Assembly: GCA_009841045.1 (NCBI GenBank) | Contig: VXMO01000052.1 | Span: 1-35,856, forward strand | DNA length: 35,856 nt | Direction: 5' to 3' | Source: Dehalococcoidia bacterium | Lineage (GTDB): Bacteria > Chloroflexota > Dehalococcoidia > UBA6926 | In this document: piece by piece, positions 1 to 35,856 of the stretch | Position numbering within the stretch: position 1 is the first letter of the stretch | Layout of the letters: each line of letters opens with the position of its first letter | Program-made: the position numbers and the translations under genes | The notes under the pieces: model-generated | Databases searched by the model: none | The model's input: only the letters and a program-made list of their open reading frames with translations | Told to the model about the DNA's origin: nothing

Positions 1-42
1 CTCCTATAACCGCCCTCGCTCACACCCTCACGCCCCCTGCCG

Positions 43-48
43 TATAAT
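43..48 (+). promoter_or_regulatory. -10 box of def promoter (TATAAT)
   Basis: A perfect TATAAT hexamer ends 13 bases before the def ATG. The usual start point about 7 bases downstream would leave a leader of only some 6-7 bases. There is no Shine-Dalgarno sequence between the box and the ATG, and no convincing -35 box 17 bases upstream. This fits a short-leader or leaderless message. Confidence 0.5.
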
Positions 49-61
49 CTGAATTGCGCTT

Positions 62-682
62 ATGAGTGTCATTCCTGTTCGTCACATACCTGATCCCGTT
101 CTGCGCGAGAAGACGAAGCGCGTGCCAAACATTACACCCGCGCTGCGTGCGCTTGTCGATGACATGATCGAGACCATGTACAAGGAGCACGGCGTCGGTA
201 TCGCCGCAAACCAGGTCGGTCGCAGCCTGCGCGTCACCTATATCGAGATTCCTGAGGAGCGCGATGAGGACGACAACATCGTGCAGGAACACTCCTCGCA
301 CGTCCTGATCAATCCCGAAATCATCCGCCGCGTCGGCGAGAGAGAGGTCGAAGAGGGCTGCTTGAGCATCCCCGGCTGGCGCGGCAAGCTGATTCGCTCT
401 GAGCGTGTGACGGTCAAGGCGCTTGATCTGGACGGGCGAGAGATCAGGATCAAGGCGGACGGACTTCTGGCGCAGGCCCTGGAGCACGAGACCGACCACC
501 TCAACGGCATCGTGTACATCGACCGCATGGAGAACATCGAAAACTTGTTCCCTCTCGATTTGCGGGCCGGTGTAAACACTGAAGAGCAGGCCGCCGACAA
601 CGGAGAGCCAAAGCCTCCGCCCGATCCCAACCTCATATGGCGGCTGCGCCAACCCGTCGCGCCGGTCGTGCGCCGGCGGTGA
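62..682 (+). CDS. def: peptide deformylase
   Basis: Cytoplasmic metalloenzyme that removes the N-formyl group from the initiator methionine of new proteins. All three family motifs are visible in the 206-residue product: GVGIAANQVG at 44-53 (motif GxGxAAxQ), EEGCLS at 97-102 with metal ligand Cys100, and HETDH at 142-146 with ligands His142 and His146 and catalytic Glu143. The C-terminal tail after about residue 175 is charged and proline-rich, slightly longer than in minimal deformylases. The ATG lies just after a TATAAT box and has no ribosome binding site. The next gene starts within six bases of its stop, so the two are probably co-transcribed. Confidence 0.96.
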   Translation: MSVIPVRHIPDPVLREKTKRVPNITPALRALVDDMIETMYKEHGVGIAANQVGRSLRVTYIEIPEERDEDDNIVQEHSSHVLINPEIIRRVGEREVEEGCLSIPGWRGKLIRSERVTVKALDLDGREIRIKADGLLAQALEHETDHLNGIVYIDRMENIENLFPLDLRAGVNTEEQAADNGEPKPPPDPNLIWRLRQPVAPVVRRR

Positions 683-687
683 ACGTG

Positions 688-2196
688 ATGACGTCTCCCG
701 CCGACGTTCGCGGGACGGCTATCGGCGCGATGCTTGAGCGCGCCCGCGTCTTTCTTGCCAAACGGCAGGTCGCCGCGTGGACCGTCGGCGGCTCCGTCCG
801 CGATATGCTGCTCGGCGTCCCAACCGCGGACGCGGATCTCGTGGTGGATGCGCCAAACGTCCCGGAGTTGGGCAGGCAATTCGCGGATGAGATTGGCGGC
901 GCTTTCTACCACCTTGACCAGCAACGCAACTACGTCCGCGTGCTTTCCGAACCGGACGCAGCGGGGGAGCGTGCCCGCCTGGACATCACTCCGCTTGGCG
1001 ATCAGGACATCGCTTCTGAACTCTCGCGCCGTGATTTCACAGTCAACGCGATTGCGCTGCCACTGGAAACATGGCACGCCCCGGACGGCAACCTCATCGA
1101 TCCGCTCGACGGCTGTGCCGACCTCAACCGGCGCGTCCTCCGCGCCGTCAAGCCCGCCATCTACGCCGATGACGGCATTCGACTCATGCGCCTTGTGAGG
1201 CTGGCAGGGCAGTTGGGGTTCACCGTCGATGACGAAACACAGGCGCTCGCCAAGCGCGACGCGTCCCACATCGCGGACGTTTCACCGGATCGCCTGCGCG
1301 ACGAACTCTGCAAGGTTCTGGCGCTGCGTGATGTGAAGTCCGCCCTCCGCCTTCTCGATGACATCGGCCTTCTAAGCCGCGTCATGCCGGAGCTTGACGC
1401 CGCGCGCGGCGTGACACAGCCAATTGAGCACTACTGGGACGTGTTCGACCATCTCGTGGAGACCGTCGGATACATGGATGGCCTGCTTGATGAAAACAGG
1501 CGCGCGGCCGACCCCATCCTCGCGCAGATGCCGTGGAGCGAGCACGTCGCCGACTATTTCGCAGAAGAGGTATCCGGCGGTGTTGACCGCGCCGTCCTGA
1601 CCAAACTCGCATGCCTGCTGCATGACATTTCCAAGCCGCAGACAAAGACCGTCGAGGAATCTGGCAGGACGCGCTTTCTCGGCCACCCGGAGCAGGGGGC
1701 AGAAGTCACGGAGACGGTGATGGAGCGGCTGCATTTCAGCCGCCGCGCCAACGCCTACGTCTCCCTTCTCGTGCGCCAACACCTCCGCCCTATGCAGCTC
1801 AGCAACAATCTTGAGACCCCAACGCGCCGCGCTCTCTATCGGTTCAAGCGAGATCTCGGCGATGCGTCAGTCGGCGCCGTATGGCTTGCGATGGCCGACT
1901 TTCTGGCCGCAAAGGGCCCTATGCTCGACCCCAATGAGTGGCGAAGGAGGGTCAGCCACTGTAGCCTAGTGATGGAGTCGATTCTCGCAGAGCCCGCTGA
2001 TGACATGGCCCCACCACAGTTGGTGAACGGCCACAGGCTCATGGAAGCGCTTGGCGTTGGCCCCGGCCCCCGGGTCGGCCAGATACTTGAAGCTGTCAGA
2101 GAAGCGTTGGCCGCAGACGAAGTGTCGACTCCTGAGGAGGCGCTTGAGTTCGCCCGTCGGGAATGGGAGACGCGGTTCGGCTCCCTTGGCGGGTGA
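688..2196 (+). CDS. CCA-adding enzyme / poly(A) polymerase family nucleotidyltransferase with HD domain
   Basis: A class II polymerase-beta-type nucleotidyltransferase that probably adds or repairs the CCA end of tRNAs. The head domain carries GGSVRD at 34-39, followed by the catalytic pair Asp48 and Asp50 (ADADLVV) and then RRDFTVNA near 127. The central RNA-binding region includes an RLMRLVRLAGQLGF stretch. An HD phosphohydrolase-like domain follows, with LLHDISKP (His-Asp near 312-313) and a GHPEQGAEV stretch. Length is about 502 residues. The frame is open from an ATG at 637, but the ATG at 688 is preferred because it starts six bases after the def stop and avoids a 46-base overlap. Whether it adds the whole CCA, only part of it, or A-tails cannot be settled from motifs. 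Confidence 0.88.
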   Translation: MTSPADVRGTAIGAMLERARVFLAKRQVAAWTVGGSVRDMLLGVPTADADLVVDAPNVPELGRQFADEIGGAFYHLDQQRNYVRVLSEPDAAGERARLDITPLGDQDIASELSRRDFTVNAIALPLETWHAPDGNLIDPLDGCADLNRRVLRAVKPAIYADDGIRLMRLVRLAGQLGFTVDDETQALAKRDASHIADVSPDRLRDELCKVLALRDVKSALRLLDDIGLLSRVMPELDAARGVTQPIEHYWDVFDHLVETVGYMDGLLDENRRAADPILAQMPWSEHVADYFAEEVSGGVDRAVLTKLACLLHDISKPQTKTVEESGRTRFLGHPEQGAEVTETVMERLHFSRRANAYVSLLVRQHLRPMQLSNNLETPTRRALYRFKRDLGDASVGAVWLAMADFLAAKGPMLDPNEWRRRVSHCSLVMESILAEPADDMAPPQLVNGHRLMEALGVGPGPRVGQILEAVREALAADEVSTPEEALEFARREWETRFGSLGG

Positions 2197-2232
2197 GCGC
2201 GGGGAACAATGCAGTGAGGAGAGGAAACTGAG

Positions 2233-3957
2233 TTGGAGCGAGTGAGCGGCTTACTCGGTGCAGTCGCGCGTCGGCTGCAGAGATGGATTATTCCCGGTTT
2301 CATCGTCCTTTTTGTTTTGTTCGCGGCGCTCAGCCTCGTGCGCGATGAGTGGCGCATCCCTTTCACGGACATCGAGCGCGGCCAGCAGGACACCCCGCTC
2401 GGCCTCACGCTCGGTCTCGATCTGCAGGGTGGCGTCCACCTCGTCTATGAGACCGTCGATCCCAACCCCACGCCGGAGCAGCTGCAGGGCGTCGTGCAGA
2501 TCATCCGCACGCGCGTTGATCAGTTCGGCGTGGCGGAGCCTCTCATCCAGACGCTCGGCGCGAACCGCATCGTCGTTCAGTTGCCCGGCGTGCAGGACGT
2601 GCAGGCTGCCAAGGATCTCATCGGCGCGCCCGCCGTCCTTGATTTCCGTGAGCTTATCCCCATCCCCATCGAACCCGGAGAGGAGACGGCCACCGAAACC
2701 GGGGTGGTATCTGATGACTCGACAATTGCCGAGTCAACTCCTGATGCAGAACCAACTCCGGAGCCGGAAGCAACCCCTGCGCCCGCCGAAGAAACGCCGT
2801 CCAACGCCGCGGAGTCAACCGCTGCACCGTCGGATGGGACAACATCAGGCCCCAAGCTCGCAAACGTCTCTCAATCGATACCGGCCCAGACGACTCCAGA
2901 GCCAACCCCTGAGCTAATAGCCGCCGAGACGCCCACTGCTGAGCCAACCACCGAGGCCGAAGCGACGCCTGAGCCGGCAGCGACGGCAGACCCAACCGAA
3001 GCGGTAGTGGAGACACCCACACCTGAACCCGAGGCCCAGTTCCGTCTCGAATGGCAGATTGCCACGGCGGTAGTCGACGGCGAAGAGGTTGAACTGACGG
3101 GAGACCGCCTTGAGCCCGGCTCTGCGCAGGTGGGATTCAACCCCACAACGGGCGCGCCGGAAGTCTATTTCCAGATGGACAGCCAGGGCCGCGAGGCGTT
3201 CAGGTTGGTGTCAAGACGCATGGTCGGCGACTTGCTGGGCATCTTCCTTGACGACGAGGCCATCCTCACGCCCCGCATACAATCTGAAATTCCGACAAGT
3301 CCTCGCATCACCGGACTGGATCTTGAACAGGCGCAGATCCTCGCCATCCAGCTCAACGCGGGCGCGTTCCCCATCCCATTGGAGAAAGAGCCGATTCTGG
3401 AGCGTGACGTGGACGCGTTCCTCGGCGCGGACGCCCTCGAACGCGGCCTGCGCGCCGGCATGGTCGGCATCCTGCTGGTCGCGTTGTTCATGGTGTTGTA
3501 CTACCGCATGAACGGCGGCGTGGCGGCGGTCGCGCTGATCATTTACGCCATTCTCGTCCTTGGCGTGTTCAAGTCGATCCCGGTCGTGCTCACGCTCTCC
3601 GGCTTGGCCGCGTTCGTTCTGTCATTCGGTCTTGCCGTCGACGCCAACGTCCTCATATTCGAGCGGATGAAGGAGGAATTACGCGCGGGCCGCAGCATGG
3701 GTTCGGCCATCGACATTGGATTCAACCGCGCATGGCCCGCCATCAGGGACGGCAACTTCACAACGCTCATCATCGCCGCCATCCTCTTCTGGTTCGGCGA
3801 ACGACTCGGCGCAAGCCTCGTGCAGGGCTTTGCGCTCACCCTCGCCATCGGCGTCGTGCTCAGCATGTTCAGCGCGCTGGTCATCACGCGCCGCTTGCTG
3901 CGCTTGGTAACCAATTTCGAGCCGCTCCGCAAGACGAGGTTCTATATTCCGTCGTAA
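2233..3957 (+). CDS. secD: protein translocase subunit SecD
   Basis: Large subunit of the SecDF complex, which uses the proton motive force to help pull secreted proteins across the membrane. Visible parts are TM1 (about 19-36), the GLDLQGGVHLVYET motif at 61-74, a periplasmic P1 region, and five C-terminal membrane segments including VDANVLIFERMKEE. The start is taken as TTG because a strong GGAGAGG ribosome site lies about 8 bases upstream; a GTG three codons later is the alternative. The odd feature is an approximately 118-residue low-complexity Pro/Glu/Thr/Ala insert (about residues 148-266) inside the periplasmic region. It is followed directly by secF, as is usual. Confidence 0.95.
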   Translation: MERVSGLLGAVARRLQRWIIPGFIVLFVLFAALSLVRDEWRIPFTDIERGQQDTPLGLTLGLDLQGGVHLVYETVDPNPTPEQLQGVVQIIRTRVDQFGVAEPLIQTLGANRIVVQLPGVQDVQAAKDLIGAPAVLDFRELIPIPIEPGEETATETGVVSDDSTIAESTPDAEPTPEPEATPAPAEETPSNAAESTAAPSDGTTSGPKLANVSQSIPAQTTPEPTPELIAAETPTAEPTTEAEATPEPAATADPTEAVVETPTPEPEAQFRLEWQIATAVVDGEEVELTGDRLEPGSAQVGFNPTTGAPEVYFQMDSQGREAFRLVSRRMVGDLLGIFLDDEAILTPRIQSEIPTSPRITGLDLEQAQILAIQLNAGAFPIPLEKEPILERDVDAFLGADALERGLRAGMVGILLVALFMVLYYRMNGGVAAVALIIYAILVLGVFKSIPVVLTLSGLAAFVLSFGLAVDANVLIFERMKEELRAGRSMGSAIDIGFNRAWPAIRDGNFTTLIIAAILFWFGERLGASLVQGFALTLAIGVVLSMFSALVITRRLLRLVTNFEPLRKTRFYIPS

Positions 3958-3972
3958 GGGGAACCCAAGAAT

Positions 3973-4941
3973 ATGATCAACTTTGCCAAATACCGCGCCA
4001 CCTACTTCCTCTTCTCACTTGGACTCATCGTCGCCGGGTTGGCCGCGCTTTTCCTTGGCCCCGGCCTGAGCTTCAGTATTGAGTTCAGCAGTGGCGCCGC
4101 CGTGGATGCAACGTTCGTCAACCCGACTCCGCAGGAACACGTTGACGAGGCAATCGATTCACTCGGCTACGAGGGCGCGGTGGTGCAGGGGTTTGGTGAC
4201 CGTGAGTATTTCCTGCGGTTGCCGTTGGCGGAGCAGTCCGAGCGCCAACAGCTTGACGTGCGCAACGCCTTGGAGGAATTCGCCGGGCCGCTGCAGGGCT
4301 ACAGCTTTGATCTCGTCTCACCTGCCGTCGCCCGCGAGACGGTGCGGAACGGACTGATTGCCGTCCTCATCGCCGTCGTCGGCATCCTCGGCTACATCGT
4401 CTACGCCTTCCGCAGCATCCGCCACCCGTTCCGCTATGGCATCGCGGCCATCATCGCCCTCGTGCATGACATCGCCGTTGCCTTTGCCGTGGCAGGCCTG
4501 TTCATGCTCGTCGGCTCGCAGTGGCTCCACCTTGAAATCAGCAGCATGTTCCTTGTCGGCGTGCTGACCCTGCTCGGCTACAGCATTAACGACACCATCG
4601 TCGTCTTTGACCGTATCCGTGAAAACATCCTGCGCGACACGAACCGCGATATCGTCGCCACCGCCAATTACTCGATCATGGAGAGCATGGGGCGCTCCAT
4701 CAACACGAGCTTCACCACGCTCGTCGTCCTGTTGGCGCTGTTCCTGCTTGGCCCGGTAACGATCCGTGATTTCCTCTTCGTTATGATCATCGGAGTCGTA
4801 TCCGGGACCTACAGCTCCATCTTCACCGCCTCCCAGGTCATCGTCTCATGGGAGACGCGGAGCTTCGGCAAGATTCCGTTCATTGGCGGCGGACGCGGCG
4901 GCTCCACGCCCACGGCAGCCCCGTCGGTAAGCACGTCCTAG
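3973..4941 (+). CDS. secF: protein translocase subunit SecF
   Basis: Partner of SecD in the membrane translocase motor. The 322-residue protein has TM1 at about 10-30, a short periplasmic domain, and five C-terminal membrane segments. These include VHDIAVAFAVAG and the family motif NDTIVVFDRIREN near 210-222. The normally glycine-rich stretch after TM1 (usually G-I-D-F-T-G-G) reads SIEFSSG here, a conservative divergence. The start ATG is 15 bases after the secD stop. The C-terminus ends in a glycine/serine/threonine-rich tail (about 305-322). Confidence 0.95.
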   Translation: MINFAKYRATYFLFSLGLIVAGLAALFLGPGLSFSIEFSSGAAVDATFVNPTPQEHVDEAIDSLGYEGAVVQGFGDREYFLRLPLAEQSERQQLDVRNALEEFAGPLQGYSFDLVSPAVARETVRNGLIAVLIAVVGILGYIVYAFRSIRHPFRYGIAAIIALVHDIAVAFAVAGLFMLVGSQWLHLEISSMFLVGVLTLLGYSINDTIVVFDRIRENILRDTNRDIVATANYSIMESMGRSINTSFTTLVVLLALFLLGPVTIRDFLFVMIIGVVSGTYSSIFTASQVIVSWETRSFGKIPFIGGGRGGSTPTAAPSVSTS

Positions 4942-4984
4942 CGAATAGACGAAGCGAGGGCAGGGCGTTCACGGAGGCAAGACC

Positions 4985-5788
4985 ATGCCCGTTACAACTG
5001 AACGCATCACCATCGACAGCGACGGCATCGAGCTTGTCGGCGCAATCTCCATACCGGAGGGGCAGGGGCCCCATCCCGCCGTCGTGATCTGCCACGGCCT
5101 CCCCGCCGCCCGCCCCACGCCAACGTCGGATATCACGCTCTCCGCCCCAACCGACGAAGGCTTGACCTACGCAGAGATTGCAGAGCTATGCGCCCACCGT
5201 GGCCTTGCCGCCGTCATATTCAACTTCCGCGGAACGGGCGAGAGCGGCGGCAATTTCCACCCGCTCGGATGGGCGCAGGACCTTGAGGCCGTTCTCTCAT
5301 GGGTGTGGGAGCGGCCGGAGGTGGATATCGACCGCATCGGCGTGCTTGGCTCCAGCATGGGCGCCCGCGTCGCGATACACGTGGCGGCGCGCAGGCCGGA
5401 GGTTGCCGCCGTCCTGTCCTTCGCCTCGCCCGCCCGCTCGCGATGGAATCGCTCGCCCGAGGAGATGGTGCAGAACGCGCGTGACGTTGGCATCATCCGC
5501 GACCCTGACTTCCCATCGTCCGCTGAAAAATGGGCTGATGAGTACCGTGAGATGGATGTGACGCAGTCGGTTGCGCGTGTCGCGCCGCGTCCGCTGCTGC
5601 TGATGCACGGCGATGCCGATGACGTTGTGCCGCCGGAGGATGCCCACGCGCTCTTGGCGGCCTCCGATCAGTCCGCGACGGAGCTGATGATGCTGCCGGA
5701 GGCGGGACACCGGTTCCGCAGCAACGTGGAGGCCGTGGACATTGCCGTCAACTGGCTCGTGGAGGCCCTCAAAGCCCGCAAGCCATGA
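4985..5788 (+). CDS. alpha/beta hydrolase (serine hydrolase family)
   Basis: A cytoplasmic serine hydrolase of unknown substrate, 267 residues, with no signal peptide. The fold is shown by an oxyanion-region HGLP near 38-41, an N-F-R-G-T-G-E-S stretch, the nucleophile elbow GSSMGA with Ser124, the acid in HGDADD (Asp210) and the catalytic His242 in EAGHRF. It most resembles the S9/S15-like peptidase and dienelactone-hydrolase group. The start is supported by GGAGG at 4973-4977. Its stop overlaps the start of the DedA gene (ATGA), so the two are translationally coupled, downstream of secDF. Confidence 0.85.
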   Translation: MPVTTERITIDSDGIELVGAISIPEGQGPHPAVVICHGLPAARPTPTSDITLSAPTDEGLTYAEIAELCAHRGLAAVIFNFRGTGESGGNFHPLGWAQDLEAVLSWVWERPEVDIDRIGVLGSSMGARVAIHVAARRPEVAAVLSFASPARSRWNRSPEEMVQNARDVGIIRDPDFPSSAEKWADEYREMDVTQSVARVAPRPLLLMHGDADDVVPPEDAHALLAASDQSATELMMLPEAGHRFRSNVEAVDIAVNWLVEALKARKP

Positions 5789-6423
5789 CCGGCATCGTTG
5801 AAACACTCGGCGGCTGGATACAGGAAGTTATCCTTGCCATCGGCTACCCCGGAATCGTCTTCCTCATGGCCGCCGAGAATATTTTCCCGCCGGTGCCGTC
5901 CGAGTTTGTCCTCCCGTTCGCCGGCGCGCTATCCGCAAGAGACGAACTGATCTTCTGGGGCGTCGGCGCCGCCGGCACGGCGGGCTCCGTCATCGGCGCG
6001 CTGGTTCTCTATGCCGTCGGATACTTCGCCCGGGAAGCGGGTGTCCGCCGCATCGTCGTCTCATACGGAAAATATGCCTTCATTTCCGAGAACGACCTTG
6101 ACCGTGCAACTGTCTGGTTCGAGCGCTACGGCGAGTTTGCTATTGTCTTTGGACGCCTTATTCCCATCATCCGCAGCATCATCTCAATCCCGGCGGGCTA
6201 CACCCGCATGAACCTCCTCAAGTTCCTCCTGTACACGACCTTTGGAACATTCATCTGGAGCCTCATCCAGGTCTATATGGGCTGGGTGCTTGGCGAGAAC
6301 TGGCAGACAATTACCGAGATCACGGAGCCCTATCAAAACGCGACGCTGATACTGATGGTGCTGATCGTGGTGGGTTTCTTCGGCTGGCGCGCCTACAAAT
6401 GGAGAAAACGTAGAAATGCTTAG
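5785..6423 (+). CDS. DedA family membrane protein
   Basis: Polytopic inner-membrane protein of the DedA/VTT superfamily, whose members are linked to lipid carrier flipping and proton-dependent envelope homeostasis. The 212-residue product shows the N-terminal re-entrant region with the acidic AAENIFPPVPSE stretch (about 30-41), a G-rich helix near 57-75, and the signature GRLIPIIRSIISIPAG around 120-135 with its two arginines. Two further membrane helices follow, then a basic tail (KWRKRRNA). It overlaps the preceding hydrolase by four bases and the following tiny gene by eight. Several paralogues usually exist per genome, so the exact substrate is unknown. Confidence 0.93.
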   Translation: MTGIVETLGGWIQEVILAIGYPGIVFLMAAENIFPPVPSEFVLPFAGALSARDELIFWGVGAAGTAGSVIGALVLYAVGYFAREAGVRRIVVSYGKYAFISENDLDRATVWFERYGEFAIVFGRLIPIIRSIISIPAGYTRMNLLKFLLYTTFGTFIWSLIQVYMGWVLGENWQTITEITEPYQNATLILMVLIVVGFFGWRAYKWRKRRNA

Positions 6424-6565
6424 GCAAACGCTGGTCTTTACACTCGGCGTGATTATCGGCTTCGTGTTAGCGTCGTTGATATTGCCCAGGGATGACCGCA
6501 GCCCGCTCATCCAGTTCAACGCCAGAGGGTCGGCGAGAATCATCATCAACCGACCGTCCGAATGA
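6416..6565 (+). CDS. small single-pass membrane peptide, 49 residues
   Basis: A short reading frame starting MLRQTLVFTLGVIIGFVLAS and ending INRPSE. Residues 4-23 form one hydrophobic helix, followed by a short charged C-terminal segment. A purine-rich ribosome site (GGAGAAAA) lies 7-11 bases upstream of the ATG and the frame overlaps the DedA stop by eight bases, so translational coupling is likely. No homologue is recognised. It might be an accessory peptide of the DedA protein, which is inference from position only. A hairpin repeat begins immediately after its stop. Confidence 0.5.
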   Translation: MLRQTLVFTLGVIIGFVLASLILPRDDRSPLIQFNARGSARIIINRPSE

Positions 6566-6595
6566 TGTCATTCTGAGCGCAGCGAAGAATCTAAA
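6566..6595 (+). repeat. hairpin repeat, family C (copy C1)
   Basis: Copy of the ATTCT-GAGCGCAGCGA-AGAAT hairpin followed by CTAAAG. It begins directly after the stop of the small membrane-peptide gene and lies between convergent genes. Confidence 0.85.
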
Positions 6596-6615
6596 GAATC
6601 CCCGGTTCGGCGGAA

Positions 6616-8079
6616 CTAGTGCGCCAGCGGTGAAAGATCGGGCATGTGCTCCCCGGTGTGGCTGCGTGAGCGCCGCGCAACACCGGTCCGCAGCGCCGCC
6701 TTGCTCACGGCCCGCGATACCGCCGTCACCACCCGTGAATTGAACAGGCTTGGAATGATGTTCTCCTCGCTCAATTCGCGGTTGGACACGACGGCCGCAA
6801 GCGCCTGTGCCGCCGCCAACTTCATGTCCTCATTGATGGTGCGTGCCCTCACGTCTAAAACTCCCCTGAACAGGCCCGGGAAGCAGAGAGCGTTGTTGAT
6901 CTGGTTCGGATAGTCCGAACGCCCCGTCGCCACCACGCGCACGTACCGATGCGCCTCTTCCGGCGACACTTCAGGGTCCGGGTTAGCCAGCGCAAAGACG
7001 ATGCCGTCGCTGTTCATGCGCGCCAGGTCCTCCGGCTCGATGACACCCGGCCCGGACAGGCCGATGAAGAGGTCTGCGTCATTCAGACCTGCGCGAATAT
7101 CACCCGCGAAATTGCGTGGATTCGTGTTCTCCGCGAGCCACATCTTGCCTGCATTGCCTTCAATGTCGCCGCGGTCACGGTGAATCGCTCCCTGCCGGTC
7201 GAAAACGATGATGTCCCTGAGGCCCGCCGCGACGAGCATCCGCGTCGTCGCCACGCCGCTCGCCCCTGCTCCCGTCATAACGGCCCGAAGCTGGCCGATG
7301 TCCTTATTGACGATCTTGAGCGCGTTGATAAGTGCCGCCGTCACCACAACCGCCGTCCCGTGCTGATCGTCATGGAACACGGGGATATCCAACTCTTCTT
7401 TCAGCCGCTCCTCGATCTCGAAGCAGCGCGGCGCTGAAATATCCTCCAAATTGATGCCCCCGAACCCGACCGCCAGCGCCTTGACCGTGTCAACAATCTG
7501 GTCGCTGTCGGTGGTGTCCAGGCAGATTGGCCATGCGTCCACGTCCGCAAGTTCCTTGAAGAGGATCGCCTTGCCTTCCATGACGGGCAGGGCGGCCTCC
7601 GGCCCAATGTCGCCAAGACCCAGCACCGCTGTTCCGTCCGACACAACGGCCACCGTGTTGGCCTTGGACGTCAGCGACCACACGGACTCCGGGTTCGCGC
7701 CGATGTAAGAGGCCACACGGCCAACACCCGGCGTGTACACCTGCGAGAGGTCGCGATGATTCTCAACGGGCGTCCGCGTATGCATTTCAATCTTGCCGCC
7801 CGTATGGACAAGGAACGATGGATCGGTAAACGCCACGATCCGCGCGCCCGCCTTGCGCAAAGCCCTCGCGACGCGCTGGCCGTGCTCCATGTTCATCACG
7901 CCGATGGTGAGATCACGGACGATGCGCTTGCCGCGCGTTCGAACGAGGTCAACGGCAGTGATGTCGGCCTCGTTCTCGCCAACGGTGGTCGTGATCATGC
8001 CGAGCATCCCAATCTTGTTCGGATACTCAAGGCGTATGGTGACGGTGTAGCCGTATTCGGGATAGTCAGACGAGACCAC
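6616..8079 (-). CDS. NAD(P)-dependent malic enzyme with N-terminal ACT domain
   Basis: Oxidative decarboxylation of malate to pyruvate in the cytoplasm, or the reverse. The N-terminal 11-85 region (TVTIRLEYPNKIGMLGMI and following) is an ACT domain, an amino-acid-binding regulatory module. The malic enzyme core then shows VYTPGVGRV (general acid tyrosine), TVAVVSDGTAVLGLGDIG, EGKAILFKELADVDA, VFHDDQHGTAVV and the nucleotide-binding GAGASGVA. Length is 487 residues from the GTG at 8079. That start has a GGGGGAGG site five bases upstream and lies downstream of the predicted transcription start. An ATG at 8133 in frame would fall upstream of that transcript start. Allosteric control through the ACT domain is likely but its ligand is unknown. 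Confidence 0.92.
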   Translation of the reverse strand: MVSSDYPEYGYTVTIRLEYPNKIGMLGMITTTVGENEADITAVDLVRTRGKRIVRDLTIGVMNMEHGQRVARALRKAGARIVAFTDPSFLVHTGGKIEMHTRTPVENHRDLSQVYTPGVGRVASYIGANPESVWSLTSKANTVAVVSDGTAVLGLGDIGPEAALPVMEGKAILFKELADVDAWPICLDTTDSDQIVDTVKALAVGFGGINLEDISAPRCFEIEERLKEELDIPVFHDDQHGTAVVVTAALINALKIVNKDIGQLRAVMTGAGASGVATTRMLVAAGLRDIIVFDRQGAIHRDRGDIEGNAGKMWLAENTNPRNFAGDIRAGLNDADLFIGLSGPGVIEPEDLARMNSDGIVFALANPDPEVSPEEAHRYVRVVATGRSDYPNQINNALCFPGLFRGVLDVRARTINEDMKLAAAQALAAVVSNRELSEENIIPSLFNSRVVTAVSRAVSKAALRTGVARRSRSHTGEHMPDLSPLAH

Positions 8080-8116
8080 TGGCGCCTCCCCCCAAGAGCT
8101 TCGCGCTTGAGCAGTC

Positions 8117-8146
8117 AGTATAGCCGCCGCCACCCCAAAACGTCAT
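8117..8146 (-). promoter_or_regulatory. malic enzyme promoter
   Basis: On the minus strand ATGACG (8146-8141) and TATACT (8122-8117) are separated by 18 bases. The predicted start near 8110 leaves about 30 bases of leader before the GTG at 8079. The -35 match is only 4 of 6. Confidence 0.45.
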
Positions 8147-8197
8147 TCAGTCGTGTCATATTCCGGCCTCGTTAGCGCCGCGCGGCTCCTCGGGGCA

Positions 8198-9367
8198 TCA
8201 CTCCCCAATCACTACGGTCTGCGCCCCGTCCGCGCTCATCCTCACCAACTCATCAACGTCCAGTGCAGTCTCCATGCGCTCCGCCTCGTCTATTGAAGAC
8301 CGCAGGATCGGATGTTTCGGCACGAACAGGGAGCAGCAGTCCTCGTCCGGCAGGATCGAAATATCGAACGTTCCCAGGTTCCGGGCCTCAGCGATGATTT
8401 CCTGCTTGTCCATGCCCACAAGCGGCCTCAGCACGGGCATCGTCGCCACCGAATCAATGGTGGCAATGTTCTCCACGGTCTGGCTGGCCACCTGCCCGAT
8501 GCTCTCCCCGGTCACAAGCGCCAATGCATTACCGCGCCGCGCCAGCTCCTCCGCCACCCGCACCATGAACCGCCGATATGCCACCACCCGATACGCCGGG
8601 TTGACTGCCGCGACGATCTGCCGCTGAGCGTCCGCGAAGGGCACAAGGTGAAGCTGTGACCCGAACTGAGATTCGTCCAACACGCGTACAAGGTCTCGTG
8701 CCTTGTCCCGTGATGAACCGTCCACAAGCGGAAAACTGTGAAAGTGAACAAAGTCCACCGTGCATCCACGCCGGAACATCCGCGCCGCCGCCACCGGGGA
8801 ATCGATGCCCCCGGACAGCAGCGCCATAACGTGGCCGGAACTGCCAACCGGCAGCCCGCCCGCGCCCGCAACGGATTCAACGTAGACGAACGCGTCTTTC
8901 TCCCGCACATCCACGCGCAGATCGATGTCCGCCCCGCGCAGCTTGACCGCCGCTCCCGTCTCCTCCTGTACGAGAGTGCCGATCCGCGTGTTCAGATCAA
9001 CCGAGGTCAGCGGATACCGTTTGTCGGAACGTGAAGCCGAAACGCGAAAAGTCTCCGCCCCGTTCCACTCGGCTCGGACAACCTCTCTGACACCCTCAAT
9101 AATCTCCTCGTACTCCAGCCCCGTCCTCAGAGCCGGTGCGATCCGCGCAATTCCGTAAACCCGCGAAAGGGTGCTTAGGGCAGGGGAGACATCCGACCCG
9201 TCCGGCAGATCCACGCGAATCTGGCTGCGTTCCTGTCGAACAGGATGGTCCAACCCCGCGCGTGCCAGCGCCTTGCGCACATTGGTAGCCAGCGCGCCGG
9301 TGAACACGCTGCGGTTCTTCCCCTTGAGCGCCACCTCGTGGTAGCGAATCAGCAGGTGTCTTGACAT
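8198..9367 (-). CDS. thiI: tRNA 4-thiouridine synthase ThiI
   Basis: Transfers sulfur to uridine 8 of tRNA after ATP activation; in some bacteria it also serves thiazole synthesis. The 389-residue protein begins RHLLIRYHEVALKGKNR, typical of the N-terminal ferredoxin-like/THUMP part. It has the PP-loop SGGIDS at 185-190, then VTGESIGQVASQT, and a conserved DEDCCSLFVPKHP stretch. There is no C-terminal rhodanese domain, so sulfur must come from a partner, as in Gram-positive-type ThiI. The start at 9367 is chosen from the family N-terminus. The frame is open further upstream; an ATG at 9403 is a real alternative because GGAG sits only one base before the ATG at 9367. Confidence 0.93.
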   Translation of the reverse strand: MSRHLLIRYHEVALKGKNRSVFTGALATNVRKALARAGLDHPVRQERSQIRVDLPDGSDVSPALSTLSRVYGIARIAPALRTGLEYEEIIEGVREVVRAEWNGAETFRVSASRSDKRYPLTSVDLNTRIGTLVQEETGAAVKLRGADIDLRVDVREKDAFVYVESVAGAGGLPVGSSGHVMALLSGGIDSPVAAARMFRRGCTVDFVHFHSFPLVDGSSRDKARDLVRVLDESQFGSQLHLVPFADAQRQIVAAVNPAYRVVAYRRFMVRVAEELARRGNALALVTGESIGQVASQTVENIATIDSVATMPVLRPLVGMDKQEIIAEARNLGTFDISILPDEDCCSLFVPKHPILRSSIDEAERMETALDVDELVRMSADGAQTVVIGE

Positions 9368-9421
9368 TCTCCGTACGCCATCCTGTGTTGCAGCACTGCC
9401 CATCAATACTAACCCCTCTCC

Positions 9422-9451
9422 TTGACACGTAATTGAGCGGCGGCGTACAGT
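9422..9451 (+). promoter_or_regulatory. promoter of YHS-like small gene
   Basis: TTGACA (9422-9427) and TACAGT (9446-9451) are 18 bases apart, a near-consensus housekeeping promoter. The predicted start near 9458 leaves a 43-base leader carrying the GGGGGAG ribosome site. It lies in the divergent gap with thiI. Confidence 0.65.
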
Positions 9452-9500
9452 CGGCATGACTTTATTGCCGTGAACACGCAGAAAGTGGGGGAGTGGGGAC

Positions 9501-9704
9501 ATGCCTGAGACTGATCCTGTTACCGGGTACGAGTTTTCCGACAGCGAGGTTACGGAGATCGACAACGGCAACAACCGCGTCGGAACCAAGTTCCGGCACG
9601 ATGGCAGGTGGTACTACTTCAGGAGCCTGTCCGAGCGGCAGAAGTTCATTGGCAACCCCGAGGCGTATCTCGGCGGCGGCGAGGATTCTGACAGCAACGA
9701 CTAG
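9501..9704 (+). CDS. YHS-domain-like small protein lacking the cysteines
   Basis: A 67-residue acidic cytoplasmic protein. The layout DPVTG (5-9), then RWYYFRSLSERQKF and NPEAYL, matches the YHS domain pattern. That pattern normally reads DPVCG, then YYFCS..C...F and NPE.Y, and binds metal through cysteines. Here every cysteine is replaced (Thr8, Arg and Ser), so metal binding in the usual way is impossible. It has its own near-consensus promoter and a GGGGAG ribosome site. The assignment rests on pattern recognition by eye. Function is unknown; a fold-only or partner-binding role is possible. Confidence 0.6.
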   Translation: MPETDPVTGYEFSDSEVTEIDNGNNRVGTKFRHDGRWYYFRSLSERQKFIGNPEAYLGGGEDSDSND

Positions 9705-9710
9705 GCGCGC

Positions 9711-11171
9711 TCACACTGCGGGCGCGGGCGCAAGCTCGTCAACAAGGTCCCAATAGGCTGTCGACAACGACGGATCCCGATCGTTCAGATAATCACCGAG
9801 TGTGGGAACAATCAGCACGTTCGGAATGATTCCTGTGTCCTGGATCTGACGCCCTGACGGCGTATGCCATCTGGAGACGGTCACGTACAGGGCGGAGCCG
9901 TCACTCAGTTCCTGGAACGCCTGCACGCTGCCCTTGCCGAACGTTTGCGTCCCATACACCGTGGCGCGGCCATGGTCCTGCAATGCTCCCGCCACAACTT
10001 CGGACGCGCTCGCCGAGAATCCGTTGACCAGCACCGCAAGCGGCAGTTCATAGGCCTGCCCGTCCTCGTCAACCTCCCATTCGATGCGGCGACCCTCCCG
10101 CGTCATCTCGTACATCGCGAGTCCCTCAGGCACGAACTCCCCAATGATGCTGACCGCGCCGGACAGCGACCCGCCCGGGTTGTACCGAACGTCTAGGATC
10201 AGTCCCTCGATATCCCGGGCAAGGAGCGTTCCCAGCGCCTCCTCGAAATCATCCCCCGTCTCGCGGTGGAAGCGTTCCACTCGTATGTAGCCAATCGGTG
10301 GTCGATCGGTATCCTCCCCAAAGATCCGCGTTTCGATTGACGTTGGAACCACTCCGCGCATGACCGTGACGCTCATCTGGGAATCGGGATCATCCCAGGG
10401 CCGCCGAATCTCAAGCACAACCTCCGTGCCGCTCTCGCCCTTGACGATTTCCACCAGTTCGTCCACGGGCATCCCCGTCACGTCCTCACCGTCTACTGAC
10501 ACGATGCCGTCGCCCGCCAGCAGGCCCGCTGCCTCTGCCGGGCCGCCAATGAACACGTTTGAAATCACATTGATATCGTCTGTCCGCCCCACCCGCGCCC
10601 CGATGCCCTCGTACGAGCTCTCCGCGAAAAACTCCTGTGCATCTTCATACTGTCCGGAATCCAAAAACGTCAGGGCAGGGTCCTCACCGCGCACGAACAG
10701 CCCCCGTCGCGCGGCCTCCGTCACCTCCTCAAGCGACGCGTCAGGATACTCCCTCTCAAGGATCTGCATCGCCCGCCAAATATCCTCTAGTCCGTCCGGC
10801 ACACCGGACGGCGCCTCCTCGTCAAAGTTTTCCACTTCGGACAGGATGCGTTCGGCCGTATTGAAGCCACGCTCGCCGGACGCCGCAATGGTCATGAAGT
10901 AGATGGTGCGGTCGATGTCGTCCTGGTCGGGGCGCAATGGAACGCCCGCGGTCTCCTCGAAGACGCGCATCGCCTCCGTGAGAATGCCGAAGTTCCCCGG
11001 GCCGCCGAACGACACCCGTTCAGCGTCCGACGCCACGAACGTCTCCCGCGCGCCGGCAACAAGAATGATGAACGTCAGGAGCAGGGTCACCCCAACGGTA
11101 AATGACAGCGCGCGGCCGGGGTTCGGTCGAGGCTCAGGGCGACGTTCAGGTTCAGGGTGATACAGATTCAT
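9711..11171 (-). CDS. ctpA: C-terminal processing peptidase (S41 family, PDZ)
   Basis: Membrane-anchored serine protease of the CtpA/Prc family acting outside the cytoplasm. From the N-terminus it shows a proline/arginine-rich cytoplasmic stub, one membrane anchor (about 22-40), and a helical region. A PDZ domain follows ([27 protein letters not shown]). The S41 core carries the catalytic Ser388 in SASASEV and Lys413 in TFGKGS, 25 residues apart as in E. coli Prc. Length is 486 residues. It is divergent from hflX, with a symmetric promoter region between them, and convergent with the YHS-like gene six bases away. Confidence 0.93.
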
Positions 11172-11183
11172 AACCTGCCCCCC

Positions 11184-11245
11184 ATTTTACGCGCGCCGGG
11201 TAGTCATACCCACCAGGTGGGTTCCGTGTCGTTGCATCGTATACT
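11184..11245. promoter_or_regulatory. symmetric divergent promoter/operator between ctpA and hflX
   Basis: A perfect 15-base palindrome, ACCCACC-A-GGTGGGT (11208-11222), sits exactly between two -10-like boxes. These are TAAAAT on the minus strand (11189-11184) for ctpA and TATACT on the plus strand (11240-11245) for hflX. The gaps are 18 and 17 bases, so the palindrome arms (GTGGGT on each strand) occupy both -35 positions. It could be a shared activator or repressor site. A second small inverted repeat, GACGGT-A-ACCGTC (11265-11277), lies in the hflX leader. Confidence 0.55.
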
Positions 11246-11300
11246 TGAACGCACAACGACCCTCGACGGTAACCGTCATGAGCAACAGACATGGAGGCAG

Positions 11301-12494
11301 ATGAGCAAGAGACGCAGTGGTGACAGACACGGATCGAACGGACACTACACCGTTCGGCCTGAGGTCACTGCGCGCCCGCCGGAGCGCGCGCTGCTCATCG
11401 GCGCGGCAGTCAAGAGTAGAGGAGCGGCTTGGGCGCTCGATGAGTCCCTTGAAGAACTCAACGCCCTCGCCCAGAGCGCCGGCGCCACCGTCGTGGCCGT
11501 TGAGCGCCAGCGACTCGATCGATTCACCCCGCACTACATGGGCAGCGGCAAGCTCGACGAAATGCTCCTTCTCGCCCGCGACGAGAAAATATCCACCGTC
11601 ATCCTCGACGACGAGCTAACACCAACGCAGCAGCGCAACCTTGAAGAGTCGTTCAAGGTCAAGGTGCTGGACAGAACGGCGCTGATCCTGGACATCTTCG
11701 CCCAGCGCGCCCAGTCCATGGAGGGTCGCCTGCAGGTTGAATTAGCGCAGCACGAATACCTGCTGCCACGTATTCGCGGGCAGTGGAGCCACCTTGAGCG
11801 CCTTGGCGGCGGCATCGGAACTCGGGGTCCCGGCGAATCACAGCTGGAAACGGACCGTCGCCTTGTTCGCAACCGCATCCATCGGCTAAAGGGGCAGTTG
11901 GAGGACGTGCGCCGCCGCCGCGCCCAACACCGTGAATCCCGCAAGAACAAGGGCCTGCCCACCGTCTCTCTCATCGGCTACACAAACGCTGGCAAGAGCA
12001 CGCTGATGAACGCTCTAACACGTGCCGACGTGCTTGCTGAGGATAAGCCGTTCGCAACGCTTGACCCCGTAACACGCATGATGCGCCTCCCGGCCGGAGG
12101 CGAAGGACTGCTCACGGACACGGTCGGCTTTATCCAGAAACTCCCGCACAGCCTCGTAGCTGCCTTCCGCGCAACGCTTGAGGAACTCGAGGACGCCGAC
12201 CTTCTCCTCCACGTCGCGGACGCCAACGCGCCTGCGGCGTCGATGCACTACAAGTCGGTGCTCTCGCTGCTTACTGAGCTTGAAGTGGCGGACAAGCCGC
12301 GCATCCTCGTCATGAACAAGATGGATCTTGTTGATGCCGAGTCGTCACCGGAGTACCGCGCCCTCGTTGATCAGGCCTTGAACAAGACTCCCGATCTCGC
12401 CATCATCCCCGTATCAGCGCTTTCAGGCCGCGGCCTCGACGACCTCCGCACCGCCATTGAGTTCAACCTCGCCTCATCCCCCATGTCATTCTGA
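11301..12494 (+). CDS. hflX: ribosome-associated GTPase HflX
   Basis: GTPase that binds and can split stalled 70S ribosomes. The 397-residue protein has the N-terminal HflX domain with [14 protein letters not shown] and a Gly-rich [15 protein letters not shown] segment. A basic coiled coil ([18 protein letters not shown]) precedes the G domain, which has P-loop GYTNAGKS at 226-233, the switch-region [15 protein letters not shown] and VSALSG. The ATG at 11301 is preferred because GGAGG lies three bases upstream and residues before it are not conserved-looking. The last three residues (MSF) and the stop are encoded by repeat C2, so the C-terminus has been set by repeat sequence. Confidence 0.94.
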
Positions 12495-12513
12495 GCGCAG
12501 CGAAGAATCCAAA
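12484..12513 (+). repeat. hairpin repeat, family C (copy C2)
   Basis: ATTCT-GAGCGCAGCGA-AGAAT hairpin. It overlaps the 3' ends of hflX (+) and the Nudix gene (-) and contains both stop codons. Confidence 0.85.
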
Positions 12514-12965
12514 GCGTCGCCCAACCACTTCAGGTAAAGCCGCGTACACAACGACCCTCGCCGCGCCGCCTCCCGCAGCTCGTCCGGCGCCGCCCAACGC
12601 CAATCCTCGTAAAGCGTGACCGTCGATTCCGAATCAACAGAACGCGCAGGCAATGAGACGGGCAGGGGTGAATCCTCATCCCAATCGAGAGCATAGACCG
12701 TCATCGACTGAGAACTCGCGCCATCATCGCGCCGCCCCTCACTGATTCGCGTAAGACCCTCTGCGGGCACCCGAAGCCCCAACTTGTCCCTCAGAACACG
12801 CGCCGCGGCTTCGTCCTCCGATTCGCCGTCCCGTGCAGTCGCCGCGGGCAACCCCCACAACCCGCCGAGCGGATCATCCGGGGAATCTGGCCGCAGAACA
12901 GCGACTACGCGCTCAGCGCCGTCCGCCTGCGCGCAACGAATTGCCACGGACACAGAACGCTTCAT
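12486..12965 (-). CDS. Nudix-fold protein with degenerate Nudix box
   Basis: A 159-residue protein with the overall Nudix hydrolase layout: VAIRCAQ start strand, GGLWGLPA, Nudix box region 42-64, and a late [12 protein letters not shown]. Against the consensus G-x5-E-x7-REU-x-EE-x-GU it keeps Glu48, Arg56 and Gly63. The metal-binding positions read Val57, Asp60 and Lys61 and the first Gly is Ala42. Hydrolase activity is therefore doubtful. The ATG at 12965 is chosen because residues upstream in the open frame are encoded by repeat A1. Its stop lies inside repeat C2. Substrate unknown; a MutT-like ancestor is likely. Confidence 0.75.
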
Positions 12966-12974
12966 TCTCTCCCT

Positions 12975-13023
12975 CGTCATTCCCGCGAAAGCGGGAATCC
13001 AGTGCGGCGCGCAGCGCCGCCTC
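12975..13023 (+). repeat. double-hairpin repeat, family A (copy A1)
   Basis: First hairpin ATTCCCGC-GAAA-GCGGGAAT at 12979-12998 with a GAAA tetraloop. Second hairpin GCGGCGC-GCA-GCGCCGC at 13004-13020. It lies just upstream of the Nudix start. Confidence 0.88.
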
Positions 13024-13209
13024 CACTCGCCATCCAACCCCTAAAACTGACGGGCAGTGGAGTATCAGCCCGCTTTCCTGCGCTCCATATCTAACTTCGC
13101 ACAATAGATATTATGTCGCTTATCAAATAGGAACGAACAAACTCAACCCAACCTGACTGGGGATTCCCGTCGTTGACATCCCTCAACACCCGACCCCACG
13201 ATAAGCACC

Positions 13210-13587
13210 ATGAACAAAGTCTACCGAAACTACATCATCGGCCTCGTCGCCGTCGGATTTATCGTCCTGAACCCGCTCCACCTGCCGTGGTCGATGCAAT
13301 GGGTCATCGAAAACCAGGCCGGCACTCCTCTCGGCGACTTCGTCGCAATGTATGAGTCACAGATCATCGTCGGCGCGACCGTTTACTTCACGGCGGTAAT
13401 GATTCCCGTTTACATCTGGCTGTGGCGGCGCAGGCGTAATGCCGGCCAAACTCCTCGTAGAGAAGCCCCCGCGCCTGCTGAAGACCTGGAGCCCGGCGAG
13501 CCGACCTACCGCGGCCCCGGCGGCGGCAAACGCCTTCCCCCCAGCATGAGGCCCAGCGCGAGCCGCCGGAGACGCCGCAGGCGCTAA
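13210..13587 (+). CDS. two-pass membrane protein with Arg-rich tail
   Basis: No family recognised. The 125-residue product has two predicted membrane helices (about 9-28 and 52-71). The second is followed by WRRRR and a proline-rich cytoplasmic tail that ends in a run of arginines. The positive-inside rule places both ends in the cytoplasm, with the loop between the helices outside. Upstream is TTGACA at 13173-13178 but no good -10 at the right distance, and there is no strong ribosome site. The Mrr-like gene starts 12 bases after its stop, so the two probably work together. The arginine tail could bind nucleic acid or lipid; that is speculation. Confidence 0.7.
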   Translation: MNKVYRNYIIGLVAVGFIVLNPLHLPWSMQWVIENQAGTPLGDFVAMYESQIIVGATVYFTAVMIPVYIWLWRRRRNAGQTPRREAPAPAEDLEPGEPTYRGPGGGKRLPPSMRPSASRRRRRRR

Positions 13588-13599
13588 TCATCCGCCGCC

Positions 13600-14112
13600 A
13601 TGAGGCGTTACGAACCCGAAACAGTCAAAGACGTCGTTCTCGGCTACCTTGGGCGCGGCGGCTACATGCTGCCCACCAACGATTCCGGCGAGGAGCCGCC
13701 CATCGGCGATCTCATTATCCTCCATGGTCGCGGCCACCGCGCCATCGCGCGATTCGAGTTCGGTGTGTCGCCCGAGAAACTCAACCCGTCCGTCGTGGAG
13801 GAGTTCAGCAACCAAAAGGACTCGCTTCAGGCGACGGCTGCCTTTCTAATCACTGACGGAGAACTTTCGGACGCCGCACGCGAGCGTGTGGAGGAGGCTG
13901 GTGTCACTGTTATCGCCGGCAAATCACTGGAAAACCTGGTTCTGGCCTACCGAGGCGCCACGTGGCCGCCTCTAAGACGACCGGAAGAACCGTTGCCGCT
14001 CCAGAAATACATCCCGTGGTTCGTCGGTATCTCGCTGGTGCTGATCGTGGCTATCGTGTTGGCGCTGATCTCATTCGAACTGACCATCAGACCGCCGGAC
14101 CTTGGAGGCTAG
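13600..14112 (+). CDS. membrane-anchored protein with Mrr/restriction-endonuclease-like domain
   Basis: A 170-residue protein. Residues 1-115 resemble the Mrr-type PD-(D/E)xK fold: GDLIILHGRGHRAIARFEFG, then FLITDGELSDAARERVEEAG and VTVIAGKSLENLV. The last pattern parallels the end of Mrr catalytic domains (ITNG..S..A.....GV.LIDG..L). The expected Q-x-K of the active site reads RFEF, so nuclease activity is uncertain and may be lost. Residues about 134-158 form one membrane helix with a short outer tail. The gene lies 12 bases downstream of a small membrane protein gene. The family call is by eye and only moderately sure. Its stop overlaps the dtd stop by four bases, convergent. Confidence 0.6.
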   Translation: MRRYEPETVKDVVLGYLGRGGYMLPTNDSGEEPPIGDLIILHGRGHRAIARFEFGVSPEKLNPSVVEEFSNQKDSLQATAAFLITDGELSDAARERVEEAGVTVIAGKSLENLVLAYRGATWPPLRRPEEPLPLQKYIPWFVGISLVLIVAIVLALISFELTIRPPDLGG

Positions 14113-14573
14113 CCGCGTCTCGCCCGCTGCCTGTCCGCGCTGTCGATAATAATCGTCACCGGCCCGTCGTTGACCAGCTCTACGTCCATAATCGCTCCGA
14201 AGCGTCCCGTCTCGACCGTCAACCCCTGCCCGCGCAGCTCAGTGACCAGCAGTTCATAGAGCCGCTCAGCCTCCGCGGGCTGCGCTGCCTCCAGGAAGCT
14301 CGGCCTCCGTCCCTTGCGCGTATCTGCGTACAGAGTGAACTGGCTGACCACAAGCGCCGAGCCGCCCGTCTCCATAACGGAACTCTCGAAATGCTTGTCA
14401 CCATCGGCAATGATGCGAAGGTTTGGAATCTTGCCCGCGAGATAACGGACATCGTCCTCGGTGTCGCCGTCCTTCACACCGGCCAGGATCAGCGCGCCCT
14501 GCCCGATCTCCCCAACAATCTCGGCGTCAACGCGCGCACTCGCCCGTGAAACCCGCTGAATAACAACCCGCAT
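14109..14573 (-). CDS. dtd: D-aminoacyl-tRNA deacylase
   Basis: Cytoplasmic editing enzyme that hydrolyses D-amino acids (and glycine misattached to tRNA-Ala) from tRNA. The 154-residue product has the family length and start (MRVVIQRVSRASARV), the catalytic SQFTLYADTRKGRRPSF motif, and the C-terminal NDGPVT motif (about 135-140) that forms the chiral proofreading site. An A-B composite repeat lies between its start and the FmdB genes. Confidence 0.95.
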   Translation of the reverse strand: MRVVIQRVSRASARVDAEIVGEIGQGALILAGVKDGDTEDDVRYLAGKIPNLRIIADGDKHFESSVMETGGSALVVSQFTLYADTRKGRRPSFLEAAQPAEAERLYELLVTELRGQGLTVETGRFGAIMDVELVNDGPVTIIIDSADRQRARRG

Positions 14574-14590
14574 CAGCTACCCCGCCCATT

Positions 14591-14636
14591 CGTCATTCCC
14601 GCGAAAGCGGGAATCCAGTACGGCGCGCAGCGCCGT
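14591..14636 (+). repeat. double-hairpin repeat, family A (copy A2)
   Basis: First hairpin ATTCCCGC-GAAA-GCGGGAAT at 14595-14614, second hairpin ACGGCGC-GCA-GCGCCGT at 14620-14636. Copy B1 follows four bases later. Confidence 0.88.
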
Positions 14637-14640
14637 CCCT

Positions 14641-14680
14641 CCGTTCGCCCTGAGCGTAGTCGAAGGGGGCTCCCGAACGG
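14641..14680 (+). repeat. hairpin repeat, family B variant (copy B1)
   Basis: Outer arms CCGTTCG (14641-14647) and CGAACGG (14674-14680) enclose CCCT-GAGCGTAGTCGA-AGGG. The loop is like that of family C, linking the two families. Confidence 0.8.
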
Positions 14681-14702
14681 GGACCAAGCGTAATCGCAGA
14701 AC

Positions 14703-15017
14703 CTAATGCGGATGGGGATGCGGGTGCGGATGAGAGTGCTCAGAAGCGCCGTTGGACGAGTGGTCGTGATCATCGCCACCACCGCCGGAATCACCGCCGG
14801 CGTCTCCTGAGTCCTTGGCAGGCGGCTGTCCCGTCTTCCTGCCGCCGTAATCATTCACATAGAAACCGCTGCCCTTGAACACGACGGCGGGCATGGAGAT
14901 ACGCTGCTTCCCTTTGCCGCCGCATGTCGGGCATGTCGCTACTCGAGGGTCGTGATACCCCTGCCGCACGGTGAATTCGTGCGGGCAGTCTTCGCACACG
15001 TAGTCATACATCGGCAT
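14703..15017 (-). CDS. FmdB-family zinc-ribbon protein with His-rich tail
   Basis: A 104-residue small protein. The N-terminal 45 residues are the FmdB regulatory-protein zinc ribbon: MYDYVCEDCPHEF with Cys8 and Cys11, then CPTCGGKGKQRI with the second Cys pair. After FKGSGFYVNDYG the sequence becomes low-complexity: a glycine/aspartate-rich linker and a C-terminal HSHPHPHPHPH. The histidine tail could hold extra metal ions. It is the second gene of a tandem pair with a paralogue 69 bases upstream. FmdB proteins were named from a formamidase locus; their molecular role is poorly defined. Confidence 0.88.
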   Translation of the reverse strand: MPMYDYVCEDCPHEFTVRQGYHDPRVATCPTCGGKGKQRISMPAVVFKGSGFYVNDYGGRKTGQPPAKDSGDAGGDSGGGGDDHDHSSNGASEHSHPHPHPHPH

Positions 15018-15086
15018 GGTTGTTAGTCCCGTTTGGTGCTGATCAGTACGAAAATATCCGATGGAAAGCGGAATGGCTGCGGCTGT

Positions 15087-15353
15087 CTAGTACGCGCCCA
15101 CTCCCGTGTCCGGATCCATCTTGCCCTGGTCCTCGGCCTCCGCCTTGCGGTTCCAATAGCTGCCGAAGCCGGTCTTCTTCTGCTCGCTGGTATAGAATCC
15201 GTCCGCGTTGTACACAACCTGCGGAACGTGCAGCACCCGCTTGCTCTCCGCATTGCACGTCGGACACGGTGCAACGGGCTCCGCATCGAAACTCTGTCGA
15301 AGCTCAAAGCGCAGGTCGCACTCTGGGCAATCATAGTCGTATCGTGGTGCCAT
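15087..15353 (-). CDS. FmdB-family zinc-ribbon protein
   Basis: An 88-residue paralogue of the neighbouring FmdB gene. It has two CxxC pairs (YDYDCPECDLRFEL and APCPTCNAESKRV) followed by VVYNADGFYTSEQKK, without the histidine tail. The ATG at 15353 fits the family N-terminus and has GGGGAAA upstream; the frame stays open 10 codons further to another ATG. It is transcribed divergently from rpsB from a strong predicted promoter (TTGACC-17-TACAAT) that overlaps a palindrome. Confidence 0.88.
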   Translation of the reverse strand: MAPRYDYDCPECDLRFELRQSFDAEPVAPCPTCNAESKRVLHVPQVVYNADGFYTSEQKKTGFGSYWNRKAEAEDQGKMDPDTGVGAY

Positions 15354-15379
15354 TGGTTTCCCCGTTTTTCCTATCAGCG

Positions 15380-15417
15380 GCACATAAGATTGTATGTGCG
15401 CCCGTATCTGAGGTCAA
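15380..15417 (-). promoter_or_regulatory. fmdB-pair promoter with overlapping palindrome
   Basis: On the minus strand TTGACC (15417-15412) and TACAAT (15394-15389) are 17 bases apart. The -10 box lies inside an inverted repeat, GCACATA-N6-TATGTGC (15380-15399), a plausible repressor site. Confidence 0.7.
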
Positions 15418-15439
15418 CCTGAGTAGCTCATGCCCTGCA

Positions 15440-15448
15440 TGCTATACT
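15440..15448 (+). promoter_or_regulatory. rpsB extended -10 promoter
   Basis: TGC-TATACT is an extended -10 element; no good -35 is visible. The predicted start near 15455 leaves about 31 bases of leader before the TTG start codon of rpsB. Confidence 0.6.
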
Positions 15449-15485
15449 GAGCCGGATAGACAGTGCGGATTCAAAGGGGTGGCTC

Positions 15486-16307
15486 TTGACGACTGACGGT
15501 GGGACAACAACGGCCGGCGAGGATACGGCAACGATTCAGGCAACGGCGGACACGCCGCCGATTCCCGAAAACGGCGATAAGCCTGAAATCACCATGAAGA
15601 GCCTGCTGGAGGCCGGAGTTCATTTCGGACATCCCACCCGCCGCTGGCACCCCAAGATGAAGCCGTTTGTGTTCACGCAGCGCAACGGCATCCACATCAT
15701 CGATCTCCAGAAGACCCTCAATCGCCTTGAGGCCGCCGCCGAGTTCGTCCGTGAGGTTGCAAAGTCCGGCAAGAAGGTGCTCTTTGTCGGCACCAAAAAG
15801 CAGGCGCAGGACGCAATCTCGTCCGAGGCCACCCGCGCAGATCAGCCGTGGGTCAACCAGCGTTGGCTGGGCGGCACCCTCACCAACTTCCGCACCATTC
15901 AGTCACGCATCGACTACCTTGTCCGGCAGGAGGATCGCCGCTCCAAGGGAGAATTCGCCTTCCTGCCCAAGAAGGAGGCCGGACGCCTTGAGGACCGCAT
16001 CGCCAAGCTCAACCGCTATCTCGGCGGCATCAAGGAGATGACCGAGATGCCGGGTGCCATCTATGTGATCGATGCTGCCCGCGAAAAGATCGCAATCGCC
16101 GAGGGGCGCAAGATGGGCATTCCCATCGTCGCCATCGCGGACACGGACTGCAATGTTGACCTCATTGACTACCCCATCCCCGGCAATGATGACGCCATCC
16201 GCGCCCTCCGCCTGATGACCTCCCACATCGCCGACGCCATCATTGAGGGCGCAACCGAAGGGCAGAACATGAGGCAGGAAGGTGAGGCCGCCACAGCGAC
16301 CACCTGA
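15486..16307 (+). CDS. rpsB: 30S ribosomal protein S2
   Basis: Structural protein of the small ribosomal subunit. The body shows [57 protein letters not shown] and [29 protein letters not shown], all typical. The 273-residue length includes a Thr/Ala-rich N-terminal extension of about 36 residues before the usual start. The TTG is chosen because an AAAGGGGTGG ribosome site lies just upstream, whereas the internal ATG (residue 37) has none. It heads the conserved rpsB-tsf-pyrH-frr operon. Confidence 0.96.
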
Positions 16308-16388
16308 CGCCCCCTGCCCTGACCCAAAGCAATCTGACAAGACACAAACCTGCAACCACGCAAGGTTTCAATAAGAAAGAGCACTAAC

Positions 16389-16413
16389 CGCGCCGCCTGA
16401 CACGGACGGCGCG
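16389..16413 (+). promoter_or_regulatory. hairpin in the tsf leader
   Basis: Arms CGCGCCG (16389-16395) and CGGCGCG (16407-16413) pair perfectly over an 11-base loop, ending 25 bases before the tsf GTG. There is no T-run, so it is more likely an mRNA processing or translation-control element than a terminator. Confidence 0.4.
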
Positions 16414-16438
16414 CGAATAATGACGACAGGAGTGTGGA

Positions 16439-16948
16439 GTGACAACAGTCTCGGCTGACGCCATCAAGGAACTGAGAGAGCGCACCGGCGCGGGCATCAT
16501 GGACTGCAAACGCGCCCTCGAGGACGCGCAGGGTGACATGGACAAGGCGAGCGACCTGCTCAAGGAACGCGGCATCGCCACCGTCGCCAAGAAAGCCTCC
16601 CGCGCGGCAAACGAGGGACTCATTGAGACCTACGTCCACGCCGGCGGTCGCATCGGCGTCATCGTTGAACTCAACTGCGAGACGGATTTCGTCGCCCGTA
16701 CCGAGGATTTCAGGGAGCTCGCCCACAACATCGCCCTCCAGGTCGCCGCGATGAATCCGCAGGCCATCGACGATGAGATTCCACTTGATGACCTTGACAC
16801 GTCCTCCGGAGAGCCACGTCTCCTCCACCAACCGTTCGTCAAGGACGCAAGCCAAACGATTGCCAATCTTCTGACTGACACCGTCGCCAAGGTCGGCGAG
16901 AATATCGTCATCAGGCGATTCGCCCGCTACGGCATCGGCGAGGAATAG
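16439..16948 (+). CDS. tsf: elongation factor Ts (short form)
   Basis: Guanine-nucleotide exchange factor for EF-Tu. The 169-residue product shows the UBA-like N-terminus (IKELRERTGAGIMDCKRALEDA), then ANEGLIETYVHAGGRIGVIVELNCETDFVAR with the signature TDFVAR. It has only one of the two core subdomains found in the roughly 280-residue E. coli protein, as in Thermus-type EF-Ts. The start is GTG with AGGAG upstream. Its position after rpsB is standard. Confidence 0.95.
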   Translation: MTTVSADAIKELRERTGAGIMDCKRALEDAQGDMDKASDLLKERGIATVAKKASRAANEGLIETYVHAGGRIGVIVELNCETDFVARTEDFRELAHNIALQVAAMNPQAIDDEIPLDDLDTSSGEPRLLHQPFVKDASQTIANLLTDTVAKVGENIVIRRFARYGIGEE

Positions 16949-16961
16949 CTAATACCCCTCC

Positions 16962-16990
16962 GTTCACCCTGAGCCTGTCGAAGGGTGAAC
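16962..16990 (+). repeat. hairpin repeat, family B (copy B2)
   Basis: Arms GTTCACCCT and AGGGTGAAC pair over 9 bases around GAGCCTGTCGA. It lies between tsf and pyrH, inside the predicted operon transcript. Confidence 0.85.
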
Positions 16991-17028
16991 CCTCCGACAG
17001 CTGAGGCAAAGGAGAAAGGAACGAGGCT

Positions 17029-17760
17029 CTGGACGGCGACAAACCGCGGCGAGTCCTCCTCAAGCTCAGCGGCGAGGCGCTGATGGGCCCTCGCCAGTCC
17101 GGCATTGACGTCGATACCGTCCGTGTCGTTGCAACCGAGATCTCCGATGTTCTGCAGACCGGCGTGCAGATGGGTATCGTCGTGGGCGGCGGCAACATCT
17201 GGCGCGGCAGAATCGCTGAGGAATCCGGCATGGATCGCGCCACCGCCGACTACTCCGGCATGTTGGCCACCGTCATCAACGCTCTTGCCCTCCAGACCAC
17301 CCTTGAGAGCCTCGGCGCGGATGTCCGCACCCTCTCCGCCATCGCCATCCAGGCCGTCGCGGAGCCGTACATCCGCCGCCGCGCCATCCGGCACATGGAG
17401 AAAGGGCGCGTCGTCATATTCGCCGCCGGAACCGGCAACCCGTACATGACCACGGACACGGCTGCCTCCCTGCGCGCCGTGGAAGTGGGCGCGGACGTCC
17501 TCCTCATGTCCAAGAACAAGGTGGACGGAATCTACGACGCCGACCCCAATGAGCAGCCTGACGCGAAACGCTATTCCGCAATCAGCTACATGGAAGCCCT
17601 CAATCTGCGGCTCGGCGTCATGGACAGCACCGCCCTTACTCTATGCATGGACAACAGCTTGCCCATCGTCGTCTTTGACATCTTTGACACTGGAAGTCTT
17701 GGCAGAATACTGAAGGGAGAGACGGTCGGCACGCTCGTCAACTCAGACGGCACACGGTGA
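17029..17760 (+). CDS. pyrH: UMP kinase, apparent CTG start
   Basis: Phosphorylates UMP to UDP; hexameric amino-acid-kinase-fold enzyme. [14 protein letters not shown] at the N-terminus, [43 protein letters not shown] and [10 protein letters not shown] are all diagnostic. The next in-frame ATG, at 17083, would delete the first strand with the KLSGE phosphate-binding residues. Between the in-frame stop at 17002 and that ATG there is no ATG, GTG or TTG. The best start is CTG at 17029, eight bases after AAGGA, giving 243 residues, the normal family length. It sits between tsf and frr as expected. Confidence 0.93.
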
Positions 17761-17785
17761 GCGCCCGCCCGGGGGAGGACAAGCC

Positions 17786-18343
17786 ATGACGCAGCAGATT
17801 CTCGACGATGCCGAGCATCGAATGCAGGTCACCTGCGAAGTTCTTGACCGCGAGCTGGCAGGCATCCGCACTGGCCGCGCCTCCCCTACCCTGATCGAGG
17901 AGCTCCGGATCGACTACTACGGCACGCCAACCCCGCTCAAGCAGCTGGCGACAATCACCGCCCCCGAGCCGCGCCTCCTTGTTGTACAGCCCTATGATCG
18001 CTCCGCCACGGTCGCTATCGAACGCGCTATCCTCCAGACGGATCTCGGCCTTTCGCCCGCCGTCGACGGCCAGCTGCTCCGTATTCCCATACCCCAGATG
18101 ACGGAGGAACGCCGCAAGGAGATGAGCCGACTGGTCCGTTCCAAGGCCGAAGATGAGCGTGTGGCGATACGCAACGTCCGCCGCGACGCCATGGATCACC
18201 TCCGCCGCCTGCAGCGTGACAAGGAAATCTCAGAAGATGACGAGCGCCGGGCGGAAGACCAGCTCCAGAAGATCACGGACCGCTACACCGGCCAGGTCGA
18301 TGAGATGGGGGCGGCCAAGGAAGCGGCCGTCATGGAAGTCTAG
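17786..18343 (+). CDS. frr: ribosome recycling factor
   Basis: Splits post-termination ribosomes together with EF-G. The 185-residue protein matches the family in length and sequence: ELAGIRTGRASPTLIEELRIDYYGTPTPLKQLATI, then PYDRSA, IPIPQMTEERRKEM, and the long C-terminal helix with RNVRRDAMDHLRR. The start ATG follows pyrH by 25 bases, with GGGGGAGG upstream. Confidence 0.96.
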   Translation: MTQQILDDAEHRMQVTCEVLDRELAGIRTGRASPTLIEELRIDYYGTPTPLKQLATITAPEPRLLVVQPYDRSATVAIERAILQTDLGLSPAVDGQLLRIPIPQMTEERRKEMSRLVRSKAEDERVAIRNVRRDAMDHLRRLQRDKEISEDDERRAEDQLQKITDRYTGQVDEMGAAKEAAVMEV

Positions 18344-18361
18344 CGCTGAAATAGCCCGCGC

Positions 18362-19084
18362 ATGACGCCGTCGGAACACGTAGATAACACCGCCGCCCCG
18401 CAGCACGTCGCCATCGTCATGGATGGCAACGGACGGTGGGCGCGAGAACGGGAGCTCCCCCGCGAACAGGGCCATCAGCATGGCCGCATCAAGCTGCATG
18501 ATGTCGTCCGCGCGTTCTCTGAGCGCGGCGTCCGCTACCTGACCCTCTACGCCTTTTCAACCGAGAACTGGCGGCGCCCATCCGAAGAGGTCGAAGGCTT
18601 AATGACGCTTGCCGCCGAAGCCATCAAGCAGGACGCCCCTCGCCTCCATCAGGAAGGCGCGCGGCTGGTCCACCTCGGACGCAAGGATCGCATCAACCCG
18701 GACATCGCCGCCGCCATCGACCGTGTCGTTGACATGACCAAGGGCAACACCGGCATCACTCTCAGCGTCGCGTTCGACTACGGAGGCCGCGAGGAGATCC
18801 TTGAAGCGGCCAGAACCCTGTTGCGGGATGATATCACTCCCGACGACGTAAACGAATCCACCTTCGCCAGTCGCCTGTTCACCAACGGCCTGCCCGACCC
18901 GGACCTCATCATCCGCACCGGCGGCGAACTGCGTATCAGCAATTTCCTGCTCTGGCAGGCCGCCTACGCCGAGCTCTACTTCACCCCAACCCTTTGGCCG
19001 GACTTCGGCCCCGAAGAAGTGCGAAAGGCCCTCGACTCTTACGCCGCCCGCAAACGCCGCTTCGGCGCCCTGGACGGAGAATAG
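18362..19084 (+). CDS. uppS: isoprenyl transferase (undecaprenyl diphosphate synthase family)
   Basis: Cis-prenyltransferase that builds the C55 lipid carrier for cell-envelope polymers from IPP and FPP. The 240-residue product has the catalytic MDGNGRWA (Asp21), YAFSTENWRRP, and RTGGELRISNFLLWQAAYAELYF with the substrate-binding arginine/serine cluster. It follows frr by 18 bases in the conserved gene order. The next gene in the pathway cluster, cdsA, is separated by an opposite-strand toxin-antitoxin cassette. Confidence 0.95.
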   Translation: MTPSEHVDNTAAPQHVAIVMDGNGRWARERELPREQGHQHGRIKLHDVVRAFSERGVRYLTLYAFSTENWRRPSEEVEGLMTLAAEAIKQDAPRLHQEGARLVHLGRKDRINPDIAAAIDRVVDMTKGNTGITLSVAFDYGGREEILEAARTLLRDDITPDDVNESTFASRLFTNGLPDPDLIIRTGGELRISNFLLWQAAYAELYFTPTLWPDFGPEEVRKALDSYAARKRRFGALDGE

Positions 19085-19096
19085 ACTCCACCGTCA

Positions 19097-19456
19097 TTAC
19101 GGGTTTGAGTCAAGCATCGCTCTCAATTCCCTTACCAATACTGGTAGGTCGTTGACTAGCACGTCCCAGATGATATTGTCGTCAATTCCGAGATACACAT
19201 GAGCGATTCGATTGCGCGCGCCGATGATGCTTCCCCACTCGACTGCTTCCTGTAGTTGACGCGCGTCTACTGGAACGTGGGTGGCAGCCTCACCGATTAA
19301 TTCAAGATTCCGCAGCACGGCATCATACGTGCGTTCATCGGCAAGGAAATTGGCCTGGCTCATGCCCTCAACGTACGATAATGCCTTCTCCGCAAATCCG
19401 ATCATGTCCTGAACATAGAGACGCCAATCTCGGGAGTTTTCCCGTGTCTCAGACAT
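19097..19456 (-). CDS. HepT-like HEPN ribonuclease toxin
   Basis: A 119-residue all-helical HEPN protein of the HepT (DUF86) family. Residues 81-88, RNRIAHVY, match the R-x4-H-x-Y motif exactly: Arg81 and His86 are the predicted RNase residues and Tyr88 the residue modified in known HepT proteins. EWGSIIGARNRIAH and the preceding NLELIGEAA are typical. It overlaps the upstream nucleotidyltransferase gene by eight bases (same strand), the usual antitoxin-first order. It ends 12 bases beyond the uppS stop, convergent. Confidence 0.85.
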   Translation of the reverse strand: MSETRENSRDWRLYVQDMIGFAEKALSYVEGMSQANFLADERTYDAVLRNLELIGEAATHVPVDARQLQEAVEWGSIIGARNRIAHVYLGIDDNIIWDVLVNDLPVLVRELRAMLDSNP

Positions 19457-19967
19457 GCACGGCTTCTTGCTCTATTCGGGGCCTCAACTCGGGACGTAGG
19501 GCGTTCTGGGTAACCAGATCGACGCGACGTCTCAACAGGTCCTCCAGAAATGCTTGCAGCCCAAAGAAGGCCTTGGATGTAGCGCGGCCATCAAATCCGA
19601 CGAGAATGTCGACGTCGCTGCCCTTTACCGCCGTATCCCGAGCATACGAGCCGAACAGGGCCAGATCGGTAATGCCGAACCGCTCGACCATGACCGGTTT
19701 GTTCGCTCTAAGCGTTTCAAGCACGTCGTCTCTGCTCACGTTGGCGACAACGTCGTCATGGCCCAGCCCCACATGCCTTGCCAATTCAGAGGCATAGAGA
19801 ATGGCAGCCTTGATGGCATCCTTGGACACGGAGGGGAAAGAACGAGTGATTTCATTGACATCAAGGCCATCGGCCAGCTTGTCCAAAATGACCGAGACGG
19901 GAACGTCTGTCTCGGCGATGCAGGCTTCCGATTCTGAGTTTACGGTTATGTAATCGCGCAAGTTCAT
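19449..19967 (-). CDS. MntA-type nucleotidyltransferase antitoxin fused to an N-terminal DUF433 domain
   Basis: A 172-residue protein with two parts. Residues 4-66 (YITVNSESEACIAETDVPVSVILDKLADGL, EITRSFPSVSKDAIKAAILYASELA, described here by two segments) resemble DUF433, a small winged-helix-like domain found in other antitoxins. Residues 78-172 are a minimal nucleotidyltransferase with GSYARDTAVKGSDVD at 106-120, an exact GS-x10-D-x-D. In studied HepT/MntA pairs this enzyme AMPylates the toxin tyrosine. The ATG at 19967 is preferred over the TTG at 19979 because GAGG lies six bases upstream. The DUF433 part may provide DNA binding for autoregulation; that is inference. Confidence 0.8.
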   Translation of the reverse strand: MNLRDYITVNSESEACIAETDVPVSVILDKLADGLDVNEITRSFPSVSKDAIKAAILYASELARHVGLGHDDVVANVSRDDVLETLRANKPVMVERFGITDLALFGSYARDTAVKGSDVDILVGFDGRATSKAFFGLQAFLEDLLRRRVDLVTQNALRPELRPRIEQEAVHV

Positions 19968-19991
19968 TGGCTGCCTCAACTGTCTCTATCG

Positions 19992-19997
19992 AGTATA
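19992..19997 (-). promoter_or_regulatory. -10 box of toxin-antitoxin promoter
   Basis: TATACT on the minus strand, 24 bases before the antitoxin ATG. The -35 region is not recognisable. Confidence 0.4.
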
Positions 19998-20037
19998 TCG
20001 GCCTTCTGCCACATTCTACGGAGTATTGGCATTCCCC

Positions 20038-20043
20038 CATAAT
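20038..20043 (+). promoter_or_regulatory. -10 box of cdsA (CATAAT), possible leaderless start
   Basis: CATAAT ends six bases before the cdsA ATG at 20050, with no Shine-Dalgarno sequence in between. The predicted transcription start coincides with the start codon. Confidence 0.4.
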
Positions 20044-20049
20044 CTCCTT

Positions 20050-20898
20050 ATGGGTACGAACAACCAGGACAACACGGCGAGTAGCCGGGATTCCCTGCCT
20101 CTCCGCCTCGCCACCGCCGCCGTCGGCATCCCGATCCTCGCCGCCGCCGTCTGGCTGGGCAGTATCCCTCTTCTACTCGTCACGGCGGCCGCAACATTCC
20201 TGGGCATCTGGGAACTCCGCATGCTCCTGCGGCCCATGGGCCATGTCGTCTGGCCTGTCTCAGCCCTGCTTGCCGGCGCGTTCCTCTTTTCTGCCTCAAC
20301 CGACGACGCCTCCCCTGCCCTTATTGCCCTGACCGTCATCGGAGGCGGAACGCTGGGAGCCGCGCTGTTCGCGTTCAGACTCCGAACCTGGAGCGGCGCA
20401 CAGGCTTGGGTTGCTACCGTCATCGCCGCCGTCTATCCTGCTGTGTTCCTCGCCGCCGGCCTCTTACTGCGGGAGAAACCGGACGGCCTCGCCTGGCTTG
20501 GGTATGCCATCCTTATCACGTTCGCCTCCGACACCGCCGCCTACGCGGTCGGCAGCCTCATTGGCCGCCACAAACTCGTCCCGGCAATCAGCCCCAGTAA
20601 GACGTGGGAGGGCGCGATTGGCGGAATCATCGGCGCGGCTGTGGTTAGCGCCGCCTTTGCCGCGTTCATCGATTTGGACGCCCTCCCACTTGCAACGGCC
20701 ATAGCCCTCGGCGCAGGTCTCTCCGTGCTTGGCCAACTGGGAGACTTGGCCGAGTCCTGGCTCAAGCGAACGGCAGGCGTCAAGGACTCCGGCCAGCTTC
20801 TCCCCGGCCACGGCGGCATCCTTGACCGGCTCGATTCCCTTCTGCCGATTCTCCCCGCCGTTCTTGTCTATGTCACCATCGTCACTACTATGGAATGA
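20050..20898 (+). CDS. cdsA: phosphatidate cytidylyltransferase
   Basis: Integral membrane enzyme making CDP-diacylglycerol from phosphatidate and CTP. The 282-residue protein has about eight membrane segments and the C-terminal signature GQLGDLAESWLKRTAGVKDS followed by LLPGHGGILDRLDS. It also has SPSKTWEGAIGGIIGA and the upstream SDTAAY motif. ATG at 20050 is chosen; a TTG at 20026 with GGAG nearby is the alternative and would add eight residues. It reads into dxr with one base between stop and start. Confidence 0.94.
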   Translation: MGTNNQDNTASSRDSLPLRLATAAVGIPILAAAVWLGSIPLLLVTAAATFLGIWELRMLLRPMGHVVWPVSALLAGAFLFSASTDDASPALIALTVIGGGTLGAALFAFRLRTWSGAQAWVATVIAAVYPAVFLAAGLLLREKPDGLAWLGYAILITFASDTAAYAVGSLIGRHKLVPAISPSKTWEGAIGGIIGAAVVSAAFAAFIDLDALPLATAIALGAGLSVLGQLGDLAESWLKRTAGVKDSGQLLPGHGGILDRLDSLLPILPAVLVYVTIVTTME

Positions 20899-20899
20899 C

Positions 20900-22012
20900 A
20901 TGAATCAGTCGCAGAAACGTATCGCCGTCCTTGGATCAACCGGCTCCATCGGCACGCAGACGTTGGACGTTGTCCGCCGAAATGCCGACCGTTTCCGCGT
21001 GGTCGCGCTTGCCGCGGGACACGACAGCGACGCCTTTCAGGAGCAGATGGCAGAGTTTCAGCCCGCCCTCTCGGCAACGGGCGACGCCGCCACCCCGGAG
21101 GGCCTCGCCCACATCGCGGGCAGCCCGGACGTGGACACCGTCGTCCTCGCCATACCCGGCCTCGCCGCCCTTGCCCCCGCCCTCGCCGCCATCAAGGAGG
21201 GCAAGACGCTCGCCTTTGCCAGCAAGGAAATCCTCGTCGTCGCGGGTGAACTCGTGATGAGCGAGGTTGCCCGAACCGGCGCGGCTCTCCTCCCCGTCGA
21301 CAGTGAGCACAGCGCCCTCTGGCAATGTCTGGCCGGCGAGCCGAAGGAAGCGATAAGCCGCCTGATCCTCACCGCTTCCGGTGGTCCTTTCTATGCTCGG
21401 GACGATGCGGAGCTTGAATCCGTCACGCCCGAAGAGGCGCTGGCGCACCCCACGTGGCGTATGGGGCCTAAAGTCACCATCGACTCCGCCACGCTGATGA
21501 ACAAGGCGCTTGAAGTCATAGAGGCGCGCTGGCTCTACGACGTTGGCTACGACCAAATTGATGTCATGATTCATCGACAAAGCATCAACCACTCGATGGT
21601 CGAGTTCACCAACGGCATGCTCAAGGCGCAGCTCTCCATGCCGGATATGCGACTCCCCATCCAATACGCGCTGGCATACCCGGAGCGCATCGAGCGCCCT
21701 TCTGATTGGCGGGAGTTGGACTACTCGATTGACCACACTTTCGAAGCGCTGGAGCGTGGTCGATTCCCGTGTTTCTGGCTCGCCGTCGATGCTGCCCGAA
21801 GCGGTAAGACTTACCCCGCCGTCCTCAACGCTGCCGACGAAATCGCGGTCGAACTCTTTCTCTCCGGTGCAATCTCCTTCACCTCCATACCGTCTCTGAT
21901 CATGGTTGCGCTTGACGCTCACACGCCCGTGAGCCGGCCAACCCTTGACGACCTTCTTGCGGCGGACATGTGGGCCCGCGACCATGTCCGAGACTCGGCA
22001 AAGGCGCGGTGA
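20900..22012 (+). CDS. dxr: 1-deoxy-D-xylulose 5-phosphate reductoisomerase
   Basis: Second step of the MEP isoprenoid pathway: DXP plus NADPH to MEP. The 370-residue product begins RIAVLGSTGSIGTQTLDV (NADPH-binding) and has SKEILVVAGELV, the metal/substrate residues in PVDSEHSALWQCL, ASGGPFY, MNKALEVIEARWL and HRQSINHSMVEF. The ATG at 20900 is used because the open frame upstream is cdsA sequence in another frame. It sits between cdsA and rseP. Confidence 0.96.
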   Translation: MNQSQKRIAVLGSTGSIGTQTLDVVRRNADRFRVVALAAGHDSDAFQEQMAEFQPALSATGDAATPEGLAHIAGSPDVDTVVLAIPGLAALAPALAAIKEGKTLAFASKEILVVAGELVMSEVARTGAALLPVDSEHSALWQCLAGEPKEAISRLILTASGGPFYARDDAELESVTPEEALAHPTWRMGPKVTIDSATLMNKALEVIEARWLYDVGYDQIDVMIHRQSINHSMVEFTNGMLKAQLSMPDMRLPIQYALAYPERIERPSDWRELDYSIDHTFEALERGRFPCFWLAVDAARSGKTYPAVLNAADEIAVELFLSGAISFTSIPSLIMVALDAHTPVSRPTLDDLLAADMWARDHVRDSAKAR

Positions 22013-22014
22013 CA

Positions 22015-23082
22015 ATGTCCATCCTCGTCACCATCGCCGCCTTCGTCGTCGTACTGAGCTTCCTCGTGCTCATCCATGAGCTTGGCCACTTCTGGGCGGC
22101 GCGCATACTCGGCATCCGCGTCCGTGAGCTCGGCATCGGCTTTCCGCCCCGCCTCAAGGGCATCTGGCGCAACGGCATCGTCTACTCCCTGAACTGGATT
22201 CCCGTCGGCGGGTTCGTCCGCCTGGAGGGTGAAAGCGACCCAACCGTGCCGGACGGCTACGCCGGCAAACCCGTCTGGGCGCGTGCCACTGTGCTCGTCG
22301 CCGGTTCCGCCGTGAACATCCTGTTCGCGTGGTTCATCTTCAGCGCCCTCGCCTCCCTGCCCGTCGAGCGCCTCGTTGACAGCGAAATCGTGATTCAAGA
22401 AGTCGTGCCCGGCTCCCCCGCGGACGAAGCTGACCTCCGTGTGGGCGATGTCATACGCGGCGTGGATGGCCAGGACGTGCTCACTCTCGGCCAACTCTCC
22501 GACCGCATCAGCCGCGCCGACGGTAATGCGATAGAGCTGCGAGTCATGCGTGGGAGCGTCCCGTTAGCCGTCTACCTTGCCCCGCGTGCCAATCCTCCGC
22601 CTGGCGAGGGCCCGATGGGTGTGTCGATTCGCTTGCTCAACCCCGTCTTTGAACGACGCGCCGCCCCCGTCTGGCAAGCGCCGTGGAACGGCATCGTGCT
22701 CATGGGCAACGTCATCACGGGCACTGCCACGGAAATCCGTCGCGCTATTAGCTCCTCCACCAACCCCGGCATCGCGGGACCGGTCGGTATCGCGCAGGCG
22801 ACGGGTGAGGCAGCGCAGGACGGCCCGATCTCTCTGCTGATCATCGTCGCCCTGCTGAGCCTCAACCTGGGCATCCTGAACCTGCTGCCCATCCCTGCCC
22901 TCGACGGCGGCCGCATCCCGTTCCTCATCCTGGAAGTGGTCCGACGCGGACGACGCCTCTCGCCCGAACGCGAAAACGTCGTCCACCTCATCGGCTTCGT
23001 CTTCCTGCTCTCGATGGTCCTCTTCGTCACCGTCGGCATAGACCTCCCCCGCCTCCTCCAGGGAGACTCCATCCTCCCCTAA
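22015..23082 (+). CDS. rseP: site-2 protease RseP family zinc metalloprotease
   Basis: Membrane-embedded M50 protease that cleaves transmembrane substrates such as anti-sigma factors. The 355-residue product has the zinc motif HELGH at 21-25 in the first membrane helix, a PDZ domain (VVPGSPADEADLRVGDVIRGVDG), and the second active-site motif NLLPIPALDGGRI near the C-terminus with the third zinc ligand Asp. The start ATG is two bases after the dxr stop; a GTG overlapping that stop is an alternative. No anti-sigma factor is seen in the window. Confidence 0.94.
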   Translation: MSILVTIAAFVVVLSFLVLIHELGHFWAARILGIRVRELGIGFPPRLKGIWRNGIVYSLNWIPVGGFVRLEGESDPTVPDGYAGKPVWARATVLVAGSAVNILFAWFIFSALASLPVERLVDSEIVIQEVVPGSPADEADLRVGDVIRGVDGQDVLTLGQLSDRISRADGNAIELRVMRGSVPLAVYLAPRANPPPGEGPMGVSIRLLNPVFERRAAPVWQAPWNGIVLMGNVITGTATEIRRAISSSTNPGIAGPVGIAQATGEAAQDGPISLLIIVALLSLNLGILNLLPIPALDGGRIPFLILEVVRRGRRLSPERENVVHLIGFVFLLSMVLFVTVGIDLPRLLQGDSILP

Positions 23083-23094
23083 CTCGCCCAGCAG

Positions 23095-23124
23095 GCATTC
23101 CGAGCGTAGTCGAGGAATCTAAAG
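23095..23124 (+). repeat. hairpin repeat, family C (copy C4)
   Basis: Arms ATTCC and GGAAT around GAGCGTAGTCGA, then TCTAAAG. The stem base pair is C-G where copies C1-C3 have T-A. Confidence 0.85.
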
Positions 23125-23215
23125 ACTCATCTGGCAAGCATGCTGGAACGCGGCTACCAAACTACCTTGGTCAGACAACCCGGAACGCGAACCGAGAGCC
23201 GTAACGCAGTTACCC

Positions 23216-23244
23216 GTTCGCCCTGAGCCTGTCGAAGGGTGAGC
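23216..23244 (+). repeat. hairpin repeat, family B (copy B3)
   Basis: GTTCGCCCT and AGGGTGAGC arms around GAGCCTGTCGA. Copy A3 begins seven bases later. Confidence 0.82.
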
Positions 23245-23250
23245 CCAGTT

Positions 23251-23299
23251 CGTCATTCCCGCGAAAGCGGGAATCCAGTGCCGCCCGAAGGGCGGCCTC
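23251..23299 (+). repeat. double-hairpin repeat, family A (copy A3)
   Basis: First hairpin at 23255-23274 is identical to the other copies; the second is CCGCCC-GAA-GGGCGG at 23281-23295, with a changed but still fully paired stem. Confidence 0.88.
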
Positions 23300-23300
23300 A

Positions 23301-23330
23301 TGTCATTCTGAGGGCAGCGAAGAATCTAGA
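23301..23330 (+). repeat. hairpin repeat, family C (copy C3)
   Basis: ATTCT and AGAAT arms around GAGGGCAGCGA, followed by CTAGAG. It directly abuts copy A3. Confidence 0.82.
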
Positions 23331-23391
23331 GCGCTCACACACTTCAGTGTGGGCATGTAATGCATTCGAATAGCACTACAGATAGCTATTG

Positions 23392-23412
23392 TATGTGCTA
23401 AAATCACACATA
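23392..23412 (+). promoter_or_regulatory. candidate protease-gene promoter with inverted repeat
   Basis: An extended -10, TGC-TAAAAT (23396-23404), lies inside an inverted repeat TATGTG-N9-CACATA (23392-23412). The same half-site occurs in the fmdB promoter palindrome. No clear -35. The predicted leader is about 120 bases. Confidence 0.4.
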
Positions 23413-23529
23413 TGTACTGACTTTCACACCCTAAGCTAAGAAGATGATGCGCTGTGACACGGCTAAAAAGCGGGGAAGCGCGGTCATAAGAGAGATGATG
23501 CAACTGAGTCCTGTGTCTTGGAGGTTCCA

Positions 23530-24402
23530 ATGGCTCTGATTCCACCGGGTTATCTGAACACTGTGGTCGCTCTAGGTAGCGCTTCAAAAGAAGGAGCGAT
23601 GCAATACACTGCAACGGGTTTTTTGTATGGCTATCCCAGTGGGGAAACCAATGAAAGTGGAGCCAAGATGTATCGGGTCTACTTAGTAACCAATCGTCAT
23701 GTCTATGAGAAAGCTGCTAAGCAGGAAGCCCCTCTTCAGGCCCGTCTGAATAGACCAATGGGCACGGTATCAAAGTTATACTCAATACCATTGAAAGGCA
23801 CTGACGGCTCAGATTCTTGGTTCGTCCATCCAGATCCTGAGGCAGACGTGGCTGTCCTGCCAGTCAATACTCGACTGTTAGAAGCGGATGGTATTGAATT
23901 CGAGTTCTTCGCTCATGATGTCAACACTTTCACACTTGCCCAAGCCCGGGAAATTGAAGTTAGCGAAGGAGATGGCGTATTTGTATTGGGCTTTCCCTTG
24001 GGAGAGGCGGGCGATGAACGCAACTACGTAGTGGCTAGGCAGGGCATTATGGCGCGCGTTCAGGATTGGGCGAAGGGCAATGCTAGAACTTTTTTGATAG
24101 ACGCCTCCGTTTTTCCTGGTAACAGTGGCGGCCCAGTTCTTCTCAAGCCAGAACTCACATCAATTACTGGAACTAAACGCAACGATAGATGCGGGCTGAT
24201 TGGAATGGTCTCGTCCTACATGCCGTATCGGGAAATCGCGATCAGTGTACAGACGGAACGGCCAAGGATGATTTTCGAAGAAAACTCCGGCCTCGCTATA
24301 GTAGTACCCCCAAATGTAATACAAGAGGCTGTGGAAGTTGCCTTCAACGGGCGTAATTCTACGGGAGAATCTGCCGCCGATTTGCAACAAGTGGGAAAGT
24401 GA
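23530..24402 (+). CDS. trypsin-like serine protease, cytoplasmic
   Basis: A 290-residue chymotrypsin-fold protease with a complete triad: His57 in LVTNRHV, Asp106 in EADVAVLP and Ser199 in FPGNSGGPV. LGFPLG (153-158) and the SNR-like AASVFPGNSGG region are as in HtrA-type and FHA-associated bacterial trypsins. There is no signal peptide, membrane anchor or PDZ domain, so it should act in the cytoplasm. Start ATG 23530 has GGAGG six bases upstream. Codon use is visibly AT-richer than in neighbouring genes, and it sits between repeat islands within the conserved envelope cluster, which suggests acquisition by transfer. Substrate unknown. Confidence 0.8.
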   Translation: MALIPPGYLNTVVALGSASKEGAMQYTATGFLYGYPSGETNESGAKMYRVYLVTNRHVYEKAAKQEAPLQARLNRPMGTVSKLYSIPLKGTDGSDSWFVHPDPEADVAVLPVNTRLLEADGIEFEFFAHDVNTFTLAQAREIEVSEGDGVFVLGFPLGEAGDERNYVVARQGIMARVQDWAKGNARTFLIDASVFPGNSGGPVLLKPELTSITGTKRNDRCGLIGMVSSYMPYREIAISVQTERPRMIFEENSGLAIVVPPNVIQEAVEVAFNGRNSTGESAADLQQVGK

Positions 24403-24520
24403 ATCCTTGGCAAGTCCCATAGCCCTTTCCTAACAACCCATCTCAACCACCCGCCAACCTACCACCCCTGTGGTATCTTGTAGGTAGAATTCAGTCGCCT
24501 TACCAGTAGGAGAAAAGACC

Positions 24521-25669
24521 ATGCCGGAGCGACGTGTTTCTCGGCAAATCCACGTAGGCAACGTCCCCGTCGGAGGGGATGCCCCCATCGCCGTCCAGTC
24601 CATGACCAAGACGGACACGCGCGATGCCGAAGCCACCATCATGCAGACATATGAGGTTGCCGCCGCCGGGTGTGACATCATCCGCTGCGCCGTCCCCAAC
24701 ATGGACGCCGCCAAGGCCCTCAAGGAGATCTGCAGCCGCGCCCCCATCCCCGTCATCGCGGACATCCACTTCCATCACCTGCTCGCCCTTGAGGCCATCC
24801 GTAGCGGTGTCAGCGGCATCCGCCTGAACCCCGGCAACATCCGTGACGCTGACAAGGTTCGTGAGGTCGTCACGCTCGCCAAGGAATATGAGATTCCCAT
24901 CCGCATCGGCGTCAACTTCGGCTCCCTGCCGCCCATCGGCGGCATCGGCAAAACCGGCGATTTCCATCGCCTCGCGGACGGCGTCAACAAGCTCGCCAAG
25001 GCCAGCCAGGAAGGCGAGGGCGAATACACCGTCGTCGACCACATGGTTGCGACCGCCCTGTGGGAAGTCGGAATCCTTGAAGAGATGGACTTCGACCAGA
25101 TCAAGATCTCCGTCAAGGGATTCGATGTTCCGATGACCATCGAGGCTTACCAGCGCGTCGCCGAGCAGACTGACTATCCTCTGCACCTGGGCATTACGGA
25201 AGCGGGCACGCCGTCCAGCGGCTCGATCCGCAGCGCCGTCGGCCTTGGCCACCTCCTCTATGAAGGCATCGGCGACACCATCCGCGTCTCCCTCGCCGGC
25301 GACCCCGTGCGAGAGGTCGAGGCCGGATGGGACATCCTCAAGTCGCTCAACATGCGCAACAAGGGCGTCACGCTCATCGCCTGCCCGTCCTGCGGCCGCG
25401 CCGACGTTGACATCATCAAGTACTCCGAGATGGTGGATGAAGCGCTCAAGCAGGTGGACAAGCCCGTGCGCGTGGCCGTCATGGGCTGTGAGGTCAACGG
25501 CCCCGGCGAGGCCAAGGACGCCGACGTCGGAATCGCCGCAGGCAACGGCCGCGGCATCATCTTCCGCAAGGGCCAGAAGGTCCGCGTCGTTCCCGAGTCC
25601 GAGTTCGTCTCCGCCCTCATGGAAGAGATTGAGCAGATCGAACTCGACCCGGAAGCCGCCACTACCTAA
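24521..25669 (+). CDS. ispG: 4-hydroxy-3-methylbut-2-enyl diphosphate synthase
   Basis: Iron-sulfur enzyme of the MEP pathway converting MEcPP to HMBPP. The 382-residue product begins RRVSRQIHVGNVPVGGDAPI and has VQSMTKTDTRD, RLNPGNI and RIGVNFGSL. The 4Fe-4S ligands are Cys288 and Cys291 (ACPSCGR) and Cys323 (GCEVNGPGEA). Start ATG has AGGAG upstream. It ends the dxr-rseP-ispG row, although the protease gene separates it from rseP. Confidence 0.96.
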   Translation: MPERRVSRQIHVGNVPVGGDAPIAVQSMTKTDTRDAEATIMQTYEVAAAGCDIIRCAVPNMDAAKALKEICSRAPIPVIADIHFHHLLALEAIRSGVSGIRLNPGNIRDADKVREVVTLAKEYEIPIRIGVNFGSLPPIGGIGKTGDFHRLADGVNKLAKASQEGEGEYTVVDHMVATALWEVGILEEMDFDQIKISVKGFDVPMTIEAYQRVAEQTDYPLHLGITEAGTPSSGSIRSAVGLGHLLYEGIGDTIRVSLAGDPVREVEAGWDILKSLNMRNKGVTLIACPSCGRADVDIIKYSEMVDEALKQVDKPVRVAVMGCEVNGPGEAKDADVGIAAGNGRGIIFRKGQKVRVVPESEFVSALMEEIEQIELDPEAATT

Positions 25670-25678
25670 TGTCATATC

Positions 25679-25701
25679 CCCTCCCCCTTGATGGGGGAGG
25701 G
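25679..25701 (+). repeat. G/C-rich hairpin D downstream of ispG
   Basis: Arms CCCTCCCCC and GGGGGAGGG pair around TTGAT. It lies ten bases after the ispG stop. There is no T-run, so termination is uncertain; it may be another genome repeat type. Confidence 0.7.
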
Positions 25702-25724
25702 CTAGGGTGGGGGTGACTCACCCT

Positions 25725-25753
25725 GTTCACCCTGAGCCTGTCGAAGGGCGAAC
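25725..25753 (+). repeat. hairpin repeat, family B (copy B4)
   Basis: GTTCACCCT and AGGGCGAAC around GAGCCTGTCGA, with one A-C mismatch in the stem. A4 starts six bases later. Confidence 0.82.
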
Positions 25754-25759
25754 CCCCCT

Positions 25760-25806
25760 CGTCATTCCCGCGAAAGCGGGAATCCAGTACGGCGCATAGC
25801 GCCGTC
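25760..25806 (+). repeat. double-hairpin repeat, family A (copy A4)
   Basis: First hairpin at 25764-25783 identical to the others; second ACGGCGC-ATA-GCGCCGT at 25789-25805. Confidence 0.88.
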
Positions 25807-25949
25807 TCCCCTCCTCATTCTCGCCAAAACAGGAACGCGGTGCGCCAACCCCAAGTACCAATCAATCCTGATCGCGAACTTTGGCCGTAGGCACTGCCTA
25901 CCCGTCCCCAACTAGCGTGCCATTTACGCGCGCTGTATCCTATTGCGAG

Positions 25950-25955
25950 TACAAT
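25950..25955 (+). promoter_or_regulatory. tentative -10 box for mutase operon
   Basis: TACAAT about 60 bases before the GTG start of the mutase gene, without a recognisable -35. Confidence 0.25.
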
Positions 25956-26016
25956 TGCGGCGCAACGGCGCTAACAATGCGCCCGTCGACATGATCATGG
26001 TGGGGAGGATGAGCCT

Positions 26017-27681
<1,665 letters not shown>

Positions 27682-27706
27682 CCTTTCCGTCATTCCCAAT
27701 ACCTTC

Positions 27707-27737
27707 TGTCATTCCGAGCGCAGCCGAGGAATCCAAA
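27707..27737 (+). repeat. hairpin repeat, family C (copy C5)
   Basis: ATTCC and GGAAT around GAGCGCAGCCGA, between the mutase and first VOC gene, inside the predicted operon transcript. Confidence 0.83.
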
Positions 27738-27793
27738 ACGAAGCAAATCATCACAAACGCGTAACGCAAACCGAGGAGGCCAAGTTCAAAAAA

Positions 27794-28597
27794 ATGTTTA
27801 CCAGCATCGACCATATCGGCGTCGTCGTTCGTGACCTGAAAGAAGCCACAGACGCGTTTGAGCGCGTTTTTGGGCTTAAGATCGCCGTCCAGGAGCCCAT
27901 CCCGGAACGTGGCCTCATAGCCGCCCTCGTGCCCACCGCAGACGTGCGGTTTGAGCTGATGGAGCCGACAGACCCGGAAAGCGCCGTGGGGCGTTTCATG
28001 GCGCGGCGCGGCGAGGGCATCCAGCATATCTGCTTTGAAGTTGACGACATTCTGCAGGCCATTGCCACCCTGAAAGAGCGTGAGGTGCAGATTATCCAGG
28101 GTGAACCGGAGACCGGGTTTGTGGGCGACGTTGAATTCGTCCACCCCCGCGCCGCCAACGGCGTCCTCACAGAAGTCGCCCAGATCACGCGCCGCACCCC
28201 CACTGAACACGATCTCAGCCTTCACCACATCACCATCGCCACCCCGGACCGTGACGCTGCGGTGGCGAACTGGACCAAGAGCTTTGGTCTCACCCTCGAC
28301 CGGACATCGGAGCGTGAGAATGCCGACATCATCGCTGGTTGGATGGGTGTAGGAAGTGCCGAAGTTGAATTCGCGCAACCGACCTCAGACGAGGGTCCGC
28401 TGGCCAAGTTCATCAGCGAGCGCGGCCCCGGCGTCTTTGGCATCGTCCTTGAAAGCAGTGACGCCGCCGGCCTTGCGGAGCATGTGAAAGCGCAGGGCAT
28501 CCGTGTTATCGAGGACCCGGAGGGAGACAGCATCATCCGTGTCGTCCACCCCAAGGACTTCTTCGGAACCCTCATCATGATCAACCAACGCAACTAG
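27794..28597 (+). CDS. double-VOC protein, methylmalonyl-CoA epimerase-like
   Basis: A 267-residue protein made of two VOC (glyoxalase-fold) domains (about 1-135 and 140-267). The first resembles methylmalonyl-CoA epimerase: IDHIGVVVRDL with ligand His, RFELMEP, IQHICFEV with His, and LTEVAQ with Glu. The second, LHHITIATPD onward, keeps an N-terminal His but ends GTLIMIN instead of carrying the last Glu. Single-domain epimerases are about 135-150 residues, so this is a tandem fusion. The ATG lies 14 bases after GAGGAGG, longer than ideal. It probably epimerises (S)- to (R)-methylmalonyl-CoA for the neighbouring mutase. Confidence 0.82.
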   Translation: MFTSIDHIGVVVRDLKEATDAFERVFGLKIAVQEPIPERGLIAALVPTADVRFELMEPTDPESAVGRFMARRGEGIQHICFEVDDILQAIATLKEREVQIIQGEPETGFVGDVEFVHPRAANGVLTEVAQITRRTPTEHDLSLHHITIATPDRDAAVANWTKSFGLTLDRTSERENADIIAGWMGVGSAEVEFAQPTSDEGPLAKFISERGPGVFGIVLESSDAAGLAEHVKAQGIRVIEDPEGDSIIRVVHPKDFFGTLIMINQRN

Positions 28598-28619
28598 ACC
28601 GCTCAGAAAGGCAATCACA

Positions 28620-29501
28620 ATGACAGACCAAAACGACCTCCTCCTGAAGCGATTTGACCAGGTCGGCCTCCTTGTCCGCGATATCGACGAAGCCGCCCAG
28701 AAATTTGAAGACGTGCTCGGCCTCACCGCCACCGTCAAACGAGAGGCGCAGGACGAAGGCTACCGCGCCGCCATCATCCCTCTACGCGTCGGCCGCATCC
28801 TGCTTCTGCAGCCCACAACCGACGACAGTCCCTTGGCCAAGCAGCTTGAAGAGCGCGGCGAGGGCATGCACCACGTCAGCTTCCACGTCGAGGACGTTGA
28901 GCAGGCCACCGAGGAGATCAAGGGCCGCGGTGCCGAATTTATAGTCCATGAAGCCCAACAGGGCATCACCGGCAAGAACACCATCATCAGCCCTACCAGC
29001 ACCGGCGGCGTCCCCGTTGAGATTAAGGAAACCACCCTTTTCACCCCCGGCACGTCCCGTGACATCGGCCTCCACCACGTCACCATCCGCACTGAAGATG
29101 TTGGCACGGCGGCGGCCACATGGCAGCACCTGTTCCGAATGCCGCTCAAGCGCCGTGCCGTCTCCGAGGGATTCGGCATGGACACCGCATGGCTCGACGC
29201 CGGTGACGCCGAGGTCGAATTCGCGCAAGATCTGCGAGATGACGGCCCCGTCGCCCGCGCCCTCAAACTCATGGGCGAGGGTCTTCACGCAGTCGTCCTT
29301 GAGACCGACGATCCTGTGGCCGTTGAGGAGCGGGTCCGCGCGGCAGGCGTCCGCATCATCGTCGACGACGGCGAGCCCACCAATGTTCTCCGCGCCGTTC
29401 ACCCCCTTGATTTTCTCGGTACGCTGGTATTGATTTCGCAGCGTGACGCGGCCCACGCGGGCATGAACCGCACACAGCCCGCGGAAGACGCAGCGCACTA
29501 G
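28620..29501 (+). CDS. double-VOC protein, paralogue of the preceding gene
   Basis: A 293-residue paralogue of the gene 22 bases upstream, also with two VOC domains. In the first domain the N-terminal metal His is replaced ([11 protein letters not shown] reads Gln), the second position is LLLQP with Gln, and [10 protein letters not shown] and VPVEIKE keep His and Glu. The second domain starts [10 protein letters not shown] and ends GTLVLIS. The altered ligand set suggests a changed or supporting role, perhaps in a heteromer with the first protein. The C-terminal 25 residues are a disordered-looking tail absent from the paralogue. Confidence 0.78.
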
Positions 29502-29547
29502 GGCGGCGCGTCATAGAGCGCCCGCCCCACGGAGAGGAGCGACAGCA

Positions 29548-29964
29548 ATGACAACAGCAACCGCCCCCGCCCGGGTCCTGATTGCCAAGCCCGGCCTTGA
29601 CGGCCACGACCGCGGCGCGAAGGTCGTCGCCCGCGCCCTGCGCGACGCCGGCTTTGAAGTCATCTACACCGGCATCCGCCAGACGCCTGAGATGATTGTC
29701 CAGGCCGCCGTGCAGGAAGACGTGGACGCCATCGGCCTCAGCATCCTCTCGGGCGCCCACCTTGATCTTCTCCCCGCCATCGTCAATGGCCTGCGCGAGA
29801 ACGGCCTTGATATCCCCGTCTTCTCCGGTGGGATCATCCCCAAGGAAGACTACGAAGCCCTCACCAACATGGGCATCGCGGGCATCTTCGGCCCCGGCAC
29901 CAGCCTCAAAGAGATAGTCGACTTCACCCGCGAAGTCACCGGCGCCCCCACCCCCGAAGAATAA
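29548..29964 (+). CDS. methylmalonyl-CoA mutase small subunit (B12-binding)
   Basis: Cobalamin-binding Rossmann-like domain of 138 residues that complements the catalytic subunit. The B12 motif is complete: [11 protein letters not shown] at 14-24 with His20 as lower axial ligand (DxHxxG), GLSILSGAH (SxL) and SGGIIP (GG). GAGGAG-type ribosome site upstream at about 29533. Together with the large subunit it would form an active split mutase, as in archaea and Chloroflexota. Confidence 0.94.
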
Positions 29965-30010
29965 GAGGCCTCCCCCTCGGGAGCGATGCTTCCTCACTTT
30001 GCCCATAAGG

Positions 30011-30041
30011 AGTATGATTAAATTGATCCGTGATTCATACT
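30011..30041 (+). promoter_or_regulatory. vapBC promoter/operator
   Basis: Inverted repeat AGTATGA (30011-30017) and TCATACT (30035-30041) flanks the predicted transcription start. The left arm overlaps TATGAT (30013-30018), a good -10 box. This is the usual arrangement for autorepression by an antitoxin-toxin complex. Confidence 0.55.
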
Positions 30042-30050
30042 GAGGAAATC

Positions 30051-30281
30051 ATGCGTATATCTGAACGAGGCCAGATTACGATTCCCAAGGCGCTCCGCGA
30101 CCGCCTCGGAATGCACCACAACATCGAAGTCGAAATCACTTTGACGGAACAGGGACTACTTATCAGGAAGCGCGGTTCCGCCACACACCCGGTCGACCAG
30201 GTATACGGCATCCTTGGCAGAGACGCCTTGGGCGAAGGCGTCAGTGTCGATGACTACATTGAAGAGATTCGAGGCAGATGA
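30051..30281 (+). CDS. vapB: AbrB/SpoVT-type antitoxin (VapB)
   Basis: A 76-residue DNA-binding antitoxin. MRISERGQITIPKALRDRLGM is the classic AbrB swapped-hairpin N-terminus (here stated as residues 1-21), followed by VEITLTEQGLLIRKR. The C-terminal 30 residues would wrap the toxin. The ATG at 30051 is preferred over a GTG at 30030 because GAGGAA lies just upstream. Its stop overlaps the toxin start (ATGA). Confidence 0.88.
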   Translation: MRISERGQITIPKALRDRLGMHHNIEVEITLTEQGLLIRKRGSATHPVDQVYGILGRDALGEGVSVDDYIEEIRGR

Positions 30282-30682
30282 TCACCGCTGTCGACACGAA
30301 CATTCTTCTCGATGTCTTCCTCGCAAGTGATGAGCATGCCCCCCGGTCTCGGGAATGGCTGAGAGATGCCTATGAAGCGGGCGCAATCATCGTATGTGAC
30401 ATCGTGTACGCGGAGCTTGTCCCAGCGTTTACAGATCGCGCATCGTTGGACGGCGCATTGGAAAGAATGGGCATCACCGTCTCCCAAATTGACCGTTCCA
30501 CGTCCTACGAGGCCGGTTTAAGGTGGAAGCGCTATCGTGCCTCTGGCGGGCCTCGGAACCGGATAATCGCAGACTTCCTCATCGGTGCCCACGCTGCTGC
30601 AACTGCTGACCGCTTCCTTACACGCGACAGAGGCTTCTTCGCAAACTATTTCCCTGAACTACTGAGCGCTTCCACCTCATAA
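30278..30682 (+). CDS. vapC: PIN-domain ribonuclease toxin (VapC)
   Basis: A 134-residue PIN endoribonuclease. The acidic active-site residues are all present: Asp6 in VDTNILLDV, Glu46 in YAELVP, Asp99 in ADFLIGAHA and Asp117 in TRDRGFF. Overlaps vapB by four bases. Known VapC toxins cut tRNA or rRNA; the target here cannot be told. The pair sits between the mutase operon and DUF177. Confidence 0.9.
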   Translation: MITAVDTNILLDVFLASDEHAPRSREWLRDAYEAGAIIVCDIVYAELVPAFTDRASLDGALERMGITVSQIDRSTSYEAGLRWKRYRASGGPRNRIIADFLIGAHAAATADRFLTRDRGFFANYFPELLSASTS

Positions 30683-30697
30683 CAACACCTCCGCCCC

Positions 30698-30725
30698 GTT
30701 CGTCCTGAGCTTGTCGAAGGACAAC
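30698..30725 (+). repeat. hairpin repeat, family B (copy B5)
   Basis: GTTCGTCCT and AGGACAAC around GAGCTTGTCGA. The stem reads TCCT/AGGA where other copies read CCCT/AGGG, a paired change. Confidence 0.8.
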
Positions 30726-30735
30726 CCTCCGCCCT

Positions 30736-30765
30736 TGTCATTCCGAGCGCAGTCGAGGAATCTAA
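30736..30765 (+). repeat. hairpin repeat, family C (copy C6)
   Basis: ATTCC and GGAAT around GAGCGCAGTCGA, then TCTAAAG; ten bases after copy B5. Confidence 0.85.
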
Positions 30766-30796
30766 AGAGGTGGCAATAACCGCCAACCCCCGAATG

Positions 30797-30802
30797 TAAA
30801 AT
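30797..30802 (+). promoter_or_regulatory. -10 box of DUF177 gene (TAAAAT), possible leaderless start
   Basis: TAAAAT ends five bases before the ATG at 30808 and no ribosome site exists. Transcription would begin at or next to the start codon. Confidence 0.45.
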
Positions 30803-30807
30803 CCAAC

Positions 30808-31320
30808 ATGTTAGTAAACGTCAGCGCCCTCATGCAGGAACCCATCGGCGCGCGCCGATCCTACGGCTTCATCGGTGAAGACGTGGACAGCGCCGTCGTC
30901 AACTGCGAGGCCGACCTCATGCGCACAGACGCCGGAATCCTCGTCTCCGCCACATGCGACGCCGAGAATGAGCAGACATGCTCCCTCTGCCTCAAGCCCT
31001 ACCCTCACAAACTGCAATTCTCGTTCGAAGAAGAGTTCTTCCCCGTAATCGATATCGCCACCGGCCGCAAGATGCCGGAACGCGACACGTCAGAAGACCT
31101 GCAGATCAACGAACAGCATCATCTTGATGTCTCCGACGCCGTTCGGCAGTACTTGATAATGTATGAGCCGCAGAACCCCGTCTGCAAAGCCGACTGCCTC
31201 GGCCTCTGTCCGCAGTGCGGAGTCGACCGCAATACGGTATCCTGCAAGTGCCCGCCCGTACCCGCTCGCAGTGAGTGGGCCAAGCTCCAGGAGCTATGGG
31301 CACACAAATCTGACGACTAA
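30808..31320 (+). CDS. YceD/DUF177 family protein
   Basis: A 170-residue DUF177 protein. CSLCLKPYPHKLQFSFEEEFFP in the middle (given as positions about 56-77 with Cys56 and Cys59) and CKADCLGLCPQCGVDRN near 127-143 are the family hallmarks, giving two pairs of likely zinc-binding cysteines. It is directly upstream of rpmF, the conserved bacterial order. The plant relative is needed for 23S rRNA accumulation, and a role in ribosome assembly is likely here. Confidence 0.9.
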   Translation: MLVNVSALMQEPIGARRSYGFIGEDVDSAVVNCEADLMRTDAGILVSATCDAENEQTCSLCLKPYPHKLQFSFEEEFFPVIDIATGRKMPERDTSEDLQINEQHHLDVSDAVRQYLIMYEPQNPVCKADCLGLCPQCGVDRNTVSCKCPPVPARSEWAKLQELWAHKSDD

Positions 31321-31418
31321 CCTGATCGAGGAAGGAACATAGACCCGCGTCGAAACTATCGACGATGAAGAATAACCTAAGACCATTAGGCTCTCAAAGC
31401 CGGAAAGGCCTTTAAAAA

Positions 31419-31610
31419 ATGCCGCCACTACCTAAACGGCGACGTTCCCGTGCCCGCCAGAACAAACGCATGGCGCACACCGGCCGCTCGCGTATCCTTA
31501 CAAGCCAGTGCCCCACGTGCAGCAGCCGGAGAGTTCCTCATCGCGTCTGCCCCACCTGCGGCATCTACAACGGTAGGCAGGTCGTAACACCACGCCGCGC
31601 TACTGAATAA
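31419..31610 (+). CDS. rpmF: 50S ribosomal protein L32 (zinc-ribbon form)
   Basis: A 63-residue basic protein: MPPLPKRRRSRARQNKR, then CPTC at about 31-34 and CPTCG at 44-48. These four cysteines form a zinc ribbon (the C+ type). The leader between DUF177 and rpmF includes a small CCTAA/TTAGG hairpin and an AAAGGCCTTT palindrome. The usual next gene, plsX, is absent; fabD follows instead. Confidence 0.94.
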   Translation: MPPLPKRRRSRARQNKRMAHTGRSRILTSQCPTCSSRRVPHRVCPTCGIYNGRQVVTPRRATE

Positions 31611-31727
31611 CTGCTTGACAACCGTGAGTTGCCTGCCCACCGGCGCCCCGGGCAGCAAGCACACACACCAAACCAACGCAGAGGGCGCACAGCGCGAGGA
31701 CAAAGGACACAGAGGGAGTAGCCGAAA

Positions 31728-32648
31728 ATGACAGTCGCGTATCTCTTTCCCGGTCAGGGCGCACAGGCAGTGGGTATGGGCAAGGATCTCTATGACGCTG
31801 TCCCTGCCGCAAAAGCCATATTTGACGAGGCCGATCAGGCCCTCGGGTTCTCACTCTCTCAGCTCTGCTTTGAAGGTCCCATGGAGGACCTCACGCAGAC
31901 CATCAACACCCAGCCCGCCATCCTCACCGCGTCCGTCGCCACCCTTGAAGCCGCACGGGAGAATCTTGGCGACAAAGGCCTAACCCCCACCCACACCGCC
32001 GGACACAGCCTCGGTGAATATTCATCCCTCGTCGCCGCCGGTTCTATGACCTTCAGCGACGCCGTCAAGCTCGTCCGTGAGCGCGGCCGCCTCATGCAGG
32101 CCGCGGGTGATGAACAGGAAGGCACAATGAGCGCCATCATCGGCATGGGTGAGGATGATCTAAGGGCAATCTGCGACGAGACCGGCGTGGACATGGCCAA
32201 CTTGAATGCCGTGGGGCAGATTGCGATTAGCGGCTCCGTCGCGGGAATCGAAGCGGCGGAGAAACTGGCGGAGGAGCGGGGCGCTCGGCGCGTCGTGCGC
32301 CTGAACGTCAGTGCCGCGTTCCACTCCTCTCTCATGGACCCCGCCGTTCCCGGCATGCGCGCCGCCCTTGAGGGCGCGTCCATCTCCGCACCAACCTTCC
32401 CCGTCGTCGGCAACGTCACCGCGCAGCCGCTCGAGACGGCGGATGAGGTCGTTGATGAGCTTGCCAGCCAGATCCGCAGCTCCGTCCAGTGGTTCCGCAC
32501 CGTGGAGTACCTCCGTGATAACGGTGTCACCACGTTCATCGAGCTCGGCCCCGGCAAGGTCCTCACCGGCCTCGTCAAGCGAGCCTTTGAAGAGGCGGAG
32601 ACAATCAACGTCGGCAACCTGGAGGAGCTTGAGGCTCTCCGAGCCTGA
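31728..32648 (+). CDS. fabD: malonyl-CoA:ACP transacylase
   Basis: Loads malonyl units onto ACP for fatty acid synthesis. The 306-residue product has LFPGQGAQ at 6-13, the nucleophile Ser94 in GHSLGEYSSLVAAG, catalytic His199 in AFHSSLM, and QWFRTVEYL and IELGPGKVLTGL near the end. Start ATG has GGGAG about nine bases upstream. ACP itself is encoded 0.5 kb downstream. Confidence 0.96.
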   Translation: MTVAYLFPGQGAQAVGMGKDLYDAVPAAKAIFDEADQALGFSLSQLCFEGPMEDLTQTINTQPAILTASVATLEAARENLGDKGLTPTHTAGHSLGEYSSLVAAGSMTFSDAVKLVRERGRLMQAAGDEQEGTMSAIIGMGEDDLRAICDETGVDMANLNAVGQIAISGSVAGIEAAEKLAEERGARRVVRLNVSAAFHSSLMDPAVPGMRAALEGASISAPTFPVVGNVTAQPLETADEVVDELASQIRSSVQWFRTVEYLRDNGVTTFIELGPGKVLTGLVKRAFEEAETINVGNLEELEALRA

Positions 32649-32662
32649 GCAAAGGGTCGGCC

Positions 32663-33124
32663 GTGTCACCAGCGTCTGCGGATGGCACTGCCGTCGATCG
32701 ATTTGTAGAGTCCCGACGCAGCGCCCGCGCCATCGCGCTCCAGGCCCTTTATGAGTGGGATGCTGTCAAGCACCTGCCCGCAGACTCAGTTGGCCGCATA
32801 GCCGACGATTTCATCGAGGACGCCGACCGCGAATCCGTCCTCTCCTACGCTGCCGCCCTCGTGGAGGATGTCCAAGAGGACGAGGAGCGCCTTGATCGCC
32901 TGATCCAGGAGCACGCCACCGCTTACCCGGTCAGCCAGCTTGCCGCCGTCGACCGCAACGCCTTGCGTCTCGCGCTGTCCGAGATAACGCATGAACGCGT
33001 GCCTGCGGCAATCGCTATCGATGAAGCCGTTGAACTTGCCCGCACATACGGCGCGGAATCGTCGGCGCGCTTCGTTCACGGCGTCTTGGGCGGCGTGCTT
33101 GCGGAACTCACGAATGCCCCCTAA
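32663..33124 (+). CDS. nusB: transcription antitermination factor NusB
   Basis: RNA-binding antitermination factor for rRNA operons. The 153-residue all-helical protein shows RSARAIALQALYEWD, VSQLAAVDRNALRLALSEI (described as the conserved middle helix), IAIDEAVELARTYG and FVHGVLGGVL, all diagnostic. GTG start with AAAGGG upstream. It is inserted between fabD and acpP, an uncommon neighbourhood. Confidence 0.94.
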   Translation: MSPASADGTAVDRFVESRRSARAIALQALYEWDAVKHLPADSVGRIADDFIEDADRESVLSYAAALVEDVQEDEERLDRLIQEHATAYPVSQLAAVDRNALRLALSEITHERVPAAIAIDEAVELARTYGAESSARFVHGVLGGVLAELTNAP

Positions 33125-33166
33125 TGTGTAAAACAGGAAATAACCAGCGCAGGGAGGGATTGTCAC

Positions 33167-33427
33167 GTGGCTACCGTTGAAGAGAGGGTCAAAGAGGTCA
33201 TCGTCGCGCAGCTTGGCGTCGAAGAGGAAAACGTCACCCCCGGAGCGTCATTCACTGAGGATCTCAACGTCGATTCGCTCGATATGGTTGAACTCGTGAT
33301 GGCGTTCGAAGAGGAATTTGAGAAGAGCGCCGAATTCTCCATCTCGGACGAAGACGCGGAGAAGATTCTCACCGTCCAGGACGCGATCAACTACTTCAAG
33401 GATGAGGTTGGAATCGCTGACGAGTAG
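33167..33427 (+). CDS. acpP: acyl carrier protein
   Basis: An 86-residue acidic carrier protein. Ser37 in [11 protein letters not shown] is the 4'-phosphopantetheine site. The loop after [13 protein letters not shown] is a few residues longer than in E. coli ACP, but [17 protein letters not shown] closes the fold normally. GTG start with AGGGAGGGA seven bases upstream. Confidence 0.96.
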
Positions 33428-33442
33428 ACCGGGGATCCACCG

Positions 33443-33448
33443 TAAAAT
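33443..33448 (+). promoter_or_regulatory. -10-like TAAAAT before the glycosylase gene
   Basis: TAAAAT with the same CGTAAAATC-like context as upstream of DUF177, 50 bases before the glycosylase ATG. No -35 is visible. Confidence 0.3.
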
Positions 33449-33498
33449 CTTTGGGACGTGGTTCATGACGAGAGTCGAAGAACCCGTCCCAATCCCTA

Positions 33499-34179
33499 AT
33501 GGCCATGGCGTCGCCAACGACTGACGCCGCCGAGGCGCTCCGCGCCATCGCCGGTGAAATCGCGGTCTGCACGGAATGCCGGCTCGCCCAGGGCCGCACG
33601 AACGCCGTCCCCGGTGAGGGCGCGCCGGATGCCGATGTCATGTTCATCGGTGAGGGGCCGGGCTACTACGAAGACCAGCAGGGACGCCCGTTCGTAGGAG
33701 CCGCCGGCAAATTCCTTGATGAACTACTCGCCTCAATCGGCTGGGCGCGCAAGGATGTCTACATCACCAACACCGTCAAGTGCCGCCCCCCTGACAATCG
33801 TGACCCTCAGAACGACGAGCTCGACACCTGTGAGTCCCTCTATCTCCGCAGGCAGCTTGAGCTGGTCAACCCCACCCTGCTCGTTACCCTCGGCCGCTTC
33901 TCTCTGACACGCCTCTTTCCCCGCCAATCCATCTCCCGCGCCCGTGGCCAACTCCTCTACAAGGACGGCCTCGCCGTCTACCCCATCTACCACCCTGCCG
34001 CCGCCCTGCACCAGCAGCGACTGCGTGATGTCATCGTTGATGATTTCAAAAACCTGCCCACCGCCCTTGAGACCGCCCGCCGCCGTCTCACCGGCACAGT
34101 CGCGGACCAACAGGCAGCTTATAGCGCTGACGATTCCGGCCAAAACGACAGTGGCGGAGAACAGCCCAGCCTGTTCTAA
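33499..34179 (+). CDS. family 4-type uracil-DNA glycosylase (4Fe-4S)
   Basis: Base-excision repair enzyme removing uracil from DNA. The 226-residue protein has the four cluster cysteines Cys24, Cys27, Cys95 and Cys111, the active-site GEGPGYYED (51-59) and FVGAAGKFLDELL, TNTVKCRPPDNR, and the C-terminal YHPAAAL. Residues 222-226, QPSLF, match the sliding-clamp-binding pentapeptide pattern QxxLF. The ATG at 33499 lacks a clear ribosome site; an in-frame ATG at 33505 is an alternative. Confidence 0.92.
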   Translation: MAMASPTTDAAEALRAIAGEIAVCTECRLAQGRTNAVPGEGAPDADVMFIGEGPGYYEDQQGRPFVGAAGKFLDELLASIGWARKDVYITNTVKCRPPDNRDPQNDELDTCESLYLRRQLELVNPTLLVTLGRFSLTRLFPRQSISRARGQLLYKDGLAVYPIYHPAAALHQQRLRDVIVDDFKNLPTALETARRRLTGTVADQQAAYSADDSGQNDSGGEQPSLF

Positions 34180-34183
34180 AACC

Positions 34184-34215
34184 TGTCATTCTGAGCGCAG
34201 CGAAGAATCTAAAAT
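34184..34215 (+). repeat. hairpin repeat, family C (copy C7) ending in a -10-like box
   Basis: ATTCT and AGAAT around GAGCGCAGCGA, followed by CTAAAAT. The last six bases, TAAAAT at 34210-34215, look like the -10 box for the RNase J gene. Confidence 0.83.
34210..34215 (+). promoter_or_regulatory. -10 box of RNase J gene, at the end of a repeat
   Basis: TAAAAT ends nine bases before the ATG at 34225, so the leader would be about 2-3 bases. There is no ribosome binding site. Confidence 0.4.
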
Positions 34216-34224
34216 CTCAATAAC

Positions 34225-35856
34225 ATGTCCACTTCAAATCCACCTCTCCGCATCATCCCGCTCGGCGGGCTTGGTGAAATTGGCAAGAACATGATGGCCA
34301 TCGAGTATGGCGAGGACATCCTGATCATCGACTGCGGACTCATGTTCCCGGATGAGGCGCACCACGGCGTCGATATCATCCTGCCGGACGCCCAATATGT
34401 CATCGACCGTGCTGAGAACGTCGTCGGCGTCGTCATCACCCACGGCCATGAGGATCACATCGGCGGCCTGCCCCACATCCTGCCGGAACTCGGCGTCCCC
34501 GTGTACGGCAGCGCCCTCACCATCGGCCTCGTCTCCGTCAAGCTCCGTGAGTCCCGCCGACTCCGTGGCGCAACCCTTGAAACTGTCGAACCGGGTGACA
34601 CGTTCAGCCTCGGCGTGTTTGATGTCACCTTGTTCCGCGTCAACCACTCCATTCCGGATGCCACCGGCATCATCATTGACACCCCCGTCGGCACAATCAT
34701 CCACACCGGCGATTTCAAGCTTGACCACACCCCCGTAGATGGCAAACCCACGGACTTCCATCGCCTGGCGCAGGCGGGAGAAGATGGCGTCCTGCTTCTG
34801 CTGTCTGATTCCACGTACGCGGATGTTTCAGGCTACACGCCGTCCGAGGCGGTTGTCGGTAAGGCCCTCCATCGTTTGATCGGGGAAGCGAATGGGCGAG
34901 TGATCGTCGCCAGCTTCGCCTCCCTCATCTCCCGCATCCAGCAGGTCGCGGACGCTGCGGCAGCGCACGGTCGTCGGCTCGCAGTCATCGGCCGCAGCAT
35001 GGTGGACAACGTCCGTATCGCCACTGAGCTCGGCTATCTCCGCGTCCCGGACGGCCTGATGATTCCTGCCAACCAGATCGAGTCGAGCCTCCCCGAAGAG
35101 ATCGTGATTATGGCGACCGGCTCACAAGGCGAGCCAACATCCGCGTTGGCGCTCATGGCGCGTGGCGTCCATCAACAGGTGAGCATTCAGCCGGGTGACA
35201 CCGTTATCATTTCCGCCAACCCGATACCGGGCAATGAAACACTCGTCGCGCAGACGATTGACAGCCTGTTCCGCTTGGGCGCGGACGTCCTCTACAGCCG
35301 GACGGAAGAGGTGCATGTGCGCGGCCACGCCAGTCAGGAAGAACTGCGGCTCATCTTGCGCCTGACCAAGCCGCGCTATTTCGTGCCGGTCCAGGGCGAA
35401 TATCGCCATCTCGTTCACCATACCCGTCTCGCCGAATCCGTCGGCATCCCGGACGACAACATCTTTCTCTTGACTGACGGCGAGGTGCTCGAAATCGACG
35501 AAGCGGGTGATGCCCGGATCGCTGAGAATCTCGATCTGCGAGACAGGTTCGTCTCCGGCATCCACGTCGGTAGCGTTGACAACGAGGTTCTGCGTGAGCG
35601 TGCCGCCCTATCCCGTGACGGCATCGTCTCCGTCTCCCTGCCGATTGACTCCGAGACCTTTGACCTCGTGGGGGATCCGGTGATCTCGACGCTTGGATTC
35701 CTTGACCAGGAACGCGCCGATGACCTCTGTGCCGGCTTGGTGGAAATAGTGGAAGATGCCGTCGCCAAGGCGCAGGACGCCGCAACCTCCAACCCCGCCG
35801 CCGGGCTCAGGACGATAGAATCCGCCGTCCGTGAAGAACTCGGCAACGTCATCTAC
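34225..35856 (+). CDS. rnj: ribonuclease J (3' end beyond the window)
   Basis: Metallo-beta-lactamase-fold RNase with endonuclease and 5'-exonuclease activity in mRNA decay and rRNA maturation. The first 544 residues are visible, open to the last base. RIIPLGGLGEIGKNM starts the fold and HGHEDH at 73-78 gives the zinc ligands His73, His75, Asp77 and His78. NHSIPDA, HTGDFK and LLLSDSTYAD follow, then the beta-CASP part (ATGSQGEPTSAL) and VHVRGHAS and KPRYFVPVQGEYRHL. The usual length is about 550-560 residues, so only the tail is missing. It is the last gene of the window. Confidence 0.95.
   Translation, partial: MSTSNPPLRIIPLGGLGEIGKNMMAIEYGEDILIIDCGLMFPDEAHHGVDIILPDAQYVIDRAENVVGVVITHGHEDHIGGLPHILPELGVPVYGSALTIGLVSVKLRESRRLRGATLETVEPGDTFSLGVFDVTLFRVNHSIPDATGIIIDTPVGTIIHTGDFKLDHTPVDGKPTDFHRLAQAGEDGVLLLLSDSTYADVSGYTPSEAVVGKALHRLIGEANGRVIVASFASLISRIQQVADAAAAHGRRLAVIGRSMVDNVRIATELGYLRVPDGLMIPANQIESSLPEEIVIMATGSQGEPTSALALMARGVHQQVSIQPGDTVIISANPIPGNETLVAQTIDSLFRLGADVLYSRTEEVHVRGHASQEELRLILRLTKPRYFVPVQGEYRHLVHHTRLAESVGIPDDNIFLLTDGEVLEIDEAGDARIAENLDLRDRFVSGIHVGSVDNEVLRERAALSRDGIVSVSLPIDSETFDLVGDPVISTLGFLDQERADDLCAGLVEIVEDAVAKAQDAATSNPAAGLRTIESAVREELGNVIY

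Follow-up and report, generated by a model that had tools for sequence, protein, structure and literature searches.

Why does a perfect palindrome stand midway between two outward-facing candidate -10 boxes in the short region from which ctpA and hflX of a Dehalococcoidia bacterium diverge? Divergent back-to-back bacterial promoters with an operator in between are a known general arrangement, and an earlier note, made from the sequence alone, had proposed that one regulator or one alternative sigma factor acts here on both genes through the two arms of the palindrome. A limited search of literature titles and the openings of abstracts returned no mention of the ctpA/hflX intergenic region. In this study, the region was compared among three genomes of the genus, namely G000 (the genome of the window), G002 (a sister species) and G001; the comparison within the order covered seven genomes, the window's own included.

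Layout of the ctpA/hflX region

The window, which is the whole stretch of 35,856 nucleotides that was analysed, is one (C7) of the 63 contigs that make up a draft genome of 1.95 Mb. The ctpA gene (9711-11171, minus strand, ATG start at 11171) encodes an S41 C-terminal processing peptidase with a PDZ domain, and hflX (11301-12494, plus strand) encodes a ribosome-associated GTPase of 397 amino acids counted from the ATG at 11301. Family profile searches gave matches to NCBIfam TIGR00225 (prc) and Pfam Peptidase_S41 for the former and to TIGR03156 (GTPase HflX) for the latter, which bear out the gene names given in the earlier note. The two genes are separated by 129 bp, and the ribosome-binding-site-like GGAGGCAG (11293-11300, plus strand) is located ahead of the hflX ATG.

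Across 11184-11245 the order is ATTTTA, 18 nt, ACCCACCAGGTGGGT, 17 nt and TATACT. The palindrome ACCCACCAGGTGGGT (ACCCACC-A-GGTGGGT, 11208-11222, strandless) is a perfect 7-1-7 dyad, which lies 18 nt from the candidate -10 box TAAAAT directed towards ctpA (11189-11184, minus strand, 12 nt ahead of the ATG) and 17 nt from the candidate -10 box TATACT directed towards hflX (11240-11245, plus strand, within TATACTTGAACG at 11240-11251). These boxes are 50 bp apart, and the centre of the dyad falls within 0.5 bp of the midpoint between them. Moreover, GTGGGT is found at 11217-11222 on the plus strand and at 11213-11208 on the minus strand, so that the palindrome, its distances to the opposed boxes and the hexamer on each strand are exactly as had been claimed. 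Another dyad, GGGTA-N4-TACCC at 11198-11211, extends into the left palindrome arm and is lost in G002.

Conservation of the two -10 boxes

The genes ctpA and hflX are divergent in all three genomes of the genus, each of which carries an outward -10 box on either side, and the HflX proteins of G002 and the window are 96% identical. On the hflX side, TATACTTGAACG is identical in G000, G001 and G002 and occurs once per genome; in the alignment of G000 with G002 an unbroken run of 14-mers with at least 13 identities (starts 11227-11242) covers this -10 region, and GGAGGCAGATGAGCAA, before and at the hflX start, is invariant across the three genomes. On the ctpA side, CGTANAAT is kept in all three, as CGTAAAAT, CGTAGAAT and CGTACAAT, with the -10 box in the form TAAAAT in G000, TAGAAT in G002 and TACAAT in G001. 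This conservation supports the divergent promoters with these -10 boxes that the earlier note had put forward, and from it we infer that both boxes work and set the start sites.

The ctpA box precedes the ATG by 12 nt in G000, by 11 nt in G002 and by 6 nt in G001, where a second in-frame ATG lies 12 nt after the box and aligns with the starts of the other two genomes. Because the box is so close to the start codon in each case, the ctpA transcript is probably leaderless or nearly so.

Two ordinary promoters arranged back to back are well supported as a prediction from these comparisons. They would be separate promoters of the housekeeping type with their -10 boxes 50 bp apart, in which TATACT would drive hflX, giving its transcript some 50 nt of leader along with a good ribosome-binding site, and TAAAAT would drive ctpA with almost no leader. 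The palindrome, which extends across both -35 slots, would then lie outside the conserved promoter machinery as a young or neutral dyad of the lineage, and would be dispensable.

A different class of bidirectional promoter, in which one -10 element is shared, has been described, in which the divergent starts are 18 bp apart, also commonly 10 and 23 bp, and flank or fall within the shared -10 element (PMC12825309). The present locus resembles that class in that divergent transcription would issue from pseudo-symmetric DNA, but differs from it in having separate -10 boxes 50 bp apart, and does not belong to it (PMC12825309).

The palindrome in related genomes

The corresponding sequence in G002 is ACCCACGAGGTGGGG, which is identical at 13 of 15 positions and retains the core CCCAC-N3-GTGGG; both changes break a pair, and five of the seven pairs are left. 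The spacer between dyad and -10 box on the hflX side is 17 in the window and in G002. On the ctpA side it is 18 in the window vs 15 in G002, and the symmetry is therefore gone there. The distance between the two -10 boxes is 50 bp in G000, 47 bp in G002 and 46 bp in G001; on the ctpA side, therefore, the box does not keep its distance from the dyad. In G001, neither alignment nor pattern search gave a recognisable copy of the palindrome at the ctpA/hflX locus. The spacer of G001 carries another small dyad, CGTGA-T-TCACG, and the site may have moved or changed.

The earlier note had let its proposal depend on whether the palindrome is conserved where the genes are. Its loss while the genes stay was found in part in G002 (two pair-breaking changes and a spacer of 15) and outright in G001. 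The palindrome, proposed as an operator or -35 element common to both promoters, has no clear support from conservation; it is eroded in one congener and unrecognisable in the other, and the genes and their -10 boxes persist in both. A palindrome that is striking in one genome can fail the test with two congeners while the neighbouring -10 boxes pass it.

The degree of identity to G002 gives a mixed picture. The palindrome (13 of 15) and the remaining spacer (24 of 35) are not clearly distinguished (Fisher p = 0.29). Third-codon-position identity between G000 and G002 is 60% in ctpA and 66% in hflX, and the palindrome is well above both. Furthermore, the palindrome yields a single 14-mer window with at least 13 identities to G002, at 11208, and this is the only such intergenic 14-mer outside the hflX -10 run, which counts against a neutral dyad. 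Among other 'non-coding' 14-mers, 605 of 2,114 reach at least 13 identities, so such windows are not rare; this background is a poor one, since some of it belongs to genes that had been overlooked (for example 9501-9704 and, probably, 13600-14112), and was not used as support.

Expectation by chance

A perfect 7-1-7 dyad by itself is not rare, as the window holds three against about 2.2 expected (4^-7 per position). The shuffle and geometry figures, all calculated post hoc with the dyad already chosen, were as follows: when the 129 bp between the genes were shuffled 20,000 times by dinucleotides, a dyad whose arms measure 7 bp arose in 0.85% with a spacer of 1 and in 7.4% with a spacer of 0-10; when the 50 bp that separate the -10 boxes were shuffled 40,001 times by single bases, it arose in 988 with a spacer of 0-8; and a dyad of the same spacer centred at most 1 bp from the midpoint arose in 85 of 40,001 (about 0.2%), which counts against a neutral dyad. 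In addition, a 15-mer with an outward TANNNT on both sides at 16-18 nt (at least five of six matches to TATAAT being required of each hexamer) was found at 4 of 35,766 start positions, in two places. The placement and geometry of the dyad between the -10 boxes are uncommon.

Ordinary promoters or a shared operator

Taken overall, ordinary back-to-back promoters around a young or neutral dyad form the best explanation, one that the sequence comparisons make rather probable. The palindrome may at best be a local, lineage-specific switch, and may have arisen by chance.

The strongest competitor, which we regard as possible but somewhat unlikely, is that the dyad is a putative operator of a dimeric regulator in the G000/G002 lineage, lying across the -35 slots and repressing or activating ctpA and hflX together. 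It would explain why the dyad is perfect and sits within 0.5 bp of the midpoint of two conserved -10 boxes, and G002 keeps both the hflX-side spacing of 17 and the core; the -35 hexamers, weak on both flanks, leave room for an activator. The locus resembles divergent promoters of the operator type in that outward -10 boxes flank a dyad in a shared intergenic region. It differs from them in three respects: the genes on either side do not encode a regulator, conservation of the dyad fails across the three genus genomes, and no further promoter sites were found among the near matches examined. The two pair-breaking changes in G002 and the absence of the dyad at the locus in G001 also stand against an operator. 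To our knowledge, none of the operators of CsoR, GntR/FadR, CIRCE or other known systems matches the dyad convincingly. An operator here, if true, would link envelope proteolysis to ribosome rescue in uncultured Chloroflexota.

Copies elsewhere in the genome bear directly on this question. Counted against a reversed control, the exact core CCCACNNNGTGGG was found 1 vs 4 times in G000, 1 vs 1 in G001 and 2 vs 2 in G002; of the copies away from this locus, the one in G001 and the second in G002 are both inside open reading frames (ORFs). The second G002 core had been considered as a site between divergent genes and was rejected, because it sits among the first codons for a hexapeptide-repeat protein, and G000 conserves this protein over its entire length. 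When one mismatch was allowed, the core counts were slightly above control, with 71 vs 54 in G000 and 70 vs 55 in G002, an excess that would suit an operator. The pattern ACCCACCNGGTGGGT with at most two mismatches gave three sites in G000 vs four in the control, the other two being in ORFs. Across 60 genomes, the window's own included, the 15-mer with one mismatch allowed had 28 near copies in forward counts and its reversed control had 18; seven of the 28 came from one genome.

Twenty near matches were examined in their context, namely the two 2-mismatch G000 sites, the second G002 core, the G001 core and 16 sites of the 60-genome search; 11 more sites of that search and most of the 141 one-mismatch core sites lie outside this set. 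All but one of the 20 (the exception being L034) fall within ORFs of 80 codons or more, although such an ORF does not prove a gene, and no second promoter site of the motif was found among them. The genome search that the earlier note had recommended thus gave the core once in G000 and the 15-mer at 3 vs 4 in the control. As far as they go, such motif counts argue against a regulon of many sites and a common operator. Of the common regulator once claimed, the wider regulon has little in its favour, and what survives is a possible lineage-specific operator with a single target, the core being kept in G002. In its fullest form, a dimeric regulator with one site would couple the S41 protease to HflX, its operator being rewritten between species (perhaps as CGTGA-T-TCACG in G001) around fixed -10 boxes; we consider this improbable.

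Alternative sigma factor and RNA hairpin

The use of GTGGGT as a -35 box by an alternative sigma factor at both promoters, which the earlier note had suggested on the grounds that the hexamer precedes the hflX box by 17 nt and the ctpA box by 18 nt, is very improbable. GTGGG followed by TATANT at 16-19 nt, counted on both strands against a control, is not enriched (3 vs 5 in G000, 3 vs 3 in G001, 4 vs 3 in G002 and 1 vs 2 in G003), and the ctpA/hflX locus itself is one of the three in G000 and one of the four in G002. The -35 slots also vary among the three genus genomes. At 17 nt on the hflX side stand GTGGGT in G000, GTGGGG in G002 and GGCAGG in G001; at 18 nt on the ctpA side stand GTGGGT, CTCGTG and CGTGAA, respectively, with GTGGGT at 15 nt in G002. 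GTGGGT thus shows neither the recurrence nor the retention at the locus expected of such an element, and both -10 boxes resemble ordinary relatives of TATAAT. GTGGGT differs from the -35 consensus, the -35 hexamers are weak on both sides, and a sigma-70 promoter scan of 10900-11500 returned no promoters. A sigma-54 promoter was rejected on inspection by eye against the spacing known for that class.

That the dyad folds in RNA as a hairpin, serving as a terminator or in a leader, as an inverted repeat with G+C-rich arms might suggest, is scarcely credible, since both -10 boxes come after it in their own direction and neither transcript would include it if those boxes are used, a terminator scan of 10900-11500 found none, and Rfam at gathering thresholds had no match in the window.

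Gene neighbourhood

HflX was also followed beyond the genus in the best 80 of 576 matching GTDB stretches, many of whose titles are Dehalococcoidia, SAR202 or Chloroflexi metagenome-assembled genomes; the closest HflX among these is in JAPOOK010000014.1, 'Chloroflexi bacterium isolate APA_bin_32'. Within flanks of at most 2.5 kb, which limit the count, tblastn detected a CtpA relative at 9 of these 80 loci. One of the nine is divergent, and it is the G002 contig. At the other eight, hflX is followed on the same strand by the CtpA match, an order also found in G005 and G006. In G003, a member of the same family (L146/L053, contig C17), ctpA is divergent from a putative htpX, so read from a zinc-protease motif, and hflX follows. 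Among the loci examined, the direct divergent ctpA/hflX pair is seen only in this genus. A loose recurring neighbourhood of hflX and ctpA is apparent at L079, L097, L110, L111, L114, L063, L069 and L095 (among the best 80 of 576).

On the other side of ctpA, before thiI is reached, there is an ORF of 67 amino acids (9501-9704, plus strand) that runs opposite to these two genes. It is strongly conserved, as the stretch 9590-9710 is 93.4% identical in G002 and 169 of 206 ORF bases are identical in G001, and it has a sub-threshold Pfam match to the YHS domain (E 0.0095, 16.4 bits, cut-off 30.3). The thiI ORF as listed (8198-9589, minus strand, TTG start at 9589) overlaps it. Because matches to the ThiI family begin only at residue 78-79 of the listed ORF, the true thiI start is probably downstream, near MSRHLLIRYHE.

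Follow-up and report, generated by a model that had tools for sequence, protein, structure and literature searches.

A DUF433 domain fused to an MntA-like antitoxin beside a HepT gene in a Dehalococcoidia bacterium

MntA-HepT-type toxin–antitoxin pairs are common in bacteria. In these systems, MntA moves AMP from ATP onto the tyrosine of the R-x4-H-x-Y motif of HepT, silencing the toxin (PMC7641770). In a 35,856-nucleotide stretch of DNA from a Dehalococcoidia bacterium (contig VXMO01000052.1; hereafter the window), the antitoxin of such a pair appeared to carry an additional N-terminal domain, DUF433, raising the question of whether this fusion is genuine, how it arose and what the added domain does. 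A first-pass annotation had suggested that the fusion could combine enzymatic silencing of the toxin with DNA-binding autoregulation in a single protein. The features of the locus are as follows.

18362–19084, plus strand: uppS, one flank of the insertion site, assigned by sequence resemblance and gene order
19097–19456, minus strand: HepT (HEPN) toxin gene, 119 aa, with RNRIAHVY as R-x4-H-x-Y
19449–19967, minus strand: fused antitoxin gene, 172 aa (DUF433-like domain, linker and minimal nucleotidyltransferase, MNT)
19764–19967, minus strand: DUF433-like domain, residues 1–68, a hairpin and three helices, from the Pfam match, the 2GA1 fold match and the conservation table
19740–19763, minus strand: flexible linker, residues 69–76, with pLDDT <50 at 69–73; stand-alone MntA homologues start at 74–77
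19452–19739, minus strand: MNT domain, residues 77–172, with GS-x10-D-x-D as GSYARDTAVKGSDVD
20036–20054, no strand: perfect palindrome CCCATAA-N5-TTATGGG, between the antitoxin and cdsA starts and overlapping the cdsA start (ATG 20050)
20050–20898, plus strand: cdsA, the other flank of the insertion site, assigned by sequence resemblance and gene order rather than by family search

Domain composition and the HepT partner

The protein encoded at 19449–19967 is a real fusion of DUF433 with a minimal nucleotidyltransferase. Pfam searches match residues 14–59 to DUF433 (PF04255; 46.0 bits, cut-off 23.6, E 4.6e-12) and residues 93–170 to NTP_transf_2 (PF01909; 57.8 bits, cut-off 21, E 1.4e-15), and the frame is open, with zero stops between the two domains. 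The start codon, ATG 19967, lies 7 nt downstream of a GAGG Shine-Dalgarno sequence, and its methionine aligns with that of stand-alone DUF433 proteins (MNLRDYI / MDWRDYI). Owing to damage in its conserved N-terminal loop, the DUF433 match begins only at position 11 of the 56-position profile. The domain order read by the first-pass annotation is borne out by these searches, as are the intact GS-x10-D-x-D of the fusion and the R-x4-H-x-Y of its partner.

The partner gene encodes a HepT-like protein (PF01934, 89.7 bits), and its start and the stop of the antitoxin gene share 8 nt (ATGTCTGA), an overlap that recurs in G002, one of the two congeners compared below. Under a definition by Pfam family, motif and neighbour, as in PMC7641770, the pair is assigned as MntA-HepT-like (type VII): NTP_transf_2 with GS-x10-D-x-D adjoins a PF01934 HEPN protein with R-x4-H-x-Y. 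Because its scores against the NCBIfam equivalog models (43.1 bits for MntA, 42.1 bits for HepT) are both below the cut-off of 60, MntA here denotes a protein that is MntA-like in its domain, its motif and its gene order. The pair resembles the MntA-HepT systems of S. oneidensis (SO_3165/SO_3166) and Legionella pneumophila in its antitoxin–toxin order with overlap, in its PF01909 and PF01934 families, in both motifs and in the MNT fold. In contrast to known MntA proteins, which are single domains of ~100–140 aa, the fusion adds an N-terminal DUF433 and misses the NCBIfam cut-offs. Its MNT part matches PADLOC PDLC04906 (1.5e-27 over residues 79–171), and likeness to the PADLOC candidate PDC-S09, whose defence status is that of a candidate, is limited to this part.

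An AlphaFold model, for which the fusion was aligned to 20 DUF433 domains and four MNT proteins, all stand-alone, has a mean pLDDT of 88.8, with each domain at ~90 and residues 69–73 below 50. Both domains are confidently predicted to fold, while the pTM of 0.59 means that their mutual arrangement is not fixed. A PDB fold search pairs the C-terminal half of the model with 1wot and with 7bxo, 6m6u and 8xeo, which are MntA structures, and the N-terminal half with the DUF433 structure 2ga1 (probability 1.00, TM 0.56 by target length). Searching with a profile built on the DUF433 set likewise finds 2ga1 (9.9e-13) and, weakly, 5af3.

Rarity of the architecture and its origin at the uppS/cdsA site

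No second intact DUF433-MNT fusion held up in whole-protein searches over ~810 distinct genomes of the phylum. A search with the DUF433 family yielded one other DUF433-MNT reading frame, of 209 aa, in genome G029 (contig C51; L141:2484–3113). Its DUF433 ends after position 39 of the 56-position profile, with helix 3 missing, its motif reads GS-x10-N-x-D, with the first catalytic aspartate changed to asparagine, and no HepT-like gene is apparent beside it. This frame is independent of the fusion in the window and visibly degraded. Plasmid matches extend over no more than the MNT half, all falling short of 80% of the query, and the viral and phage collections yielded no relative. A scan of 84,980 species was seeded by short exact peptides, detects close relatives only and therefore says little about other phyla. 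The literature searched, including a toxin–antitoxin paper that mentions both domains, likewise yielded no account of a DUF433–nucleotidyltransferase fusion. This agrees with the first-pass annotation, which did not recognise the layout as a described type; the DUF433 match is significant, and the fusion is very rare, not common, among the ~810 genomes of the phylum.

Several further candidates were rejected. In G161 (L047/L095), a BLAST match spans residues 20–171, yet nothing recognisable as DUF433 lies in its upstream part, which is a chance extension in an open GC-rich frame. A match to residues 23–170 in G539 (C1:4454341) is, by Pfam, a nucleotidyltransferase alone, and the matches past a stop in G001, G241 and G250 are ordinary stand-alone DUF433 genes.

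Other arrangements of these domains were also observed. In G223 (contig C60; L093:1469–2212), a stand-alone DUF433 gene precedes a short, broken sequence similar to the beginning of a DUF5615 toxin, after which comes a nucleotidyltransferase gene (2.2e-10); a DUF433-MNT-type fusion could arise from such a layout. A 220-aa frame in G013 (L030:1105–1764) has, ahead of its MNT domain, a winged-HTH match too weak to reach the cut-off (8e-4) and is possibly another HTH-MNT fusion. On a Gloeocapsa plasmid, a 243-aa protein with two tandem MNT domains (L140:1638–2369) precedes a DUF86 gene of unusual length.

The comparison within the genus covered three genomes, that of the window (G000) and those of the congeners G001 and G002. 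In G002, uppS, hepT, mntA and cdsA occur in identical order and orientation with no DUF433; its MntA has 98 aa and is 60% identical to the MNT part of the fusion, and its HepT is 64% identical. In G001, only a short gap separates uppS and cdsA. Given the orthologous pair lacking DUF433 in G002 and the empty site in G001, the simplest account is that a pair already in place gained DUF433 in the G000 lineage. On this account, the pair itself entered the uppS/cdsA site in a common ancestor of G000 and G002, with DUF433 joining later; among these three genomes, loss of DUF433 in G002 is the less likely alternative. MNT homologues begin at fusion residues 74–77, and codon 77 is GTG where many of them have ATG, placing the fusion junction just upstream of the old mntA start. 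Between G000 and G002, the mntA core (pN 0.26, pS 0.85) and hepT (pN 0.24, pS 0.82) are fast-evolving yet constrained by purifying selection, next to values of 0.07 and 0.52 for uppS.

Condition of the DUF433 domain and its upstream region

The donor subfamily of DUF433 is present in the genus. In a tree of 42 domains, built on 69 columns and with most of its forks weak, the fused DUF433 groups with stand-alone members from G001, G002 and other families in a clade of strong support (100/99), and a DUF5615 gene (9.3e-22) comes after the G002 member. The fused domain has the longest end branch of this clade (0.63; other members 0.02–0.34). Two further DUF433 genes in the genome of the window each adjoin their own DUF5615 gene; the fused DUF433 is an orphan, with HepT alone beside it and no DUF5615 or PIN toxin.

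Its hallmark residues were compared with 41 other domains, all stand-alone save one row, which comes from the degraded G029 fusion. An invariant glycine and an invariant arginine (41/41 each in the others) are replaced by S and D, and a glycine (39/41) and a proline (38/41) are also lost. The GK...GTR loop is degraded to SEACIAETD with a three-residue deletion and no longer follows the pattern G-K/Q-P/A-x-I-x-G-x-R, while the Pfam match and the 2GA1-like fold are kept and most conserved positions are retained in the three-helix part. The net charge of the hairpin is −4 (0 to +5 in the 41 others), and that of helix 3 is +1, the most basic of the 42 (others −5 to 0). Such losses and charge shifts would fit either decay or a changed surface; the basic helix 3 and the well-predicted fold are a point against simple decay, and the loss of the invariant glycine and arginine means that DNA binding cannot be assumed.

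In its 2GA1 fold and its kinship with the stand-alone subfamily of the congeners, the domain is like the COG2442/DUF433 antitoxins (VapB10 of Synechocystis with its PIN toxin; DUF433-DUF5615 pairs). However, it differs from them in lacking a DUF5615/PIN neighbour, the invariant G and R and a free C-terminal tail, and in being joined to an enzyme. The Rv2018 type also places DUF433 within a two-domain antitoxin (Makarova et al. 2009, PMC2701414), but there the second domain is DNA-binding, whereas here it is a nucleotidyltransferase. Elsewhere in the window, a PIN-like ORF of 134 aa (MITAVDTNILLDVF...; 30278–30682, plus strand) is possibly a VapC toxin, as judged by eye.

The region upstream of the antitoxin, for which the first-pass annotation had envisaged DNA binding, contains the palindrome CCCATAA-N5-TTATGGG and no other inverted repeat in 19940–20070. 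The palindrome is identical in G002, inside an otherwise diverged stretch, and has no further exact copy in the G000 or G002 genome. One of equal size occurs in ~6% of shuffled 150-mers, so that conservation is the stronger argument for it. The conserved element may be the cdsA start that it overlaps, and the palindrome could instead be a site for MntA or for cdsA. Since G002 has it without DUF433, we rejected it as evidence of a DUF433 operator, and it does not speak for autoregulation by DUF433. Related stand-alone DUF433 genes showed no inverted repeat in common upstream, and a sigma-70-like scan gave nothing above shuffled expectation. On the minus strand, the palindrome holds AAGGAG-N3-ATG, which opens an out-of-frame ORF of 59 codons (20040–19861).

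Silencing of HepT and possible roles of the added domain

We consider it probable that this locus is a type VII pair at uppS/cdsA that later acquired DUF433 by fusion and whose MNT domain silences HepT. A mobile MntA-HepT pair would have inserted between uppS and cdsA in an ancestor of the G000 species and a congener, and a VapB/COG2442-type DUF433, which usually serves as antitoxin to DUF5615 or PIN toxins, would have joined the MntA N-terminus in frame, just upstream of the old start, in the G000 lineage only. By analogy with stand-alone systems, the MNT domain would adenylylate the tyrosine of RNRIAHVY and so silence the RNase, an ordinary type VII mechanism that is likely at the core of the pair. 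DUF433 would then be a folded, flexibly tethered extra, dispensable for silencing. The adenylylation and toxicity of HepT are thus putative, as is any activity of DUF433. For the role of DUF433, decay as a passenger is our tentative first choice, slightly ahead of regulation through altered binding at its own promoter, which is possible but rather doubtful; a protease handle or some other role ranks lower.

As a passenger, DUF433 would be eroding after an in-frame gene-end fusion that was tolerated because the MNT domain still works. The singleton status of the fusion among ~810 genomes, the longest branch of its clade, the lost hallmarks and the visible degradation of the independent G029 fusion are all consistent with this reading, making it plausible though short of compelling. 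The open frame without a stop, the good Shine-Dalgarno sequence, the confident predicted fold and the conserved positions held in the three-helix part argue against it.

A protein that silences its toxin through MNT and autoregulates its operon by DUF433 promoter binding, as the first-pass annotation envisaged, seems unlikely. VapB10 does provide a precedent, as this antitoxin of the DUF433 family activates its own promoter and binds to a promoter region that contains an inverted repeat (PMC3834315), and the fused domain keeps a three-helix core matching 2ga1 with an unusually basic helix 3. However, four conserved residues and three loop positions are gone, the hairpin has turned acidic, the palindrome is older than the DUF433 addition and lacks a companion repeat nearby. 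Stand-alone MntA may, moreover, already autoregulate: for SO_3165 of S. oneidensis, binding to and repression of its own promoter, a region with two palindromes, have been reported (PMC4621449), so that a contrast between an MntA that only silences and a DUF433 that adds autoregulation is weaker than stated. The one studied case of DUF433 autoregulation, VapB10, is also activation rather than repression. The architecture and motifs behind this proposal stand, whereas its DUF433 autoregulation is unsupported, possible yet unproven. Somewhat more doubtful still is a hybrid antitoxin pairing type VII covalent silencing with transcriptional control by a captured type II domain, whose DNA-contact surface would have been reshaped into an acidic hairpin and a basic helix 3.

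DUF433 could alternatively act as a protease handle, rendering the antitoxin unstable and providing a conditional on-switch that is absent from enzyme-type antitoxins. ClpXP2 (ClpXP2s) degrades VapB10 (PMC3834315) and the model has a flexible linker, but HepT that is still adenylylated would stay inactive after loss of the antitoxin alone, leaving this role improbable. Initiation within the frame at GTG77, the very position at which many homologues carry ATG, would yield a stand-alone MntA with the upstream part as a separate product or leader, and is the least credible reading, given that the dozen bases before it hold no Shine-Dalgarno sequence, whereas ATG 19967 has one, and that no stop divides the two domains.

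The fusion of DUF433 to an MntA-like antitoxin is a new architecture, to date seen intact once, and its genus offers an unusually clean natural comparison. The G000 and G002 loci occupy the same chromosomal site with the same toxin family, with and without DUF433, which allows a direct test of what the added domain does. If DUF433 is active, the fusion would show antitoxin families swapping regulatory parts; if it is inactive, the locus would clearly exemplify a domain that goes unused while carried along by a working antitoxin.
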